Made by a program: the position numbers and the translations under genes. The notes below the pieces were generated by a model. The model was not told the DNA's origin and searched no databases. It saw only the letters and a list, made by a program, of their open reading frames with translations. This document shows positions 1-64,000 of a DNA stretch of 64,000 bases, piece after piece (within the stretch, counting starts at the first letter, position 1; the number at the start of each line of letters is the position of its first letter). The stretch covers positions 124,001 through 188,000 of the forward strand of contig QGON01000069.1 of assembly GCA_003660235.1 (NCBI GenBank), given 5' to 3'. Source of the DNA: a bacterium endosymbiont of Escarpia laminata (GTDB taxonomy: Bacteria; Pseudomonadota; Gammaproteobacteria; Chromatiales; Chromatiaceae).

Positions 1-199
1 GGTCGATATGAATATGGGCTTCAATCGACCGGCACTGGAAAATCAGGGAGAAGGACGTTTTGCGGGAAAAGGGATGCTGCCTGTCTGTGTGCGTGATGCC
101 ATGGAGTGGGAGGCCAAGGTGCTGGTCAAAACGCAAGATGGCTTGGTTGCTGCACCTTACCGATTTATTACGGTCAAACCAGGTGCGTCTCTGCCATAG
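1..199 (+). CDS. C-terminal fragment of an unrecognised, probably exported protein
   Basis: The reading frame is open from the left edge of the window (codons in phase with position 2) and stops at TAG 197-199, so only about 65 C-terminal residues are present. The visible part has a MNMGFNRP segment, then alternating hydrophobic and polar stretches with one Trp and one Cys, as in a small beta-sandwich. The spacing is reminiscent of YtkA/FixH-type periplasmic domains, but this is only an impression. The true start lies outside the window and I assign no function. Confidence 0.5.
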   Translation, partial: VDMNMGFNRPALENQGEGRFAGKGMLPVCVRDAMEWEAKVLVKTQDGLVAAPYRFITVKPGASLP

Positions 200-252
200 G
201 GTCTGTTAACACTATGCTATGCGGATACCCATCGACGCTCCAAGCGGCCATC

Positions 253-936
253 TCAGTCATCCAAAATGGATAGATAGGCGAAGATGTCAGTCAGCGCTTT
301 ATCGTTGAAATCCAACAGTAACTCCTCATCGGGCTCGCTCTCATCATGGATGCGGATTCCCTTGCGATATTTTTCCACCTGACGCCAGAGGTAATTCGTA
401 TACTGCCCGGCCAGCATTGGTACCGCTTTTTTCAGGTCACCCCAGCCGTCGCGGCCATGGCAGGAGCCGCACTCTTTACGGTAGATCTTTTTGCCATGCT
501 CGATATCCCCCTCTGCACGCGGGATCTGCATCAGCCTTTTTGATTCCAGCAGGCGGGCATAGGCGTCGAAATTCGGATCGTCTGCGTCGGCGGGTGGGAG
601 TCTTGTTTTTAGTCTGATCTGCTCTAAATAGAGGGAGATATCCTGGATGTCGTTGTCCGGCATCTGGCGTTCGTCGATATACTCGACCATTGCCAGGTTG
701 GGGCGTTTGCGGTCACGAAACAGGTGGAGTTGTTTTGCGGTAAATGCGTTCGGCATGCCTGCAAGACGTGGATATTCACCATCTTTTCCTCCCTGTCCAA
801 ATTCACCGTGACATCCGGCGCAAACTTCATTGATCTCTTCACCATTTTCCGGATCGTATTCATGGCCCAAAGCCGACATTGAAAATATCATGCAGAAGAG
901 CAGGGTTATTTTGTGTGGTTTGTTTAGGCGGGTCAT
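253..936 (-). CDS. Periplasmic diheme cytochrome c
   Basis: A 227-residue c-type cytochrome with two covalent haem sites, CAGCH at residues 39-43 and CGSCH at 156-160. Each opens a small class-I-like cytochrome c domain, giving the tandem layout of cytochrome c4/c553-type electron carriers. I chose the ATG at 936, not an in-frame ATG 42 bases upstream, because it places a signal peptide at the N terminus: basic RLNKPHK, a hydrophobic core, and a break after SALG. It would act in the periplasm as an electron shuttle. The partner is unknown. It is divergent from menE with about 110 bases between them. Confidence 0.85.
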   Translation of the reverse strand: MTRLNKPHKITLLFCMIFSMSALGHEYDPENGEEINEVCAGCHGEFGQGGKDGEYPRLAGMPNAFTAKQLHLFRDRKRPNLAMVEYIDERQMPDNDIQDISLYLEQIRLKTRLPPADADDPNFDAYARLLESKRLMQIPRAEGDIEHGKKIYRKECGSCHGRDGWGDLKKAVPMLAGQYTNYLWRQVEKYRKGIRIHDESEPDEELLLDFNDKALTDIFAYLSILDD

Positions 937-1049
937 TGCGCTCTTTTCTATGGTTTGGTATCTGTCTGTTATAGTCAAAGTATACTGAATCGCGGCGGGT
1001 ATTTGATCAGGGTGTAGGCCCCCTCTGCTTTAACGTAGATCAACTTTCG

Positions 1050-2507
1050 ATGATGAAGTTCAAACCATCAAGTCCACCTGAGTTATCCGTATTGCCGGGG
1101 CAATGGCTGTCGGAAACAGCTATCGGGTTTCCCGAATCCCCGGCAGTTTTGCTGGATGGTGAAATAACCAGCTATGTCAGCCTGGAACGACAGGTGGATG
1201 TTGTCTGCATCCACCTGGCTCAAGCGGGCGTTTCCGGTGTGGTGGCTATCAGTATCGAAAGCCGTTGGATGTCACTGTTGCTGTTTCATGCGGCCCTGAA
1301 GATGGGGTTTGCGCTGTTGCCTCTCGATCCATCTATCCCAGCAGAAAGGTATTTGCCGCTGCTCAGGCAGAGTGGTTGCCGATTTGCCGTGGTGGATAAT
1401 GGTATGGCGGATTTTTTCGCAGAGGTTGACTACATCCCTGCGTCCAGTTTGTTGGAACAGATAGCGCTCTCTCATCAATCCGGAGTGGAGCCAAACTCAG
1501 CTCAAGACGGTTCAACCGTGTTATTGGTCATCACTACCAGTGGCACCACGGGGGAGCCAAAAGGGGTGATGTTGACAGGTGCCAATCTGGCTGCCAGTGC
1601 AACTGTGGCCACAAGATACCTTGATCTAAAATCGGGTGATTGTTGGCTGAATTGTATGCCGACGGTCCATATTGCAGGCATAGCTGTCGCGGTCCGTTGT
1701 CTGCGGGTTGGCGCCACGCTATTGCTGCATCAGGGGTTTGATGCTGCACGGATTTTGAACGATATTCTTCATCAAGGCGTTAGCCATATATCTTTGGTAC
1801 CGGCCATGCTGGCGAGCTTGCTTGACCTAAGCCATGGAAGACCGTGTCCTGCAAGTCTGCGTGTTGCACTGATTGGTGGTGGCCCGCTTTCCACCATTCT
1901 TGCTGAACGCGCCCACCGTCTCAGCTGGCCGATTGTCGTTAGCTATGGGATGAGTGAAACCGGATCACTCTGTGTAGCGGATGACACTGTTAATGCAGGG
2001 TTGACTGATGGCGTTGCCGGTATGCCGTTGGAAGGGTTTGAGGTTGCGCTGAGTGATTCTCCAGCAGGAGGCATTCGTGTGCGGGGAGCAGCGGTGATGG
2101 CGGGTTACGTCAATCCGCAGCTGAATCCTGGTGAGGGCTTGCGCCAGGGCTGGTTCGAAACGGGGGATCTTGGGGAGTTCGATGAAGCGGGTCGCCTGCG
2201 GATAGTGGGACGTGCAGATGACGTTCTCGTTTCCGCTGGCAGCAATATTCATCCTGCGTTGGTGGAGTCGTTACTCATCAAGTGTCGGGGCCTGGAACAG
2301 GTTGGTGTAACGGGAAAAGAGGATCCTGTGTGGGGTCACCGGCTCATCGCATTCTACGTCGGCACCATATCAGCTGAGGCGATCGAGACTTGGGCGCGTG
2401 CCAATATGCCGGACAAACTGCGTCCCAGGGAGTTCTGTCAGGTGAAGTCGCTGCCGATAACCCGTTTGGGAAAGCTGGATCGGAAGGCACTCAGGGCAGA
2501 TAGTTAG
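1050..2507 (+). CDS. menE: o-Succinylbenzoate-CoA ligase (MenE)
   Basis: An acyl-adenylate-forming enzyme of 485 residues. It shows the phosphate-binding loop TSGTTGEPKG (163-172), the YGMSET adenine motif (299-304), WFETGDLG (368-375) and the C-terminal GKLDRKA with the catalytic Lys near 475. The family converts o-succinylbenzoate to its CoA thioester in menaquinone synthesis (EC 6.2.1.26). MenE rather than another AMP ligase is chosen because menI-like, menC, menA and menB follow directly on the other strand. Its 3' end overlaps the thioesterase gene tail to tail by 17 bases. The start is ATG 1050, or the adjacent ATG 1053. Confidence 0.9.
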   Translation: MMKFKPSSPPELSVLPGQWLSETAIGFPESPAVLLDGEITSYVSLERQVDVVCIHLAQAGVSGVVAISIESRWMSLLLFHAALKMGFALLPLDPSIPAERYLPLLRQSGCRFAVVDNGMADFFAEVDYIPASSLLEQIALSHQSGVEPNSAQDGSTVLLVITTSGTTGEPKGVMLTGANLAASATVATRYLDLKSGDCWLNCMPTVHIAGIAVAVRCLRVGATLLLHQGFDAARILNDILHQGVSHISLVPAMLASLLDLSHGRPCPASLRVALIGGGPLSTILAERAHRLSWPIVVSYGMSETGSLCVADDTVNAGLTDGVAGMPLEGFEVALSDSPAGGIRVRGAAVMAGYVNPQLNPGEGLRQGWFETGDLGEFDEAGRLRIVGRADDVLVSAGSNIHPALVESLLIKCRGLEQVGVTGKEDPVWGHRLIAFYVGTISAEAIETWARANMPDKLRPREFCQVKSLPITRLGKLDRKALRADS

Positions 2508-2898
2508 ACAACGCCTCCCGCAGGTCGTCCGGCAGCGGTCGGCGTTCTCCTTTGTAAGGGGAGATCAGGACGTGGCTGGTCTCCACCTTCGCCAGTTCAT
2601 TTTCATCTTGATCATGGAAGCTGTAGCTGACAGTGAAGGAGCTATCTCCAATCGTTACCACTTGCAGCTGAACGGAGACCTTATCACCATGCCTGATTGG
2701 GCGAAGAAATGTGGCCTCGGTATGGATCAATGGCAGATGCTGCTTCTCTTCGATCAGGCATTTCAGTTCGAAACCGATCTCCGTCATGAATGCCTCGTAG
2801 GCATTATGTGCATGGCGCAGGATGTGCGCAAAAAACATTACTCCGGCCGCGTCGATGTCATGTAGCGGAACGGTAAATTGATATTCGTAGGTAGGCAT
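2491..2898 (-). CDS. menI: Hotdog thioesterase, likely 1,4-dihydroxy-2-naphthoyl-CoA hydrolase
   Basis: A 135-residue single-domain 4HBT hotdog protein. The region HDIDAAGVMFF carries the catalytic Asp at residue 16, the same position as in the cyanobacterial DHNA-CoA thioesterase Slr0204 as I recall that family. It is the last gene of the men operon, five bases or fewer after menC, so hydrolysis of DHNA-CoA to free DHNA between MenB and MenA is the natural role. I chose ATG 2898 because a longer in-frame reading would run deep into menC and add no hotdog sequence. The exact substrate is inferred from context. Confidence 0.8.
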   Translation of the reverse strand: MPTYEYQFTVPLHDIDAAGVMFFAHILRHAHNAYEAFMTEIGFELKCLIEEKQHLPLIHTEATFLRPIRHGDKVSVQLQVVTIGDSSFTVSYSFHDQDENELAKVETSHVLISPYKGERRPLPDDLREALSNYLP

Positions 2899-2902
2899 AG
2901 CG

Positions 2903-3967
2903 TTAGGTTGTGGTGATTGGGCCGATTCCAAGCCCGTGCGTATCAGGTAATACCATCTCACCGTTGATGACAGCAAGGGGTTCTGCGATGTCCTCTGCCA
3001 GCCATTCACTGGTGGCCAAACCCTGCGCCAGATGTCGGGAGGAGGGAATGGCTGCTGCCAGTTGGGCAGTTGCCAGCACGCCCACCGCGCTGTCTACGAT
3101 TGTGGTGACAACGCACTCCACACTGGCATTTGCAGCCGATTCGGCCAGTTTCTTCGTAGATAGCAGGCTACCGATTACCATGGGTTTGAGGATAAATCGT
3201 TTTACTGGAGGATGTACCAGGAGCCTGTCGATATGAAGTTGTGCAAGCGATTCATCAAGGGCCAGTGAGCAGTCGGCCCGATTCTGTAGTTTTGCCAGAA
3301 GTTCCAGATCAGCTTCACGCAATGGCTCTTCAAGGGAGTCGATGGGCAGTCCCCGGACGCCATCAATAAAGTACTCCGCATCCCGAGGGTTCCATGCCCG
3401 GTTGGCATCCAGTCTGAGCCTGATCTTTTCCGGTAGCTGTTGTGCCAGTTCATGCAGTTGGAGCAGTTCATCCTGCGGGCTCCTCACACCGACTTTTAAT
3501 TTCAAGGTCGTAAAACCCTGCTCTATTTTATAGAGTGCCCGCTTTTCTATTGAGTCGTCCAGTGTACCGATCACTGCGTTTACCAAAACGTGGTCAGTGG
3601 CTTTTGCGTTGAGCCAGCGGCGTAGCGTGACTTGTTCAGACTGACCAATGAGATCGAGTAGTGCGGTCTCCAGGGCGAAACAGGCTGCGGGGGTTTGTGG
3701 GATTCCCGCAGTGTATCTCCGCAGCAGTTGAGCGGGTGATTTTCCCTCCGTGGCCGATAGCTGTTCTTTCAACCACTGCTTTGCAACCTCTGGTGACTCG
3801 GTTCCGGCAACCTGCAGTGGGGCGCAATCTCCATAGCCCTTAGCGCCATTGTTACAGGAGAGTTCTATGAGCCAGCCTTCCCGCTCACAAAATCCCCCCA
3901 TACTGTTCTGCCACTGCTGTCTGAGCGGCAGTGAATAGGGGATCAAACGGGCTGATCGAATGTGCAT
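2903..3967 (-). CDS. menC: o-Succinylbenzoate synthase (MenC)
   Basis: A 354-residue enolase-superfamily protein. Catalytic positions are readable: the Lys pair in KLKVG (156, 158), metal ligands Asp187 (DAN), Glu213 (EEP) and Asp238 (LALDES), and Lys261 on the opposite face (ILKPM). The family dehydrates SHCHC to o-succinylbenzoate (EC 4.2.1.113). It sits one base after menA and just before the thioesterase gene, which excludes most other enolase-family functions. Confidence 0.92.
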   Translation of the reverse strand: MHIRSARLIPYSLPLRQQWQNSMGGFCEREGWLIELSCNNGAKGYGDCAPLQVAGTESPEVAKQWLKEQLSATEGKSPAQLLRRYTAGIPQTPAACFALETALLDLIGQSEQVTLRRWLNAKATDHVLVNAVIGTLDDSIEKRALYKIEQGFTTLKLKVGVRSPQDELLQLHELAQQLPEKIRLRLDANRAWNPRDAEYFIDGVRGLPIDSLEEPLREADLELLAKLQNRADCSLALDESLAQLHIDRLLVHPPVKRFILKPMVIGSLLSTKKLAESAANASVECVVTTIVDSAVGVLATAQLAAAIPSSRHLAQGLATSEWLAEDIAEPLAVINGEMVLPDTHGLGIGPITTT

Positions 3968-3968
3968 C

Positions 3969-4832
3969 TCAGATTAGCAGGCCTAGGCTCACCAGCAGGC
4001 CAAACATAAGTTGTAACTGCGCGGTGTGCGCCAGCAACTGATTGAACCCTGGACCGGCGGGGGTCGAGATAAAGCGTTGCAAGAGTATAACGGCTCTGGG
4101 CAGGGCAAAAAGCGGCAGCCAGATGCCAAGGGTATCTCTGCTCAATGTCAGAGGCAGCAGAAACGGCGTCAGCATCAGAACGCCGTAAAGTATCCGGGCA
4201 CGGCCACGTCCCAAATGGGAGACCAGAGTCAGCTTGTGGGCGATCCGATCAGTATCCAGGTCACGGTAGTTGTTGACCAGCAGCACGGCAGCGGCCAGAA
4301 AACCCACCGCGCAGGCGGCGGCAAAAGCATTGAGGGAGAGTGTCAGGGTCTGGATATAGTAACTGCCCATCACGGCGGCAAGTCCGAAGAAGAGAAAGAC
4401 GAACAGTTCACCAGAGGCGCTATAGGCGATGGGTCTGGGACCGCCGGTATAGGCATAACCTGCAGTGAGGGAGATGAGTCCCAAGGCGATGATCGGCCAG
4501 CCCCCAATCCAGGCCAGATAGATGCCGATAAGAAAAGCGCTGCCGAAGCTGAGATAGGCTGCCCGCTTGACCTCTGTGGCTGTGAACCAGCCCTCTGCCG
4601 TGGCGCGGGCGGGGCCCATGCGGTCTTTTGTATCTGCGCCCCGTTCAAAATCTGCTGCGTCGTTGTGCAGATTGGTGCCGATCTGAATCAACAGGGCGCC
4701 GAGTAGGGCGGCAACGGCGGTCAACCAGCTAAATTGCGTAGTTTCCGTCCAGGCGAGAGTGCTGCCCACCAATACCGGTACCAGTGAGATACCCAAGGTT
4801 TTTGGGCGTATGGCGAGCAGCCACTGCTTCAT
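3969..4832 (-). CDS. menA: 1,4-Dihydroxy-2-naphthoate polyprenyltransferase (MenA)
   Basis: A 287-residue UbiA-family integral membrane protein with about eight hydrophobic segments. The first Asp-rich prenyl-diphosphate site is [15 protein letters not shown] (57-71) and the second is [10 protein letters not shown]. It prenylates DHNA to demethylmenaquinone at the inner membrane (EC 2.5.1.74). The start ATG overlaps the menB stop by four bases, so the two are probably translationally coupled. menC begins one base after it ends. Confidence 0.93.
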
Positions 4833-5680
4833 GGGCGGCGGGGAAATTTGTCGAAGTTTGCCGGGCGTTTTTCCACAAAGGCGTCGCGCCCCTCCTGAGC
4901 CTCGTCCGTGAGATAGAAGAGAGCGGTGGCGTTGCCTGCCAACTCCTGGATACCTGAGAGGCCATCGGTTTCGGCGTTGAATGATGCCTTGAGTACGCGC
5001 AGGGCGGTGGGGGAGAGGGCGAGCATCTCACGGCACCACTCTACTGTCTCCTGCTCCAGTTCCGCCAGGGGTACGACCTTGTTGACCAACCCCATATCCA
5101 GTGCCTGCTGTGCATCGTATTGGCGGCAGAGAAACCAGATCTCCTTGGCTTTTTTCACTCCCACGGTGCGGGCCAGCAGTCCCGCGCCCAGTCCACCGTC
5201 GAAACTGCCTACCCGCGGCCCCGTTTGACCGAAGCGGGCGTTATCTGCGGCGAGGGTGAGGTCGCAGATCAGGTGCAGTACATGGCCGCCGCCAATCGCA
5301 TAACCCGCGACCATCGCCACCACGGGCTTTGGCAGTGTGCGGATCTGCCGTTGCAGTTCCAGTACATTGAGATGTTCCACACCCTTGCTGTCTCGATAAC
5401 CGCCGTCACCGCGAATCTTCTGATCCCCACCGGAGCAGAAAGCGAGATCACCTGCGCCGGTGAGAATGATGACGCCGATCTTCGGATCGAGATGGGCATA
5501 GCGAAACGCCTGGCTGAGTTCCTCCACCGTTTCCGGCCGAAAAGCGTTGCGGACATGGGGGCGGTTGATGGTGATCTTGGCGATACCCTCCGACTGGTGG
5601 TAGAGGATATCTTCGAATGTCAGGTTCGGCGGTGTCTGCCAGCTGATGGGGGTCTGCATGGGTTGCCCTGAGTGCTTCAA
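4829..5680 (-). CDS. menB: 1,4-Dihydroxy-2-naphthoyl-CoA synthase (MenB)
   Basis: A 283-residue crotonase-fold enzyme. It shows the oxyanion-hole loop FCSGGDQ (81-87), the IGGGH loop (129-133) and the MenB-specific [13 protein letters not shown] stretch (151-163), which separates it from ordinary enoyl-CoA hydratases. It cyclises o-succinylbenzoyl-CoA to DHNA-CoA (EC 4.1.3.36). The start at 5680 is the longest; an ATG seven codons downstream is equally possible. It overlaps menA by four bases. Confidence 0.93.
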
Positions 5681-5700
5681 AAAGATCGATTCTAACAGGC

Positions 5701-6417
5701 TTAGAGTTTCAGTTTCAGATAGGTCTGTCTTTGGGATTCCGGTAGTTTCTCTATGGCATATCGCAGCATAGTGCGCGGCATGGTTGCAGCGTGGCGATCG
5801 AGAAATTCAATCTCTCCGGGGAGATCCCGTTTGCCGATCTCCCTGAGCATCCAGCCGACTGCCTTGTGGATCAGGTCGTGGGAGTCATCAAGCAGTTTCC
5901 CGGCTATATTGAGCGCATCTTTGAATTCCCCGTTTTTGATGTAACGGAAGGTAGCGAGCATGGCGATGCGTCTTTGCCAAAGGTCGTCCGAATCAGCCCA
6001 TTCGTAGAGCTGAGATCTATCGCGCTGTTCAAGCCAGGCACCGATGATATGGGGCGCGGAGCTGTCAACCAGATCCCAGTTATTGATGGACTTCATGTTG
6101 CGGACATAGGTCTGATAGATCCTTTTCTTTGCCGCAAGGTCGCCCTTCTCAAACTGGTGGATGAGGATGAAGAGGGCGGTGAGGCGCTCTTCATGAAACG
6201 CCGACTGCATAAGCTGTTCTACTGCTGAAAGGGCAAGGGTCTTGAACTGTCTGGCAACCTTGCGTTGATCCAGTACCACCACGCCATGAAACCGATCCCC
6301 CTCGCCATACTCGCCGGGACCGGTCTTGAAAAAACGTTGCAGTATCTCGGCCTTACCCGGTGTGATGCAGGCTTTCAATGCGTTACGCAGGGCTGCAATC
6401 TCACTCTTATGGGACAT
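5701..6417 (-). CDS. AlkD-like HEAT-repeat DNA alkylation repair protein
   Basis: A 238-residue protein built of alpha-helical HEAT-like repeats. The N-terminal [18 protein letters not shown] region is typical of the AlkD family of DNA glycosylases, which remove positively charged alkylated purines. I chose ATG 6417 because it sits behind an AGG-containing site and after the menD stop; a start 24 bases upstream would overlap menD. It lies between menD and menB in the men operon with short gaps, so it is co-transcribed although its role is unrelated to quinone synthesis. Activity on alkylated DNA is inferred from the family. Confidence 0.82.
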
Positions 6418-6422
6418 GCTGC

Positions 6423-8413
6423 CTACCCAATTGATTGCCAATAGTCAGACTGACGTTGCAGACTCTGTTTACGGTTGATTATTACCTCAATAATCCTGCC
6501 GCTTTTGGCCTTGATGGCTTCGTAAAGGGCGGGTCTGAATTCGGCCTGTTTTGTAATACGGCGATAATCGATCCCAAACAGTTGCGCCGCGTGAGAGAAA
6601 TCCAGGCCGGTGGGCATCAACCAGTGTTTTTCAAAGCCTTTCAGTTCGGCCTGTGGCAGCTGGCCGAAGATGGCGCCGCCGCCGTTGTTGAGCAGGATGA
6701 TAGTTGCGACCGAATCCCGCATGGCCAGCAGGCCATTCGCTGCCAGCCATGGAGAGCGAAGCGAAGGCTGGTAGTCCCCGGTAGCCGCGAGGCCGCACTG
6801 CTTACCCGGCGTGCCTTGCGCCAGAGGGGAAGCAAAGTAGGCATCCGAGCGCGGCGTCCAGTCATCGGGAGCTGGCAACGGAGCGGCAACGAGCTTGCGA
6901 GGTTGTCGCGTAGTGCCAGTGACCGGGACGGCCGGGGCACAAACAGGTTGTCGAAGGCCGAGTCGATTTTGGGGACTGGGATGTCCCAAAATCTATCACG
7001 AGGTCGAAGACTCACTTGCATGTCGTGGAAAAATGTCAGGTCACCCAGCAGTCCAATAACAGGTTCGTTGTTGGCGGCTGCAATGCCGAGCAGGGTGGAG
7101 ATGTTTCCGTCGATACCGCTGGCGCCCCGGTTGGCGAGGATACGGATCGCCTTGCTGGAGGTGCCGCTCCAACTGTCGAGTTGGCGTATGGGCAGGGAAT
7201 TTCCGCTGAACAGCGTGGCGCCGGATGGGATGCAATCGAAAATCTCGCCGATGATTGTGTCTTCAAAGGGGAGAGATTCAGGGGCAGGTTGCCGGTTGTT
7301 TAACGCCCGCTCCTGAGCGGCAAAGTCATTGAACCAGTTATCCCCGGCAGAGACAGGACTCATCTCCAGCAATTTTTCGCACAACAGTGTCGGCGTGGCG
7401 CGTATCATCTCCGTCACCTGGTGCAGCGGGTCGGGCCAGTTGCCGAAAGGATCACAGAGCAGGGTGGGGGCATCACTCCCCTCCAGATAATTGAGCAGGG
7501 TTTTGGAAACGGGCGCTGCGCCGAATCTCAATACCCATGCGGGTTGATGTTGTTGACAGAAATCCGGATTGCGCAGAAAACCGTCATAGCGGCTGATGAT
7601 GTGCGACAGGTCATGATTGCCGAAACGCAGCTGGCTGAGTGGGTCGGCGAGAATCGGTGCTCCCAGTGCTTTGGCCAGTTTTGTCACAGTATCCGGGAAC
7701 CTGGCGTGATGGGTATTGGCTCCACAGACGATCAGTCCGGACCGGCCCGATAGGCAGGTGTGGATGTTGGCCGTCTGATTCTGGTCCGGCAGGATTGATG
7801 GCGCAGGTGGTGTTTGCTTGGCTGCTGCTTTGGGTAATTCGGGAAACTGCTTTGGTACCAGAGGCTCCCTGAAAGGAAGGTTGAGATGCACCGGCCCGGG
7901 ATTGGGCCAGCAGGCCTGGTGACCGGCGCGAACCCCCAGAGCGCGGATATAGTTGATCGCCTCGGGCGCAGCGGGTCCCGGATCGTGAAATCCACGTACG
8001 TGAGAGCCGAATAGCCGGTTTTGGTCGACAGACTGGTTGGCGCCACAATTCTGTAGTTCCGGTGGCCGGTCGGCGCTGAGCAGGAGCAGGGGAATGTTCC
8101 CGCGGTTTGCCTCGATAACGGCGGGATACCAGTGTGCGGGAGCGCTGCCTGAGGTGGCGATCACGATTACCGGTTCGCGGTTGTGGCTGGCAAGGCCAAG
8201 CGCAAAGAAAGCCGCACTGCGTTCATCGGGATGGTGCCAGCTGGTGATGTCGTGCCGCCGCTCAATCGCAAGCACCAGCGGCGTGGAGCGTGAGCCGGGA
8301 GAGATTACGGCATGATGGATGCCAGTAGCCACTATCCCGTCGATCAGTGCGTCTGCCCAGCGCAGATTGAGGGTGGCGGTATCTTCATATACGCCTTTCG
8401 TGTGTTCAGGCAT
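6423..8413 (-). pseudogene. menD: menD (SEPHCHC synthase) interrupted by a 281-bp insertion
   Basis: MenD is a thiamine-diphosphate enzyme that joins isochorismate and 2-oxoglutarate (EC 2.2.1.9). The N-terminal part is intact, with SPGSRSTPL and the DERSAAFF region bearing the catalytic Glu. Reading runs to GDLTFFHDM and then enters foreign sequence at 7018. The family sequence resumes at NGLLAMRDS (codon AAT 6737-6735) in another phase. Removing 6738-7018 leaves 1710 bases, exactly 570 codons, an uninterrupted 569-residue MenD. The break falls between the GD and the Asn of the ThDP/Mg motif. As written the gene gives an N-terminal product ending at 6641; an ATG at 6989 opens the frame of the C-terminal part. 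The start ATG 8413 overlaps the menF stop by eight bases. It is inactive unless the insert is removed or bypassed. Confidence 0.88.
6738..7018 (-). mobile_element. 281-bp structured repeat element inserted in menD
   Basis: The boundaries are set by the two halves of menD. The element begins CAAGTGAG on the menD sense strand and ends GGCTGGCAGCG. It contains a hairpin at 6965-6993 with arms GATTTTGGGGAC and GTCCCAAAATC around loop TGGGAT. Relatives at about 45727-45920 and 48881-48925 share the terminal CAAGTG-like end, the hairpin and a GTGCCCCGGCC block. It encodes no recognisable protein. No clear target duplication is visible. Confidence 0.75.
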
Positions 8414-9803
8414 TTTCCAATGCTTCCAGCATCGCAAAGAATTTCAACTCTGTCTCATTAAATTCGGCAGTAGGGTCTGAACCGGCGGTAATTCCGGCGC
8501 CTGCATAGAGCTCCGCACAGTCACCATCGAGCAGGGCGCAACGCAGGAGTACGGCCAACTCTCCATCTCCAGATGCACTCAGCCAACCTGCCGCGCCCGT
8601 ATACCAACCCCGGTTGAGTGGTTCATTCTGCTGCAGCCAGGCAAAGGCCTTTTCGGATGGTGCACCATTCACCGCGCCGGTGGGGTGCAGTTTGGCAGCA
8701 ATATCCAACAGGCCGATACCAGGATTTATCTCACCTCGAATTTCAGTCCAGAGGTGTTGCAGGTTTCGAAGCGGCATCAGTTGCGGCTTTTGAGGGTGCC
8801 GCAGATGGGAACAGAGGGGGGTCAAGGCCTGTTTGATGGTATCAACCACGACGCGGTGTTCATGTGCCGTCTTGGGATCAGACAGGAGTGCCTGGCCGAA
8901 TGCCAGATCTCTGTTCTCTTCAGCGCTACGCTGTGTTGTGCCGCCGACCGCATCGCAGATGATCTCTGAGCCTCGGCAGGAGAGCAGTCGTTCCGGCGTG
9001 GCGGCAGTCAGCGTTACCCCATTGAAACGGGTGGCGAAATGGAGACTGCGGGGATAGAGGCAGTTTAGGGTTGCAGAGAGCCGTACAGGACTCAGTGTGT
9101 GTTGGGCCTGCACCCGGATATGTCGAGCCAGCACGGTTTTTTCCAGTTCGCCGCGCGTTATCCCGGACTGGAGTTGCTCAACCAACCTCAGCCACTTATC
9201 CGGCGTTGGGGTCGATTCAATCCGGGTCAAGGTTGTGCGTTGTCCCGATGGTCCCGGTTTATGCGACAGTGTGGTAATCAGTTCTTCGAGGCGTCTGATC
9301 CACTGCCCCAGGATGACGCCTTTGTCGTTGTCGACGCTGCAGTCCCAACTGCAGGAGAGTACGCAGTTGTTGTCACTCTGTTGCAGCAGCAGTTGTGGGA
9401 GAAAGAGACCGGCGTTGGGCATACCTTTCCATGCCGCATCCATAGGGTCATCGGGTGCAAAGGCAAAGCCGATGAAAGTGATGGGGTGACAGGTGGTCTG
9501 TTCAGGATCGAGCCGTATCCAACGGCTTTGCAACTGCTTGTATGCGGTTGCCAGGCGTTTCAACCGGTCGTCTCCGGATGTGGTGACAGTCAGCGCTTCT
9601 CCGATGCCGATGACATATTCATCCTGTTCGGGTTTGGCCCAGAAAAACCAGTTGTCGTCAGCCATGGCCGACAGATTGTGCAGGTGGATCTCCGGCAGGG
9701 GCAGCGTCAGAGTGACGACCTGATCTGAGGGGGCTGTTTGGTCTTGCAGCACCTTCTTTAGTTTATTCTGAATGCGCTCGATAAGCGCCTGGCGGTCAAA
9801 CAT
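8406..9803 (-). CDS. menF: Isochorismate synthase (MenF)
   Basis: A 465-residue chorismate-binding enzyme. The C-terminal half holds the family signatures: a GELEKTVLARH segment with the general-base Lys, the GGTTQRS stretch, EHRVVVDTI with a metal-binding Glu, and the terminal LYAGAGITAGS loop. It converts chorismate to isochorismate (EC 5.4.4.2), the first step of the classical menaquinone route. It is the first gene of the leftward men operon and overlaps menD by eight bases. Salicylate- or siderophore-type isochorismate synthases look similar; the neighbouring men genes decide for MenF. Confidence 0.92.
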   Translation of the reverse strand: MFDRQALIERIQNKLKKVLQDQTAPSDQVVTLTLPLPEIHLHNLSAMADDNWFFWAKPEQDEYVIGIGEALTVTTSGDDRLKRLATAYKQLQSRWIRLDPEQTTCHPITFIGFAFAPDDPMDAAWKGMPNAGLFLPQLLLQQSDNNCVLSCSWDCSVDNDKGVILGQWIRRLEELITTLSHKPGPSGQRTTLTRIESTPTPDKWLRLVEQLQSGITRGELEKTVLARHIRVQAQHTLSPVRLSATLNCLYPRSLHFATRFNGVTLTAATPERLLSCRGSEIICDAVGGTTQRSAEENRDLAFGQALLSDPKTAHEHRVVVDTIKQALTPLCSHLRHPQKPQLMPLRNLQHLWTEIRGEINPGIGLLDIAAKLHPTGAVNGAPSEKAFAWLQQNEPLNRGWYTGAAGWLSASGDGELAVLLRCALLDGDCAELYAGAGITAGSDPTAEFNETELKFFAMLEALENA

Positions 9804-9970
9804 GGGCTTAATGTTACCTGATTCATGAATGGAAAGGAGACTTCATGTTGGCCAGGCATTACGTTTCTTCCCTGTATGGCCTATTGTGGGACTGGGCGAA
9901 TGAATCCGCGAGAGATTCTCTCGCGTAGTTAGAGTCTGACAAATACAACCATTGAGAGATTGCAGGACTG

Positions 9971-12103
9971 ATGAATAGACAAAAAGGGCTTTTGCTGCTG
10001 GTGGTTCTCGGGCTGGTCGGCGCGTTTTTTTACTTTGATCTGACCCAATACCTTACCCTGGAGTACCTGCAGACACAGAGGGATGCATTGATCGAGTGGC
10101 GTCGGTCTGAGCCTTTGTTGGTGGCGGCGCTGTTTTTTGTTGTCTATGTGTTGGTAACTGCATTGTCACTGCCGGGGGCAACAGTGATGACTCTGGCGGT
10201 GGGGGCGGTTTTTGGCCTGTTGTGGGGTCTGCTGCTGGTCTCATTCGCCTCAACCCTAGGGGCTACGCTTGCCTTTGTCATCGCCCGGTTTCTGTTGCGT
10301 GACACGGTTCAGTCACGCTTTGGAGACCGTTTGAAATCGATCAATGCAGGTATAGAGAAGGATGGTGCCTTCTATCTGTTTACCCTGCGTCTGGTTCCAC
10401 TCTTTCCCTTCTTTGTCATCAACCTGGTGATGGGGTTGACGCCGATCAAAACCTGGACCTTCTACTGGATAAGTCAGGTCGGCATGCTTGCGGGAACGAT
10501 TGTCTACGTCAATGCGGGTACCCAACTGGCCGGACTCGACTCGCTATCGGGGATTCTGTCACCAGGTCTGATCGGTTCCTTTGTGCTGCTCGGGTTATTT
10601 CCTTTGCTGGCAAAAAAGTTTGTCTCGCTGGTCAAGGCGCGTCGCGCTATGGCCGGATGGAAACGTCCGGCAAAGTTCGATCGAAATCTTGTGGTGATCG
10701 GTGGTGGTTCAGCGGGGCTTGTCTCCGCCTATATTGCTGCTGCAGTGAAGTCGAAAGTGAGCCTGATCGAAAAACATAAGATGGGAGGAGACTGCCTGAA
10801 TACCGGTTGTGTTCCCTCCAAGGCACTGATCCGTTCGTCACGGATACTGGCCCAGTCAAGGCGTGCTCAGGAGTGGGGGTTCGATGCAATCGACGTAAAA
10901 TATGACTTTGCCCAAATCATGGAACGGGTGCAAAAGGTGGTTGCTGAGGTTGAACCTCACGATTCTGTTGAACGCTATTCGGAACTGGGTGTCGACGTGA
11001 TCCAGGGTGAGGCGAAGATTACCTCGCCCTATGTGGTGGAAGTGGATGGCCGTGAGATCACCACCCGGGGCATCGTTGTTGCCACTGGCGCGCGTCCCTT
11101 TGTGCCGCCGATTCCGGGTCTTGATCAGATCGATTATCTGACTTCGGACAACTTGTGGCAGCTAAGGGAGCTCCCACAGCGGTTGTTGGTGCTCGGTGGT
11201 GGTCCGATCGGCTGCGAACTCTCCCAGGCCTTTGCCCGCTTCGGCAGTCAGGTCACCATGGTGGAGATGGCGCCGCGATTGATGATTCGCGAGGATGAGG
11301 ATGTGGCTGCGCTGGTCACCGAACGCTTTCTTGCGGAGGGGATCAATGTACTGGTTGGTCATCGTGCCACCGAATTCAAGTTGATGGATGTCGAGAAACG
11401 ACTGCTTTGCGACCACGATGGAGAAACCGTCGAAGTCGCTTTCGATCAGGTGTTGGTTGCGGTGGGGCGTCGCCCCAATACCCAGGGTTTTGGTCTGGAA
11501 GAGTTGGATATTCCCCTCAATCCGAACGGTACCATCGAGACGAACGAATATCTGGAGACCCGTATCCCCACCATCTATGCCTGCGGTGATGTGGCTGGCC
11601 CCTACCAGTTTACCCACACCGCCGCTCATCAGGCCTGGTATGTGGCGGTAAATTCCCTCTTCGGCAGCTTCAAAAAGTTCAAGGTCGACTACTCGGTGAT
11701 CCCCTTTGCCACCTTTACCGACCCTGAGGTGGGACGGGTTGGCCTGAATGAGCAGGAGGCCAAACAGCAGGGTATCAAATATGAAGTCTCCCGCTTCGAT
11801 CTCTCGGAGCTTGATCGGGCGATCGCCGAAGGCGAGGCTCATGGCATGGTCAAGGTACTCACCGTGCCGGGCAAGGATAAGATTCTCGGCGCCACCATCG
11901 TCGGCGAAAATGCCGGAGAGTTGATCGGCGAGTTCACCTCCGCCATGCGCCACGGGTTCGGGCTCAACAAGATTCTCGGTACTATCCACATCTACCCGAC
12001 CCTGTTCGAGGCCAATAAGTACGCTGCGGGAGTCTGGAAAAGGAATCACAAACCGGAAAAAATGCTGGCCTGGGTCGAGCGGTTTCATGCTTGGCGCAGA
12101 TGA
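9971..12103 (+). CDS. TVP38/TMEM64 membrane domain fused to a flavin disulfide oxidoreductase
   Basis: A 710-residue two-part protein. Residues 1-220 hold five to six membrane helices of the TVP38/SNARE-associated (DedA-like) type. Residues 237-710 form a class I pyridine nucleotide-disulfide oxidoreductase with FAD-binding VVIGGGSAGL (241-250) and the redox pair C275-LNTG-C280. A second nucleotide fold GGGPIGCEL, an ACGDVAG motif and a C-terminal dimerisation domain follow. It is closest to mercuric-reductase/dihydrolipoamide-dehydrogenase relatives, but lacks an N-terminal metal-binding domain and a C-terminal Cys pair, so it is unlikely to reduce mercury. The substrate is unknown; the membrane domain implies an inner-membrane electron-transfer role. 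Confidence 0.85.
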   Translation: MNRQKGLLLLVVLGLVGAFFYFDLTQYLTLEYLQTQRDALIEWRRSEPLLVAALFFVVYVLVTALSLPGATVMTLAVGAVFGLLWGLLLVSFASTLGATLAFVIARFLLRDTVQSRFGDRLKSINAGIEKDGAFYLFTLRLVPLFPFFVINLVMGLTPIKTWTFYWISQVGMLAGTIVYVNAGTQLAGLDSLSGILSPGLIGSFVLLGLFPLLAKKFVSLVKARRAMAGWKRPAKFDRNLVVIGGGSAGLVSAYIAAAVKSKVSLIEKHKMGGDCLNTGCVPSKALIRSSRILAQSRRAQEWGFDAIDVKYDFAQIMERVQKVVAEVEPHDSVERYSELGVDVIQGEAKITSPYVVEVDGREITTRGIVVATGARPFVPPIPGLDQIDYLTSDNLWQLRELPQRLLVLGGGPIGCELSQAFARFGSQVTMVEMAPRLMIREDEDVAALVTERFLAEGINVLVGHRATEFKLMDVEKRLLCDHDGETVEVAFDQVLVAVGRRPNTQGFGLEELDIPLNPNGTIETNEYLETRIPTIYACGDVAGPYQFTHTAAHQAWYVAVNSLFGSFKKFKVDYSVIPFATFTDPEVGRVGLNEQEAKQQGIKYEVSRFDLSELDRAIAEGEAHGMVKVLTVPGKDKILGATIVGENAGELIGEFTSAMRHGFGLNKILGTIHIYPTLFEANKYAAGVWKRNHKPEKMLAWVERFHAWRR

Positions 12104-12226
12104 GGGGCTGAAGAAGCAGGGTGAGGTCTGCAAGTTTGCTTGACGCCGGTTTTTACATTAGTAATCTATGTTATTCTTTATGAGGACGATCCGAACTTTT
12201 TCAAGCACTTCTCCAGGGTGATTTTC

Positions 12227-12928
12227 ATGCAGTCACATCGGGCTCTTTTTCTCATGCTGTTTTTTCTGCCTTTGGTGCTCAGCGCTTCCGAGAAAGCATG
12301 GGAGGGCGACCTGCTCGGCGGTGGCCGCGTAACGATCGACCCCGTCACCAACAAAGCCACCCGATCATCCGAGGGTGTGAGCTCCCAACTGTGGGATGGC
12401 GTGCATCGGCTCGATAACGGTGCCGTGATCATCGTGAGAGATGGTATCGTGGTGAGGGATGTGTTGCTGCTGGAGTCTCAGAGACAGCAGCAGATGGAGG
12501 AGGAGCGGGAGGCATGTACGTTGCTTGTCCGAAAGGTCTGTGGCCGAAACGATGAGTGTCGTAAACACCCTGCCTGCGACCCTGCCCAGCAGTTGCTGAT
12601 GCTTGAGCAGGAGGAGTCGCAACAGCAGTGGGACGGACGCTCTCGCGAAAGCTCACGTCTCTGTCTCGATGCACTGGTGAATAGCGATTATTTTCAATCT
12701 TGCACCAAGCGTCCCACAGGCGCACCGAGGTCATCCTGTGACGTGCTGCGCCAAAAGGTGTGTGGGACGCGGCTACAGTGTGCCGGTGATCAGGCCTGTG
12801 ATCTTGCCAATCAACTGTTGCTGATGGAGATGGATGAACAGGTGTTTTCTCCAGACAGCTTCACCCAAACCGGGGCGCAATGCCGGGAAGCACTGGGAAA
12901 TACCGATATGTTCAGCCGCTGCGATTAG
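12227..12928 (+). CDS. Secreted Cys-rich protein with two copies of one domain
   Basis: A protein of 233 residues that I do not recognise. I chose ATG 12227 because it follows an AGGGTG site and gives a clean signal peptide (basic start, LFLMLFFLPLVLSAS). The mature part has a short beta-rich segment and then two tandem copies of a Cys module. Each copy has the pattern KVCG-x5-C-x5-CD-x4-QLL-x4-E, followed by C-x-(D/E)AL-x-N-x(4-5)-F-x-(S/R)C. Even Cys numbers suggest disulfides in the periplasm. It starts about 120 bases after the oxidoreductase fusion and may share its transcript. Confidence 0.65.
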   Translation: MQSHRALFLMLFFLPLVLSASEKAWEGDLLGGGRVTIDPVTNKATRSSEGVSSQLWDGVHRLDNGAVIIVRDGIVVRDVLLLESQRQQQMEEEREACTLLVRKVCGRNDECRKHPACDPAQQLLMLEQEESQQQWDGRSRESSRLCLDALVNSDYFQSCTKRPTGAPRSSCDVLRQKVCGTRLQCAGDQACDLANQLLLMEMDEQVFSPDSFTQTGAQCREALGNTDMFSRCD

Positions 12929-13012
12929 TCAGTGTCCGTCAGGAATCGCTAATACACTGATTGTTATTGATAAATTGGCTCTTTTTTAAACCTTCATAGG
13001 AATTAACAGATT

Positions 13013-16000
13013 CTACTGCGTCTGCTCCGGTTGTGGTTTTTTATGCACCTGATGCCGTATCCGCTCTAAACCATTTTCCACCAGTGAATAAACCGCAGGC
13101 ACGACAATCAGGGTCAACAGCGTTGAACTGACCATGCCACCAATAACAGCCACAGCAAGTGGTGCATTGGTATCCGAGCCGGCACCTATACCCATGGCTG
13201 CAGGGATCATGGAAAGAATAACTGTCAGCGATGTCATCAGTACAGGTCTCAGTCTTATGGGGCAGGCTTCCAGTAAGGCCTCATTGATTGGCTTGCCCTG
13301 TGCTCGCATCTGGTTGGTCAGGTCGATGAGCAGTATAGAGTTTTTTGCCACCAGACCGACCAGTAACACCAAACCGATCATGGAATAGATGTTCAGTGAA
13401 TGTCCGGCTATCCAGAGTCCAAAAATACCACCAATAATGGCAAGGGGTTGAGCTACCATGACAATCAGAGGCTGTATGAATGAGTTAAATTGGCTGGCTA
13501 GTGTCATGTAAACCAGGATCAATCCTGTGGCAAAAGCAAAGGTGATATAGCCCACCGTTTTACTGAATTCCTTGGCGCGACCAATAAGTTCTACCTGATA
13601 GCCTGTGGGTAGCAGCTTTTTTGCTTCATCCAATACAATGACTGAAGCATCTCCCTCCGGTATCGTGGGTGTGGCAAAGAAAGTAGCAGCATATTGCAGA
13701 TTGTATCGACCTATGGTGGCAGGGCCCAGTCCAGATTCAAATTGCGCCACGCTATCCAGTCTAACCAGCTGGCCGGATTGATTGCGCAGATAGACTTGCT
13801 GCAACTCACCTTCATAGGTCATGGTGCCAGGTGCTGTCTTTAGGCGTATATCATAACGTTCACCATCACCTGGTTCGTCATTATACTTGGCTACATCCAG
13901 GCCACCGACCAGTACCCTTAGTGCATTGCTGACGGTCAAGGCATCCAGTCCCGCATCTCTGGCTTTTTCACGATCGGGAATAAGTTTGAGTTCAGGCATA
14001 TCCAGTTGCAGGTCAGTATCAATTGGTCCAATGACCGGGATTTGCTGTAGTTTATCGGCAAGCTCCGTTGACAACGCAGCCACCTTTCCCAGATTGGGCC
14101 CCTTGAGTACAAACTGGAGTGGTTCGCCGCGCTGCCCCCCTATTATTGGGACTGGAGCTGCAAAGGCTTTAATGCCCGGTATTTTGGCAAGGTCTACCCG
14201 CACCTTTTCAATGATTTGGGTCTGATGTAATTTCCGATCTTCCCTGGGGGTCAGACTGACATAGATTTCACCCTGATTAACCTGGCCCCTGTCACCGGTT
14301 CCAATGGTGCTGAACAGGCCGTAAATTTCATCATATTGTTGCAGAATATTCTCAACCCGGTGAAGTCGATCACGGGTATATTCAATACTGGACCCCAGGG
14401 GCGTCTTTATAGAGACGATAAAGCGAGCCTGATCTTCTTCCGGCATAAACCCCTTGCCCAGCTGTCCCATGAACCATCCGCTTGCATAAACGGTCAAGGC
14501 CGCCAGCACTATAACCAGCAGACGTTGATGAACGGCAAAACCGAGTACTGCTCTGTACAGGCGCTCCATGCCTTGAAATATGGATTCCAGCACGCGGTAG
14601 ATCAAACCGTGGCTCGTTTTGACACGCAGGTATTTAGCACACAACATGGGGGTGAGCGTAACCGAAACAAACAGAGAAATCATGACGCCAAAAACCACAA
14701 CCACCGCAAAGGAACCGATAAATCGACCAATGATTCCTTCCATGAATACCACCGCGCCGAATAGGGAAACCAGGGTAAACGTGGCGGCCAGGATGGCAAA
14801 CATGACCTGACTGGCGCCTTGAACTGCATGCACATCTGGCGTGGTATCAGGATCTTCCGTCATATGACGAAATGTATTTTCCAAAACCACAATGGCATCA
14901 TCAACCACTACGCCGATGAGCAGGAGTAGTCCCAGCATGGTCATTGTATTAAAGGTGTAGCCTGCGAAATAAATGGCAGCAACGGCACCCAGTAATGACA
15001 CAGGAATAGCAGTGGCTACAATCAGTGTGGAGCGCATACTCTTCAGAAATAACCAGACCACCAGTGCTGCCAGCAGTGTGCCTTCGAAAAGATGTGTCTT
15101 TAACCCTTCAACGATAGCCGTTATCAGGTCGGCATCATCCACGACTATTTCCAGTTTCATGCCAGGCGGGAGCTGCGGCAGGATCTCGCTATCCAATCGG
15201 CGTTTGACTTCTTCGATGATTGCTACCGTGTTGGCGCCGGATATCTTGACCAATCCCAGTCCAACAGAAGGTTCACCGTTATAACTGGCAAATCGCCTGA
15301 AATCCTCCAGACCATCTTCGATATCAGCAACCTCGTGTAGATATACCGGTAGATGGTTACGATAGCTGACGATGAGTTTTTTCAGTGCATGCAGATCATG
15401 GTATTCAAGGTCCAGCTTGAGTTGTTGTTCACGATCAGAGCTGACTACGAAGCCGCCAGGTAACTTGATGTGTTCACGTTTAAAAGCGCCAATCACATCA
15501 TCCACCGCAATACCCAGCCCAGCCATGCGATGGATATCCAGATTGATCCGAACGGTGCGTTGACGTTCTCCGGCGATCAACACGTTACCTACGCCACTCA
15601 CTGTTTCCAGCCGTTTCTTGATGATGTTTTTAGCATAGAGATTCAGCTGTTGCAGGGTACGATCTCCCTGCAATGACAGCCACATGACAGGGGTTCCACC
15701 AACTTCCACCTTTTTGACGATAGGTGTTTCAGTATCGTTGGGCAACAGGCGTATTACCTCATTGATTTTTGCCTGCATCTCGTTAAAAGCAGTATCAATA
15801 TCTTTTGACAGTTCAAACTGAATGACGACTACAGACACCCCGGCCAATGATGAGGACTGGATGGTTTCGATGCCGGAAATACTGTTCACAGCCGATTCGA
15901 TGATATTGGTCACAGACGCATCGATAATGGAAGGATCTCCGCCAGGCAGCACCGTTGATACGGAAAGCATGGGGAATTCTATTTTTGGCAGTTGATCGAC

Positions 16001-16099
16001 CCCGATGCGGTTATAGCTGATCACGCCAAAGAGGATCAGTACCAGGCTGAGCATATAGGTCAGCACATGATTCTTTATGGAGAAAGCCGGCAGGTTCAT
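13013..16099 (-). CDS. RND-family multidrug efflux transporter (AcrB/HAE1-like)
   Basis: A 1028-residue inner-membrane proton-driven exporter. It shows the RND topology: one helix, a large periplasmic loop, a helix cluster, and the whole unit repeated. The central helix carries IGVVVDDAIVVLEN with the adjacent Asp pair needed for proton transfer, and the N terminus has the RIGVDQLPKIEFP signature. The drug-type HAE1 branch is favoured over metal CusA-type because metal-coordinating Met clusters are not evident. It is the last gene of the tetR-MFP-RND operon, with a four-base overlap to the MFP gene. No outer-membrane channel gene is adjacent. Confidence 0.9.
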   Translation of the reverse strand: MNLPAFSIKNHVLTYMLSLVLILFGVISYNRIGVDQLPKIEFPMLSVSTVLPGGDPSIIDASVTNIIESAVNSISGIETIQSSSLAGVSVVVIQFELSKDIDTAFNEMQAKINEVIRLLPNDTETPIVKKVEVGGTPVMWLSLQGDRTLQQLNLYAKNIIKKRLETVSGVGNVLIAGERQRTVRINLDIHRMAGLGIAVDDVIGAFKREHIKLPGGFVVSSDREQQLKLDLEYHDLHALKKLIVSYRNHLPVYLHEVADIEDGLEDFRRFASYNGEPSVGLGLVKISGANTVAIIEEVKRRLDSEILPQLPPGMKLEIVVDDADLITAIVEGLKTHLFEGTLLAALVVWLFLKSMRSTLIVATAIPVSLLGAVAAIYFAGYTFNTMTMLGLLLLIGVVVDDAIVVLENTFRHMTEDPDTTPDVHAVQGASQVMFAILAATFTLVSLFGAVVFMEGIIGRFIGSFAVVVVFGVMISLFVSVTLTPMLCAKYLRVKTSHGLIYRVLESIFQGMERLYRAVLGFAVHQRLLVIVLAALTVYASGWFMGQLGKGFMPEEDQARFIVSIKTPLGSSIEYTRDRLHRVENILQQYDEIYGLFSTIGTGDRGQVNQGEIYVSLTPREDRKLHQTQIIEKVRVDLAKIPGIKAFAAPVPIIGGQRGEPLQFVLKGPNLGKVAALSTELADKLQQIPVIGPIDTDLQLDMPELKLIPDREKARDAGLDALTVSNALRVLVGGLDVAKYNDEPGDGERYDIRLKTAPGTMTYEGELQQVYLRNQSGQLVRLDSVAQFESGLGPATIGRYNLQYAATFFATPTIPEGDASVIVLDEAKKLLPTGYQVELIGRAKEFSKTVGYITFAFATGLILVYMTLASQFNSFIQPLIVMVAQPLAIIGGIFGLWIAGHSLNIYSMIGLVLLVGLVAKNSILLIDLTNQMRAQGKPINEALLEACPIRLRPVLMTSLTVILSMIPAAMGIGAGSDTNAPLAVAVIGGMVSSTLLTLIVVPAVYSLVENGLERIRHQVHKKPQPEQTQ

Positions 16100-17163
16100 T
16101 GTCCGGTTTCCTGAATTTCCACTCTTGCACCATCAGTCAGCCAGGCGGCGCCATCTAGCACGATAGAATCCCCTGCACTAAGGCCAGACGTGACTTCAAT
16201 CAGATCTCCTTGTTTCAAACCTGTCGTGACGACCTGCTCTGTCACTGTATCGCCTTTTATCCGATACAGCACCATACCTGCAGGCCGGCGTACCAGTGTT
16301 TTTTCCTGCACGGCTACCGCCTGTGTATGCTTATCTAGTATTACCCGGGCAATAATACTGGAGCCGGGCTTCCAGTTGCCCTCGTTCTGGAAATCAACCA
16401 GTGCATGTAACGCTCGATTGCTATCTTCCAGCATAGGGCGTATGTGGGTCACTTCGCCGGATACGGTTTTTCCACCTTTGGTTAACTCAACCTTCATGCC
16501 CAAATGGACCGATGTGGCCAGCGTCTCCGGGAAATAGAGACGAGCGCGCAAACTGTCTGTCGATGCTATTTGAAACAGCAGCGTACCTGGTTTGACGTAA
16601 TCACCCCTGGAGACTGTCCTTTGTTGAATGATGCCATCGACTGGACTGGTTACTCTGGTATGGGATAGCTGATAACGAACCTCTTTGAGTTTGGCTCTGG
16701 TGCCGATCAATTCTGCCTGGGACTGTTTCAGGGCTGTTAGCGCATCATCCAAAACTGATTGTGAAGCCAAATTTTTACTGAATAGCTCTTTGTTGCGTTT
16801 CAGAATTCGTTGTTGATTTTCAATCAGGATCTGTAGACGCTGGATTTCGGCGCTGGCGATCTCTTCGGAAATCTTAAATGTCTCATCGTCAAGGGATGCC
16901 AGCAATTGTCCAGACTGCACCTGCATGCCTTCTTCCACTTTGATACTGTCAACTTCTGCAGAGATCTTGGCTGCTATATGGGGTGTGCTGGGGCTTTCAA
17001 CCTCTCCCCTGACCATGGTTGTGGAAATCATGGTTGTCTGAACGGCTCTGGTCATGGTTACCGGTATGGCCTGGGGTGATGGAGTATCTTTAGAAGGGGC
17101 TGCAGATACCAAGCTGCTGAGAGTAAGCAGCAGCCATGCTGCACTCAGGAAAAAAAGATTCAT
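16096..17163 (-). CDS. RND efflux periplasmic adaptor (membrane fusion protein)
   Basis: A 355-residue HlyD/AcrA-family adaptor. A signal peptide (LLLTLSSLVSAAPS) precedes a biotinyl-lipoyl half-motif, a coiled-coil hairpin around residues 95-160, the second lipoyl half (VTSPVDGIIQ) and beta-barrel domains. It would connect the RND pump to an outer-membrane channel. It overlaps both the upstream regulator and the downstream transporter by four bases, which indicates tight translational coupling. Confidence 0.9.
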   Translation of the reverse strand: MNLFFLSAAWLLLTLSSLVSAAPSKDTPSPQAIPVTMTRAVQTTMISTTMVRGEVESPSTPHIAAKISAEVDSIKVEEGMQVQSGQLLASLDDETFKISEEIASAEIQRLQILIENQQRILKRNKELFSKNLASQSVLDDALTALKQSQAELIGTRAKLKEVRYQLSHTRVTSPVDGIIQQRTVSRGDYVKPGTLLFQIASTDSLRARLYFPETLATSVHLGMKVELTKGGKTVSGEVTHIRPMLEDSNRALHALVDFQNEGNWKPGSSIIARVILDKHTQAVAVQEKTLVRRPAGMVLYRIKGDTVTEQVVTTGLKQGDLIEVTSGLSAGDSIVLDGAAWLTDGARVEIQETGQ

Positions 17164-17744
17164 GGCCTATTTTCCAAATATGCGGTTACCACGGCCATTA
17201 CCTGTTTGGTAATGTGAGCAGGTGTGTTGTGCGTCGGTTGACTGCCAGGGAAGAAACGATCCAGTGGGTTAAGTTCATAGGGCTTTTGCACCATGCCAAT
17301 GATGATGACTGAGAGACTATGCGCGTCACAATCCGGCTTTAACTCAATCAACAGATTCATCAGGTGCTGGAATGAATTTCCAAAAACTTCCTGCGCCAGA
17401 TAGCGTAGTCGTTTTTCATCGCCATCTAATAATTCGCGCTGCATCAGGCGATGAAAATCGGGATCATCATGCAACACTTCACTTAATCGGGTGATGAAGT
17501 TCTGCAGACGTATTATTGGTTTGTCCTGCCCAGTCAATGCTTGCAGTAACAGTTCTGATTTATTCTCGAAAGTATCGGTAATAACTGCAATATAGAGCGA
17601 CTGTTTATCCTTGAAATGGTTGTATAAAGCGGGTGTGCTGATGTCAACAGCACCCGCGATATTGCGCATGGAAACCCCCTCATACCCTCGCTGAGAAAAC
17701 AGAAGGATTGCCGCCTTGAGGATGGCTGTTCTTGTATTGCTCAC
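17160..17744 (-). CDS. TetR-family regulator of the RND operon
   Basis: A protein of about 194 residues with an N-terminal TetR helix-turn-helix (ILLFSQRGYEGVSMRNIA, then ALYNHFKDKQSLY). The ligand-binding part is helical and variable. I prefer the GTG at 17744, which has AGGAAAA eight bases upstream; a GTG six codons earlier is in frame but lacks a site. It is the first gene of the efflux operon, so autorepression relieved by the pump substrate is the likely logic. A palindrome just upstream is a candidate operator. Confidence 0.87.
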   Translation of the reverse strand: MSNTRTAILKAAILLFSQRGYEGVSMRNIAGAVDISTPALYNHFKDKQSLYIAVITDTFENKSELLLQALTGQDKPIIRLQNFITRLSEVLHDDPDFHRLMQRELLDGDEKRLRYLAQEVFGNSFQHLMNLLIELKPDCDAHSLSVIIIGMVQKPYELNPLDRFFPGSQPTHNTPAHITKQVMAVVTAYLENRP

Positions 17745-17764
17745 AGATATTTTCCTGCACACTA

Positions 17765-17782
17765 TTAATTAACGTTCATTAA
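17765..17782. promoter_or_regulatory. Candidate TetR operator palindrome
   Basis: TTAATTAACGTTCATTAA is an 18-bp near-perfect inverted repeat centred on AACGTT, 21 bases before the preferred tetR start. Its position and symmetry fit a homodimeric TetR operator. Binding is inferred. Confidence 0.5.
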
Positions 17783-18091
17783 CCTTCTTCAAGAAGATAG
17801 ATGACCAGTAACTTGCTGTCAATCATGGGGACAACAGGTGGCGTGTTGAAATCGCACCAGCTTCGAGAGGAAATAGGGTCGAAAAGGGCGATTCTGACAG
17901 GCTATATCAAGGCCAGAAATGGACATGCCGGGCTTCCAGCGTTTAGCCGGAAACCAGTAATGGCCTTGAGAAACATAATCATGAGAATTACGCGGTAACT
18001 TCTGTCGACTTAGGGCTAATTTCGTAATAGTGTGTGTTGCCAAACCGCTTTTCCAACAGGCTGTCACATCAGCAAAAGAGATCCGAGAGAG
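17783..18091. other. Intergenic region between tetR and arsM-like gene
   Basis: About 310 bases without a supported gene; a 65-codon open frame here has neither a ribosome site nor recognisable composition. It must hold the rightward promoter of the methyltransferase gene, but I cannot single out a convincing -35/-10 pair. Confidence 0.4.
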
Positions 18092-19147
18092 ATGAAAGAT
18101 ACGGTAAAAGAGTATTACGGCAAGGTGCTGCAGCACTCAGGTGACCTCCAGACCAATGCCTGTTGCACCGATGCGGAGATGCCCTGCTATTTGCGAACTG
18201 CGTTGTCCAATATTCACGACGAGGTCATGGCCCGCTACTATGGCTGTGGTCTGGTGAGTCCTCAACTGCTTGAAGGGACGAGAATTCTCGATCTGGGAAG
18301 CGGCTCCGGCCGGGACTGCTATGCGCTGGCCCAGATGGTCGGGGAGTCGGGGTATGTGCTTGGGGTGGATATGACCGATGAGCAACTTGAAGTCGCCGAT
18401 CGCCATATCGAATGGCATCGTGATCGTTTTGGTTATGCCAAGAGCAATGTGGAATTCCGCAAGGGCTACATCGAGAAATTGGATGAGCTGGGTCTGAAGG
18501 AGAACAGTTTCGACATCATTGTCTCCAACTGTGTCATCAACCTCTCTCCCGATAAAGAGGCCGTGTTGCGGGAGGCCTATCGCCTGCTCAAGCCTGGTGG
18601 GGAGCTCTACTTTTCTGATGTCTATTCCGGCCGGCGGGTGCCTGAGCATCTGATTTCCGACCCTGTGCTCTACGGCGAATGCTTGAGTGGTGCACTCTAC
18701 TGGAATGATTTTCAGAATCTGGCGAAAAAAGTGGGATTTGCCGACCCCAGGTTGGTGGAGGATCGCCCGATCACCATCGATAACCAGGAGATCGAAGAGA
18801 AGATCGGCCACATCGGTTTCTACTCAGCGACCTATCGGCTGTTTAAGCTGGACGGATTGGAGCCGGCTTGCGAGGACTACGGACAGGCAGTGGTCTATAA
18901 AGGGGGTATCCCTGAGAGCGAGCAGACCTTCGTATTGGATGGTCACCATACCATCGAGAAGGGCAGAATGTTTCTGGTTTGCGGCAATACTTACCGGATG
19001 CTGAATGAAACCCGCTTCAGTGAATACTTTGAATTCTATGGAAATTGGGATACCCACTACGGCATCTTCGATGATTGTGGTAGCAGCCTGCCTTTTAATC
19101 AGGCAGGGCTGGGTGAAGAGGCGTCTACGGGAGGCGGTTGCTGTTAA
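18092..19147 (+). CDS. arsM: ArsM-like arsenite S-adenosylmethyltransferase
   Basis: A 351-residue class I SAM-dependent methyltransferase. The SAM loop is ILDLGSGSGRDCY (65-77), with VDMTDEQL after it. Conserved arsenic-binding Cys positions are visible: the Cys pair at 24-25, Cys147 (SNCVINLSPDK) and Cys197 (GECLSGAL). The C-terminal domain ends in a GGGCC tail, seen in ArsM enzymes that bind As(III). The family methylates arsenite in the cytoplasm to volatile or less toxic forms (EC 2.1.1.137). I chose ATG 18092 because it follows GAGAGAG and begins the family's MKDTVKEYYG. No other ars gene is nearby. Confidence 0.88.
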   Translation: MKDTVKEYYGKVLQHSGDLQTNACCTDAEMPCYLRTALSNIHDEVMARYYGCGLVSPQLLEGTRILDLGSGSGRDCYALAQMVGESGYVLGVDMTDEQLEVADRHIEWHRDRFGYAKSNVEFRKGYIEKLDELGLKENSFDIIVSNCVINLSPDKEAVLREAYRLLKPGGELYFSDVYSGRRVPEHLISDPVLYGECLSGALYWNDFQNLAKKVGFADPRLVEDRPITIDNQEIEEKIGHIGFYSATYRLFKLDGLEPACEDYGQAVVYKGGIPESEQTFVLDGHHTIEKGRMFLVCGNTYRMLNETRFSEYFEFYGNWDTHYGIFDDCGSSLPFNQAGLGEEASTGGGCC

Positions 19148-19170
19148 TCGCGAAAAGGTCCACATCGTAG

Positions 19171-19196
19171 GCCTGATCAAGCGCAGCGGATCAGGC
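19171..19196. repeat. REP-like palindrome, copy 1
   Basis: GCCTGATC and GATCAGGC arms enclose the decamer AAGCGCAGCG, 23 bases after arsM. GTA precedes it and AA follows, as in the copies at 22020, 33139 and 33194. Typical intergenic REP placement at a 3' end. Confidence 0.75.
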
Positions 19197-19223
19197 AATC
19201 ACTGAAAGGGTTACTTTTTTATC

Positions 19224-19253
19224 AAAAAAATCCGCCTCTCTATTGAGAGGCGG
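19224..19253 (-). terminator. Rho-independent terminator for the 63-aa gene
   Basis: Read leftward, CCGCCTCTC and GAGAGGCGG enclose an AATA loop and are followed by A and seven T residues. It lies downstream of the small gene at 19385-19576. Confidence 0.85.
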
Positions 19254-19384
19254 CTAGAGGGAGGTCGTTTTTATAGCTAGTCTTTTTTCTCTATAAAACA
19301 AGAAATTAAGCCTCTAACTTCATGTTAATGCTTGGGTCTTTCGGGTCGCCAGACTCTATCCGGGTAAGCATCCTGCTCAAAAAA

Positions 19385-19576
19385 TCAGTTAAAGCGAGGG
19401 TTGTAAGTGACCCATGTGCCCTCGACAACAGAGTCTTTGCCTGCTGGATCAAGGGTGTGTACCGAACCATCGGGGTGGATGGAAACTGAGACGATTTGGG
19501 GATCATCGTTGGTAACCATGGAGCCATCGTCCATCTGCGCGCCCCAAACTTTGATTGCTCTGCGAATCTTTGCCAT
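19385..19576 (-). CDS. 63-residue protein of unknown function
   Basis: A short gene with unusually complete signals: an AGGAGG site eight bases before the ATG, its own sigma-70 promoter and its own strong terminator. The protein is soluble, starts MAKIRRAIKVWGAQMDDG, contains no Cys and no membrane segment, and is acidic in the middle. I do not recognise a family. Its promoter strongly resembles that of the adjacent sulfur globule gene, which suggests joint regulation. Confidence 0.7.
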   Translation of the reverse strand: MAKIRRAIKVWGAQMDDGSMVTNDDPQIVSVSIHPDGSVHTLDPAGKDSVVEGTWVTYNPRFN

Positions 19577-19639
19577 TTTAAGCCTCCTGAAAATGAGCGT
19601 TTAACATGCGTGAATTAATAACCAAGTAATCTTGTAAGG

Positions 19640-19669
19640 ATTAGAGCAAAAACCAACTAAAACTGTCAA
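19640..19669 (-). promoter_or_regulatory. Promoter of the 63-aa gene
   Basis: On the minus strand, TTGACA (19669-19664), an 18-base spacer and TCTAAT (19645-19640) preceded by TGC as an extended -10. The block from AATAATTGTTGACA through TTTTTGCT closely matches the sulfur globule promoter. The remaining bases between 19670 and 19840 show nothing else I can name. Confidence 0.65.
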
Positions 19670-19840
19670 CAATTATTTTGGAATAATTCTAAACTGAATG
19701 CCATGAAATTTATGAGGGTGAGTAATGCTTCAAATAAGTCATTGTTTTATAGGCTATTAACCACCTGGCATGGTATATCATCAGGTATATAACTGGTGGG
19801 GGGTGTGGAGGTAGATGAGATTTAAAGTCCCTGAAAACAA

Positions 19841-19866
19841 AAAAGCCAGCCCGAAGGCTGGCTTTT
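19841..19866 (-). terminator. Terminator of the sulfur globule gene
   Basis: An 11-base inverted repeat, AAAAGCCAGCC with GGCTGGCTTTT, around a CGAA/TTCG tetraloop. Read leftward it ends in a T run; the symmetry could make it act in both directions. Confidence 0.85.
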
Positions 19867-19888
19867 CCCTGATCAGGCGTGACCTGAA

Positions 19889-20170
19889 TTACTTGGCGGC
19901 TTCCGGTGCAGCGGGGGCAACCGGGGCAACAGGTGCGTAGGGAGCACCGTAAGGCGCATAGCCGTAGTAATAGGGTGCATCATAACCGTAGCCACGAGCG
20001 GTGGTGTGGGCGCTGGAGCGGGCATTGCCCGAGAAGCTCATGTTGAAAGCCATGTCGCCGTCACCAAAACCGTCGAACATGCCGTCGTTGTAGCCATTAT
20101 CATTGAAACCCCAGAAAGCGTTGGCCTGGGTGGATGCGATCAGAGCGGCAATTGCGATAATTTTTTTCAT
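19889..20170 (-). CDS. Sulfur globule protein (SgpA/B-like)
   Basis: A 93-residue precursor with a signal peptide (MKKIIAIAALIASTQANA). The mature part is rich in Gly, Tyr, Asn and Phe, with GYNDGMFDGFGDGDM, and has a Tyr-Gly-Pro-Ala tail of YAPYGAPYAPV repeats. This matches the SgpA/SgpB envelope proteins of Allochromatium vinosum sulfur globules as I recall them. It would coat periplasmic elemental sulfur deposits. I chose ATG 20170 because longer readings add sequence ahead of a perfect signal peptide. It is the clearest metabolic marker in the window. Confidence 0.85.
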   Translation of the reverse strand: MKKIIAIAALIASTQANAFWGFNDNGYNDGMFDGFGDGDMAFNMSFSGNARSSAHTTARGYGYDAPYYYGYAPYGAPYAPVAPVAPAAPEAAK

Positions 20171-20241
20171 GATTTTATTCCTAAATAATTGGTAAAAATT
20201 GATTGAGTTTGTTTTCGGTCTCAAGTGACTCGATGGGGATA

Positions 20242-20269
20242 AGTATATAAGCAAAAACTAATATGTCAA
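20242..20269 (-). promoter_or_regulatory. Promoter of the sulfur globule gene
   Basis: On the minus strand, TTGACA (20269-20264), a 16-base spacer and TATACT (20247-20242), about 70 bases before the start codon. The flanking AATAATTTG and TTTTTGCT are shared with the 63-aa gene promoter. Confidence 0.65.
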
Positions 20270-20361
20270 CAAATTATTTATCGAAGTAAAAAATTTCTTA
20301 TCGGCAGATCTGCGATTGGCTTGTCGATGTTGAAGTGAAACGGTTCAGGGGGCAGAAGGCT

Positions 20362-22008
20362 TCAACACCCGTCGGGTAGAAGATTGATATTACGCATACC
20401 GGGGAATCGCAGCGTGACGGGAAAGCAGGTTTCACCTTGAATACGGACACGCAGAGTATTGAGATCGATGCTGTTCAATTCTACGCGCATTTTCGGATGA
20501 TGCGTAGCCTTGACCTGACCCGGCAGGATGGGGAAGTCGGCGGTGGGAGGCCAATAGAGGGCGTAGTTCAGCCCCGGAGTCAGCCTGATTATGTCTGGAG
20601 ATTGATCCAGCTGGATCAACGCTCCACCAGGGTCCTGTGTAGTGAAGGTCCATTTCAAGGTGTGTTGAGACCCATTCACTCTGAGTTTTGCAATGGCGAG
20701 GTATGACTGGTTCCAGTCGAGCCGCTGAAGCGGGAAGAGCGCAAACTGCCGATGGGTAAATCGGTGGTTAGGATCATTTTCTGAGTTTAAAAGTCGAACC
20801 TGTTTGATGCTCTCCAGTCCCTGATAAGTGATTTTGTGAAGGGTGAAGGCATCAAGGGATATTGTCCCGGTCAGCGCTGGATTGATCTGGATTGAGACCG
20901 GATAACCAGAGACCTCATAATCTGGCAGCGGGTCGGGGTCCTCTGAATAGAATGCGGGAGGGATATTTACCGCATCCTTCGGTGGCCAGAGGACAATCTC
21001 CGGATTCTCCTCGTGACGTAATCGGGTGAGCTGTTCGATGTACTCCTCACGCAATTTCACCGGGTTTGCACAAAATTGCAGATAGTTGCCGGACGCAGTG
21101 TAGCGTCCCCAGTCCGGCGCCGATCTGCAACTTTCCCGGAACCACTCTGCTGTTACCCTCACAGGGGGTTTGCATATTTCATAGTACTCGCCGCTCTGAT
21201 CGTAGTTGGCCCCTGCAGGTGGTGTGCTGCAAAAGGCGTCGAGCCACTCCGCATCAATCTGTTTGTCGCCATGGCAGATTGTGTAGTATCTGCCGGTTCC
21301 GGAAAATATTGCTTGCGGCGGAGTTTGTCGGCAAAACTGCTCCATATAGTTGCCATTCAGCAACATGCCCCCGGGGCAGGCTTCCGGCCAGGGCTTGCGA
21401 AAGCGTGCCTGCGGAGGGATCTCATGGCAGAGCTGCGTGAAATAGTCCTGGGTCAATGGTGTACCCAAACAGTTTACCGGGGCACTGGAGAGTGCAGCCG
21501 CAGGGGGCTGGGTACAGAGTTGTTGAAGGTCGCTGCGGCCGAGATTGAAAACCTGTGATATGCCTTCGAGGGAGATGCCGATCTCATCAGCGGCAAAATC
21601 GAGGAAGGTAAAACGGTGGTAGATGGCGCTCATCAGATTGTCGATGGCACTGCGCGCGTCGTGCTTGCCGATAGTGACGTTCTCTTTGACTAACGCATGG
21701 CCATAGCCTGCATTCACTACCCGTTGGCCAGGATCGATGCCACTGAAGCCAGGATTTCCTTTGATCTCGGTATGGGCGGAGATGGATAGATAGGGGGGCG
21801 TGGCGTTACGGTTGATGTCGAGATAGTAGGCGTGACTGCCTGCTGCGGTGGTCAATTGATTATTGTGCCTGAATTCAACCATCCCAGCCTGAGTGCGCAG
21901 TTGATTGAGATACTCCAGGCCGGTATCAGAGAGGGATATCTGACTCCAGATGAGCAGGATTGTCAGGAGACCGGAATTTTGCCGCAAGTGGTTTAGAGGT
22001 TTCGACAT
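20362..22008 (-). CDS. Secreted CAP-domain protein with five Cys repeats
   Basis: A 548-residue exported protein. After a short signal-like segment (LLTILLIWSQISLS), residues 30-155 form a CAP/SCP domain with YLNQLRTQAG, an AHTEIKGNPGFSG region and conserved His and Glu positions. About 165-335 hold roughly five repeats of 40 residues, each opening with a FC-x(3)-PP-type motif and closing with Y-x(2)-C. The last 200 residues are beta-rich and resemble a Big-like domain. The CAP fold is known in secreted proteins of varied function; the repeats are unfamiliar. A REP-like element lies just upstream. Confidence 0.7.
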   Translation of the reverse strand: MSKPLNHLRQNSGLLTILLIWSQISLSDTGLEYLNQLRTQAGMVEFRHNNQLTTAAGSHAYYLDINRNATPPYLSISAHTEIKGNPGFSGIDPGQRVVNAGYGHALVKENVTIGKHDARSAIDNLMSAIYHRFTFLDFAADEIGISLEGISQVFNLGRSDLQQLCTQPPAAALSSAPVNCLGTPLTQDYFTQLCHEIPPQARFRKPWPEACPGGMLLNGNYMEQFCRQTPPQAIFSGTGRYYTICHGDKQIDAEWLDAFCSTPPAGANYDQSGEYYEICKPPVRVTAEWFRESCRSAPDWGRYTASGNYLQFCANPVKLREEYIEQLTRLRHEENPEIVLWPPKDAVNIPPAFYSEDPDPLPDYEVSGYPVSIQINPALTGTISLDAFTLHKITYQGLESIKQVRLLNSENDPNHRFTHRQFALFPLQRLDWNQSYLAIAKLRVNGSQHTLKWTFTTQDPGGALIQLDQSPDIIRLTPGLNYALYWPPTADFPILPGQVKATHHPKMRVELNSIDLNTLRVRIQGETCFPVTLRFPGMRNINLLPDGC

Positions 22009-22019
22009 GTCAGTCTGTT

Positions 22020-22046
22020 GCCTGATCCGCTGCGCTTGATCTTGCC
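22020..22046. repeat. REP-like palindrome, copy 2 (inverted)
   Basis: The reverse orientation of copy 1. GCCTGATC and loop CGCTGCGCTT are identical, while the second arm GATCTTGCC is mismatched. It lies in the 70-base gap between yaeQ and the CAP gene. Confidence 0.65.
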
Positions 22047-22080
22047 TACGAATATAAAGTGGCGAGGTTTAGCGTTTCTC

Positions 22081-22632
22081 TCAAACGTTCTCTGCGTGTT
22101 TCCAGATTGCCGGATTGATCTCGATTGTCTCACTGTCGCTGCTGAACCAGACTTCTCCGTCCTGAATGGTGCACTGTAGCTGCATGTTACGTTGTGCCAG
22201 GTTCGCCAGTGCCTGACAGGAGTCACCTGACAGGTTGATTACCGAGAGGTTGGAGAGACGTTGTAGATTGTCCCGGTTCTGTTCCCACCAGATTTCGGCC
22301 CCGCGACCGGAGTAGAGATATACGATAACGTTCTTGGCACGGCCAGAGGCCTTGCGTAACCGTTTTTCGTCAGGCTGTCCGAGTTCTATCCAGCAGTCGA
22401 TCTCTCCGCTCAGGCTTTTATTCCAGATATCGGGTTCATCATCGGTACTGATCCCCTTGGTGAAGATGAGTCGTTCATCCGCGTTCATTGCAAAGGCCAG
22501 CAGCCGCACCATCATGCGCTCGTCTGTTTCTGACGGGTGGCGGGCAACGGTGAGTTGATGTTCCTGGTAGTAGTTTCTGTCCATATCCGCAATCTGCAGT
22601 GCGGCCTTGAAGATAGTCGCTTTAAGAGCCAT
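22081..22632 (-). CDS. yaeQ: YaeQ family protein
   Basis: A 183-residue protein of the YaeQ family, which has a PD-(D/E)xK nuclease-like fold but no established function. Typical features are MALKATIFKA, the DMDRNYYQ and RHPSETDERMM stretches, GEIDCWIELGQPDEKRL and the GRGAEIWW segment. I chose ATG 22632 because it gives the family N terminus; it overlaps the end of arfB by 11 bases, so the two are coupled. The pairing of yaeQ with arfB is familiar in gammaproteobacteria. Confidence 0.9.
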   Translation of the reverse strand: MALKATIFKAALQIADMDRNYYQEHQLTVARHPSETDERMMVRLLAFAMNADERLIFTKGISTDDEPDIWNKSLSGEIDCWIELGQPDEKRLRKASGRAKNVIVYLYSGRGAEIWWEQNRDNLQRLSNLSVINLSGDSCQALANLAQRNMQLQCTIQDGEVWFSSDSETIEINPAIWKHAENV

Positions 22633-23041
22633 CGTGTACTTTTCCCCGCAGGGCCTTTTTCTGGCCGTGTTTATTCTTTCGATCAAGTCTTTTCCGTTGC
22701 GAGCCTCGGCTCGGCTTGGTTTTGACGCGTTTCTTGCGAGTGACCGTGACACTCTTGAGCAGCTCCTGAAGACGCTCCAGAGCAGCTGCCCGGTTTTTTT
22801 CCTGACTCCTGAACTGTTGGGCCTTGATGACGATGATGCCCTCTTTGTTGATGCGGTGATCTGAGAGCAAGAGCAAGCGATGTTTATAGAAATCGGGCAG
22901 GGAAGAGGCCTGGATGTCGAAACGCAGGTGGATGGCGCTGGAGACCTTGTTGACATTTTGTCCGCCGGCACCCTGCGCGCGTATCGCCACAAATTCGATC
23001 TCATCATCGGGGATGCTGACTTGGTGGGAGATTTTCAACAT
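22622..23041 (-). CDS. arfB: Alternative ribosome-rescue factor ArfB (YaeJ)
   Basis: A 139-residue peptidyl-tRNA hydrolase with the release-factor-type GGQ motif in RAQGAGGQNVNKV near residues 22-34. A long basic tail (KKRVKTKPSRGSQRKR) enters the mRNA channel in the known family mechanism. It rescues ribosomes stalled on truncated mRNA when trans-translation fails. Class I release factors are excluded because domain 2 and the codon-recognition motifs are absent. It is divergent from srkA. Confidence 0.93.
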   Translation of the reverse strand: MLKISHQVSIPDDEIEFVAIRAQGAGGQNVNKVSSAIHLRFDIQASSLPDFYKHRLLLLSDHRINKEGIIVIKAQQFRSQEKNRAAALERLQELLKSVTVTRKKRVKTKPSRGSQRKRLDRKNKHGQKKALRGKVHDGS

Positions 23042-23188
23042 GCAAGGTCTCGGATGAATATGTGGTGTGAATCAAGAAACTCAGTGAAATGCCAGAAGTG
23101 GATTGCTTTGATTCATCGATCATTCTACCACTGTAAAGTGCCGTGCTGCCCTGTTCTGCTAAACTGCACGCGTTTTAATAAGATCTGG

Positions 23189-24196
23189 ATGACCGAGAAT
23201 GTGAACGATCCCTCTGATATACAGGTATATGCCGCGCTGACCCCTGACAGGATGCTGGATGCGATCGAGTCTACTGGAGTCGACTGCGACGGCCGGTTTC
23301 TGGCGTTAAACAGCTACGAAAACCGCGTCTACCAGATCGGCGTAGAGGGCACTGTTCCGATTGTTGCCAAGTTCTACCGGCCTAATCGCTGGTCGGACGA
23401 GGCGATTCTGGAGGAGCATCAGTTTACTCAGTTGCTGGCAGATCAGGAGATCCCGGTCATTGCCCCCACCGTGGATGGCGATGGCGAAACTCTGCATCGG
23501 CAGGGTGCCTATCGATTTGCCCTCTATCCTTCCCGGGGTGGGCGTGCACCTGAACTCGACAATCCTGATCATCTGGAGCAGCTGGGGCGTTTCGTCGGCC
23601 GAATTCACGCTTTCGGCGCGACAGGTTCATTTTCTCACCGTCCGAAAATTGATATCGAGAGTTATGCCGTCAAGCCCCGGGTGTTTCTCCTGGAGAAGGG
23701 GTTTATTCCGCCGCATCTGAGGGTCGCCTATGAGACCCTCACTGCGGATCTGGTCAAACAGATCGGGGAGAGTTTTGAACGGGCGGGTGAAATCAGGACC
23801 CTGAGGCTGCATGGGGATTGCCATCCAGGCAATATCCTCTGGAATGAAGGAAGCGCCCATATTGTTGATTTCGATGATGCCCGCACAGGACCGGCGATAC
23901 AGGATCTTTGGATGTTTCTCTCAGGTGACAGGGCCTATATGACTGCCAGGCTGGCAGATCTTCTGGAAGGCTATACTCAGTTCTTCGATTTCAACCCCGC
24001 AGAGCTTCACCTGGTTGAAGGTCTCAGGACAATGCGTTTGATTCACTATGCCGCCTGGATCGCCTCTCGCTGGGACGATCCCGCCTTTCCTGCGGCGTTT
24101 CCCTGGTTCGACACCGACCGCTATTGGGAAGAGCATATTCTGATGTTGCGGGAGCAGGCTGCGTTATTGGATGAGCCGCCATTGATCTGGGACTGA
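23189..24196 (+). CDS. srkA: Stress response kinase A (SrkA/YihE)
   Basis: A 335-residue protein kinase-like enzyme of the SrkA/HipA-fold group. It has the catalytic loop LHGDCHPGNILW and the metal-binding VDFDDA, plus NSYENRVYQIG at the nucleotide loop. The family phosphorylates Ser/Thr and counters programmed death after envelope stress. I chose ATG 23189: it starts MTENVND, whereas a longer reading would overlap arfB on the other strand. About 150 bases of divergent promoter region precede it. Confidence 0.9.
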   Translation: MTENVNDPSDIQVYAALTPDRMLDAIESTGVDCDGRFLALNSYENRVYQIGVEGTVPIVAKFYRPNRWSDEAILEEHQFTQLLADQEIPVIAPTVDGDGETLHRQGAYRFALYPSRGGRAPELDNPDHLEQLGRFVGRIHAFGATGSFSHRPKIDIESYAVKPRVFLLEKGFIPPHLRVAYETLTADLVKQIGESFERAGEIRTLRLHGDCHPGNILWNEGSAHIVDFDDARTGPAIQDLWMFLSGDRAYMTARLADLLEGYTQFFDFNPAELHLVEGLRTMRLIHYAAWIASRWDDPAFPAAFPWFDTDRYWEEHILMLREQAALLDEPPLIWD

Positions 24197-24208
24197 TCGG
24201 CAGGCCGC

Positions 24209-24703
24209 CTACAAATATTCTATCTTTGTGATCCAGTAGATATCCTTTCCACCAGGGGTATTCACCTCTATCTCATCATCCAGATTCTTTTTCATCAAGG
24301 CGCGGGCGAGAGGGGAGTCCATGCTGATATAACCTGCTTCAAAGTCGATCTCGTCTGGCCCGACGATGCGGTATCGCGACGCTTCTCCCGTTGAGTCCTC
24401 AAGGGTCACCCAGGCGGCAAAAAAGACTTGCTGCGGGTTGGTTGGTCCCTGGTCGACAATCTTTAGCGAGGGTAATCTTTTTTGCAGATAGCGGATTCGC
24501 CAGTCGATTCCGCGCAGCTCTTTTTTGCGATAGATGTATTCCGCATTTTCCGAGCGGTCGCCTTCGGCAGCGGCAGCACTCAGCGCCTTGGTAACCTCTC
24601 TGCGGCGCAGCCACAGGGCGCGCTCTTCCTCTTCGAGGCGTCTGTAGCCATGCGCGGTGATGTAGGGGGATTTTGGTGGAGCAGGGGGACGGTATCTGCC
24701 CAT
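24209..24703 (-). CDS. greB: Transcription elongation factor GreB
   Basis: A 164-residue GreA/GreB protein. The N-terminal coiled coil is residues 20-85, with a tip carrying acidic residues ([13 protein letters not shown]), followed by a C-terminal FKBP-like domain ([18 protein letters not shown]). The family stimulates transcript cleavage in backtracked RNA polymerase. GreB rather than GreA fits the basic N terminus ([16 protein letters not shown]) and the [10 protein letters not shown] patch. It converges on srkA with 12 bases between stops. Confidence 0.92.
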
Positions 24704-24812
24704 GATTTTTCAATCTGTTTTAGTCATCTTGACTCTAGGGAGAGATCTCAAACCAAAGGATAGAAATGACAATCAGTGATTTTCGCTCCAAACGGATAAA
24801 CCCGACAGCCTC

Positions 24813-25442
24813 CTAGATATCCCCAGCATCATTGACATATTGATTCCTGTATTTTTTATATAAATCGAGACCGGATTTCTTCTGTTGTGGGGTCATCTTT
24901 CGCGATGTTTCAACGATAATATCTGTAGCCAATTTGTAACCTGAACGGCTTGCCAGCTTGAACCAGGCATACGCCTCGACGAGGTCTGATTGAACGCCTT
25001 GGCCGTGTCGGTACATATCCCCAAGCATGAACTGTGATGTAGGGACGCCCTTTTCGGCACTTATCCGCCACCAGCGCATGGCCTCTTTATAGTCCTGTTT
25101 CCAACCAGGCTCGGGACCCATTACGGTGCCACCATAATAGCTTTTCAGCGCCAGCAGGTTTTGTGCGGGCAGGTAGTCTGAATTTGCTGCCATACGCCAC
25201 CAGTGAGCTGTTTTTTTAGCGTCCTGCACAGTTTCAGGGCCGTAATCATAAACTTCTCCCAAATAGGTTTGTGAGACTGGATCCCCCATCCTGGCAGCTT
25301 CAGTACAGGGTACGATGGCAGCTTCATATTCAGCAGCAGCGAAGAGCCGTTCGCATTGCTGGATGGGGGTTTCAGCAAAAACTACAGTGGAAAAAAGCAG
25401 AGGAAGTAAAGCACAGGCTGTATTTTTGTACATGGAGGGCAT
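24813..25442 (-). CDS. Exported Sel1-repeat protein
   Basis: A 209-residue protein with a signal peptide (ALLPLLFSTVVFA) and at least three Sel1-like helical repeats: AARMGDPVSQTYLGEVYD, AANSDYLPAQNLLALKSYY and AEKGVPTSQFMLGDMYRHG. Two Cys residues near the mature N terminus (QQCERLF, IVPCTEA) could form a disulfide. Sel1 repeats usually mediate protein-protein contacts in the envelope. The partner is unknown. Confidence 0.8.
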   Translation of the reverse strand: MPSMYKNTACALLPLLFSTVVFAETPIQQCERLFAAAEYEAAIVPCTEAARMGDPVSQTYLGEVYDYGPETVQDAKKTAHWWRMAANSDYLPAQNLLALKSYYGGTVMGPEPGWKQDYKEAMRWWRISAEKGVPTSQFMLGDMYRHGQGVQSDLVEAYAWFKLASRSGYKLATDIIVETSRKMTPQQKKSGLDLYKKYRNQYVNDAGDI

Positions 25443-25610
25443 GATTTTTGCGGACCAGGATCAATTGTGAAAAACAGGATTCACCTAAAGATACTGACTC
25501 TGTATCAGTTTATCCAGTGGATTGATTGCCTCGTCTTAGCCAGGGTCAATGAAGTGGTTTGCGATAGGCGGAGCCTGTTTTTCAGACTCCGCACCTCTCT
25601 CATCGGTTTG

Positions 25611-25883
25611 TCAGTCCGAACCCAGTGACAGGATTGGTCGCAAACGTGACAACAGTTTGTCCCCCACACCGGGCACTAGAGTCAGCTGATCCAGAGAGGT
25701 GAAACTGCCGTGTTCCTGCCGAAATTTGACGATGGCTTCTGCTTTGGAAGCGCCAATACCCTTGAGCTCGGATGCCAGGGTTTGTGCGTCGGCCTTGTTG
25801 ATATTGACTACTTCTGCACTGGCAATAACCGGTAGAGCCAAAAGCATCAAAATCAGTGTTGCCTTACGAATGAATCCTTTCAT
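25611..25883 (-). CDS. ComEA-like helix-hairpin-helix protein
   Basis: A 90-residue exported protein: signal peptide (ILMLLALPVIASA), then one ComEA-type domain with VNINKADAQTLASELKGIG and LTLVPGVGDKLLSRL, the two non-specific DNA-backbone-binding hairpins. Stand-alone ComEA proteins bind DNA in the periplasm during natural uptake. Many gammaproteobacterial homologues of this size are annotated only by domain, so a role in transformation is plausible but not shown. It stands alone between the Sel1 gene and gnd. Confidence 0.85.
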   Translation of the reverse strand: MKGFIRKATLILMLLALPVIASAEVVNINKADAQTLASELKGIGASKAEAIVKFRQEHGSFTSLDQLTLVPGVGDKLLSRLRPILSLGSD

Positions 25884-26054
25884 TGCCTATCTCCTTACAA
25901 GAACTTGTCCAGGTTATCTTTAATTAGGATGCAATTCCTCACATCCCCACACCCTCATTGCGAGGGTTTGGCTATTCTGTGCCGACAAGGAATTAAAGTC
26001 ATTAGTGGATTTCTTAAGAACCTGTAGGATTTTTCTTAGTGTGTATTGCCGGGA

Positions 26055-27068
26055 TTAATCGCTTTTCTCTTTATGTCCGCCGAATTCGTAGCGCATGGCT
26101 GACAGTAGCCTGTCTCCATAATCAGCCTCTCCACGGGAGGAGAAACGGTTGAACAGGGCAGCGGTGAGTACATGGGCCGGAGCCCCCGACTCGATGGCGG
26201 CGATGCTAGTCCAACGCCCTTCGCCCGAGTCGGAGACTCTGCCGGAAAAATCGGTGAGATCGGGATTGTCGCCCAGTGCGGCGGCGGTGAGGTCGAGTAG
26301 CCAGGAGGAGACAACACTGCCCCGGCGCCAGAGTTCGGCCACCTGCGCAACGTCAATATCGTACTGGAATGCCTCGGGATCCCGCAGTGGGGTGGTTTCC
26401 GCATCGGACTCGGCGGCCCGCTGCCCAACGTTGGCGTGGCGCAGGATATTGAACCCTTCGGCATAGGCAGCCATCAAGCCATACTCGATGCCGTTGTGCA
26501 CCATTTTGACTAAGTGCCCTGCACCTGCGGGTCCGCAGTGCAGCCACCCCTGTTCTGCCGGTCCCGGATTGCCGGAGCGACTGCGGGTACGGGGAATTTC
26601 GCCAACCCCGGGAGCCAGTGAGGTGAAAACAGGTTGAAGCCGAGAGACAGTTTCCTGTTCGCCGCCGATCATCAGACAGTAACCTCGTTCAAGTCCCAGG
26701 ACTCCGCCGCTGGTGCCGACATCGAGATAGTGGATGCCTCTCTGATGGAGGTGTTTATAACGGGTAATGTCATCCTTGTAGTAGGAGTTGCCGCCGTCAA
26801 TGATGGTGTCACCCTCGTCCAGATAGGCGGAAATCGCCGCAATGGTGTCGTCCACCACCCCCGCCGGCACCATGATCCAGACCGCACGGGGACGTTCCAG
26901 CTTTTGCACCAAATCCTGCCAGTCAGAGGCGCTGGTGGCACCCTCTTGTTCCATTTGGGTGACTGCCTCCCGGTTCAGGTCGTAGGCGATACACTCGTGA
27001 CCGTCTTTCATCAGCCGCCGCACCATGTTGGCGCCCATGCGCCCCAAACCGATCATTCCCAGTTGCAT
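26055..27068 (-). CDS. gnd: 6-Phosphogluconate dehydrogenase, decarboxylating
   Basis: A 337-residue protein with an N-terminal Rossmann fold ([12 protein letters not shown]), the substrate-binding [23 protein letters not shown] loop and the catalytic [13 protein letters not shown] segment with Lys and Asn. The length fits the short class, which as I recall is mostly NAD-dependent, rather than the 470-residue NADP form. It makes ribulose 5-phosphate and CO2 from 6-phosphogluconate. It is divergent from the dUTPase-like gene. Confidence 0.88.
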
Positions 27069-27246
27069 CCCGTTCCTCCGATTGTTCGAGTCGACACTTT
27101 TATCTCATAAACATCAGCTTAGTCTAACGCTTTAGATTCTATTCAGGTATTTGCAATGACAACTTATAATAGACTTGGCAGATAGCCACAGATTTCGTGG
27201 GAAATAATGCTCCTCTTCAAACCATCAGGGAAAAAGTACTCGAACG

Positions 27247-27861
27247 ATGAAACAGAAAATCCTCACCATGCTTGAACTGCAGGATGCCATGAATACCAAG
27301 GTCAACAGCGATTGGCGATCGGCTGGTTACCCCTGGTATCGGGCGATCTGGACAGAATGCGCTGAGATGCTGGATCATTATGGCTGGAAGTGGTGGAAGC
27401 ATCAGAAAGCGGATATGGAGCAGGTGCATCTGGAGATTGTGGATATCTGGCACTTCGCCCTGAGTGATCTGCTGATACGGCACGATACGATGGAGGATGC
27501 GATGGAGGCTGCACTCGCTGGGCTTGCCCGTCCGGCAGGGGGCGATGATTTTCGTGAATCGATTGAACAGATGGCACAGGAGACGATCCGCACCCAGTCT
27601 GCTGACATCACCCTGTTCGCGGCCATGATGGGATTAGGGGAGATGAATTTCGACCATCTGTTCAAGACCTACGTGGGCAAGAATGTGCTCAATTTTTTTC
27701 GTCAGGATCATGGTTATAAAGAGGGCAGTTATATAAAGATCTGGAGCGGGCGGGAGGATAACGAACATCTTGCGGAAATCCTCTCTGAACTGGACCCGGA
27801 CAGCGCCTCATTCAGCGAAGATCTCTATCTGCGGTTGGAGCAGGTCTATCCGGCGGAGTAG
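27247..27861 (+). CDS. Dimeric-type dUTPase-like nucleotide pyrophosphatase
   Basis: A 204-residue all-alpha NTP pyrophosphatase. The metal-binding EC-AEMLDH-x-GWKWWKH segment and the second site HLEIVDIWHFALSD match the dimeric dUTPase fold (EC 3.6.1.23), which removes dUTP and supplies dUMP. The C-terminal YVGKNVLNFFRQDHGYKEG segment is also typical. No trimeric dUTPase gene is in the window for comparison. It starts at ATG 27247 and converges on an unknown operon. Confidence 0.8.
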   Translation: MKQKILTMLELQDAMNTKVNSDWRSAGYPWYRAIWTECAEMLDHYGWKWWKHQKADMEQVHLEIVDIWHFALSDLLIRHDTMEDAMEAALAGLARPAGGDDFRESIEQMAQETIRTQSADITLFAAMMGLGEMNFDHLFKTYVGKNVLNFFRQDHGYKEGSYIKIWSGREDNEHLAEILSELDPDSASFSEDLYLRLEQVYPAE

Positions 27862-27871
27862 TGTGCGCGGA

Positions 27872-28741
27872 TTACCCCATTTCATCGCGTATAAAATGGA
27901 CGATAACAACAGCTTTGGGTTGGCCTGAGTCGATCGCGGTCTCGAACAGCGTGATTTGGTTTGCATCTGCGGTTGAGTCGAGGGGCAGTTTTATGCCCAT
28001 TCGGCTGATGCGTAGGGGTGTGGTGTGCATACGTATGAGTTCATCAGGGTTCTGCAACTGTTCGATCAGGGCCTTGAGATAGACTTCCGGATTATTTGGA
28101 TTCTGTTCCGGGTTCAGTGCGGCGGCCTGTTTCTCCTCTTCACTTAAAGCCTGCTGCATGTGGGATATCTGTTCTTTGACGTACTTTGTGACGTTTTCGA
28201 GCAGTGTCCACTTCAATGTGGCGCGAACAGCCTCTTCGGTCGGCTCCGGCGCCAAAAGCTGATGATCGGAAAAGATTATAGCTGTCTGCTGTACCTCCCT
28301 TAGCAGCATCTCTCCCCGCGTCTCTGTTCCCAGGATGGTTTTCTCTTTGCAGGCCACAAAAAACAGGGCGAAAGCATCGGTACGGCCAGGGTTATCCTTT
28401 GCATTGAAATAACGGCGCACGGCACGGTTTTGGCTGAAGAGTTGCTGGATCTGCTCACTATTTGAGAACAGGGCGTTGATCAGGTCGTTTTCGTTATAAC
28501 TGCGCTGGTTGACGGTGATAGCTTGGGGCAGGGGCGATACCATATCGTCTATCCTGCCGAGCAGGTCATGGACGGGATTTTGCAGCTGCTTCTGATAACT
28601 GCTCACACCACGCAGCTTTGGATTGGTTCCCTCAACGACGGACTCTATTGCCTTGGCGACTCGTTCTGCACCGGCTCTTTCCTTGAGTCGGTTGGCCTGG
28701 CGCTCTTTCAGTAGATGTCGTAGTCGATCAAATAGTGTCAT
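27872..28741 (-). CDS. Unknown protein, third gene of a coupled operon
   Basis: A 289-residue soluble protein that I do not recognise. The N terminus is strongly basic and helical (TLFDRLRHLLKERQANRLKE); the middle is helical; a Pro/Asn-rich linker follows near residue 215, then an ILRISRMGIKLPL-like beta-rich end. The ATG at 28741 overlaps the preceding stop as ATGA; an ATG four codons earlier is possible. There is no signal peptide or membrane helix. Position implies joint action with the two genes upstream. Confidence 0.65.
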   Translation of the reverse strand: MTLFDRLRHLLKERQANRLKERAGAERVAKAIESVVEGTNPKLRGVSSYQKQLQNPVHDLLGRIDDMVSPLPQAITVNQRSYNENDLINALFSNSEQIQQLFSQNRAVRRYFNAKDNPGRTDAFALFFVACKEKTILGTETRGEMLLREVQQTAIIFSDHQLLAPEPTEEAVRATLKWTLLENVTKYVKEQISHMQQALSEEEKQAAALNPEQNPNNPEVYLKALIEQLQNPDELIRMHTTPLRISRMGIKLPLDSTADANQITLFETAIDSGQPKAVVIVHFIRDEMG

Positions 28742-29604
28742 TCTTTTGGCCAATATTTGGTTTCGATGCCGTTACCCAGATCGGCCTCGATGAGGCGCCG
28801 CCGTACTTCGAGTAGCCTCTCTATCAGTTTTGGCTCTTGCTCTTCATAGGCTGCAGCATCCGGCGCACGTTTGACGACCACGCCCAGTAATTCTGTGATG
28901 GCATTGCCGATCGAGTTCTGACTGATGGTGACGATCAGTTTTCCGGCGTCGTTTCGGTAGATCAACTGTTTGAATGCAGGCTGCCAGCGAATGGCATTGG
29001 CATATTTCGCGTCGGTGATGCAGTGATCCCTGACCTTCTTTGCAGTGGCCAGAAAATCATTGTTGAAGAGCAGTGTGTGTTCTATCTGATCCGGGAAGTA
29101 GGCATCCTTCGGTATCGGTGCATTGCGGGTGGACACTTGGGTGAAAAAGGTGCGATAGAAGTCGATAAAGCCTTTGAGGATCACATCGTACTCACGCCAG
29201 AACCGTACATCACCCAGTGCGGCGACACCCCCACTGATCTCCCAGCTCGGAAGACCTTGAGGATAACCGGTCAATTCTATCCGGGATGAGTCGTCATCGA
29301 CGAGTTTCAGGATCTTCATGTCGAGATTTTTGAAGAACTCCCGGTAGACGTCGTGCATATAGGACTCGAAGAGACTGTGTTGGCCACCATCTGTGAGATT
29401 CGGGTTGTTGGGATCTGCCAGCGCTGCGTTTCGCAGCTGGGTCTTGTCGAAGACGATGAAGTGGTTGTGTAGCATGCGGATGCTGGGGACGCCGGGGGAG
29501 GTGAGGGGCCAGGTGGCATCGAGGCTTGCCTCGCCGGCCAGGATCAGTGCCTCCTCCGGGTCGGGATACTGCTCCAGCATGTACTCAATGATGATCTGGT
29601 TCAT
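28738..29604 (-). CDS. Unknown protein, second gene of a coupled operon
   Basis: A 288-residue soluble protein with no family I recognise. It begins MNQIIIEYMLEQYPDPEEAL and contains an SYMHDVYREFFKNLDMKIL stretch and a SGGVAALGDVRFWREYD stretch. The C-terminal third is helical and charged (LLEVRRRLIEADLG). I chose ATG 29604 because it overlaps the previous stop as ATGA; longer readings run antisense-like through the upstream gene. No export signal is seen. Confidence 0.65.
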   Translation of the reverse strand: MNQIIIEYMLEQYPDPEEALILAGEASLDATWPLTSPGVPSIRMLHNHFIVFDKTQLRNAALADPNNPNLTDGGQHSLFESYMHDVYREFFKNLDMKILKLVDDDSSRIELTGYPQGLPSWEISGGVAALGDVRFWREYDVILKGFIDFYRTFFTQVSTRNAPIPKDAYFPDQIEHTLLFNNDFLATAKKVRDHCITDAKYANAIRWQPAFKQLIYRNDAGKLIVTISQNSIGNAITELLGVVVKRAPDAAAYEEQEPKLIERLLEVRRRLIEADLGNGIETKYWPKE

Positions 29605-29888
29605 CCGGTTACGTCGTCTGGCACCTGGGTGCGGCGTACCGGGCGCCCCAGCGGATTGAGAACGCACTTGGAGGTGTTGTAGATGATCGAGGTGTCGAAC
29701 TCGTTGCTGTGCCCCAGTGCCTTACGGTAGAGCAGCAGGTTTTCCGGATTCATCAACAAACCGTTATTGCTTGACAGGTCGTTGAGATTTTCCGTGCTGT
29801 TGAAAAATTCGTTGGGTTTCATCCCCTCGGGAACGTCCAGGGGAATAGGTCTGAAGGGGGTTACGATCTCTCTGGGGCCGTACTGCAT
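29601..29888 (-). CDS. Unknown small protein, first gene of a coupled operon
   Basis: A 95-residue protein rich in Asn and Pro (FFNSTENLNDLSSNNGLL), with one Cys and a basic end (GRPVRRTQV). Unknown family. It opens a leftward three-gene operon in which both junctions are four-base ATGA overlaps, a sign of fixed stoichiometry. About 150 bases separate it from divergent selO. Confidence 0.6.
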   Translation of the reverse strand: MQYGPREIVTPFRPIPLDVPEGMKPNEFFNSTENLNDLSSNNGLLMNPENLLLYRKALGHSNEFDTSIIYNTSKCVLNPLGRPVRRTQVPDDVTG

Positions 29889-30035
29889 AGTGACACACCT
29901 TGGAAGAATTCAAGTCTCTAGGCTTAATAGTCTCAATAATAGGGAGTTGTGACAATTCTTGCGTGTCCCGAAATTGCACGAATTGCACATGAAACAGAGG
30001 GTTGATCTGGACTCGATTGGCCGCATCATGAGGTG

Positions 30036-31523
30036 ATGCAAATTCTTGAACAACTCAGGTTCACTAATAGTTTCGCCCGCCTGCCTGAAGCCTTCTACGC
30101 CCGGGCTGAGCCGACGCCGCTGGAAAATGCCCGGCTTGTTGCCTTTAATCATTCAGCGGCACAATTGATTGACCTTCATCCGGAAGAGGCAGATCGCCCC
30201 GAGTTTCTGCGTTGGTTCAGCGGTGAGGAGAAGATGCCTGGCAGTGAGCCCCTGGCAGCACTCTATTCCGGACATCAGTTTGGCCATTATGTAAGCCAGC
30301 TTGGAGATGGCCGCGCCATCATGCTGGGAGAGGTCACAAATCAACGTGGCGAACCTTGGGAGATGCAGCTCAAGGGGGCTGGACTCACTGATTTTTCCCG
30401 CAGTGGTGACGGGCGCGCCGTATTGCGCTCGACGATTCGCGAATATCTTTGTTCCGAAGCGATGCATGGTCTGGGCATTCCCACCACCCGCGCCCTCTGC
30501 ATGATAGGCAGCAGTGAGCAGGTCTACCGGGAGAATATCGAGGACGGCGCGATGTTGCTGCGTTTGGCCCCCAGCCATGTCCGTTTTGGTTCCTTTGAGG
30601 TGTTCTACTATCGCAATCAGTTTCATCGGATCCGTGAACTGGCCGACTATGTGATCCGTTTTCACTATCCTGATCTCGAATCTACAGAATCTCCTTATGC
30701 CGGGTTATTGGAGCGTGTAATCAAACGCACCGCTAAACTGATCGCGCAATGGCAACTGGTGGGTTTTGCCCACGGCGTAATGAATACCGATAATATGTCG
30801 ATTCTTGGCCTGACGCTGGACTACGGGCCTTTCGGTTTTCTCGATGCCTATGATCCGGATTATATCTGTAACCATTCAGACCATACGGGGCGTTATGCCT
30901 TCAATCAACAGCCACGGATTGGTTTATGGAATCTGAGCTGTCTGGCGCAAGCGCTGTTGCCATTGCTGAACGAAAATGACCCAGAGGCGGCGGCAGAGCG
31001 CGCCAGAGAGCTTCTACAAATTTATGATCCTGAACTGAGGCTCGCGTATGCCCGAGGGATGCGTGCCAAGCTGGGTTTGCGGGAAACCAAACCTGAGGAT
31101 GCGAAGCTGGCGGAGGATTTGCTGCAGATAATGGCCCGACAGCGGGTTGATTACACCAGGTTGTTCCGGGCGCTATCTGGCGTGCGGGCAAATGACGCTA
31201 ATAGCGATAATCAGTCCAGAGACCTGTTTATGGATCGCGCCGCTATTGATCCCTGGTTGGAACGCTATCGAGTGCGTCTGCAGTTAGAGAGTGCAAATGA
31301 TGATGATCGCAGTCGACAAATGAACCGGGTGAATCCCAAATATATCTTGCGCAACTATCTGGCCCAACAGGCCATTAAAGAGGCGGAAAAGGGAGATTAT
31401 TCAGAAGTGGAAAGACTTCTGGCGCTGTTGCAGCACCCCTTCGATGAGCAGTCGGAGATGGGACAATATGCTGCGGAGCCGCCGGAGTGGGCAAGCGGAA
31501 TCGCACTTAGCTGTTCATCCTGA
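30036..31523 (+). CDS. selO: Protein adenylyltransferase SelO (YdiU)
   Basis: A 495-residue pseudokinase-fold enzyme. It carries the SelO landmarks YSGHQFGHYVSQLGDGRA, QLKGAGLTDFSRSGDGRAV, GFAHGVMNTDNMSILG and DYGPFGFLD. The family transfers AMP to Ser/Thr/Tyr of redox proteins. The C terminus is CSS rather than the CxxU of selenoprotein forms, as in E. coli YdiU. The start ATG 30036 lies just behind GAGGTG; a GTG one codon upstream is also possible. Confidence 0.93.
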   Translation: MQILEQLRFTNSFARLPEAFYARAEPTPLENARLVAFNHSAAQLIDLHPEEADRPEFLRWFSGEEKMPGSEPLAALYSGHQFGHYVSQLGDGRAIMLGEVTNQRGEPWEMQLKGAGLTDFSRSGDGRAVLRSTIREYLCSEAMHGLGIPTTRALCMIGSSEQVYRENIEDGAMLLRLAPSHVRFGSFEVFYYRNQFHRIRELADYVIRFHYPDLESTESPYAGLLERVIKRTAKLIAQWQLVGFAHGVMNTDNMSILGLTLDYGPFGFLDAYDPDYICNHSDHTGRYAFNQQPRIGLWNLSCLAQALLPLLNENDPEAAAERARELLQIYDPELRLAYARGMRAKLGLRETKPEDAKLAEDLLQIMARQRVDYTRLFRALSGVRANDANSDNQSRDLFMDRAAIDPWLERYRVRLQLESANDDDRSRQMNRVNPKYILRNYLAQQAIKEAEKGDYSEVERLLALLQHPFDEQSEMGQYAAEPPEWASGIALSCSS

Positions 31524-31602
31524 ACGCCTGTCGTTGTGCATGGTTCGGCACAAGACGGTGATGTGGGCTAGAATAGCCTCATCCAAAAGAGAGGGCCTGG
31601 AC

Positions 31603-31677
31603 ATGCTCGATTTTTTTCTTGTTTTGATATTCATGCTGCTCATCGTCTATGTAACCTATTGGATGAAAGACCGGTAA
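31603..31677 (+). CDS. Candidate 24-residue single-span membrane protein
   Basis: ATG 31603 opens a 24-codon frame: an uninterrupted hydrophobic helix (FFLVLIFMLLIVYVTYW) and a MKDR tail. A GAGAGGG sequence precedes it at a usable distance, and a TAGAAT hexamer lies about 25 bases upstream. It occupies the gap between selO and the symporter gene. This may be a real small membrane protein or chance; no family is known to me. Confidence 0.35.
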   Translation: MLDFFLVLIFMLLIVYVTYWMKDR

Positions 31678-31812
31678 TCCTCTATTGTGATTCTCCCATC
31701 ACTATTGAGGCAATGAGTACACGCTTGGAATTTGTTGACAAAATATCCGACATGCGGGGCTGCCGCAGTACTCTCTTTCCATCTAAAACGACTGATTGAC
31801 ATATAAGAAACC

Positions 31813-33132
31813 ATGAGCGAAACAAATCAAACCTCCCTGACCATGAAGATATTGATGGCTATGATGGGTGGTGCTGTCTTAGGCGTCTTTTTGAACCTGT
31901 TTGCTGGCGAAGAGGGTCTGCTGCAGACCTACCTGATTGATGGGCTCTTGCTTGTGGTGGGTAAAATCTTCGTGGCATCTCTCAAGATGATGGTGGTGCC
32001 GCTGGTGTTCGTATCCCTGGTCGGCGGCGTGACTTCACTGCGTGATATGTCGACCCTGGGGCGCATGAGCGTCAAGGCGATTGCGTTCTATCTCTTTACC
32101 ACGGCGGCGGCGATCACTATCGCCCTTTCATTGGCAGTGGCTGTTGGCCCGGGGGAGGGTTTTGATGTAGCCGACAAGGCCGTGGAGTTCACTGGTAAGG
32201 AGGCACCGGCCCTGACGGATGTGTTCATCAATCTGGTGCCCTCCAACCCCATTGAGGCGATGGCGTCGGGCAACATGCTGCAGATCATCGTTTTTGCCAT
32301 CCTGTTCGGTATCGCCATTACCCTGGCCGGCGAACGGGGTAAACATGTGTTGCGCCTCTTCAATGACCTGGATGTCGTCATCATGAAGATGGTAGAGGTC
32401 ATCATGAAGCTCGCGCCTTATGGTGTATTCGCCTTGCTTGCCCGAACCTTTGCGACCCAGGGGCTTGAGCTGATTCTGCCGCTGGGAGCCTATTTTCTAA
32501 CGCTGACAGCGGCGCTTGCGATTCATGCGCTGGGCACCTACCCGCTGTTGCTGCGTTCATTCGCCGGACTCAACCCGATGCATCTTTTACGCAAGATGCG
32601 CGATCCTGCCACGTTTGCTTTCTCCACCGCTTCCTCCGGTGCGACGATCCCGGTGACCATGCGTACCGTGGAGAAGCGTATGGGGGTCGACAACTCTGTC
32701 GCTTCTTTCACTGTCCCCCTGGGTGCCACAATTAACATGGACGGTACTGCGATGATGCAGGGGGTGGCGACGGTATTTATCGCCAACGTATATGGTGTCG
32801 ACCTGGGTATTGGTGACTATTTGATGGTGGTGATGACTGCTACCCTGGCTTCAATCGGCACCGCAGCGGTGCCCGGCGTGGGACTCGTCATGCTGACCAT
32901 GGTGCTCAATCAGGTGGGTTTGCCGGTGGAGGGCATCGCCCTGATCATCGGCATCGACAGGCTACTGGATATGATGCGTACCGCGGTCAATGTGACCGGT
33001 GACTGTACTGTCTCATGCATCATCGCCAAGGGCGAAGGGGCACTGGATTTGGCGGTTTACAATGATCCCGATGCCGGTTCGGTGGAGGCCTCCACCGGCG
33101 ACCTGGCGCACCCTGAACCCACTGAGGCGTAG
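31813..33132 (+). CDS. Dicarboxylate/amino acid:cation symporter (DAACS family)
   Basis: A 439-residue inner-membrane secondary transporter with the GltPh-type architecture. The first re-entrant hairpin has TASSGATIPVTM, transmembrane segment 7 has NMDGTAMMQG, the second hairpin has GTAAVPGVGLVML, and segment 8 has DRLLDMMRTAVNVTGD with the substrate-binding Asp, Arg and Asn pattern. The family imports glutamate, aspartate or C4-dicarboxylates with Na+ or H+. The Arg in segment 8 favours acidic substrates. It converges on thrC across a pair of REP-like palindromes. Confidence 0.92.
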   Translation: MSETNQTSLTMKILMAMMGGAVLGVFLNLFAGEEGLLQTYLIDGLLLVVGKIFVASLKMMVVPLVFVSLVGGVTSLRDMSTLGRMSVKAIAFYLFTTAAAITIALSLAVAVGPGEGFDVADKAVEFTGKEAPALTDVFINLVPSNPIEAMASGNMLQIIVFAILFGIAITLAGERGKHVLRLFNDLDVVIMKMVEVIMKLAPYGVFALLARTFATQGLELILPLGAYFLTLTAALAIHALGTYPLLLRSFAGLNPMHLLRKMRDPATFAFSTASSGATIPVTMRTVEKRMGVDNSVASFTVPLGATINMDGTAMMQGVATVFIANVYGVDLGIGDYLMVVMTATLASIGTAAVPGVGLVMLTMVLNQVGLPVEGIALIIGIDRLLDMMRTAVNVTGDCTVSCIIAKGEGALDLAVYNDPDAGSVEASTGDLAHPEPTEA

Positions 33133-33138
33133 ATGTGG

Positions 33139-33164
33139 GCCGGTTCAGGCGCAGCGGAACCGGC
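33139..33164. repeat. REP-like palindrome, copy 3
   Basis: GCCGGTTC and GAACCGGC arms enclose AGGCGCAGCG. The stem differs from copy 1 at several positions but pairing is perfect. It lies in the convergent gap after the symporter gene. Confidence 0.75.
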
Positions 33165-33193
33165 AACTCCATGGACTATGTCAACTCAGAAAC

Positions 33194-33219
33194 GCCCGAT
33201 CCGCTACGCTTGATCGGGC
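33194..33219. repeat. REP-like palindrome, copy 4 (inverted)
   Basis: GCCCGATC and GATCGGGC arms enclose CGCTACGCTT, in the opposite orientation to copy 3, 30 bases away. Together they form a head-to-head pair like E. coli BIMEs between convergent genes. Confidence 0.75.
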
Positions 33220-33235
33220 CTGCGCCCTGAACAGA

Positions 33236-34705
33236 TTAGAGGAATGAGAGCACTTCCTGCTCGATATCCTCTTTTTCAATCACCGTCTTCTGTGTGATCT
33301 CCTTGTCGAAGAGTGATTTGATGGGTGCCGGAATCGTCGTGTTGGCCTCCTTGGCGATGGAGTTGAGTGCATCGAGGTCGTGGGCGTCGACTTCACCCGT
33401 CAGGGCGTTGGCGATGGTGGGGGAGAACTTGGTCCACTCCGCAGTGGAGTAGACGATGGTCGCCAGCGGCTCTGTTTCGCTGGTCTCATGGGTCTTGAAA
33501 CAGGTTGCTGTGTGCGGATCCATCAGGTAGCCATCCTGGAATGCAGCCCGGATATAATTTTTTCCCTCGGTATCGTCGCAGAAATCTGCCGCAAAGATTT
33601 CTTGCAGACGGGCGAGTTCCTCTGTTGTGAGTTGGTAGTGTTTCTCGTTGTCCAGTTGCTGCATCAGGGCTTTGGTGCGTTCTGCGCCGAAGAGATCAAA
33701 AAGTATCCGCTCGATGTTAGAGGACTTCAGAATATCCATTGCCGGGGAGGTGGTGGCGATCACAGAACGATCCCGCAGATCGTATGTGCCGTTATTGATG
33801 AGCTGTGTCAGGACATTGTTGCTGTTTGAGGCGATGAGGATCTTCTCCACTGGCAGCCCCATCTTCATGGCGTAGTAACCCCCCAACGCATTGCCAAAAT
33901 TGCCGCTGGGTACGTCGAGATAGACCTTGTCTCTCAGTGCAATGGCGCCCTGTCTGACCAGTTCCAGGTAGCTGTGGATATGGTAGATCACCTGGAAGAT
34001 GATGCGGCCGAAATTCACCGAGTTGGCGGCGGAGAGCAGGGTGTTTTTCTCCTGCAATTTGGCCCGGAAGCTGTTCGAACTAAGCAGTAGTTTCAGCGCA
34101 TTCTGGGCATCGTCGAAATCGCCCTTGATGCCGATGACCTTAAGATTTGGCGCATTCTCGGTGACCATCTGCAGCCGCTGGACATCTGAGGTGCCGCCGT
34201 CGGGATAGAGGCAGGCAACTTTGACATTGGGCTTGTTTTTGAAGGTCTCCAGGGCTGCGGGACCTGTGTCACCACTGGTGGCCGCCAGGATCAGATAGTG
34301 CTCTCCACGTTTTTGTGCCAGATCGGAAAGCACTACGCCGAAGGGCTGCAGCGCCATATCTTTAAAAGCGCGGGTCGGCCCGTGGTAAAGCTCGCTGACA
34401 TAGAGCTTATCCCCGACCTCGACCACCGGGACGGGGTTATTACTATCGTCAAAATCGTCATAGGTCGCTAACGCCTTGTCGATGACCGCCGGATCGATAT
34501 CGATTTCAAAGGCCCCTAAAACAGCCCGAGCCAAAGTCTTATAGTTGGCACCGAGGTGTTTTTTCAGAAATGGAAAGCCCAGTTGAGGTAACGCCTCCGG
34601 GACGTAGATCCCGCCAAAAGAGGACATGGGGCTGAGAATGGCAGCTGAAAAGCTCACCTCTGCCGGGTGTTGGCCGTCGTTGCCGCGTGTTTCGATGAAG
34701 TTCAT
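33236..34705 (-). CDS. thrC: Threonine synthase (ThrC)
   Basis: A 489-residue PLP enzyme of the longer threonine synthase class. The PLP Lys is Lys115 in HGPTRAFKDMALQ. SGDTGPAAL and the GNFGNALGGYYAMKMG phosphate loop follow. It converts O-phospho-homoserine to threonine (EC 4.2.3.1). I chose ATG 34705 (MNFIETRGNDG, the family start) over an ATG 66 bases upstream. The other threonine-pathway genes are not adjacent. Confidence 0.93.
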   Translation of the reverse strand: MNFIETRGNDGQHPAEVSFSAAILSPMSSFGGIYVPEALPQLGFPFLKKHLGANYKTLARAVLGAFEIDIDPAVIDKALATYDDFDDSNNPVPVVEVGDKLYVSELYHGPTRAFKDMALQPFGVVLSDLAQKRGEHYLILAATSGDTGPAALETFKNKPNVKVACLYPDGGTSDVQRLQMVTENAPNLKVIGIKGDFDDAQNALKLLLSSNSFRAKLQEKNTLLSAANSVNFGRIIFQVIYHIHSYLELVRQGAIALRDKVYLDVPSGNFGNALGGYYAMKMGLPVEKILIASNSNNVLTQLINNGTYDLRDRSVIATTSPAMDILKSSNIERILFDLFGAERTKALMQQLDNEKHYQLTTEELARLQEIFAADFCDDTEGKNYIRAAFQDGYLMDPHTATCFKTHETSETEPLATIVYSTAEWTKFSPTIANALTGEVDAHDLDALNSIAKEANTTIPAPIKSLFDKEITQKTVIEKEDIEQEVLSFL

Positions 34706-34945
34706 GGTTAGCCTGGCGCAATGGTCACGAGGGGCAGAATTATACCCGAGGCGGCCATTGGAAATCATCAACTCGGTTTCTGACGGATTCGGTAGTCGAT
34801 TTGATCGAATGGGGGGGGGTTACGGTAATTGAATATTGTGCAGGAGCGGTGTTGATCCCATTGCGATTATCGGCTTCAGAAATGGAGGGTAGCGGTCGCT
34901 ATATTCATTGAGTAGGCGCTTATGCCAGATTTTGCAGGACAAAAG

Positions 34946-35257
34946 ATGAACCCCAGCTTTTTTCGACCCACCCAACTTATTCTACTTATGTTGGCGGCAT
35001 TGGTGCTGTTCGAGCCTGCGCTTGCCAATAAGTTTGAGACCATCGGCAGCGGTGTGGCCGGCTCCTCACGGATCAAGGCCGAAAATATGAGGATTATCGG
35101 TTATGTCTCCGGTGGCGTGTTGCTTTTTATTAGTCTGCTCTCTCTCCTTATGGCCAATACAAATGCTCAAAACTTGAATTATGTGCTCTGGAAACAGTCT
35201 TCCGGGATGCTGCTTTTTATGGGGCTGATTATCCTTGGTTTTGCTTTTTTTGCATGA
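34946..35257 (+). CDS. Small membrane protein of unknown function
   Basis: A 103-residue protein with a signal-like or first helix (LILLMLAALVLFEPALA), then two more hydrophobic helices (IIGYVSGGVLLFISLLSLL and a C-terminal MLLFMGLIILGFAFF). The ATG at 34946 has AGGAC in front; an ATG eight codons earlier is possible. The loop between helices carries FETIGSGVAGSSRIK. I do not recognise it. It is divergent from thrC. Confidence 0.55.
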   Translation: MNPSFFRPTQLILLMLAALVLFEPALANKFETIGSGVAGSSRIKAENMRIIGYVSGGVLLFISLLSLLMANTNAQNLNYVLWKQSSGMLLFMGLIILGFAFFA

Positions 35258-35322
35258 TGTCCGCCTATCTTTACTATGATTTCCAACGGGATGAACGATT
35301 CTGGCTGCTGGTTTTTAATGCC

Positions 35323-36546
35323 TTACTTCACGACCAGATGACGATAATCATCAAGGAAGTCTGCCGCGACTTCCCTGATGGCCTGTTGGAAGGGGAAACG
35401 ATCCCGAACTGTCGGGTTGAGGTGGTTTTTCTTTTTCTTTTTCTTACGGCCTGTGTCGCAGTCAACCAGATTGAGCCGAAGGTCTGGCCAGTAGGCGGAA
35501 TCTATATCGGACAAGGAGAATGGGATCTCCAGGTCTGCCAGCAGGAGCCGTTCGGCTCCAATCTTCCGACAGAGCGCCAGGTAGGGCTGATTCGCTTTTT
35601 TCAATCTCTGACGGAGTGTTTTTACCTCTTGCTGTTTGATCTCCGCTTCATTGCCAAAAATCTCCTCGGCAATATTGGTCAGTTCTGCCGAGACCTGCCT
35701 GCTGTAATCCATGGCTGATTTATTGATGCCCACCCGCCTGTCGGCATCGGCCTGCACCAGTATTGTCAGGCTGGGTTTGGCCGGTGCGGGGCTGGGTTGA
35801 CTGAGCGTGGTCGGGGTCAGCGCCTTGACAGCCTTGGCGTGTGGTTCTGGTGGTTGCGGTTGAGTGGCCACAGGTGCAGATTTTTTTACTACAGGTTTGA
35901 AGATCTGTTTCTCGAGGATTTTTACCGGGGGTTTGGATATCTGTTGGGTTGACACCTGCGGCGCTGGGGGAGCTATTGGTTGTGTGGCTGAGGCAACCGG
36001 GGCGGCCACAGGTGCAGGTTTTTTTACTACAGGTTTGAAGATTTGTTTCTCGAGGATTTTTACCGGGGGTTTGGATATCTGTTGGGTTGACACCTGCGGT
36101 GCTGGGGGGGTGATTGGTTGTGTGGCTGAGGCAATCGGGGCGGCTACAGGTTCAGGCTTCGGCTTTGGCGGATTTTTCTGTATTGGCTGAACGGGTGGGA
36201 TGACACTCTTCTGCTGGGTGATTTCGGGTTTGGCAGGGAAACTCTCCTGTTTAGGTAAAACCTGTGCGGGGGAGGGTGGTGGGATTGAACTGGCTGTTGT
36301 TCCCGGTGGGGCCAGGTCCGCTGTTTGTTGCGGCAGTATCCTGGGAGCCAGCATCATCACTACCCCCAGGATAATCAGGATTAGTGATGGGTTATTGACA
36401 TCAATCTTGATGCCGAAGGCCTCGAAGCGGTTGCTCTGGCTCTTCTCTTCCTTAGAGGCGGATTTTCCGGTGACGAAGATGAACAGGCCAACGATCAGCA
36501 GGCCCAGACCGGCCCAGAAAAGCAGAGTGTCCAGCGGTAGCGGCAT
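35323..36546 (-). CDS. Membrane-anchored Pro-rich protein with tandem repeats
   Basis: A 407-residue protein. Two N-terminal membrane helices (LLFWAGLGLLIVGLFIFVTG and PSLILIILGVVMMLA) flank a short cytoplasmic loop. Residues 80-255 are a Pro/Ala/Gln/Lys-rich spacer with two 46-residue copies of one unit plus a partial third. The C-terminal 150 residues form a folded domain (LTILVQADADRRVGI) with a run of six Lys. The layout resembles envelope-spanning linkers of the TonB type, but the C-terminal domain is not TonB. Function unknown. Confidence 0.6.
   Translation of the reverse strand: MPLPLDTLLFWAGLGLLIVGLFIFVTGKSASKEEKSQSNRFEAFGIKIDVNNPSLILIILGVVMMLAPRILPQQTADLAPPGTTASSIPPPSPAQVLPKQESFPAKPEITQQKSVIPPVQPIQKNPPKPKPEPVAAPIASATQPITPPAPQVSTQQISKPPVKILEKQIFKPVVKKPAPVAAPVASATQPIAPPAPQVSTQQISKPPVKILEKQIFKPVVKKSAPVATQPQPPEPHAKAVKALTPTTLSQPSPAPAKPSLTILVQADADRRVGINKSAMDYSRQVSAELTNIAEEIFGNEAEIKQQEVKTLRQRLKKANQPYLALCRKIGAERLLLADLEIPFSLSDIDSAYWPDLRLNLVDCDTGRKKKKKKNHLNPTVRDRFPFQQAIREVAADFLDDYRHLVVK
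35881..36156 (-). repeat. 138-bp tandem coding repeat
   Basis: Two nearly identical 138-bp units (35881-36018 and 36019-36156), each 46 codons, encode the spacer of the protein at 35323-36546. The few differences include single-base changes (agatctg against agatttg), so the duplication is recent or homogenised. Unit length is a multiple of three and keeps the frame. Confidence 0.9.
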
Positions 36547-36635
36547 CAGGTTCCCTCATTGTTTGATTTCTTCCTGCCACTGATGCTGCATTTAGCGTGG
36601 CCTCTTTGAAAATCTAGCTCAAAACGCTCCAGTCA

Positions 36636-37820
36636 TCAATCCTCCTCCCGCAGTCCTGCATTTTCCACCAGAGTCACTGTCACATCTTCCAGTTCTTCAT
36701 CTCCACTCTTATTCAGGAGGTCAGTAAAACCCTTCGAGTCGGGATGATGGGATAATAGCCCATGCAACAGATCTTTCGTCGAACGATCAGCATCCTCCAT
36801 TAGTTCTTTGGCCTGCCCCAAGACACCTGACAGCTGATCCAGCAGATTATCTATCCGATCCAACCCGGATATTTGTGGGTGATTCGAGTTATCCAGTTTG
36901 CTGACTTCATGGTACTTTGTGGTTGCCACGCTGGTGAGACTATGACTCATTTCCAGTGAAAAGCCGACAATCTCATCTGTGTTGTATCCCAGGTTCATAC
37001 CCTGTTCGAAAGCGGCCTGGATGTCACCATCAAAAAATGTCTCACTCACCCCCTGGAGCGCATTGGTTAGATCCGTGATGGCGGTCAACTCATCGTTGTC
37101 CAAGTCACCCTCAACGGAAAAAGAGAGACGACTGTGGAAGCTCTCCGAATAACTTGCGCTGATTGCTGTGTTTCCATCCGACTGGCGGAAGGAAATCGCA
37201 CTCTGTTCTCGTTGACTCTGCCGAAACTTCAACGTCACCACGTCGCCATCCTGGGTTTTGATCTGTAGCTCAAAGGCAGATTTCTCGACTTGGCGAAAAC
37301 CCATAGATGCTTCAATCGTCTGAATGCCATCGGTTGACGTTGGTGTTTTTCTATCCTGCTCCAGACCTTGCATAATCAGTTTCTTGGCCATTTTGATTCC
37401 TGATTTCACGGAATCATTGAGCAGACCCATGCCATCAAGGGCATTCCTCGCATCTTTCAGACCTTGCTTGATACCGGATTTTGCCTGCTTAAGCAGGGAC
37501 TCCAGTTGATCCTGGCTATAGCCGTCAGCTTCAGCCTGTTTTAATCGGTTTTGTACAAATCCCAGTACATTGTTGGCAACAGTTTCTGCATCGAATGTAT
37601 TATTGGCGCGATCGACCGGTACGACCTGACTTGGAGGGCCAAGTATTCCCGAGAGTCTTTGATCGAGCACCTGCTGCACCCTGGTGAATGCATCGGATGG
37701 ATCAGAACTTCCCTTCACCATATCGACTTGAGGTGGTGTTTTTGGTGCCAGGCTGAAATTACCGAAATTTGGCTGGAAATGCTTAAATTGATCAAGTTGA
37801 TTGAGCGCCACACTGAACAT
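36636..37820 (-). CDS. Unknown acidic helical protein, perhaps DUF5610-like
   Basis: A 394-residue protein without signal peptide or membrane segment. Residues 75-150 are a helical region (TVANNVLGFVQNRLKQ, LLKQAKSGIKQGLKDAR) that recalls DUF5610, from memory only. Residues 165-260 look beta-rich (VTLKFRQSQREQSAISFRQ), and the last 100 are helical and acidic. It ends in EDV-rich charged sequence. It stands alone upstream of tRNA-Val on the same strand. Confidence 0.55.
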   Translation of the reverse strand: MFSVALNQLDQFKHFQPNFGNFSLAPKTPPQVDMVKGSSDPSDAFTRVQQVLDQRLSGILGPPSQVVPVDRANNTFDAETVANNVLGFVQNRLKQAEADGYSQDQLESLLKQAKSGIKQGLKDARNALDGMGLLNDSVKSGIKMAKKLIMQGLEQDRKTPTSTDGIQTIEASMGFRQVEKSAFELQIKTQDGDVVTLKFRQSQREQSAISFRQSDGNTAISASYSESFHSRLSFSVEGDLDNDELTAITDLTNALQGVSETFFDGDIQAAFEQGMNLGYNTDEIVGFSLEMSHSLTSVATTKYHEVSKLDNSNHPQISGLDRIDNLLDQLSGVLGQAKELMEDADRSTKDLLHGLLSHHPDSKGFTDLLNKSGDEELEDVTVTLVENAGLREED

Positions 37821-38013
37821 TATTCATCCTCCAGGAAATGAATGCTTATCGTCGGTGTCGGCCTACTGGTCATTAACTTGAGAAATAATCATGAGTTTCC
37901 GGGACTGTGCCCGAAAATAGAGAATCCTAACCTATTGCCATGTTTTTATTATGGTTATATTTGTAAGGCTGCTCGGGGATCTGGTTAAACGTGGAGTGCA
38001 GTGGATCGCAGCT

Positions 38014-38047
38014 ATAAAAAAAGGGGCTACCGATTACGGTAACCCCT
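38014..38047 (-). terminator. Terminator of tRNA-Val
   Basis: Read leftward, AGGGGTTACCG and CGGTAGCCCCT pair around a short TAAT loop and are followed by a run of T residues. It lies just after the CCA end of the tRNA gene. Confidence 0.85.
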
Positions 38048-38057
38048 TGATTTTATT

Positions 38058-38134
38058 TGGTAGGCGCGAGTGGATTCGAACCGCCGACCCCCACCATGTC
38101 AAGGTGGTGCTCTAACCAACTGAGCTACGCGCCT
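38058..38134 (-). tRNA. tRNA-Val (GAC)
   Basis: A 77-base cloverleaf with an encoded CCA end. The acceptor strand AGGCGCG pairs with CGCGCCT. The anticodon arm CCACC-TTGACAT-GGTGG presents GAC. GGTTCGAATCC is the T arm. It has its own promoter and terminator and decodes GUC and GUU. Confidence 0.95.
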
Positions 38135-38147
38135 GTTAAGAGCGCGA

Positions 38148-38177
38148 ATAATACAGGTGGATATATACGCATTGCAA
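38148..38177 (-). promoter_or_regulatory. Promoter of tRNA-Val
   Basis: On the minus strand, TTGCAA (38177-38172), an 18-base spacer and TATTAT (38153-38148), followed by a GC-rich discriminator (TCGCGC) as in stringently controlled stable RNA promoters. Confidence 0.6.
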
Positions 38178-38266
38178 GTGCCGGAACAGATTTTTTGTCC
38201 TCTTGCCTGAGCGGGCTGTTTCTGGGCCTACAGGCTGCAGAAATGGTCGTCGACTTTTCTCTCGGG

Positions 38267-38920
38267 TTAGTGCTCGCCGGTCATTGGGACGAAGGCCACA
38301 GGCAGCAGACTCTTCTCGGTCACATTACCGGATTCATCCTTCTCAAGCAGTAGAAGATCCTGCCCATAGAAACGTTCACCAACGGGTAACACCAGACGTC
38401 CTCCAGGTGCTAACTGACCCGGCAGGTGAGGGGGGACTTCTGTGGCTGCGGCTGTTACCAGGATTACATCGAAAGGGGCCTCCTCCGGCCAGCCGAAGTA
38501 GCCATCGCCGGTCCGGCTGATGATATTCGGGTAATTCAAATCATCGAACCGTAATCTTGCCTCATCCGCCAATTCAGGGATGATCTCGATGCTGTATAGC
38601 TGCCGAACAAGGAGCGACATCACCGCTGTCTGATAGCCGGAGCCTGTACCGACCTCCAGCACACGATCCCCCGGCGCGGGATTCACCAGATCAGTCATTA
38701 AGGCGACGATAAAGGGTTGAGATATCGTCTGTCCGCGACCGATCGGTAGTGGGCTGTTGTCGAAGGCGTGGCAGCGCATGTTCACGTTGACAAAACGCTC
38801 ACGGGGTACCTTTGCTATTGCATCCAGCACACGGGGACTCAACTCTGAATGCCCAATCATTCGGCTGGCATAGCGGGCCTCATCGACAATATCCTGCAGC
38901 ATTTCTTCGATGTTATGCAT
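38267..38920 (-). CDS. pcm: Protein-L-isoaspartate O-methyltransferase
   Basis: A 217-residue SAM-dependent repair enzyme. RGQTISQPFIVALMTDL is the PCMT signature, VLEVGTGSGYQTAV the SAM loop, and GDGYFGWPEEAPFD the following strand. It methylates isoaspartyl residues in aged proteins (EC 2.1.1.77). In gammaproteobacteria pcm often sits near surE or rpoS; neither is beside it here. Confidence 0.93.
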   Translation of the reverse strand: MHNIEEMLQDIVDEARYASRMIGHSELSPRVLDAIAKVPRERFVNVNMRCHAFDNSPLPIGRGQTISQPFIVALMTDLVNPAPGDRVLEVGTGSGYQTAVMSLLVRQLYSIEIIPELADEARLRFDDLNYPNIISRTGDGYFGWPEEAPFDVILVTAAATEVPPHLPGQLAPGGRLVLPVGERFYGQDLLLLEKDESGNVTEKSLLPVAFVPMTGEH

Positions 38921-39096
38921 TGCCCCCTACCCAAAAAAGCACCCGATTCACGCGCTAATTGTGGACGATTTGAGGAGGTGTTGCATAGTTATTTGTCAAT
39001 TTCACGGAATAGATTTCACCTTGAAAGACGAATTATCTTCACCCATAGTTTCAAGTGAGTGCAATTTATTAAATTTTTGGGGACGGGAGGAAGAAG

Positions 39097-40068
39097 ATGT
39101 ACGCAATAGGGAGATCATCAAACGCGACGAAAGGGCTGCTCCTGTTTTTTTCTCTGTTTCTTACCGCATGTGACCCGTCGCAATATCAAAAACCTGCTGA
39201 AGACTTCCTCGCAGCCACCGTCACCCTCAGGCAAGTCTATTTTCTGGAGATGGATCTATCCAACAAAGCCAATATCGAACGTCGTGATATGGAGGATCAA
39301 ATTGCCATTTGGGGAGCACCTGCAGGTGTCGACCATGAAAGCATCGAAAGGGTCGCTAACAAAATGACTGAGCGGCGCAGGAATGATATCCATGAATCGT
39401 TGAAACCGCTCCGTAAAAAGGCATTTGCCGCAATTGAGGGATATGCTCAAACGCTGGTCAATCTGGCTTCCGGAGAATCAACCGAAGCGATTGTTTCGGA
39501 ACTGAACGGATTAGTGCAAGGCATCGAAGGGGTGGTAGCCAGAGCCAGTAAAATCAGTGCCCTTTCTGATCGTTCTGCCAAAGTGGCTAAATTGGCGGGG
39601 CCATTAAAGCAATACGCCGGTATATTGAGGGAGATTATTGGTCTGGTATCCGATGTGGTGAGGGAACAGGCCATTATTCAAACAATCGGGAGGTCAAACA
39701 AGTCAGTAGCCAAGCTTTTGTCTGTACTGAAAAATGAGGCTGTTACAGCGAATAACAATACTCAGATACATATCAAAAAGGCGCGAGAGAATCTCGAAGG
39801 CTTTTTAAAAAAGAACGGTTTTGCAAATGCTGACAATATATCCAAGGCGTTAATTGCGAAAAGATTAGCGGACATCCGGATTATTGAAGAACAGGTCAAA
39901 GATGACGGCATTGACAAGGCTTTTGACGCAGCACTTGATGCCCAATCAGCGTTGGTTGAAAAAGCCATCTCGACTGATGCCATGGACTGGGCTATTCAGA
40001 TTCGAGCCTTCAAGGATAGGGCTGAGGCAACAAAAACAGCCATTGAAAAAATACAGTCGGAAATCTAA
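39097..40068 (+). CDS. Unknown lipoprotein with long helical body
   Basis: A 323-residue protein with a lipoprotein signal: hydrophobic LLLFFSLFLTAC with the lipobox Cys at residue 25. The rest is almost entirely helical and charged, rich in Ala, Lys and Glu, likely a helical bundle (KIQSEI end). The Asp following the Cys favours retention in the inner membrane by the Lol +2 rule, if it applies here. A GGAGGAAGAAG site precedes ATG 39097. Together with the next gene it forms a two-gene unit of unknown role. Confidence 0.7.
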   Translation: MYAIGRSSNATKGLLLFFSLFLTACDPSQYQKPAEDFLAATVTLRQVYFLEMDLSNKANIERRDMEDQIAIWGAPAGVDHESIERVANKMTERRRNDIHESLKPLRKKAFAAIEGYAQTLVNLASGESTEAIVSELNGLVQGIEGVVARASKISALSDRSAKVAKLAGPLKQYAGILREIIGLVSDVVREQAIIQTIGRSNKSVAKLLSVLKNEAVTANNNTQIHIKKARENLEGFLKKNGFANADNISKALIAKRLADIRIIEEQVKDDGIDKAFDAALDAQSALVEKAISTDAMDWAIQIRAFKDRAEATKTAIEKIQSEI

Positions 40069-40095
40069 CTGTTTCAACATCAAAGGGAGCCACAT

Positions 40096-40476
40096 ATGAG
40101 CTTAGATAAAAACAGCACAATTGCTGATCTCCGGAGTGAACTGGACCGCAAGGGAAAGCGTGCATTAGACCTTCAAACAAACACAACTGATCCAACCGAA
40201 TGGAGCAATTTAAATGCCATTCGCTGGGAATTAGAGGATTTGGACAATGATCTCTACCTTAGCCAATTTGTCAAAAACAACGATAAAATCAATAAACTGA
40301 TAGGACAAATTGCCGAATCCAGCAAGAAGGCAAAAAAAATACTTGTTACTCTGGACGAGGCGCAAAAAATCTTGAGCAAAGCTCGAACTGAACTCCAGCA
40401 AACATCCGCAATGTTTGATGAGCTTGAGGGCTTCTATAACGAGACTGAAACTTTATTGATCGTTTTGAAGGGGTAG
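40096..40476 (+). CDS. Unknown coiled-coil protein paired with the lipoprotein
   Basis: A 126-residue cytoplasmic helical protein with heptad-like stretches (ADLRSELDRKGKRALDLQT; LDEAQKILSKARTELQQ). It has no Cys and no membrane segment. ATG 40096 has AGGGAG at good distance and lies 27 bases after the lipoprotein stop, so both share a transcript. No family recognised. Confidence 0.65.
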   Translation: MSLDKNSTIADLRSELDRKGKRALDLQTNTTDPTEWSNLNAIRWELEDLDNDLYLSQFVKNNDKINKLIGQIAESSKKAKKILVTLDEAQKILSKARTELQQTSAMFDELEGFYNETETLLIVLKG

Positions 40477-40508
40477 GGTGTTGTGCCGAACTTTTATTAG
40501 GCTGAATA

Positions 40509-42515
40509 TCACGCAACCAACCCCTTATCCTGCAGCGTTTTTATCTGATCTCTTACCTGTGCCGCTTCCTCGAACTCAAGATCCCGGGCGTGGCGGTACA
40601 TCTCATCCTCTAGTTCTTTGATGCGTTTGGCCATCTGCTGGGGAGTGAGACTGGCATACTCAGCCGTCTCTTCCGCCACCTTGGCATAGGCGCTGGGAGA
40701 TACAGGTGCGCCGGGATAAGCACCTTCCATGATATCGGCGATGGATTTGCGGATGGTCTGCGGGGTGATGCCATGCTTTTTATTGTGAGCAATCTGTTTC
40801 TCGCGCCGGCGATCAGTTTCATCTATTGCACGGCGCATGGATCCGGTAATCTGGTCGCCGTAGAGAATGGCCTTGCCGTTGACGTTGCGGGCCGCTCGGC
40901 CAATGGTCTGTATCAACGAACCTGCAGAGCGCAGAAAACCTTCTTTGTCCGCATCGAGGATGGCAACCAGTGACACCTCCGGCATATCCAGTCCCTCACG
41001 CAAGAGGTTGATGCCGATCAATACGTCGAATTTTCCAAGCCGCAGGTCGCGGATGATCTCTACCCGCTCTACAGTCTCGATATCGGAGTGGAGGTAACGC
41101 ACCCGCACATCGTGATCACCCAGGTAGTCAGTGAGGTCTTCCGCCATGCGTTTTGTCAGCGTGGTTACTAGCACCCGTTCGGCCTTGTCAGCCCGCAGGC
41201 GGATCTCAGAGAGCAGATCATCGACCTGGCTGGTCGCTGGTCTGACTTCAACGCCTGGATCTACCAGGCCTGTCGGCCGCACCACCTGTTCAACGATCGC
41301 TCCCGAGTGTTCCATCTCATAGTCACGGGGCGTGGCGGTGACATAGATGGTCTGCGGTGAACGGGCCTCATACTCCTCGAATTTGAGCGGACGGTTATCG
41401 AGGGCTGACGGCAAACGAAAACCATACTCGACCAGGGTCTCCTTGCGCGAACGATCCCCCCGGAACATGCCACCGATCTGGGGGATGGTGACATGACTCT
41501 CGTCCACCACCAGCAGGGACTCTTCCGGCAGATAGTCGAACAGCGTCGGTGGGGCCTCCCCCGATGCGCGCCCGGAGAGATAACGGGAGTAGTTCTCGAT
41601 GCCGGAGCAGTAACCCAACTCCAGAATCATCTCGATGTCGAAGCGGGTACGCTGATCCAGCCGTTGCCGCTCCAACAGTTTATGGGCTGACTCCAACTGC
41701 TCCAGCCGTTCTTTGAGTTCCACTTTGATGTGATCCACCGCGCCGAGCAACTTCTCTCTGGGGGTGACATAGTGACTTTTCGGGTAGACGGAGTAGCGGG
41801 GCACCTTGCGCAGCACTTCGCCGGTTAGCGGGTCAAAAAGGGAGAGTTGCTCAATCTCGTCATCAAAGAGTTCAATGCGTAGCGCTTCGGCATCGGATTC
41901 CGCCGGATAGATGTCGATCACCTCACCCCGCACGCGGAAGGTGGCGCGGTGAAGTTCCACGTCATTGCGTTTGTACTGCAACTCAGCCAGCCGGTGCAGG
42001 ATGTCGCGTTGGTTGATGATATCGCCCCTGGAGAGATGCAACATCATGCCCAGATAGGAATTTGGATCGCCCAAGCCGTAGATCGACGAAACGGTTGCGA
42101 CGATGATCGTGTCCCTGCGTTCCAGTAGCGCCTTGGTGGCTGAAAGCCGCATCTGCTCGATATGTTCATTGATTGAGGCATCCTTCTCGATGAAGGTATC
42201 GGAGGCAGGTACATAGGCTTCGGGCTGGTAGTAGTCGTAATATGAGACGAAATATTCCACCGAGTTATGGGGAAAAAAATCCTTGAATTCACCGTACAAT
42301 TGGGCCGCAAGCGTCTTATTGGGGGCCAGAACCAGCGTGGGTCGCTGAGTTTCCTGAATGACATTGGCGATAGTGAAGGTTTTACCGGAGCCGGTCACCC
42401 CCAGCAGTGTCATGCCTGCCTCACCGTCGTGGAGGCCCTCCAGCAGCCTTTTGATCGCGGCTGGCTGGTCGCCTGCCGGGTCAAATTTGGACACCAATTG
42501 AAAATCTTTCGCCAT
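40509..42515 (-). CDS. uvrB: Excinuclease ABC subunit B (UvrB)
   Basis: A 668-residue DNA damage-verifying helicase. Walker A is GVTGSGKT (39-46). The beta-hairpin region [20 protein letters not shown] inserts between strands. [13 protein letters not shown] carries the DE box and the helicase motif VI region reads QTIGRAARN. The final 40 residues are a UVR domain ([20 protein letters not shown]) that contacts UvrC. It acts in nucleotide excision repair. Length is normal. Confidence 0.97.
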
Positions 42516-42613
42516 CAGGGATTCTGCATCTCGGGATAATTAGATATTATTACACGTTGTCGCCTCTCGAGAGAGGCACCCCAGATTCGTCTCTTTTGCC
42601 ACGGAAACTACAA

Positions 42614-43801
42614 ATGAACACAAAACTCTCTGTAAGGGTACAGGCCGTCAAACCCTCTCCCACCTTGGCGATCACCGCTCGCGCCGCTGAGATGCGCGCT
42701 GCCGGCAAGGATGTCATCGGGTTGGGCGCTGGAGAGCCGGATTTTGATACGCCGGAGCATATCAAGCAGGCTGCCATCGAAGCGATTAATGACGGTTTCA
42801 CGAAATACACGGCTGTGGACGGCACGCCGGGCCTGAAGAAAGCGATTATCAAAAAGTTCAGGAAAGACAATGGGTTTGAGTATAAACCGGAGCAGATCCT
42901 GGTCTCCTGTGGCGGCAAGCAGAGCTTCTACAATCTTGCTCAGGCAACCCTGGATCCGGGTGATGAGGTCATCATTCCCGCGCCTTACTGGGTCTCCTAC
43001 CCCGATATGGCAATCCTCGCCGGCGGCGTACCCGTGTTGGTCCAGGCCGGCGCCTCGCAGAAATTTAAGATCACCGCCGCGCAATTGGCTGCGGCGATTA
43101 CCGATAAAACCCGGCTGTTTGTCATCAACAGCCCCTCAAATCCCACTGGTATGGCCTATACCAAAGAGGAGTTGACTGCCTTGGGTGAGGTGCTGAAAGA
43201 ACACCCCCGGATTATCATCGCCACTGATGATATGTACGAACATATCCTCTGGACCGAGGCACCTTTCGTCAACATCCTTAATGCCTGTCCAGAACTGGTG
43301 GATCGCACTCTGGTGCTCAATGGTGTCTCGAAAGCCTACTCCATGACCGGTTGGCGCATCGGTTACGCTGGCGGCCCGGCGGAGATCATCAAGGCGATGA
43401 AGAAGATCCAGTCACAGAGTACCTCCAATCCCACATCAATCTCCCAGGTGGCGGCACAGGCAGCGCTGGAAGGTTCACAGGATTGCATCAGCGATATGCT
43501 CAAATTCTTCAAGCAGCGTCACGACTATGTGGTCGATCGGCTGAGCAGGATGCCCGGCGTCGAGTGTCTGCCCTCAGACGGCACCTTCTACTGTTTTCCC
43601 AACATCGAGGGTGCACTGGAAAATATCGAAGGGGTCGGTAACGATATGGAACTGGCCGAATATCTCATAGAAAAGGCTGGTGTAGCACTGGTACCCGGCA
43701 CCGCGTTTGGTCTGGGCGGTCATGTACGGATCTCCATCGCCACCAGCATGGAGAATCTGCAGACTGCCCTGGACAGGATCGAAAAAGTACTTGTCGGATA
43801 A
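42614..43801 (+). CDS. Class I aspartate-type aminotransferase
   Basis: A 395-residue fold-type I PLP enzyme. The Schiff-base Lys is Lys240 in VSKAYSMTGWR, NSPSNPTG holds the PLP-contacting Asn, and RISIAT near the C terminus supplies the carboxylate-binding Arg. The sequence is of the AspC/AatA type that transfers amino groups between aspartate and 2-oxoglutarate (EC 2.6.1.1); some relatives also use prephenate. I chose ATG 42614, giving MNTKLSVRVQAVKPS. It is divergent from uvrB. Confidence 0.9.
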   Translation: MNTKLSVRVQAVKPSPTLAITARAAEMRAAGKDVIGLGAGEPDFDTPEHIKQAAIEAINDGFTKYTAVDGTPGLKKAIIKKFRKDNGFEYKPEQILVSCGGKQSFYNLAQATLDPGDEVIIPAPYWVSYPDMAILAGGVPVLVQAGASQKFKITAAQLAAAITDKTRLFVINSPSNPTGMAYTKEELTALGEVLKEHPRIIIATDDMYEHILWTEAPFVNILNACPELVDRTLVLNGVSKAYSMTGWRIGYAGGPAEIIKAMKKIQSQSTSNPTSISQVAAQAALEGSQDCISDMLKFFKQRHDYVVDRLSRMPGVECLPSDGTFYCFPNIEGALENIEGVGNDMELAEYLIEKAGVALVPGTAFGLGGHVRISIATSMENLQTALDRIEKVLVG

Positions 43802-43913
43802 CGCTTTGCGTGTAGACTGGGTTCTGATGAGAAAATAGTTCCCAGCGCTGGCGCCCAGGTTCTAAGGAGTGAACTGACCGGGCCGGCCACACACCTCTAC
43901 TGGAGGGACAGAC

Positions 43914-44477
43914 ATGGATGTCGCCCTGAATGGACAAACACCTGCCTGCACGGCCGGTTTCACGCTTCCCGAACTGCTCACCACTCTGAGTGTTGCACTG
44001 ATCCTGCTCAGCGCGGGCGTACCCGCCTATCGCACTTTGGCGGCAAACAGCCAGATGAGTAGTGAAATCAACAGTTTTATCAGCCACCTGCAACTGACGC
44101 GGAGTACAGCCATCATGACCGGTGGTCTGGCCATCCTCTGCCCTAGTTCCGATGCACAAACCTGCCTTGACGAGCCACTCTGGCATGAAGGTTTCCTGCT
44201 CTATGCGGACACTAACGGTAACCGGCAACCCGACGATTCCGAAAAGCGGATTCGCTATCAGAACGCGATAAAGCACTCCCTCATAAGCATGCGTTCGACT
44301 CAGGGCAGACGCCGTATCATCTATCGGCCTGACGGTACCTCTCCTGGTAGCAATCTCACCCTAACCTTTTGTGATACAACAGAAAACATTGACCCCAGGG
44401 CAGTTGTGGTATCGAATGCCGGCCGCCCCAGAATATCCAAAACCCGGCCCAGTGGTGGCGAATTGAGCTGCAACTGA
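43914..44477 (+). CDS. FimT/GspH-like type IV pseudopilin
   Basis: A 187-residue prepilin. The leader ends in Gly15, followed by FTLPELL with Glu at the mature position 5. The hydrophobic helix LLTTLSVALILLSAGVPAY is followed by a beta-rich head with Cys pairs. It would be a minor pilin processed by PilD. Other minor pilin genes are absent, so it is an isolated copy. A GGAGGGACAGAC site precedes ATG 43914. Confidence 0.88.
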   Translation: MDVALNGQTPACTAGFTLPELLTTLSVALILLSAGVPAYRTLAANSQMSSEINSFISHLQLTRSTAIMTGGLAILCPSSDAQTCLDEPLWHEGFLLYADTNGNRQPDDSEKRIRYQNAIKHSLISMRSTQGRRRIIYRPDGTSPGSNLTLTFCDTTENIDPRAVVVSNAGRPRISKTRPSGGELSCN

Positions 44478-44496
44478 CTATTTCTGCACTTCCCTA

Positions 44497-44525
44497 TTGA
44501 CGCTCGGGACCTGTGTTATTAATAT
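44497..44525 (+). promoter_or_regulatory. Promoter of tRNA-Asn
   Basis: TTGACG (44497-44502), a 17-base spacer and TAATAT (44520-44525), followed by a GCGCGC discriminator. This is the textbook form of a stable-RNA promoter, 17 bases before the tRNA gene. Confidence 0.85.
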
Positions 44526-44542
44526 GCGCGCTGCAACACAAT

Positions 44543-44618
44543 TCCCCGGTAGCTCAGTCGGTAGAGCGGGTGACTGTTAATCACTAGGTCGGCAGTTCGA
44601 GCCTGTCCCGGGGAGCCA
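44543..44618 (+). tRNA. tRNA-Asn (GTT)
   Basis: A 76-base cloverleaf with encoded CCA. TCCCCGG pairs with CCGGGGA; the anticodon loop TGTTAAT presents GTT. Its 3' end and the terminator behind it are the sequence repeated at 49003 and 50774, so it served as the integration target of the island downstream. Confidence 0.95.
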
Positions 44619-44663
44619 TATAAAACAAGGGCTTAGCGAGAAATCGCTAGGCCCTTTGTTTTT
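44611..44663 (+). repeat. Attachment-site-like direct repeat A (tRNA-Asn end plus terminator)
   Basis: A 53-bp unit beginning GGGAGCCA (last bases of the tRNA). It runs through a strong terminator hairpin, GGGCTTAGCGA-GAAA-TCGCTAGGCCC, and ends in TTTGTTTTT. It is identical to 50774-50826 and has three mismatches to 49003-49055. This is the left boundary of the island. Confidence 0.85.
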
Positions 44664-44922
44664 GGGGTAGCGTTTCTCATGGATTCACAACACTAACCTT
44701 TGCTATCTCGATCAAGTTTTTTGCATTATTTCGACATCGCCCGGCTCATCAATCGAGACCTTGGGTGTGAGGCGCTGGCACTGTCCAGCACCAGGTGCCT
44801 ATCACTGCGAAATGGGAATATTGATCAGTATCTAATAATTTAATTTGACTTAAATTCAAAATCTATAATAATTATAGGTAGATTTGATTATCTGTGTTAC
44901 TGACGTTTATTGGTGTTCGTTC

Positions 44923-45231
44923 ATGGGCGAGATTAAAGCTTTTAAAATGACGCGAGAGCGCTTTGAGAAGCTGGTTAATAGGCTGGCGGCTGACTCGTCG
45001 AATATTACATTCATAAACAACTGTACCCATGGAGATTGGGAACGTGCGGTCAACTACCGGCAAATGCTGGTTTGTCTACAAAAGGGCAGTGTCCTCTCAG
45101 ACCCTCGATGGGATGAGGAAAGTCAGACTCACATAGGCAACATGGGCCGTTTTCACGCAGGTCAGGACATCGTATTAGAAATAGCCTTAGAAAAAAAACA
45201 ACATTTATACGTAATTAATGTCTGTCAGTAG
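44923..45231 (+). CDS. DUF4258-like small protein, candidate toxin
   Basis: A protein of about 102 residues. It resembles DUF4258 proteins: a CTHGDWERAVNYRQMLVCLQKG segment in the usual place of the family's H-x-R-x-R helix, a M-x-RF-x-AGQDI turn, and a final LYVINVCQ strand. These are often toxins of type II pairs. ATG 44923 (MGEIKAFK) is chosen; an ATG further in (MTRERF) is possible and no strong ribosome site marks either. The XRE gene follows 27 bases later, an order opposite to many systems but normal for HigBA-like pairs. It is the first gene of the island. Confidence 0.6.
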   Translation: MGEIKAFKMTRERFEKLVNRLAADSSNITFINNCTHGDWERAVNYRQMLVCLQKGSVLSDPRWDEESQTHIGNMGRFHAGQDIVLEIALEKKQHLYVINVCQ

Positions 45232-45258
45232 CCAGTGACTACATGGCGGGGGTGTGAA

Positions 45259-45726
45259 ATGAAAAAAGAGTGGTATCAATACACTGGTTGTGGGTTGGAT
45301 TATATCTATCTGACCAACGGCTATGAGATAAAAGAGACTCCTTTTGGTGAAGGTGTGACCATTCACAACCTAGACGGGTTGCACCGTGCTATTGCTGCAG
45401 ATTTAGTCAATGACAGGCCTAACTGGACCGGGGCAGAACTGCGTTTTATCCGTAAGGAGCTGGGGTTCACCCAGCAGACCCTCGGTGCGTTTGTGTCACG
45501 TGACGCCCAGACTGTCGCTCTTTGGGAAAAAGATAAGCAGCCAGTACCTGAAGAAGCCAGCAATATCATCCGTGGGATTTATAAAAGCCGTATGGAAGGC
45601 AACGTAGAGTTTGAAAAGATGATCGAGCGCATCAATGAACTTGATCGCCAAATCATTGATGCGGACGAAAGAATGACAGCCTACAAAGCAGATGCCTCGG
45701 GATGGCACACTGCAAAAGCCGCCTAA
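45259..45726 (+). CDS. XRE-family regulator, candidate antitoxin
   Basis: A 155-residue protein. An N-terminal 60-residue region (YTGCGLDYIYLTNGYEIKET) precedes a helix-turn-helix (LGFTQQTLGAFVSRDAQTVALWE) and a coiled-coil tail. The layout is that of MqsA/HigA-type antitoxins: a toxin-contact domain followed by a DNA-binding domain. I chose ATG 45259 because GGGGGTG lies in front. Its gene is 27 bases after the DUF4258 gene. The stop is immediately followed by repeat-element sequence. Confidence 0.7.
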   Translation: MKKEWYQYTGCGLDYIYLTNGYEIKETPFGEGVTIHNLDGLHRAIAADLVNDRPNWTGAELRFIRKELGFTQQTLGAFVSRDAQTVALWEKDKQPVPEEASNIIRGIYKSRMEGNVEFEKMIERINELDRQIIDADERMTAYKADASGWHTAKAA

Positions 45727-45920
45727 TCAGGCGCATCCGACACGCCGTCTAGCCACTTGAGGGAGTGCTGCGCAGCCAGCGCCGAGCGAAGCAATGGTGT
45801 GGCGAAGCGGCACGGACGCAGGGTGGCCGGGGCACAATAGGCTGTCGTGGCAAGCGAGGGCGAAAGGGGGACTGGGATGTCCCGTTTCGCATCCTGAGCG
45901 TCACGACACACTGGAGGCCC
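45727..45920 (-). repeat. Structured repeat element, copy 2
   Basis: Shares with the menD insertion the GACTGGGATGTCCC hairpin core, the GGCCGGGGCACAA block and the CGACACACTGG end. Its hairpin (45860-45890) has arms GCGAAAGGGGGAC and GTCCCGTTTCGC around TGGGAT. The left limit is uncertain. It begins at or near the antitoxin stop and ends by 45920. Confidence 0.65.
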
Positions 45921-45931
45921 TTTGTTTTTTT
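45915..45931 (+). repeat. Partial attachment repeat D
   Basis: AGGCCCTTTGTTTTTTT matches the last third of the 53-bp repeat and abuts the end of repeat-element copy 2. It may be a remnant junction of an earlier integration or deletion. Confidence 0.45.
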
Positions 45932-45973
45932 GTGAAGAGAACAAAGCCACACACGGGTTGAGTTATGCCCAAG

Positions 45974-46147
45974 TCATGTGCTACTTGATTGGCGCTTCCC
46001 TCTCAAATAACCCACAAACCAAAAGACCGTCACGGTAATAATGGCTACCACAATAACGCCAACCGCCCCTCAAATTGTCGCATCGTAGTGCAACAGACCG
46101 TAGGATAGGCCGAAAGTTAAGCCTGATAGTGGATAATTGATCTTCAT
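45974..46147 (-). pseudogene. Small membrane protein gene with in-frame TGA
   Basis: A 58-codon frame from ATG 46147 to TGA 45974 is interrupted once, by TGA at 46072-46070 (codon 26). Before it lies MKINYPLSGLTFGLSYGLL; after it VGVIVVAIITVTVFWFVGYL, a clear membrane helix, and a basic RGKRQ tail. Membrane topology across the stop reads as one protein. A Trp codon TGG changed to TGA is the simple explanation; selenocysteine is unlikely in this setting. The 320 bases between this and the FG-GAP gene show no other gene. Confidence 0.5.
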
Positions 46148-46468
46148 TTCCAGCTTACCTGGCCAACTTCTGCTCTCCTCGGTCTTCCCCACCAAACATT
46201 ATCCACCAGCCGCTGACTCAATCAGTGAGCCCACTGAACTTTGTAACTATTCACCCGTAATCTGACTCTCATTCCTATAAACCATGCTTTATTAAGGTTT
46301 TGTTGATTCGTGTCAAGCGATTCAAATATTGAGCTGTACAACAGTAATAATGGCAATAAGCTGGTCGACGATGCTTCTTCTTTGGCTTGATTGCTCATCT
46401 GAAGGCAGTTCTTCGTTTGGTGTCTAGCCAGCTGCATCTTGGCTTTTCCGCAAACGGAGATGTGAACA

Positions 46469-48838
46469 ATGAACAATAAATGGTTACCCGTTTTTTCGTT
46501 AGCTATTGCAATCCTCATACTACCCCTTACTGTCAATGCAGATTTTGCGGATGAAATAAAGCTGCTGGCCTCTGACGGCGCTAGTCAAGACCAGTTCGGC
46601 TGGTCTATTTCGATCAGTGGTGACACGGCCATAGTCGGGGCACCAGTAGTCGATAACAACGGTGCGGCCTATATCTTTGTACGTGACCCTGTCACCGGTG
46701 CCTGGACGCAGCAGCAGAAGCTGCTGGCTACCAATGGCGTGTTTAATGATCGTTTTGGTGAGTCTGTTTCGATCAGCGGCGACACGGCAATCGTCGGGGT
46801 AAAGGGGGATGATGACAACGGAGAAAGTACCGGCTCCGCCTATGTCTTTGTGAGAGACCCTGCCACCGGCAACTGGACACAGCAGCAGAAGCTGCTGGCC
46901 TCCGACGGCGCGGCTTATCATATATTTGGCAAGTCTGTTGCGATCAGCGGCGATACGGCGATCGTCGGAGCAGATTTTACTACTCTCATCACAGTTGGTA
47001 CCGGCCAGGCCTATGTCTTTGTACGTGACCCTGCCACCGGTTTCTGGACAGAGCAGCAGAAACTATTGGCCTCCGATGGCGCGCTCAACGATTTCTTTGG
47101 CTACCGTGTTGCGATCGATGGCGACACCGCATTGGTGGGGGCGATTGGGGAGGGTGTTAGTTTTGTCGGCGCGGTCTATGCCTTTGTGCGTGATCCCGCC
47201 ACGGGCGACTGGGCTGAGTCACAGAAACTGCTGACATCCAACGCATCGAGTTTCGATCGTATTGGCGAGTCCGTTTCGATCGACGGCGATACGGCAATAA
47301 TTGGGGCAAGCGGGGAGGGCTCCGCCTATGTTTTTGTGCGTGATCCTGCCACCGGTGACTGGACGGAGCAACAGCAGCTCTGGGATCCTAACGGCGTGTT
47401 TCAGAACGATTTCGGTGTAGCTGTCTCCATTAGCGGCGACTACGCGATAGTTGGCGAACGCAGTGCTCGTACCGCCTTCGCCTATGTGCGAGACCCGGTC
47501 ACTGGCCTTTGGACAGGGCAGAAGCTCCTACCCACTGACAACGGTAATCAATTCGGCATTTCTGTTTCGATCGACGGTGACAGGGCAATAATCGGGGCAT
47601 CTGGGGCTAATGGCATTGAAGATTTTGCCGGCGCTGCCTATGTCTACACAAACACGGTGGTGGCTACTCCTGACATCACCGTGACCGACTCAGTCGCGCC
47701 GATAGATGATCTGCAGGTTTCCTTTGGTGATGTCACCGAGATGGCCACTGCCGATCAGACCGTGATCGTTACCAACGATGGTAACGCAGATCTGCTTCTC
47801 GGCAATCTCGCCCAGGCCGATCCGCTGGCGTCACCCTTCAGTATCCTGAACGACACCTGCTCGGCTCAGACGCTGACCCCGGCCGCCAATTGCTCCTTAA
47901 CCGTGCGCTTCTCGCCACCGTCGACAGGCGCTTTTAGCGACAGTTTCGATATTCCCTCCGACGATCCGGACGAAAACCCGGTAACGGTCAATGTTGACGG
48001 AACGGGTATAGGGTTAGTGGTACCGGATATCACCGTTACCGATTCCGCCGCCCCGGTGGACGATCTCGCGATTGCCTTTGGTAATGTCACCCAGGCCACT
48101 ACTTCGGATGAGACAGTTACCATTACCAATGATGGAAATGCCGATCTGACTATCGGAAATATCGGTGCGCAGGACGTACTGGTGGCGCCCTTCAGTATCC
48201 TGAATGATACCTGTTCAACGCAGATTCTGGTGCCGGCGGCAAGTTGCACTTTGACTGTCAGATTTGAACCGACTGCTGCAGGAACGTTCAATGACAGCTT
48301 TGATATACCGTCCGACGACGCGGATGAGGCATCCGTTACGGTGAATTTATCTGGCACAGGGACAGCAATACCGGTTCCGGATATCACTGTTACCGATTCC
48401 GTAGCGCCAGCTGGCGATCTTCAGGTTCCATTTGGCAACGTCACCGAGGGTGCCGTATCCAACAAGATAGTAACGATCACCAATGACGGCAGCGCAAATC
48501 TCACTCTCGTTCAGATCGCCTTGGCCAATCCATTGGCAGCGCCTTTCAGTATCCTGAATGACACATGCTCGGCCCAGACTTTGACACCGGCGGCAAGTTG
48601 TACATTGACGGTCAGCTTTGCACCGACTGTCATAGGGATATTCAATGACAGCTTTGACATCCCTTCGGATGATCCGGATGAAGGTTCGGTGACAGTTAAT
48701 CTGTCTGCTACCGGTGTGGTCGTGGATGACGATGATGGTGGTTTTGGAAGCATGGGCCCACTCGAACTATTGTTTGGCTTGCTGGGTCTTGTGTTGGTCT
48801 TCGCTGCGCGCAATGGAGAGCGAAGAGAAGACGTGTAG
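46469..48838 (+). CDS. FG-GAP / choice-of-anchor-D surface protein with CTERM-like tail
   Basis: A 789-residue exported protein. A signal peptide (LAIAILILPLTVNA) is followed by seven FG-GAP-like repeats, each with F-G-x(2)-V/I-S/A-I-x-GDTAIVG (residues 30-400). Then come three domains of about 112 residues opening PDITVTDS and containing an ILNDTCS...C pair, as in choice-of-anchor-D/ASH domains. The C terminus is tripartite: Asp/Gly stretch (DDDDGGFGSMG), hydrophobic LLFGLLGLVLVFAA, basic RNGERRED, resembling exosortase- or rhombosortase-type sorting signals. Probably surface-attached; adhesion is inferred. It lies inside the island. Confidence 0.8.
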   Translation: MNNKWLPVFSLAIAILILPLTVNADFADEIKLLASDGASQDQFGWSISISGDTAIVGAPVVDNNGAAYIFVRDPVTGAWTQQQKLLATNGVFNDRFGESVSISGDTAIVGVKGDDDNGESTGSAYVFVRDPATGNWTQQQKLLASDGAAYHIFGKSVAISGDTAIVGADFTTLITVGTGQAYVFVRDPATGFWTEQQKLLASDGALNDFFGYRVAIDGDTALVGAIGEGVSFVGAVYAFVRDPATGDWAESQKLLTSNASSFDRIGESVSIDGDTAIIGASGEGSAYVFVRDPATGDWTEQQQLWDPNGVFQNDFGVAVSISGDYAIVGERSARTAFAYVRDPVTGLWTGQKLLPTDNGNQFGISVSIDGDRAIIGASGANGIEDFAGAAYVYTNTVVATPDITVTDSVAPIDDLQVSFGDVTEMATADQTVIVTNDGNADLLLGNLAQADPLASPFSILNDTCSAQTLTPAANCSLTVRFSPPSTGAFSDSFDIPSDDPDENPVTVNVDGTGIGLVVPDITVTDSAAPVDDLAIAFGNVTQATTSDETVTITNDGNADLTIGNIGAQDVLVAPFSILNDTCSTQILVPAASCTLTVRFEPTAAGTFNDSFDIPSDDADEASVTVNLSGTGTAIPVPDITVTDSVAPAGDLQVPFGNVTEGAVSNKIVTITNDGSANLTLVQIALANPLAAPFSILNDTCSAQTLTPAASCTLTVSFAPTVIGIFNDSFDIPSDDPDEGSVTVNLSATGVVVDDDDGGFGSMGPLELLFGLLGLVLVFAARNGERREDV

Positions 48839-48880
48839 TCTCAGGTAGGTGCAGGCGTATGTGGCAGGAGTTGTGTAATA

Positions 48881-48925
48881 GGACAGGGATGTTCTTTGCG
48901 CATCCTGAGCGTCGCGACGCACTTG
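48881..48925 (-). repeat. Structured repeat element, partial copy 3
   Basis: GGACAGGGATGTTC followed by a TTTGCGCATCCTGAGCG stretch and CGACGCACTTG. It aligns with the hairpin and terminal end of copy 2 and shares the terminal CAAGTG with the menD copy. The rest of the element is missing. Confidence 0.6.
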
Positions 48926-49002
48926 CTCGATGCTTTCGGTAAAACTTATTAGGAAGCGAACCTACCGACTATAAGCGTTTTAGTTCCCAGTATGGCGTAC
49001 TC

Positions 49003-49055
49003 GGGAGCCATACAAAACAAGAGCTTAGCGAGAAATCACTAGGCCCTTTGTTTTT
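49003..49055 (+). repeat. Attachment-site-like direct repeat B
   Basis: The same 53-bp unit as A and C, with three substitutions. The hairpin is largely kept. A CAGTA(T/A)GGCGT-like stretch precedes both B and C but not A. Confidence 0.8.
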
Positions 49056-49138
49056 TTGGGTGGCAATTTGGCTAAATTGGGTTCTGGCCTGGGAAGCCAA
49101 TTGGAAACCTCAGCCAGCCTTCTGTTAAGATCGCCAGC

Positions 49139-49765
49139 ATGTCAAAAAAGATACCAAAAACAGCTCTTCGCCTGCCAAAAAACTTACATGCCAAGATTCT
49201 TAATGCAGCCGAAGGATCTGGCTGCTCAATGAACAGCGAAATCATCGCTCGTCTCTCCGACTCTTTCGAACAGAAGGGCAATGCAGCAGAATTCGCCGAT
49301 GCCCTTGATGCAGTAAAGATGACCCAAGAGCGCTTGGTGTCGTCTCTTTACCGACGCCTTTTTCATCTCGTGCGCATTGCTGAACTCACGTCATTTGACA
49401 TCGATGAGAGCGAATTGAACCACTATTTGGATGAATTCAACGAATGGGTGGGGCAGCCGGTGCCACCAGACATGGAAGCGTTATTTTCGATTGTTGGCCC
49501 AGAGAGCGCAGGCACAAAAGCAGCGCTCGCTGCAATGGCGTCACTTGATCAAGATGCATTGACCAAAGCCCAACTAATTGTTTTTGCTGAAGCGAGAAAG
49601 AACAAAAATCTGATCATCTACGCCATCAATCAGTTTGAGGACTACCTTGCCGCCAATGAAGAGCGAATCTGGAAAAACGCAAAATTGCGCGATCCGTTCT
49701 GGCTCTACAATCCTGCCGCCCAAAAACTGACTGACGTGCAAGAAAAACCAGTCACCCGTGACTGA
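49139..49765 (+). CDS. Arc-like ribbon-helix-helix protein with unknown C-terminal domain
   Basis: A 208-residue protein. Residues 1-50 are an Arc/Mnt-type DNA-binding domain: beta strand KTALRLPKNLHAKI, then helices including SMNSEIIARLSDSFE. Residues 60-205 are helical and acidic and not familiar. ATG 49139 gives the family N terminus. In the island the protein might control transfer or a partner gene, but no partner is adjacent; the nearest gene, the hemerythrin, is on the other strand. Confidence 0.75.
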   Translation: MSKKIPKTALRLPKNLHAKILNAAEGSGCSMNSEIIARLSDSFEQKGNAAEFADALDAVKMTQERLVSSLYRRLFHLVRIAELTSFDIDESELNHYLDEFNEWVGQPVPPDMEALFSIVGPESAGTKAALAAMASLDQDALTKAQLIVFAEARKNKNLIIYAINQFEDYLAANEERIWKNAKLRDPFWLYNPAAQKLTDVQEKPVTRD

Positions 49766-49859
49766 ACCCCGCTCAAGACCCTTCGATGATCCCTTAATTG
49801 ACCTCTGTAGTGACCCTCTCTATTACTAATTCAGGAAGCGGATAGTCTCCTTTCTGAAT

Positions 49860-50267
49860 TCAATAAACGTTCTTGGAATTCAGAAAAGCACCCAAGCTTA
49901 TATCATACTCGGTTATATGGAGCAGAGCCCAATCAGTGGAAACATCATAGTCCGAGTAAAAGGTAGGATATTTCCCATTTGATACAGCAGTCACCAGATG
50001 GCCTAGATGTTGAAGTAATATTCTGTGCTCCCGATGATGCTTTGCAAGTTCAGGATAATCATATTTTTTCATCAACTGCTCTTCAGTTGCGAAATGCATG
50101 CGCGTAAATTCCACCAGATCAACCAACAAAGTCTTTAGATCATTTTTATCGATACAGGCTTCCACTGCAGAGTGAAGATGATTTACAAGTTCAAGCATCC
50201 TCTGATGCTGAATATCTATTTCCTCGACATTGACGCTATATTCGTCGCACCAGGTAACGATCGGCAT
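49860..50267 (-). CDS. Bacteriohemerythrin
   Basis: A 135-residue four-helix-bundle oxygen-binding protein. All seven di-iron ligands of the family can be read: His21, His58, Glu62, His77, His81, His117 and Asp122. The N-terminal MPIVTWCDEYSVNV segment is typical. I chose ATG 50267 because it begins the family sequence and follows GGGAAG. It binds O2 reversibly and could buffer or deliver oxygen in microaerobic sulfur oxidisers. It lies in the second half of the island. Confidence 0.93.
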   Translation of the reverse strand: MPIVTWCDEYSVNVEEIDIQHQRMLELVNHLHSAVEACIDKNDLKTLLVDLVEFTRMHFATEEQLMKKYDYPELAKHHREHRILLQHLGHLVTAVSNGKYPTFYSDYDVSTDWALLHITEYDISLGAFLNSKNVY

Positions 50268-50773
50268 ACTCTTCCCTCTCAATAAATTAAAAACCGTTAG
50301 GTATACAATTCAAACCAGATTTAATCAGTAACGCCTTAAGTTAAATAACAAAAATAAAAAAATCCCGGATATCCAGGTACCCACCATGGGAACGGCTGTT
50401 TTTTTCCATGTCCGTAACCCATTGGGTAATAATAGCCCGCCCATGGTGAACTGCGTGTTATTGAATAATGTGCAGTTCATGAGTCTCAAGCGCCAACATG
50501 GTGAAACCGCTTGGAGGCTGAGTTTCAGACCCACCCGCAGATCCGCCTCAGCACCTATAGACACTAGAGATAGCAAAGAGGCGCCCCACAGGCAAGTAAA
50601 GTTTCAATCGCCAGTCCGGAGAATCCGAAGGTGCCTCTGGTGTGATATTGGTGAAATTTTAGGTTTGGGAGAGGTGCTTGGCCAGCTCTGTTACCAGCGA
50701 TCTCATCTTTGAAAGCGGATTGTCTTGGTCAACTGCCTTAGCCAGAATTCAAACTCTCAGTAAGGCGTGCCCT
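50268..50773. other. Gene-poor end of the island with a possible transposase scrap
   Basis: About 500 bases without an intact gene. On the minus strand around 50567-50658 a short frame reads GFSGLAIETLLACGAPLC, reminiscent of the SDLAIETLLALR segment of IS5-type transposases, and then breaks. The rest shows nothing I can name. Confidence 0.3.
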
Positions 50774-50826
50774 GGGAGCCATATAAAACAAGGGCTTAGC
50801 GAGAAATCGCTAGGCCCTTTGTTTTT
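50774..50826 (+). repeat. Attachment-site-like direct repeat C (island right end)
   Basis: 53 bases identical to repeat A at tRNA-Asn, 6163 bases away. It carries the terminal GGGAGCCA of the tRNA and the terminator hairpin but no tRNA body. Confidence 0.85.
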
Positions 50827-50966
50827 TGCACACCTCCTGATAGCCACTTTTCCCAATCAACTTTCGTGAAAGATGGATTTTTCTCGCTAAGTCAATCCAC
50901 CTGTTGCACTATTGGATATGTGGCTCTTAATGGTTTTTCGGAGGGTTAGATGGCGGAGTGCTACTG

Positions 50967-52802
50967 ATGGGATGGGGGCTATTTCGGTCCAGTCAGGCTC
51001 ATTGGTTTGAAGTCTATGTTCCGCGAGATCAGACTGTCCATGCGATAGAGGTGCTGGCTGAAACCGGGGATGTTCAACTTGAACTGGATCCCAGACAGAC
51101 CACCCACCTCAATGTCAAAGTCATTAAATCCCTGATCAGGGAGTTCGACAGTTTCTGTGGTTCAAATAATCTCTCGTTGCCGTCGAATAATGCAATTCCT
51201 GCGCACTTGGTGGGTGAGCCTGAGGAAGTGGCTAAGTCGTCGGTGGATTATTTCAGGAGATGGGCTGCCCGGCTGTTCGCGATCCAGGATGTACTCAAAT
51301 TGCTCCAGGGTGAAAAGGCCGATCTATCCCTGTTTGATGCTTGTCTGACGGCGCTTGAATCCAACGCCTCCGGTATCGAGGCTTTTTCCCACGATACGAA
51401 TTTTCTCTTTAAAGGTGTCTATGCATGCCCTCAGCACCATCCACTGAACGTTTCACTGAAGGAGATCTTTTCAGAGAAGGTTTCCGGCGAAACCCATGAC
51501 TTCTTTTTTCTGGCTGGCTTGCCTGACCGGAAACTGCTGGTCGATCATGTGGTTGAGTCTTCGGATTGTATTCAACTCGATGTACCAGAGTGGTTGCCGG
51601 GAGATTGTGATGAGCAGAGGGCCGCTATTGATCTCCGAATGGAAAGTCTGGACAAGGAGATTGCAGGGCATATTGCTACGCTGAAGGCGTATTGGCGTGA
51701 TGCAGAATTAAAGGAAGCACTTGCTAATATTGCTGTGCTTCGCTGGTTCGTAGATTATTCGTCTCAAGTGACTACCCGCCAAAAAGTCTGCCACGTCACT
51801 GGTTGGACGACTGCATCCGGTCCCTCTGTTATCCGCAAAACTCTGGAAAAAGCGGGCATCCATGCGCTTACAAGGTATCCGACGCCATCCGTTACTGCGA
51901 CAGCGCCGGTTACAGTGCTGCAGTCATGGTGGGGCAAGCCATTTCAGATATTTGCCACTATGCCTGGACAGCCTGGGAAAGGGGAGATCAATCCTTATGT
52001 GATCCTGCCCTTTGTGGTGCCGTTGTTATTCGGTTTTATGTTCCCTGACCTTGGACATGGATTTGTTTTGGCTTTGCTGGGGTTTGTACTCTCCTTTCGC
52101 TGGCCGCAGCTACGTTTCCTCGTGCCATGCGGGATTGCCGCCATGCTCTTCGGCATCGCTTTTGGGGAGGTGTTCGGTCTCGAAGGTTGGATTCCGGTGA
52201 TATGGTTCAGTCCGCTCCATGAGCCTGTCAGAATTATTGTCATATCATTGGTGCTTGGTAGTGGGCTGATACTGATGGGCCTGGTGTTTGCTGCGATTGA
52301 GGCGGCTTGGCAGAAGCGGCTGTTAAAGTGGTTTATGGTTGATGGCGCGGTTCTATTCCTCTATATCAGCGCGCTTGTCACGTTGTTTTACCCGCAAGCG
52401 TTTCCACTGATAATTCTGGCTGTCGTGTGGTACATGATTGGCAGTCTTGTTATTCATCGGGATGAGGGTGTTGCGGCACTGCCTGGGATTATTGGCCGTA
52501 TTCTGCACAGCAGTTATGAGCTGGTTGTCAACAGTCTCTCTTTTATCCGGCTGGGTGCCTTTGCGCTGGCCCATATGGCAATGTCTTCCGCTGTATTTTC
52601 GATGGCGAATTTGATTGAAAGCTCAACGGGGCATTATCTGGTTCTCGTCATGGGCCACCTGTTGGTTATTGGTGTCGAGGCACTGCTGGTTTTTGTGCAA
52701 ACAACACGCCTGATTTTGTTCGAATTCTTCATACGGTTTCTGCGTGCGGATGGCCGGGTATTTACTCCATTGACACCACCTGTAAAAAAACCAAAAATAT
52801 AA
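50967..52802 (+). CDS. V-type ATPase subunit I (a subunit), orphan
   Basis: A protein of about 611 residues with the subunit a/I layout. A soluble N-terminal half (WFEVYVPRDQTVHAIEVL) has coiled-coil stretches. From residue 350 about seven membrane helices follow, with PLLFGFMFPDLGHG, SLSFIRLGAFALAHMAM (the ion-path Arg) and VFVQTTRLILFEFFIRF. It forms the ion half-channel of V/A-type ATPases. ATG 50967 has GGAG upstream; a GTG three codons earlier is possible. No other V-ATPase subunit is in the window on either side, which is unusual for this operon-encoded subunit. Confidence 0.85.
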   Translation: MGWGLFRSSQAHWFEVYVPRDQTVHAIEVLAETGDVQLELDPRQTTHLNVKVIKSLIREFDSFCGSNNLSLPSNNAIPAHLVGEPEEVAKSSVDYFRRWAARLFAIQDVLKLLQGEKADLSLFDACLTALESNASGIEAFSHDTNFLFKGVYACPQHHPLNVSLKEIFSEKVSGETHDFFFLAGLPDRKLLVDHVVESSDCIQLDVPEWLPGDCDEQRAAIDLRMESLDKEIAGHIATLKAYWRDAELKEALANIAVLRWFVDYSSQVTTRQKVCHVTGWTTASGPSVIRKTLEKAGIHALTRYPTPSVTATAPVTVLQSWWGKPFQIFATMPGQPGKGEINPYVILPFVVPLLFGFMFPDLGHGFVLALLGFVLSFRWPQLRFLVPCGIAAMLFGIAFGEVFGLEGWIPVIWFSPLHEPVRIIVISLVLGSGLILMGLVFAAIEAAWQKRLLKWFMVDGAVLFLYISALVTLFYPQAFPLIILAVVWYMIGSLVIHRDEGVAALPGIIGRILHSSYELVVNSLSFIRLGAFALAHMAMSSAVFSMANLIESSTGHYLVLVMGHLLVIGVEALLVFVQTTRLILFEFFIRFLRADGRVFTPLTPPVKKPKI

Positions 52803-52900
52803 TGGTTTTGTGGTTGTGATCATTTTGCTCCAAAGAATTCGCGTTTATACTTTCTCTATATCCAGAGTCATGAGAAAAAGTGTTTGGGAAGGCTAGATTC

Positions 52901-53332
52901 ATGTGCGGTATAAAGCAATGGCAATGTTTCCTTGCAAGGGTCTGTCTACTTGTCTTGGTGAGCCTTCCGGCGTTCGCTGAGCCACCCGACTCATCACCCA
53001 TACCTGATGCACGAGTAGCTCGTGCAGTATTTACTTCCGGAATTGAAGCACGTGAACCGATAGACCGGATAGTGGTATTGGAAAACGCTGCCACCAGCAT
53101 TTACTTTTTCACGGACCTGCGGTATTTGCATGGGCGCAAGGTTACGCACCGGTGGGAGTTTGATGGCCGAGTGATATCCGAGATCCCCTTTGAAGTGGGT
53201 GGACCCCGCTGGCGGGTCTTTTCACTCAAGACCCTGAATCCCAGCATGCTGGGGAAATGGACGGTTGTGGTGGTGGATCAGTCCGGCTGGCCTTTGCATG
53301 CGTCGATTTTTGAATACAAACCAGCGGAATAG
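52901..53332 (+). CDS. Exported DUF2914 protein
   Basis: A 143-residue protein with a signal peptide (FLARVCLLVLVSLPAFA) and a DUF2914 domain: ARAVFTSGIEAREPIDRI, then IYFFTDLRYLHG, THRWEFDGR and a VGGPRWRVFS segment. The fold is beta-rich; the family is found with sensor and membrane proteins but has no known activity. I chose ATG 52901 over a GTG 21 bases upstream because GGAAGG lies at the right distance. Confidence 0.85.
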   Translation: MCGIKQWQCFLARVCLLVLVSLPAFAEPPDSSPIPDARVARAVFTSGIEAREPIDRIVVLENAATSIYFFTDLRYLHGRKVTHRWEFDGRVISEIPFEVGGPRWRVFSLKTLNPSMLGKWTVVVVDQSGWPLHASIFEYKPAE

Positions 53333-53379
53333 GCTACTGGTTCGTTGAGCCTGACCCCTCATGTTCAGGTTGAATAGCG

Positions 53380-55536
53380 TCAGTTATCCCCGGCACCTGC
53401 TTTTAAACGATTAAACACTTGCTCGGCAGCTTGCCGAACCCGCTCTTCGGCCTCTTCCCGTGAACCTTCATAAGATGGCGTGTCTAGGATTTCTGGTGTA
53501 TTGCTGACAATCTCCAGCTCCAGTGAATCTTGGACGGGGATGGGGATGGATTCTTGCAGGATTGTCTGGTCTGGCTCATTTTTGTTGATGAGTGACTGCC
53601 GGATGGGCTCTGCAGTTGAGCCGAAGATGTCGGTGAAATAGATTGCTGCTCCGATGCTGATCAAGGCAACTGTGAGCAGCGCAAGAAGCAGTGGCCAGTG
53701 GTTTTTCGGTGTTGCCTCAATCTCCTTGAATGCAACTTTGGCGACAGGAACCACTCTCTGCTGGTGACTTGCTGCGGGTGTCTCCTTTGGTTTTACTGGG
53801 GTCCAATCGATATTGCCGGATTTGAGCTGTTTGACTCTGTGTTCAGCTTCTGCCCGGGCTTTTTGCTCGTCGGCCAGTTGAGCCTCGAACTGTTCATTGG
53901 CAGTTTCAAGTAGCGTCTGTAATCGTTCCACATCTGCTCTGGCGCTGCGTGCCGCTATTTCAGCGGCTTCGGCGCGTTGTCGGAAGGTATCGTTATCCCC
54001 CTTCAACTGAGAGTTTTCTTCCTCAATGTACTGTTGAACCTCCTGTTCTGCCTGTAGCCTCGTGGAAGAGGCTTTTGAGAGCTGGGTATTGGTCAATTCT
54101 GCTGCTTTTGCCCGGTTGCGCATGGCTTGATATTCGGCCTGTAGGGTCTGTAGCTCCTCCTCCAGTTTCCGGCGCACCGATACTGACCTGGCCAATTTAT
54201 CCTGGGACCGTTCCGCAGCTTCTGCCCGCATGCGCAGAATTTCAACTTCTGTACGCAGATTTTCCACTTCCTCTTCCAACTGCCCCCGAGTCTCACTGTT
54301 CGAGTCGAGGAGATCGCTTGTGTCTGGGGGGAAGAGGATGGATGCATTTAGATAAGATCCAGAAACTGGATCAGCCGGTTCAGCACTGTGGCTGTCCGGG
54401 GTTTCTCCTGGTAAAACAGGTACGCTGTTTAGTGGCGATGAATCCTTCTTGATTATACGGTCACCACCAGCAGTGAGAGCATTAGTCAGGCGTCTCTGAG
54501 CAATGAGTAGCAGGTCTCTGACCAGAATCCCGGGTTTTATGTCAGGTGCTGCAATACCCAGACTGGCGGTTATCTTATCTCCATTGGGGAGTGCAAGTTT
54601 CTTGATGCCGTTGAGAACACGTTTACCTTGGTATTTTGCGCGAATGTCATTAGTCGCGGGTAGCAGCAGAGCAAACTTACCTTCACCGAAATAGGCTGCA
54701 GTATCTTCTGTGCGCGCCTGTTTCTTCACTAGCTGGGCTGTTGCATTGAGGATTCTGTTAGTCACAGCATTGCTGTTTTGCGCAGCTATTTTTTCGAATT
54801 GATCAATCTCAAGCAGAGCCAGTGCCAGTTCGTTTTTGTGTCGCAGGGCAAATGCGAGATCTTTTCTTGCTCGCTGGGTGAAATAGTGCAGATTGGCAAG
54901 GCCTGTGATCGGATCGATGATCGACTCATGCTGAATCCTTGCGGCGGCATCGAGCATCTTCTGGTGATTGTTGGCGCAGGCCTTGGCGCGTGCAGTGATT
55001 TCGATTGGCTGGAACGGTTTAATGATAAGATCGGTTGCACCGCATTTCAGTGCATTGGAGCGGATCTTCTCGTTGTCCTCGTTGCCGGTGATCACCACGA
55101 AGGGTATCTCCCGGATATTGGGGTTTGTTGATTGACGGATTCTGTCGAGCAGGCCGAAGCCATTGAGGTTGGGCATCGACAGATCGGAAAATACGACGTG
55201 TACCAGCGGAGCTTCAGTGAGCTTTTTCCAGGCTTCTTCGCCGTCTTTCGTCTCGATTACAGTGAAATCATTTCTGAGAATCTTTTGCAGAGATGCCCGC
55301 ACCACCCGGGAATCATCTGCAATCAGAATGACAGGTTTTTCATGGACTTCCTGCGAAGCGGGTGTTTCGAATAATTCTGCGCTCACTGTCTGCATTTGAT
55401 ATTGCTTGTAGTTGCCGGAATCAAACCATAGCTCCGGATCAATATTGATTATCGGCATAAATCCTGTTTTCTTGAAGTGATGGAAAGCCGACTGCTTCAC
55501 ATTTTTGCCCGTCTGCCTTGGGTAATGGTCAGACAT
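53380..55536 (-). CDS. Receiver plus degenerate GGDEF protein with coiled coil and membrane anchor
   Basis: A 718-residue hybrid. Residues 68-185 are a CheY-like receiver (ILIADDSRV; phospho-acceptor Asp in FSDLSMPN; Lys in IKPFQP). Residues 205-365 have a GGDEF fold starting DPITGLANL, but the active-site position reads YFGEGKF instead of GGDEF, so cyclase activity is unlikely. A coiled coil (about 415-580) leads to one membrane helix (LLLALLTVALISIGAAIYF, about 612-637) and a 75-residue C-terminal tail. The start at 55536 is the longest; an ATG 26 codons downstream is possible. Confidence 0.85.
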   Translation of the reverse strand: MSDHYPRQTGKNVKQSAFHHFKKTGFMPIINIDPELWFDSGNYKQYQMQTVSAELFETPASQEVHEKPVILIADDSRVVRASLQKILRNDFTVIETKDGEEAWKKLTEAPLVHVVFSDLSMPNLNGFGLLDRIRQSTNPNIREIPFVVITGNEDNEKIRSNALKCGATDLIIKPFQPIEITARAKACANNHQKMLDAAARIQHESIIDPITGLANLHYFTQRARKDLAFALRHKNELALALLEIDQFEKIAAQNSNAVTNRILNATAQLVKKQARTEDTAAYFGEGKFALLLPATNDIRAKYQGKRVLNGIKKLALPNGDKITASLGIAAPDIKPGILVRDLLLIAQRRLTNALTAGGDRIIKKDSSPLNSVPVLPGETPDSHSAEPADPVSGSYLNASILFPPDTSDLLDSNSETRGQLEEEVENLRTEVEILRMRAEAAERSQDKLARSVSVRRKLEEELQTLQAEYQAMRNRAKAAELTNTQLSKASSTRLQAEQEVQQYIEEENSQLKGDNDTFRQRAEAAEIAARSARADVERLQTLLETANEQFEAQLADEQKARAEAEHRVKQLKSGNIDWTPVKPKETPAASHQQRVVPVAKVAFKEIEATPKNHWPLLLALLTVALISIGAAIYFTDIFGSTAEPIRQSLINKNEPDQTILQESIPIPVQDSLELEIVSNTPEILDTPSYEGSREEAEERVRQAAEQVFNRLKAGAGDN

Positions 55537-55699
55537 GTGAGGTCTATGCTAGAGTCGCGCATTCTCTGGATCAGGAGTGTCGGGAGAAGCGGCCAGCCGC
55601 TTCATTGCCGATGTTCCATCCAGATGGGCTAAATGAATAATTTTCGCGGTTGAAGATCAAGTGGCCTCTCGTATGGGCTACCACTGATGAGGAGTAGAA

Positions 55700-57625
55700 A
55701 TGCCTGTTATTACCCTGCCTGATGGTTCCCAGCGTGAATTCGACCAACCGGTCAGCATTCATGATGTTGCGGCCGATATAGGTCCCGGTCTGGCCAAGGC
55801 GGCTCTTGCCGGTCGTGTTGACGGTGAACTGGTGGATACCTCTTGTATACTGGATGGAGATTGCGAACTGGCTATCGTCACCAGTCGCGATGAGGACGCG
55901 CTGGAACTCATGCGTCACGATGCAGCTCATATCATGGCCCAGTCGGTGCAAGAGCTGTTTCCCGGTACTCAGGTAACCATCGGCCCTGCTATTGAGGATG
56001 GCTTTTACTACGATTTCGCCCGCGAAGAGCCTTTTGCTCCAGAGGATCTGGAAAAAATCGAGCAGCGTATGCGGGAGATCGTCAAGCGTGATCTGCCTCT
56101 GGAGCGGGAGGTATGGGATCGTGACGAGGCGGTCAAAAAGTTCGCTGAAATGGGTGAGGAGTACAAGGTCGAGATCATTCAGGACATCATCCCTGAAGGG
56201 GAAGAGGTCACCATCTATCGCCAGGGTGACTGGTTTGATGTCTGCCGTGGCCCCCATCTGCCCAGTACCGGCAAGCTGGGCAAGGGCTTCAAGTTGATGA
56301 AGCTGGCCGGCGCATACTGGCGTGGCAACTCCGACAACGCGATGCTGCAGCGCATTTACGGCACCGCCTGGCGTGACAAAAAGGAGTTAAAGGCCTACCT
56401 GCACCGGCTCGAAGAGGCGGAGAAGCGCGACCACCGCAAGATAGGCAAGGCTCAGGATCTGTTCCATACCCAGGAAGAGGCGCCGGGTATGGTCTTCTGG
56501 CACGACAAGGGTTGGAGTATCTACCTTGTTGTCGAACAGTACGTGCGTGAAAAACTGCGGGATCACGGCTATCAGGAGGTGCGTACGCCACAGATCATCG
56601 ATCGCAGCCTGTGGGAGAAATCCGGTCACTGGGACAAGTTTGGTGACATGATCTTCACCACTCATTCAGAGAATCGGGATTATGCTATCAAGCCGATGAA
56701 CTGTCCTGCCCACATCCAGATCTACAACCACGGGCTGAAGAGTTACCGTGATCTGCCGTTGCGTCTGGCGGAGTTTGGCTCCTGCCACCGCAACGAACCG
56801 TCCGGCACCCTGCATGGTCTGATGCGGGTCCGAAACTTCGTGCAGGACGATGCCCATATCTTTTGCACCGAGGATCAGGTTCTCTCCGAGGTCTCCGCAT
56901 TCATCGATCTGCTGTTTGAAGTCTATCGTGATTTCGGCTTTGAAGAGATCCTGGTCAAGCTTTCAACACGACCTGAAAAACGTGTGGGAGCAGACGCTAT
57001 ATGGGATAAGGCCGAGAAATCACTTGAAGACGCGCTCAACCATAAGGATCTGGAATGGGAGCTGCAACCGGGGGAGGGCGCATTCTATGGCCCGAAGATC
57101 GAATTCTCCCTGCGGGACTGCCTCAATCGGGTCTGGCAGTTGGGCACCATCCAGCTCGATTTCTCCATGCCCGAGCGTCTTGGCGCTCACTATATCGCCG
57201 AGGACAACAGCAAACAGGTGCCGGTGATGCTGCATCGGGCGATACTCGGTTCCCTGGAGCGTTTCATCGGTATTCTTATCGAACACTATGCCGGCGCCAT
57301 GCCGGTTTGGCTCTCACCGGTGCAGTCCGTGGTTATGAATATCACCGATCGACAGGCCGAATATGCCGAATATTGCGTCAAACGCCTGCGAGATAACGGT
57401 TTTCGGGTCGAATCGGACTTGAGAAACGAGAAGATTGGCTATAAAATCCGCGAGCACACGTTAATGCGGGTGCCCTATCTGTTGGTCGTTGGCGACCGGG
57501 AAATGGAGCAGGGCACAGTGGCAGTTCGAACGCGCACGGGCGAGGACCTCGGCAGCTTGCCGGTGGATGAGTTCATAAAGCGTCTGAATGAAGATGTCAC
57601 AAAGCGTGTGAACAAAGTGGCGTAA
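55700..57625 (+). CDS. thrS: Threonyl-tRNA synthetase
   Basis: A 641-residue class II synthetase. TGS domain (1-62), editing domain with [10 protein letters not shown] (around 74), class II motifs 1-3 in the catalytic core with [19 protein letters not shown] and a late [11 protein letters not shown], then the anticodon-binding domain beginning at MPVWLSPVQ. It charges tRNA-Thr (EC 6.1.1.3). A GAGGAGTAG sequence precedes ATG 55700. First gene of the translation cluster. Confidence 0.97.
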
Positions 57626-57626
57626 G

Positions 57627-57648
57627 GCACCGGAATATCGGTGCTTTT
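57627..57648 (+). terminator. Hairpin with T run between thrS and infC
   Basis: GCACCG and CGGTGC enclose GAATAT and are followed by TTTT. A short stem, so probably a partial terminator or attenuator that sets the thrS to infC ratio. Confidence 0.5.
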
Positions 57649-57686
57649 CTACTTATCGGGATTGAAGTTCTTCGGAGGAAACTGTT

Positions 57687-58205
57687 ATCGCTGCACCTAA
57701 AAAGCATCGCCTGAATGACCAGATTACTGACTCGCAAGTCAGACTTGTGGGCGCTGAAGGCGAACAATTGGGTATCGTTTCGTTGGATGAGGCCAAAACG
57801 GTCGCCAGCGGGGCTAGTTTGGATTTGGTGGAAATTGTACCTAACGCGGAGCCGCCGGTTTGCCGTGTCATGGATTACGGTAAGTTTATCTTCGATGCAA
57901 AGAAGCAGAAACAAGCCGCCAAGAAGAAGCAGAAGCAGGTTCAGGTCAAAGAGATCAAATTTCGGCCAGGGACGGGAATAGGGGATTATCAGGTAAAACT
58001 ACGCAACCTGATACGTTTCCTGAAAGATGGGGACAAGACCAAGGTGACCATGCGGTTCCGTGGTCGTGAGCACGCGCATCGCGAGCTGGGACTGGAACTC
58101 CTGGAGCGGGTGGAAGCCGATCTGGCCGAATATGGTCAGGTGGAGCAGAAACCTGCGATGGAAGGCCGCCAGATGGTGATGGTGCTGGGTCCCAAGAAAA
58201 AGTAA
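57687..58205 (+). CDS. infC: Translation initiation factor IF-3, ATC start
   Basis: A 172-residue IF-3: N domain ([13 protein letters not shown]), basic linker ([19 protein letters not shown]) and C domain ([26 protein letters not shown]). No ATG, GTG or TTG exists between the in-frame TGA at 57663 and residue 20, and the family N terminus requires starting near ATC 57687. GGAGG (57674-57678) lies eight bases before it. A rare AUN start is the known basis of IF-3 autoregulation in E. coli. It binds the 30S subunit. Confidence 0.95.
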
Positions 58206-58250
58206 TCCAAAACGCCATGTGGCGTTACAAATCGCGGAGTTTAGAAAGCA

Positions 58251-58448
58251 ATGCCTAAGATAAAGACCAATCGTGGTGCGGCCAAACGGTTCAAACGCAC
58301 CTCATCCGGTTCGTTCAAACGAAACGCGTCTCATCGCCGTCATATCCTGACGAAGAAGAGCACCAAGCGGAAGCGTCACTTGCGCTCTCCAGCAACCTTG
58401 GCCAAGGCTGACGTAGCAGTAGCACGTCGCATGATGCCATACGCCTAA
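58251..58448 (+). CDS. rpmI: 50S ribosomal protein L35
   Basis: A 65-residue strongly basic protein with [15 protein letters not shown] at its start and [19 protein letters not shown]. Normal length. It lies between infC and rplT as in E. coli, where L20 represses translation of both ribosomal protein genes; a similar feedback is likely. Confidence 0.97.
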
Positions 58449-58471
58449 TTACAACGAATCGGATTTGAACA

Positions 58472-58831
58472 ATGCCAAGAGTTAAACGTGGTGTACAAGC
58501 ACACGCCCGCCATAAGAAGGTGCTTGAAGAAGCCAAGGGTTATTATGGAGCCCGTCGCAAAATTTACCGTGTTGCCAAGCAGGCCGTCATCAAGGCCGGT
58601 CAGTATGCTTATCGCGACCGCCGCCAGAAGAAACGTCAGTTTCGTGCCCTGTGGATCGTCCGTATCAACGCCGGTGCGCGTGACAACGGTCTTTCCTACA
58701 GCCGTATGATCAATGGTCTGAACATCGCCGAGATCGAGATCGATCGCAAGATGCTGGCCGATCTGGCCATACACGACAAGCCGGCTTTTGCCGCGCTGGC
58801 AGAAAAGGCCAAGGCCGCTCTCTCCAGCTAA
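58472..58831 (+). CDS. rplT: 50S ribosomal protein L20
   Basis: A 119-residue protein. [18 protein letters not shown] begins a long basic N-terminal helix; [18 protein letters not shown] is the globular signature. It is an early assembly protein of the large subunit and usually the translational regulator of this operon. 23 bases separate it from rpmI. A terminator follows. Confidence 0.97.
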
Positions 58832-58881
58832 ACGCTTGTCGTCGTGCATCGCCTCAGCGGTGGACGAAATGACTCGAAAAG

Positions 58882-58911
58882 GGGGAAGGCCTGAAGGCCT
58901 TTCCCTTTTTT
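58882..58911 (+). terminator. Terminator or attenuator after rplT
   Basis: GGGGAAGGCC and GGCCTTTCCC around TGAA, then TTTTTT. It separates rplT from pheS, so pheST is likely expressed by read-through or its own promoter. I see no Phe-rich leader peptide. Confidence 0.85.
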
Positions 58912-58952
58912 ATTGGTGATGTGTGTATCGATTCGGATCGCATTTTGCGTAA

Positions 58953-60008
<1,056 letters not shown>

Positions 60009-60016
60009 CAAATTGA

Positions 60017-60107
60017 AACCGCGAAGATCGCACAGGAAAAGCACTTTATTTCGGGACCCCTGGATTGTGCAGGGTGAAACTTAGCCCTCTTTGCGCCCTT
60101 CGCGGTT
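60017..60107. repeat. MITE-like inverted repeat between pheS and pheT
   Basis: Perfect 10-base ends AACCGCGAAG and CTTCGCGGTT enclose about 71 bases. The motif family resembles the CGCGAAG-rich palindromic elements seen in many proteobacterial genomes. It encodes nothing and does not contain an obvious terminator. Confidence 0.65.
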
Positions 60108-60129
60108 AAATCAAAAATTAGGAACAACA

Positions 60130-62508
60130 ATGAAATTCAGTGAAGCCTGGCTGCGTGAGTGGGCCAACCCGGAAGTTTCAACGGATGAACTGTCTGATCA
60201 GCTCAGCATGGCGGGTCTCGAAGTGGACTCTGTCGAGCCTGCAGCGCCGGCATTCAGTGGTGTCGTAGTAGGCGAGGTGCTCTCCATCGAGGCCCATCCA
60301 GATGCACAGAAGCTGCGCATCTGTTCCGTGAATGTGGCAGGTGATGAGCCGTTGCAGATTATCTGTGGGGCGGCCAATGTCGCCCAGGGTATGCGTGTGC
60401 CGACCGCTGTAGTGGGTGCCAGACTGCCGGGTGATTTCAAGATAAAGAAGGCTAAGTTGCGCGGCGTGCAGTCGCTGGGCATGATCTGCTCTGCCAGTGA
60501 GCTGGGCTTGGCCGATTCCTCCGACGGCATCATGCCGCTGCCGCTGGACGCGCCGGTGGGTGAGGATTTTCGGGTTTTTCTCGGGTTGGAAGATCATGTG
60601 ATAGACGTAGATCTGACCCCGGATCGTGGCGACTGCCTGAGCTTGCTTGGGATTGCACGGGATGTGGGGGTTATCAATCGCTGTCCTGTGACACCACCGG
60701 AGATGCCTGCCATCGCAGCATCCATTGAAGATCGCTTTGACGTGGATGTCTCTGCACCTGAGGCTTGCCCGCGATATATCTGTAGAATAATCAAAGGGAT
60801 AAAATCTAAATCTGAGACTCCACTTTGGATGCTGGAGCGGTTGCGTCGGGGTGGCATTCGCAGCCTAAGTCCGGTGGTCGATGTCACCAACTATGTTCTG
60901 CTGGAGCTGGGGCAGCCGATGCACGCCTTCGACCTGAACCGGCTAAGTGCACCGATCCAGGTGCGTTTGGCGAATCCGGGTGAAAAATTGACCCTGCTGG
61001 GTGCGCAGGAGATCGAACTCAAGTCCGATACGCTGGTGATCGCCGATGGGTCGCGTCCCCTGGCGCTGGCGGGCATCATGGGCGGTGAGGGTTCGGGGGT
61101 TACCGATGCTACCATCGATATCCTGCTTGAGAGCGCCTTCTTTACGCCCACCGCCATTTCAGGCAAGGCGCGTGCATATGGTCTGCATACTGATTCGTCT
61201 CACCGGTTTGAACGTGGGGTCGACCCTGAGTTGCAGATAAAAGCGGTGGAACGCGCCACTGCACTGCTGATGGAGATCGTCGGTGGTCTGCCGGGACCGA
61301 TTGTTGAGGTCGCCAGTCCTGACAAAATCGAGGTGCGTCCCAAGATCTTGCTGCGCCACCTGCGGGTCAATAAAATCCTTGGTGTCGATGTCTCAGCGGA
61401 GGAGATTGTCGATATTCTCATCCGCCTGGAGATGCAGGTGGAAGTGGTTGATGGTGGCTGGCGGGTGAAAGCACCGAGCTGCCGCTTTGATATCTCTATC
61501 GAGGAGGATCTGATCGAGGAGATTGGTCGAATCTACGGTTACGCCAGGATTCCCACCAATCGCGGTATGTCCGGCATGGATATGCGTGGCAAACAGGAGA
61601 CCGCCTACGATCTCAACCGGGCCAAGCATCTACTGGTGGCAAGGGATTTTCAGGAGGTCGTTACCTATACCTTTATCAGTCCTGAGTTACAGAAGTCTGT
61701 CGATCCGGATCTGTCCGGGGTTAAACTTGCAAATCCCATCTCGGCCGATATGTCGGTGATGCGCACCAGCCTCTGGCCGGGTCTGCTGCAGACCGCCCAA
61801 TACAACCAATCCCGCCAGCAAGACAGGATACGGATCTTTGAATCCGGCCTGCGCTTCCGTCGTGAAGGGGAAAAGATCGCTCAGGATCCCATGCTGGCAG
61901 GCCTGATTACCGGCAAGCGGATTGCTGAACAGTGGGGCGCGCAGGCGGCTCCAGTGGATTTTTTCGATCTCAAGGCGGATTTGGCAGCGGTACTTGCACT
62001 GACCGGTGATGCCGATGGTTTTGTATTCAAGCCGGCGGAGCACCTAGCGTTGCATCCGGGTCAGACGGCAACCATCGAGTACCATGGGCAGCCGGTAGGC
62101 TGGATTGGCATGTTGCACCCCGAGCTGGAGAAAAAACTCGATCTCTCAGGTGCCACCTACCTCTTTGAAATATTATTGGAGAGTGTCGAAAAGGGTCTTC
62201 TGCCGGCATTTGAGCCGCTCTCCAAGTTTCCCTCCATCCGCCGGGATATCGCGCTGGTGGTGGACGAATCGGTGACATTTGAAGCAGTACGCGCCTGCGT
62301 TCGTGAGGCGGCCCCCGAGATTGTTAAAGACATTCGTCTTTTTGATGTCTATACTGGGGATAACATAGATTCGGGTCGAAAAAGCCTCGCATTGGGATTG
62401 ATTTTACAGGAAAAATCTCACACGCTTATTGACGAAGAAGTTGAAGGTGTGGTCGACACTGTGTTAAAAAGATTGTCTAAAGAATTCGGTGCGAAGTTGA
62501 GAGAATAG
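60130..62508 (+). CDS. pheT: Phenylalanyl-tRNA synthetase beta subunit
   Basis: A 792-residue protein. N-terminal OB fold (EAHPDAQKLRICSVNV), then B3/B4 editing domains, B5, catalytic-like core and a C-terminal FDX anticodon-binding domain (FPSIRRDIALVVDE). I chose ATG 60130, which begins MKFSEAWLREW, over an ATG 39 bases upstream that lies in the repeat's flank. Four bases separate its stop from ihfA. Confidence 0.96.
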   Translation: MKFSEAWLREWANPEVSTDELSDQLSMAGLEVDSVEPAAPAFSGVVVGEVLSIEAHPDAQKLRICSVNVAGDEPLQIICGAANVAQGMRVPTAVVGARLPGDFKIKKAKLRGVQSLGMICSASELGLADSSDGIMPLPLDAPVGEDFRVFLGLEDHVIDVDLTPDRGDCLSLLGIARDVGVINRCPVTPPEMPAIAASIEDRFDVDVSAPEACPRYICRIIKGIKSKSETPLWMLERLRRGGIRSLSPVVDVTNYVLLELGQPMHAFDLNRLSAPIQVRLANPGEKLTLLGAQEIELKSDTLVIADGSRPLALAGIMGGEGSGVTDATIDILLESAFFTPTAISGKARAYGLHTDSSHRFERGVDPELQIKAVERATALLMEIVGGLPGPIVEVASPDKIEVRPKILLRHLRVNKILGVDVSAEEIVDILIRLEMQVEVVDGGWRVKAPSCRFDISIEEDLIEEIGRIYGYARIPTNRGMSGMDMRGKQETAYDLNRAKHLLVARDFQEVVTYTFISPELQKSVDPDLSGVKLANPISADMSVMRTSLWPGLLQTAQYNQSRQQDRIRIFESGLRFRREGEKIAQDPMLAGLITGKRIAEQWGAQAAPVDFFDLKADLAAVLALTGDADGFVFKPAEHLALHPGQTATIEYHGQPVGWIGMLHPELEKKLDLSGATYLFEILLESVEKGLLPAFEPLSKFPSIRRDIALVVDESVTFEAVRACVREAAPEIVKDIRLFDVYTGDNIDSGRKSLALGLILQEKSHTLIDEEVEGVVDTVLKRLSKEFGAKLRE

Positions 62509-62511
62509 GAT

Positions 62512-62817
62512 ATGTCACTGACCAAAGCGGACATGGCAGAGAGATTGTTCGAGGAACTCGGACTCAATAAACGCGAAGCCAAAGAGATGGTGGAGATGTT
62601 TTTTGAGGAGATTCGCCATGCCCTGGAAGAGGGCAGCCAGGTGAAGATCTCCGGGTTTGGTAATTTTGACCTGCGTGAAAAGAAACAGCGGCCTGGGCGT
62701 AACCCCAAGACCGGCGAAGAGATCCCGATCTCAGCCCGGCGGGTAGTTACATTCAGGCCCGGACAAAAACTCAAAGCACGGGTAGAAGCCTATGCTGGAT
62801 CCCAGCAGCAGCAATAA
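62512..62817 (+). CDS. ihfA: Integration host factor alpha subunit
   Basis: A 101-residue HU-family protein: [18 protein letters not shown], then the DNA-intercalating arm [20 protein letters not shown] with its Pro. IhfA follows pheT in gammaproteobacteria. It bends DNA as an IhfA-IhfB heterodimer. Its end overlaps the MerR-like gene by 26 bases. Confidence 0.96.
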
Positions 62818-63151
62818 CCAACTGCCCTCGATTCCGGGCAAACGCTATTTCACCATTGGCGAGGTCAGCGATCTCTGCCAGGTGAAACCCCATGTGCTTC
62901 GCTACTGGGAGCAGGAATTCCCCCAGCTCAAGCCGGTGAAGCGGCGTGGTAACCGGCGTTATTATCAGCGTCACGACGTGCTCATGATCCGTCAGATTCG
63001 CAGCCTGCTCTATGAACAGGGATTCACCATCGGCGGTGCCCGCCAGCAGCTCTCCGGTGATACAGCCAAGGACGATCAGAACCAGAGTCATCAGATTGTG
63101 AAACAGCTGCGTGTCGAACTTGAGGGCCTGCTGCAGATACTAAAAAGATAG
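62792..63151 (+). CDS. MerR-family regulator downstream of ihfA
   Basis: A 119-residue protein. Helix-turn-helix in [25 protein letters not shown], wing [13 protein letters not shown], then a short dimerisation helix. It has no Cys cluster for metal or redox sensing and no C-terminal effector domain, as is usual for the gammaproteobacterial homologue beside ihfA. Its target is unknown. The 26-base overlap with ihfA implies coupled translation. Confidence 0.93.
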
Positions 63152-63163
63152 CCCCGGTATGGA

Positions 63164-63192
63164 TTGACAATGCAGGGTTAACTGCCTAGTAT
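63164..63192 (+). promoter_or_regulatory. Promoter of tRNA-Pro
   Basis: TTGACA (63164-63169), a 17-base spacer and TAGTAT (63187-63192), 12 bases before the tRNA gene. Confidence 0.8.
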
Positions 63193-63204
63193 TCTCCCTC
63201 CTTT

Positions 63205-63281
63205 CCGGGCGTAGCGCAGCTTGGTAGCGCACCACAATGGGGTTGTGGGGGTCGGATGTTCGAATCATCTCGCCCGGACCA
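63205..63281 (+). tRNA. tRNA-Pro (GGG)
   Basis: A 77-base cloverleaf with encoded CCA. CCGGGCG pairs with CGCCCGG; the anticodon arm CCACA-ATGGGGT-TGTGG presents GGG; the T arm contains GTTCGAATC. It decodes CCC and CCU. Confidence 0.95.
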
Positions 63282-63290
63282 ATCAGGAAG

Positions 63291-63323
63291 AAGCCGAAGT
63301 GAATTACCACTTCGGCTTTTTTA
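63291..63323 (+). terminator. Terminator of tRNA-Pro
   Basis: AAGCCGAAGTG and CACTTCGGCTT pair around AATTAC and run into TTTT, 10 bases after the tRNA. Confidence 0.9.
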
Positions 63324-63452
63324 ATGCCTCGAATTCTTCACTAAACCCTGTATGGGTATATTCTGCTCTGCATGAATATTTGAAAATGCGTGGAAATGCG
63401 AATTGATATTATTCGAGATACGCTATTGTTGTGTGCGGTAATCAATATCGGA

Positions 63453-64000
63453 CTATAGTGCATTTGAGCCAGCGTTTTGCAGTTTCGGCTCAGTGGGTAT
63501 TTCAATCCAGAACTTTGATCCCTCTCCGGGTTCGCTCTCCACGCCGATAGTTCCACCCATGAGTTCAACTATCCGTTTTGATATTGAGAGCCCAATACCT
63601 CTGCCACCAGCCATCTTATCGGCTGCGTGACGGGTGAATGAGTCGAATATGGTGAGCATCTCTTCTTGAGTCATGCCTGTGCCTGTGTCAGAGATGTCAA
63701 TGCGCAGTGTGTCGAAGATCTCCGTTTCAAGCGCAAGAGATACACTGCCATGATCATGATTGTATCTAATGGCGTTGTTAACCAGCTCCCGCAATACTTG
63801 TGTGAGCCGTTCCCGGTCTGCTGTGATTATTATTGGCTGAGGGGGTAAAACAGACCTGAGCTTGATATGGCGTTCTGAGGCCTTCGCTTGAAGTTCGTTG
63901 AGCACGTTTTTGATCATTTGCCCGGCATCGACTCTCTCCAGGGTAAAGGAGGGATTCGTTGAGGTGATCTGATCGAGGTCCAGCAGTGAATTGATCAAGC
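63453..64000 (-). CDS. Histidine kinase, C-terminal part (runs off the window)
   Basis: About 182 C-terminal residues of a sensor kinase. The end of the dimerisation helix (INSLLDLDQI) is visible, then an HATPase domain with the N box (LVNNAIRYNHDHG), the G1 box (DTGTGM), the F box region and the G2 box (GGRGIGLSISKRI), ending in EGSKFWIEIP. The N-terminal sensing part and the phospho-accepting His lie beyond the right edge. Hybrid and stand-alone kinases cannot be told apart from this part. Confidence 0.92.
   Translation of the reverse strand, partial: LINSLLDLDQITSTNPSFTLERVDAGQMIKNVLNELQAKASERHIKLRSVLPPQPIIITADRERLTQVLRELVNNAIRYNHDHGSVSLALETEIFDTLRIDISDTGTGMTQEEMLTIFDSFTRHAADKMAGGRGIGLSISKRIVELMGGTIGVESEPGEGSKFWIEIPTEPKLQNAGSNAL

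What the first reader, a model, noticed from the sequence alone, without database searches (positions are those of the whole stretch)
6738..7018. menD split by a 281-bp element exactly inside its thiamine-diphosphate motif
The sequence shows GDLTFFHDM, then foreign DNA, then NGLLAMRDS. Removing exactly 281 bases gives 570 clean codons. All other men genes in the window look intact, so either menaquinone synthesis was lost recently, another menD copy exists, or the insert is removed or bypassed (RNA-level excision, ribosomal bypass, split protein). The insert is free of stops in at least two sense frames. Excision is speculation.
Basis: partly seen in the sequence, partly recalled or inferred. 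Interest (0 to 1): 0.75.

Follow-up and report, generated by a model that had tools for sequence, protein, structure and literature searches.

The report
Scarless structured mobile repeat interrupts menD
In a bacterium from a genus of tubeworm symbionts, a gene for making menaquinone (a vitamin K) is interrupted by one of 47 near-identical 281-base repeats that sit in the genome without a scar; this likely disables the gene, relatives carry up to 363 such repeats, and how the repeats move is still only inferred.

Summary
In detail: menD (minus strand, 6423-8437) is split at 6738-7018 by exactly 281 bp. The insert is one of 47 copies in this genome (46 identical, one with one mismatch) with no target-site duplication. 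All 5 congeners have intact menD with a gap-free empty site; no second menD reaches the family cut-off. Copies lie in both orientations relative to genes, and the strongly folded strand is antisense to menD, so removal at RNA level is very unlikely. menD is most likely a fresh pseudogene.

The element belongs to a family without an Rfam match; its left end is found in 32 of 195 genomes examined of the order. Twenty-seven aligned members (259-317 nt) share 43 consensus pairs, 26 with compensatory changes. One target base is almost fixed: C at -4 of the left flank (46 of 46, 65 of 65 and 27 of 27 in three sets). The element's own right end also starts its last four bases with C in 24 of 27. Hairpins near both ends, matching cut sites and scarless insertion resemble IS200/IS605-type single-strand transposition in trans. 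The enzyme was not identified; no reverse transcriptase was detected in the genome with most copies.

The parts
6738..7018 (+). The inserted element, 281 bp, no open frame of its own that is conserved; one of 47 copies
6741..6773 (+). Left hairpin (helix 1: 6741-6748 with 6766-6773), 3 bases from the left end; covaries
6776..6937 (+). Central domain closed by CCCCGG 6776-6781 with CCGGGG 6932-6937 (helix 3); covaries
6965..6993 (+). Right hairpin GATTTTGGGGAC...GTCCCAAAATC (helices 10 and 11); covaries; group II introns sit in its loop in some relatives
7015..7018 (+). Last four bases CTTG of the element: C at -4 of the right end, as in the left target
6734..6734 (+). Target C at position -4 of the left flank, fixed in 46 of 46 copies that have a left flank
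7019..8437 (-). menD, 5' part (up to codon M of HDM)
6423..6737 (-). menD, 3' part (from codon N of NGLLAMRDS to the stop codon)
45731..45914 (+). Older relative of another subfamily that lacks the left part (covariance-model match 45628-45914; similarity starts near 45731 by eye)
48802..48925 (+). Internally shortened, diverged relative of 124 bp; T, not C, at -4

Best explanation
The 281-bp insert in menD is one of 47 copies in this genome of a short scarless repeat without a gene of its own; it likely disables menD, and it likely moves as a folded single DNA strand that is cut by a HUH-type transposase supplied in trans. Shown: the copy number, the near-identity of the copies, the absence of a target duplication, empty sites in relatives, the C at -4 of the left target, the same pattern at the right end, and a covarying fold of one strand. 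I put the insertion with likely loss of menD at about 0.95, and the HUH mechanism at about 0.4; the number below is for the whole statement.
For: 47 copies, 46 identical and one with one mismatch. No flank match of 4 or more bases; 1-, 2- and 3-base matches in 8, 3 and 1 of 47. Gap-free empty site in 5 of 5 congeners. C at -4 in 46 of 46, 140 of 141, 65 of 65, 27 of 27. Right end with C at -4 in 24 of 27 (many borders set by me). Covariation: 26 of 43 pairs, 0 of 500 shuffles reach any of five measures. Copies away from stretch ends are full length in 47 of 47 in this genome, 35 of 35 in the G103 sample and 12 of 13 in the G052 sample. Moderate strand bias in two of three genomes. Pfam Y1 or RayT-type HUH genes are seen in every high-copy genome looked at, G095 only as a broken match.
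Against: No HUH gene with matching ends was found: BLAST of elements against the Y1 loci returned gave only one 17-base match, and the covariance model found no element beside RayT in 8 of 17 plasmid records examined. This genome has only a fragment of an IS200-type Y1 protein, the rest being RayT-like or partial; HUH genes are also present in G001, which has only a remnant of the element, so their presence says little. Only one target base is fixed, whereas IS200/IS605 elements use a tetranucleotide. Strand bias is absent in the G103 sample (22 of 35) and could follow gene direction. The fold spans the whole element, more than end hairpins require. In this window two older relatives are not full length.
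Confidence: 0.42

Rival explanations
1. The element is a short retroelement, a bacterial SINE: its folded + strand RNA is copied into new sites by the reverse transcriptase of a group II intron.
For: The + strand folds well in 27 of 27 members. Group II introns sit inside copies in G000, G005 and G052, and 4 of the 5 loci fetched around reverse-transcriptase genes of G052 hold an element. One relative in the window lacks its left part.
Against: No RVT_1 match in G103 (363 left-end matches, 65 of 65 sampled copies identical or one mismatch apart) or in G095 (57), both drafts. Full-length copies dominate.
Confidence: 0.12
2. The element's RNA works with a recombinase in trans, as bridge RNA does in IS110 elements or omega RNA beside IscB (both recalled), but with a one-base target rule.
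For: Whole-length covarying fold, no duplication.
Against: No Rfam match. Identical copies sit at unrelated targets, which speaks against a programmed target. IS110-like enzymes were not searched for except by a regular expression in 391 kb of G103, without a hit.
Confidence: 0.2
3. The insert is removed from menD mRNA (intron-like excision) or bypassed, so that menD still works.
For: Removing the insert restores the frame exactly; the minus strand has one open frame.
Against: Both orientations relative to genes, 15 sense and 16 antisense of 31, or 7 and 10 among 17 frames with an NCBIfam match. The folded strand is antisense here. No intron family matches the insert.
Confidence: 0.02
4. Assembly artefact: the repeat was joined wrongly into menD.
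For: A draft of 71 contigs; one copy lies at a contig end. Reads could not be seen.
Against: This copy lies inside a 269,612-bp contig; both flanks match menD of relatives without loss of a base; the border and the C at -4 are as in the other copies.
Confidence: 0.03

Closest known systems
PATEs, palindrome-associated transposable elements of Haloquadratum (PMC3119063, passages read)
   Same: No terminal inverted repeats, palindromes near the ends, no target duplication, too short for a transposase, many copies; themselves a target of other small elements.
   Different: PATE palindromes resemble those of IS605-type transposons; no such partner was found here. Here the whole length is a conserved covarying fold, and one target base is fixed.
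IS200/IS605 single-strand transposons (cleavage-site selection: PMC8266576, passages read; the rest recalled)
   Same: Hairpin near each end, scarless insertion beside a fixed motif at the left, a similar motif at the right end, some strand bias.
   Different: Target motif is one base with weak neighbours, not a tetranucleotide; no tnpA element with these ends was found.
REP/REPIN with RayT (PMC8266576 passages; PMC3116915 and PMC3733652 seen only in a search listing)
   Same: Non-autonomous hairpin elements in high copy in genomes that have RayT-type HUH genes; in L413 an element lies about 350 bp from a rayT piece.
   Different: REPs are 20-40 bp with a GTAG or CGTC tag (abstract of PMC3733652); this is 259-317 nt, often inside genes; no element beside RayT in the 8 plasmid records examined.
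MITEs of DDE transposons (recalled)
   Same: Short, non-autonomous, near-identical copies.
   Different: No terminal inverted repeats and no target duplication.

Membership tests
PATE | No terminal inverted repeats, no target duplication, no transposase gene | tested here: met
   Ends CGCTGCCAGC and, reverse-complemented, CAAGTGAGTC do not match (sequence); six-frame translation
PATE | Palindromes near both ends | tested here: met
   Left hairpin 3 bases, right hairpin 25 bases from the end
PATE | Palindromes related to an IS605-type transposon | tested here: not met
   BLAST against the Y1 loci returned gave one 17-base match only; not all 38 places were fetched as loci
IS200/IS605 derivative | Fixed left target motif of about 4-5 bases | tested here: not met
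   Only C at -4 fixed; T favoured at -5 and -1
IS200/IS605 derivative | Left and right cleavage motifs alike | tested here: met
   C-N-N-N at the left in 27 of 27 and at the right end in 24 of 27; right borders partly set by homology
IS200/IS605 derivative | Bias to one strand relative to replication | tested here: inconclusive
   36 of 47, 57 of 86, 22 of 35; crude, and my replichore borders in G052 were not set blind
REP/REPIN | 20-40 bp hairpin with GTAG or CGTC tag beside rayT | tested here: not met
   259-317 nt; 0 of 8 plasmid RayT loci with an element
DDE MITE | Inverted repeats and target duplication | tested here: not met
   and sequence
Group II or other known intron | Intron RNA family match, sense orientation in genes | tested here: not met
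HEARO or other Rfam RNA | Covariance-model match | tested here: not met
   No match over the element in the window or in the elements of 9 loci searched
IS110 with bridge RNA | DEDD/serine transposase in trans and programmed target | not tested

The most novel reading that the evidence does not exclude
A new class of scarless transposon: a whole-length structured RNA or single DNA strand of about 280 nt, without any gene, recognised as a fold by an undescribed trans-acting enzyme and joined wherever a single C stands four bases upstream, in Gammaproteobacteria from tubeworm symbionts to Legionella and Caedibacter plasmids.
Probability: 0.2. Interest if true: 0.85.

Novelty: new variant of a known kind. 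Interest (0 to 1): 0.5.

Why it matters
The break in menD is probably ordinary insertional inactivation. The element is worth more: up to 363 left-end matches in one genome, an insertion so clean that exact excision would restore the gene, one almost fixed target base, a fold conserved across orders, and no known enzyme. It offers a clean system to ask how a minimal folded strand is recognised and integrated, and it would explain broken genes in these genomes that annotation does not flag.

Tried and rejected
Second menD: none over cut-off. A broken lpxC as proof of bypass: rejected; the broken gene (L009) is the second lpxC and an intact main copy lies at G000:C65. Rfam: no match over the element. 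Plasmid, phage and E. coli collections with the window element: 3 plasmid records with a left-end match, none in phages or E. coli. Longer autonomous copies: 21 elements in the loci held had no right end within 340 nt; those I looked at were shortened, interrupted or carried group II introns, and I saw none with a gene of its own, but I did not inspect all 21. Reverse transcriptase as mobiliser: weakened. 'G103 has no HUH enzyme' was my reading after and is wrong: the Pfam Y1 model misses the RayT pieces found and its relative. A strict strand bias in G052, suspected, came from the order of the listing; the real bias is moderate. Motif searches for IS110-like and serine enzymes in 390,587 bp of G103 (about 13% of it) found nothing. 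Literature: I saw no paper describing the element in the searches (listings only) or in passages of PMC9796809, PMC8266576 and PMC3119063; absence from print is weakly supported.

Full report
WHAT WAS CHECKED. menD lies on the minus strand of the window. Between the codons for M and N of GDLTFFHDM-NGLLAMRDS stand 281 extra bases, 6738-7018. Leaving them out gives 577 codons without a stop; keeping them gives 125 other codons and a stop. In the own genome the same 281 bp occurs again and again (capped at 40 matches); patterns for the left end (up to 2 mismatches) and the right end (up to 3) each find 47 places, 25 on + and 22 on -. All 47 were fetched: 46 are identical over 281 bp, one has a single mismatch.

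WHAT THE INSERTION LOOKS LIKE. The borders are sharp. Left and right flanks share 1, 2 or 3 bases in 8, 3 and 1 of 47 copies and never 4 or more, so there is no target duplication. In all five congeners the menD site is empty and aligns without a gap; their menD frames are 580-585 aa, and this genome has no other menD over the cut-off. One base of the left flank is fixed: C at -4 in 46 of 46 copies with a left flank (the 47th begins a contig), with T favoured at -5 (27 of 46) and -1 (25 of 46); nothing is fixed on the right. The rule holds in 140 of 141 left flanks of loci from other genomes (141 of 146 elements could be placed; some repeat one site), in 65 of 65 unique full-length sites in loci of Ca. 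Sedimenticola endophacoides, where 58 copies are identical and 7 differ by one base, and in 27 of 27 diverse members, Legionella and Caedibacter plasmids included. A shortened, diverged relative in this window (48802-48925) breaks it (T at -4). The element's right end shows the same pattern: CTTG, CTTA, CTTC, CCGG, CTCG or CTGG, with C four bases from the end in 24 of 27. For members seen once the right border was set by me on homology. The three exceptions are of that kind; a second Caedibacter copy suggests that its border is really CTAT, which would fit.

WHOSE GENOME. The genus comprises six genomes here. The contig of G003 has the length of NZ_JAAVSH020000001.1, endosymbiont of Lamellibrachia barhami, so the window comes from a genus of tubeworm symbionts.

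THE FAMILY. An exact 23-base left-end pattern is found in 32 of 195 genomes drawn from the order, 18 of 56 genera: 363 matches in G103, 128 in G004, 86 in G052, 57 in G095, 47 in the own genome (drafts can cut one copy into pieces, but each has one left end). Twenty-seven members of 259-317 nt, chosen by me from fetched loci, were aligned by sequence. The consensus fold has 43 pairs, 26 with changes on both sides. 95.8% of cells are paired against 81.0% in shuffles, 0 of 500 shuffles reach any of the five measures, and sliding the partners collapses the signal; relatedness inflates such counts, and the fold was derived from the same alignment. The + strand of each member folds more stably than its complement in 27 of 27, by 24 kcal/mol on average, and the + consensus has 53 G-U against 10 A-C cells; on the other side, the complement gives a consensus of almost the same energy (-30.5 against -31.8) with 31 pairs. 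For the menD copy alone the z-scores are -2.69 and -0.72. The + strand is antisense to menD. No Rfam family matches the element.

WHY IT IS NOT SPLICED. Of 47 copies, 45 could be read over the joined site (one begins a contig, one has no spanning frame); 31 lie in a frame of 150 aa or more, 15 sense and 16 antisense. Some frames may not be genes: of 30 tested (all but L046), 17 match an NCBIfam family at 1e-8, 7 sense and 10 antisense. An intron would be sense. Among the broken genes are histidine kinases, efflux permeases, hrcA, a chemoreceptor, a NosD-like protein and the second of two lpxC genes, whose main copy is intact; that they are dispensable is my inference.

HOW IT MAY MOVE. Two alike cut sites, C-N-N-N at the left target and C-N-N-N at the right end, a hairpin close to each end and a seamless product resemble IS200/IS605 transposition, where both cleavage sites are chosen by guide tetranucleotides beside the palindromes (PMC8266576, passages). 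Strand bias points the same way, moderately: flanks are G-rich on the element's + strand in 36 of 47 copies (two-sided binomial 0.0003); 57 of 86 in G052 agree with replichores that I read, not blind, from 20 skew samples (0.003); 103 of 146 in mixed loci; 22 of 35 in G103. Gene direction could confound this. Copies away from stretch ends are mostly full length: 47 of 47 here, 35 of 35 in 391 kb of G103 (15 more are cut by contig ends), 12 of 13 in 400 kb of G052; the two diverged relatives in the window are not.

THE ENZYME. It is not identified. RVT_1 has no match in G103 or G095. The Pfam Y1 model finds none in G103 and one broken match in G095, but G103 holds pieces of a RayT-type HUH protein; a 333-aa relative of 96% identity is known from a symbiont of the same host name, Phacoides pectinatus (P0001), and NCBIfam gives a sub-threshold REP transposase match (40.5 of 80 bits). 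In L413 two tandem units each hold an element about 350 bp from a rayT piece. Against this, 8 of 17 plasmid records with RayT relatives were examined and none holds an element, and the Y1 loci fetched from the genus do not share its ends. A HUH enzyme in trans is my best guess, not a result.

NOVELTY. In build it is closest to the PATEs of Haloquadratum (PMC3119063, passages). It fails the test of a related IS605-type partner, so I do not file it as a PATE. New are the whole-length conserved fold, the single-base target rule and the spread across orders. I call it a new variant of a known kind and leave open that it is a new kind.

Noticed in passing
L252 2606-4000 (G000:C3); L064/L257 near 3378, L068, L071, L075 (G005); L310, L324, L340 (G052): Group II introns sit in the loop of the element's right hairpin, at the same point (GGATG / TCCC) in three genomes; in G000 the intron lacks a recognisable left element.
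   Followed up: partly
L372, L361 (G052) and L366 (G143): Elements are interrupted at two further points, near the right end and after an inner hairpin, by sequence that looks like other group II introns; 4 of 5 fetched reverse-transcriptase loci of G052 hold an element.
   Followed up: partly
L009, G000:C43:164747-165891: A second lpxC, present intact in 4 of 5 congeners, is broken by the same element here.
   Followed up: yes
L413 5945-8327 (G103): A tandem duplication of about 1.28 kb holds an element and a rayT piece that ends in other DNA.
   Followed up: partly
L143/L266: An element carries an insertion of roughly 170 bp in its right hairpin that begins and ends with complementary sequence.
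   Followed up: no
L213 and L383 (IMG/VR contigs): Two contigs of the viral collection carry a copy of the family.
   Followed up: no
G000 small contigs C40-C64: Several short contigs of the own genome hold reverse-transcriptase frames of 600-1300 aa, perhaps DNA of the animal host left in the assembly.
   Followed up: no
L251, G000:C22 near 162000: A reverse transcriptase of 714 aa lies beside genes that look like a type III CRISPR system with cas1 (my reading).
   Followed up: no
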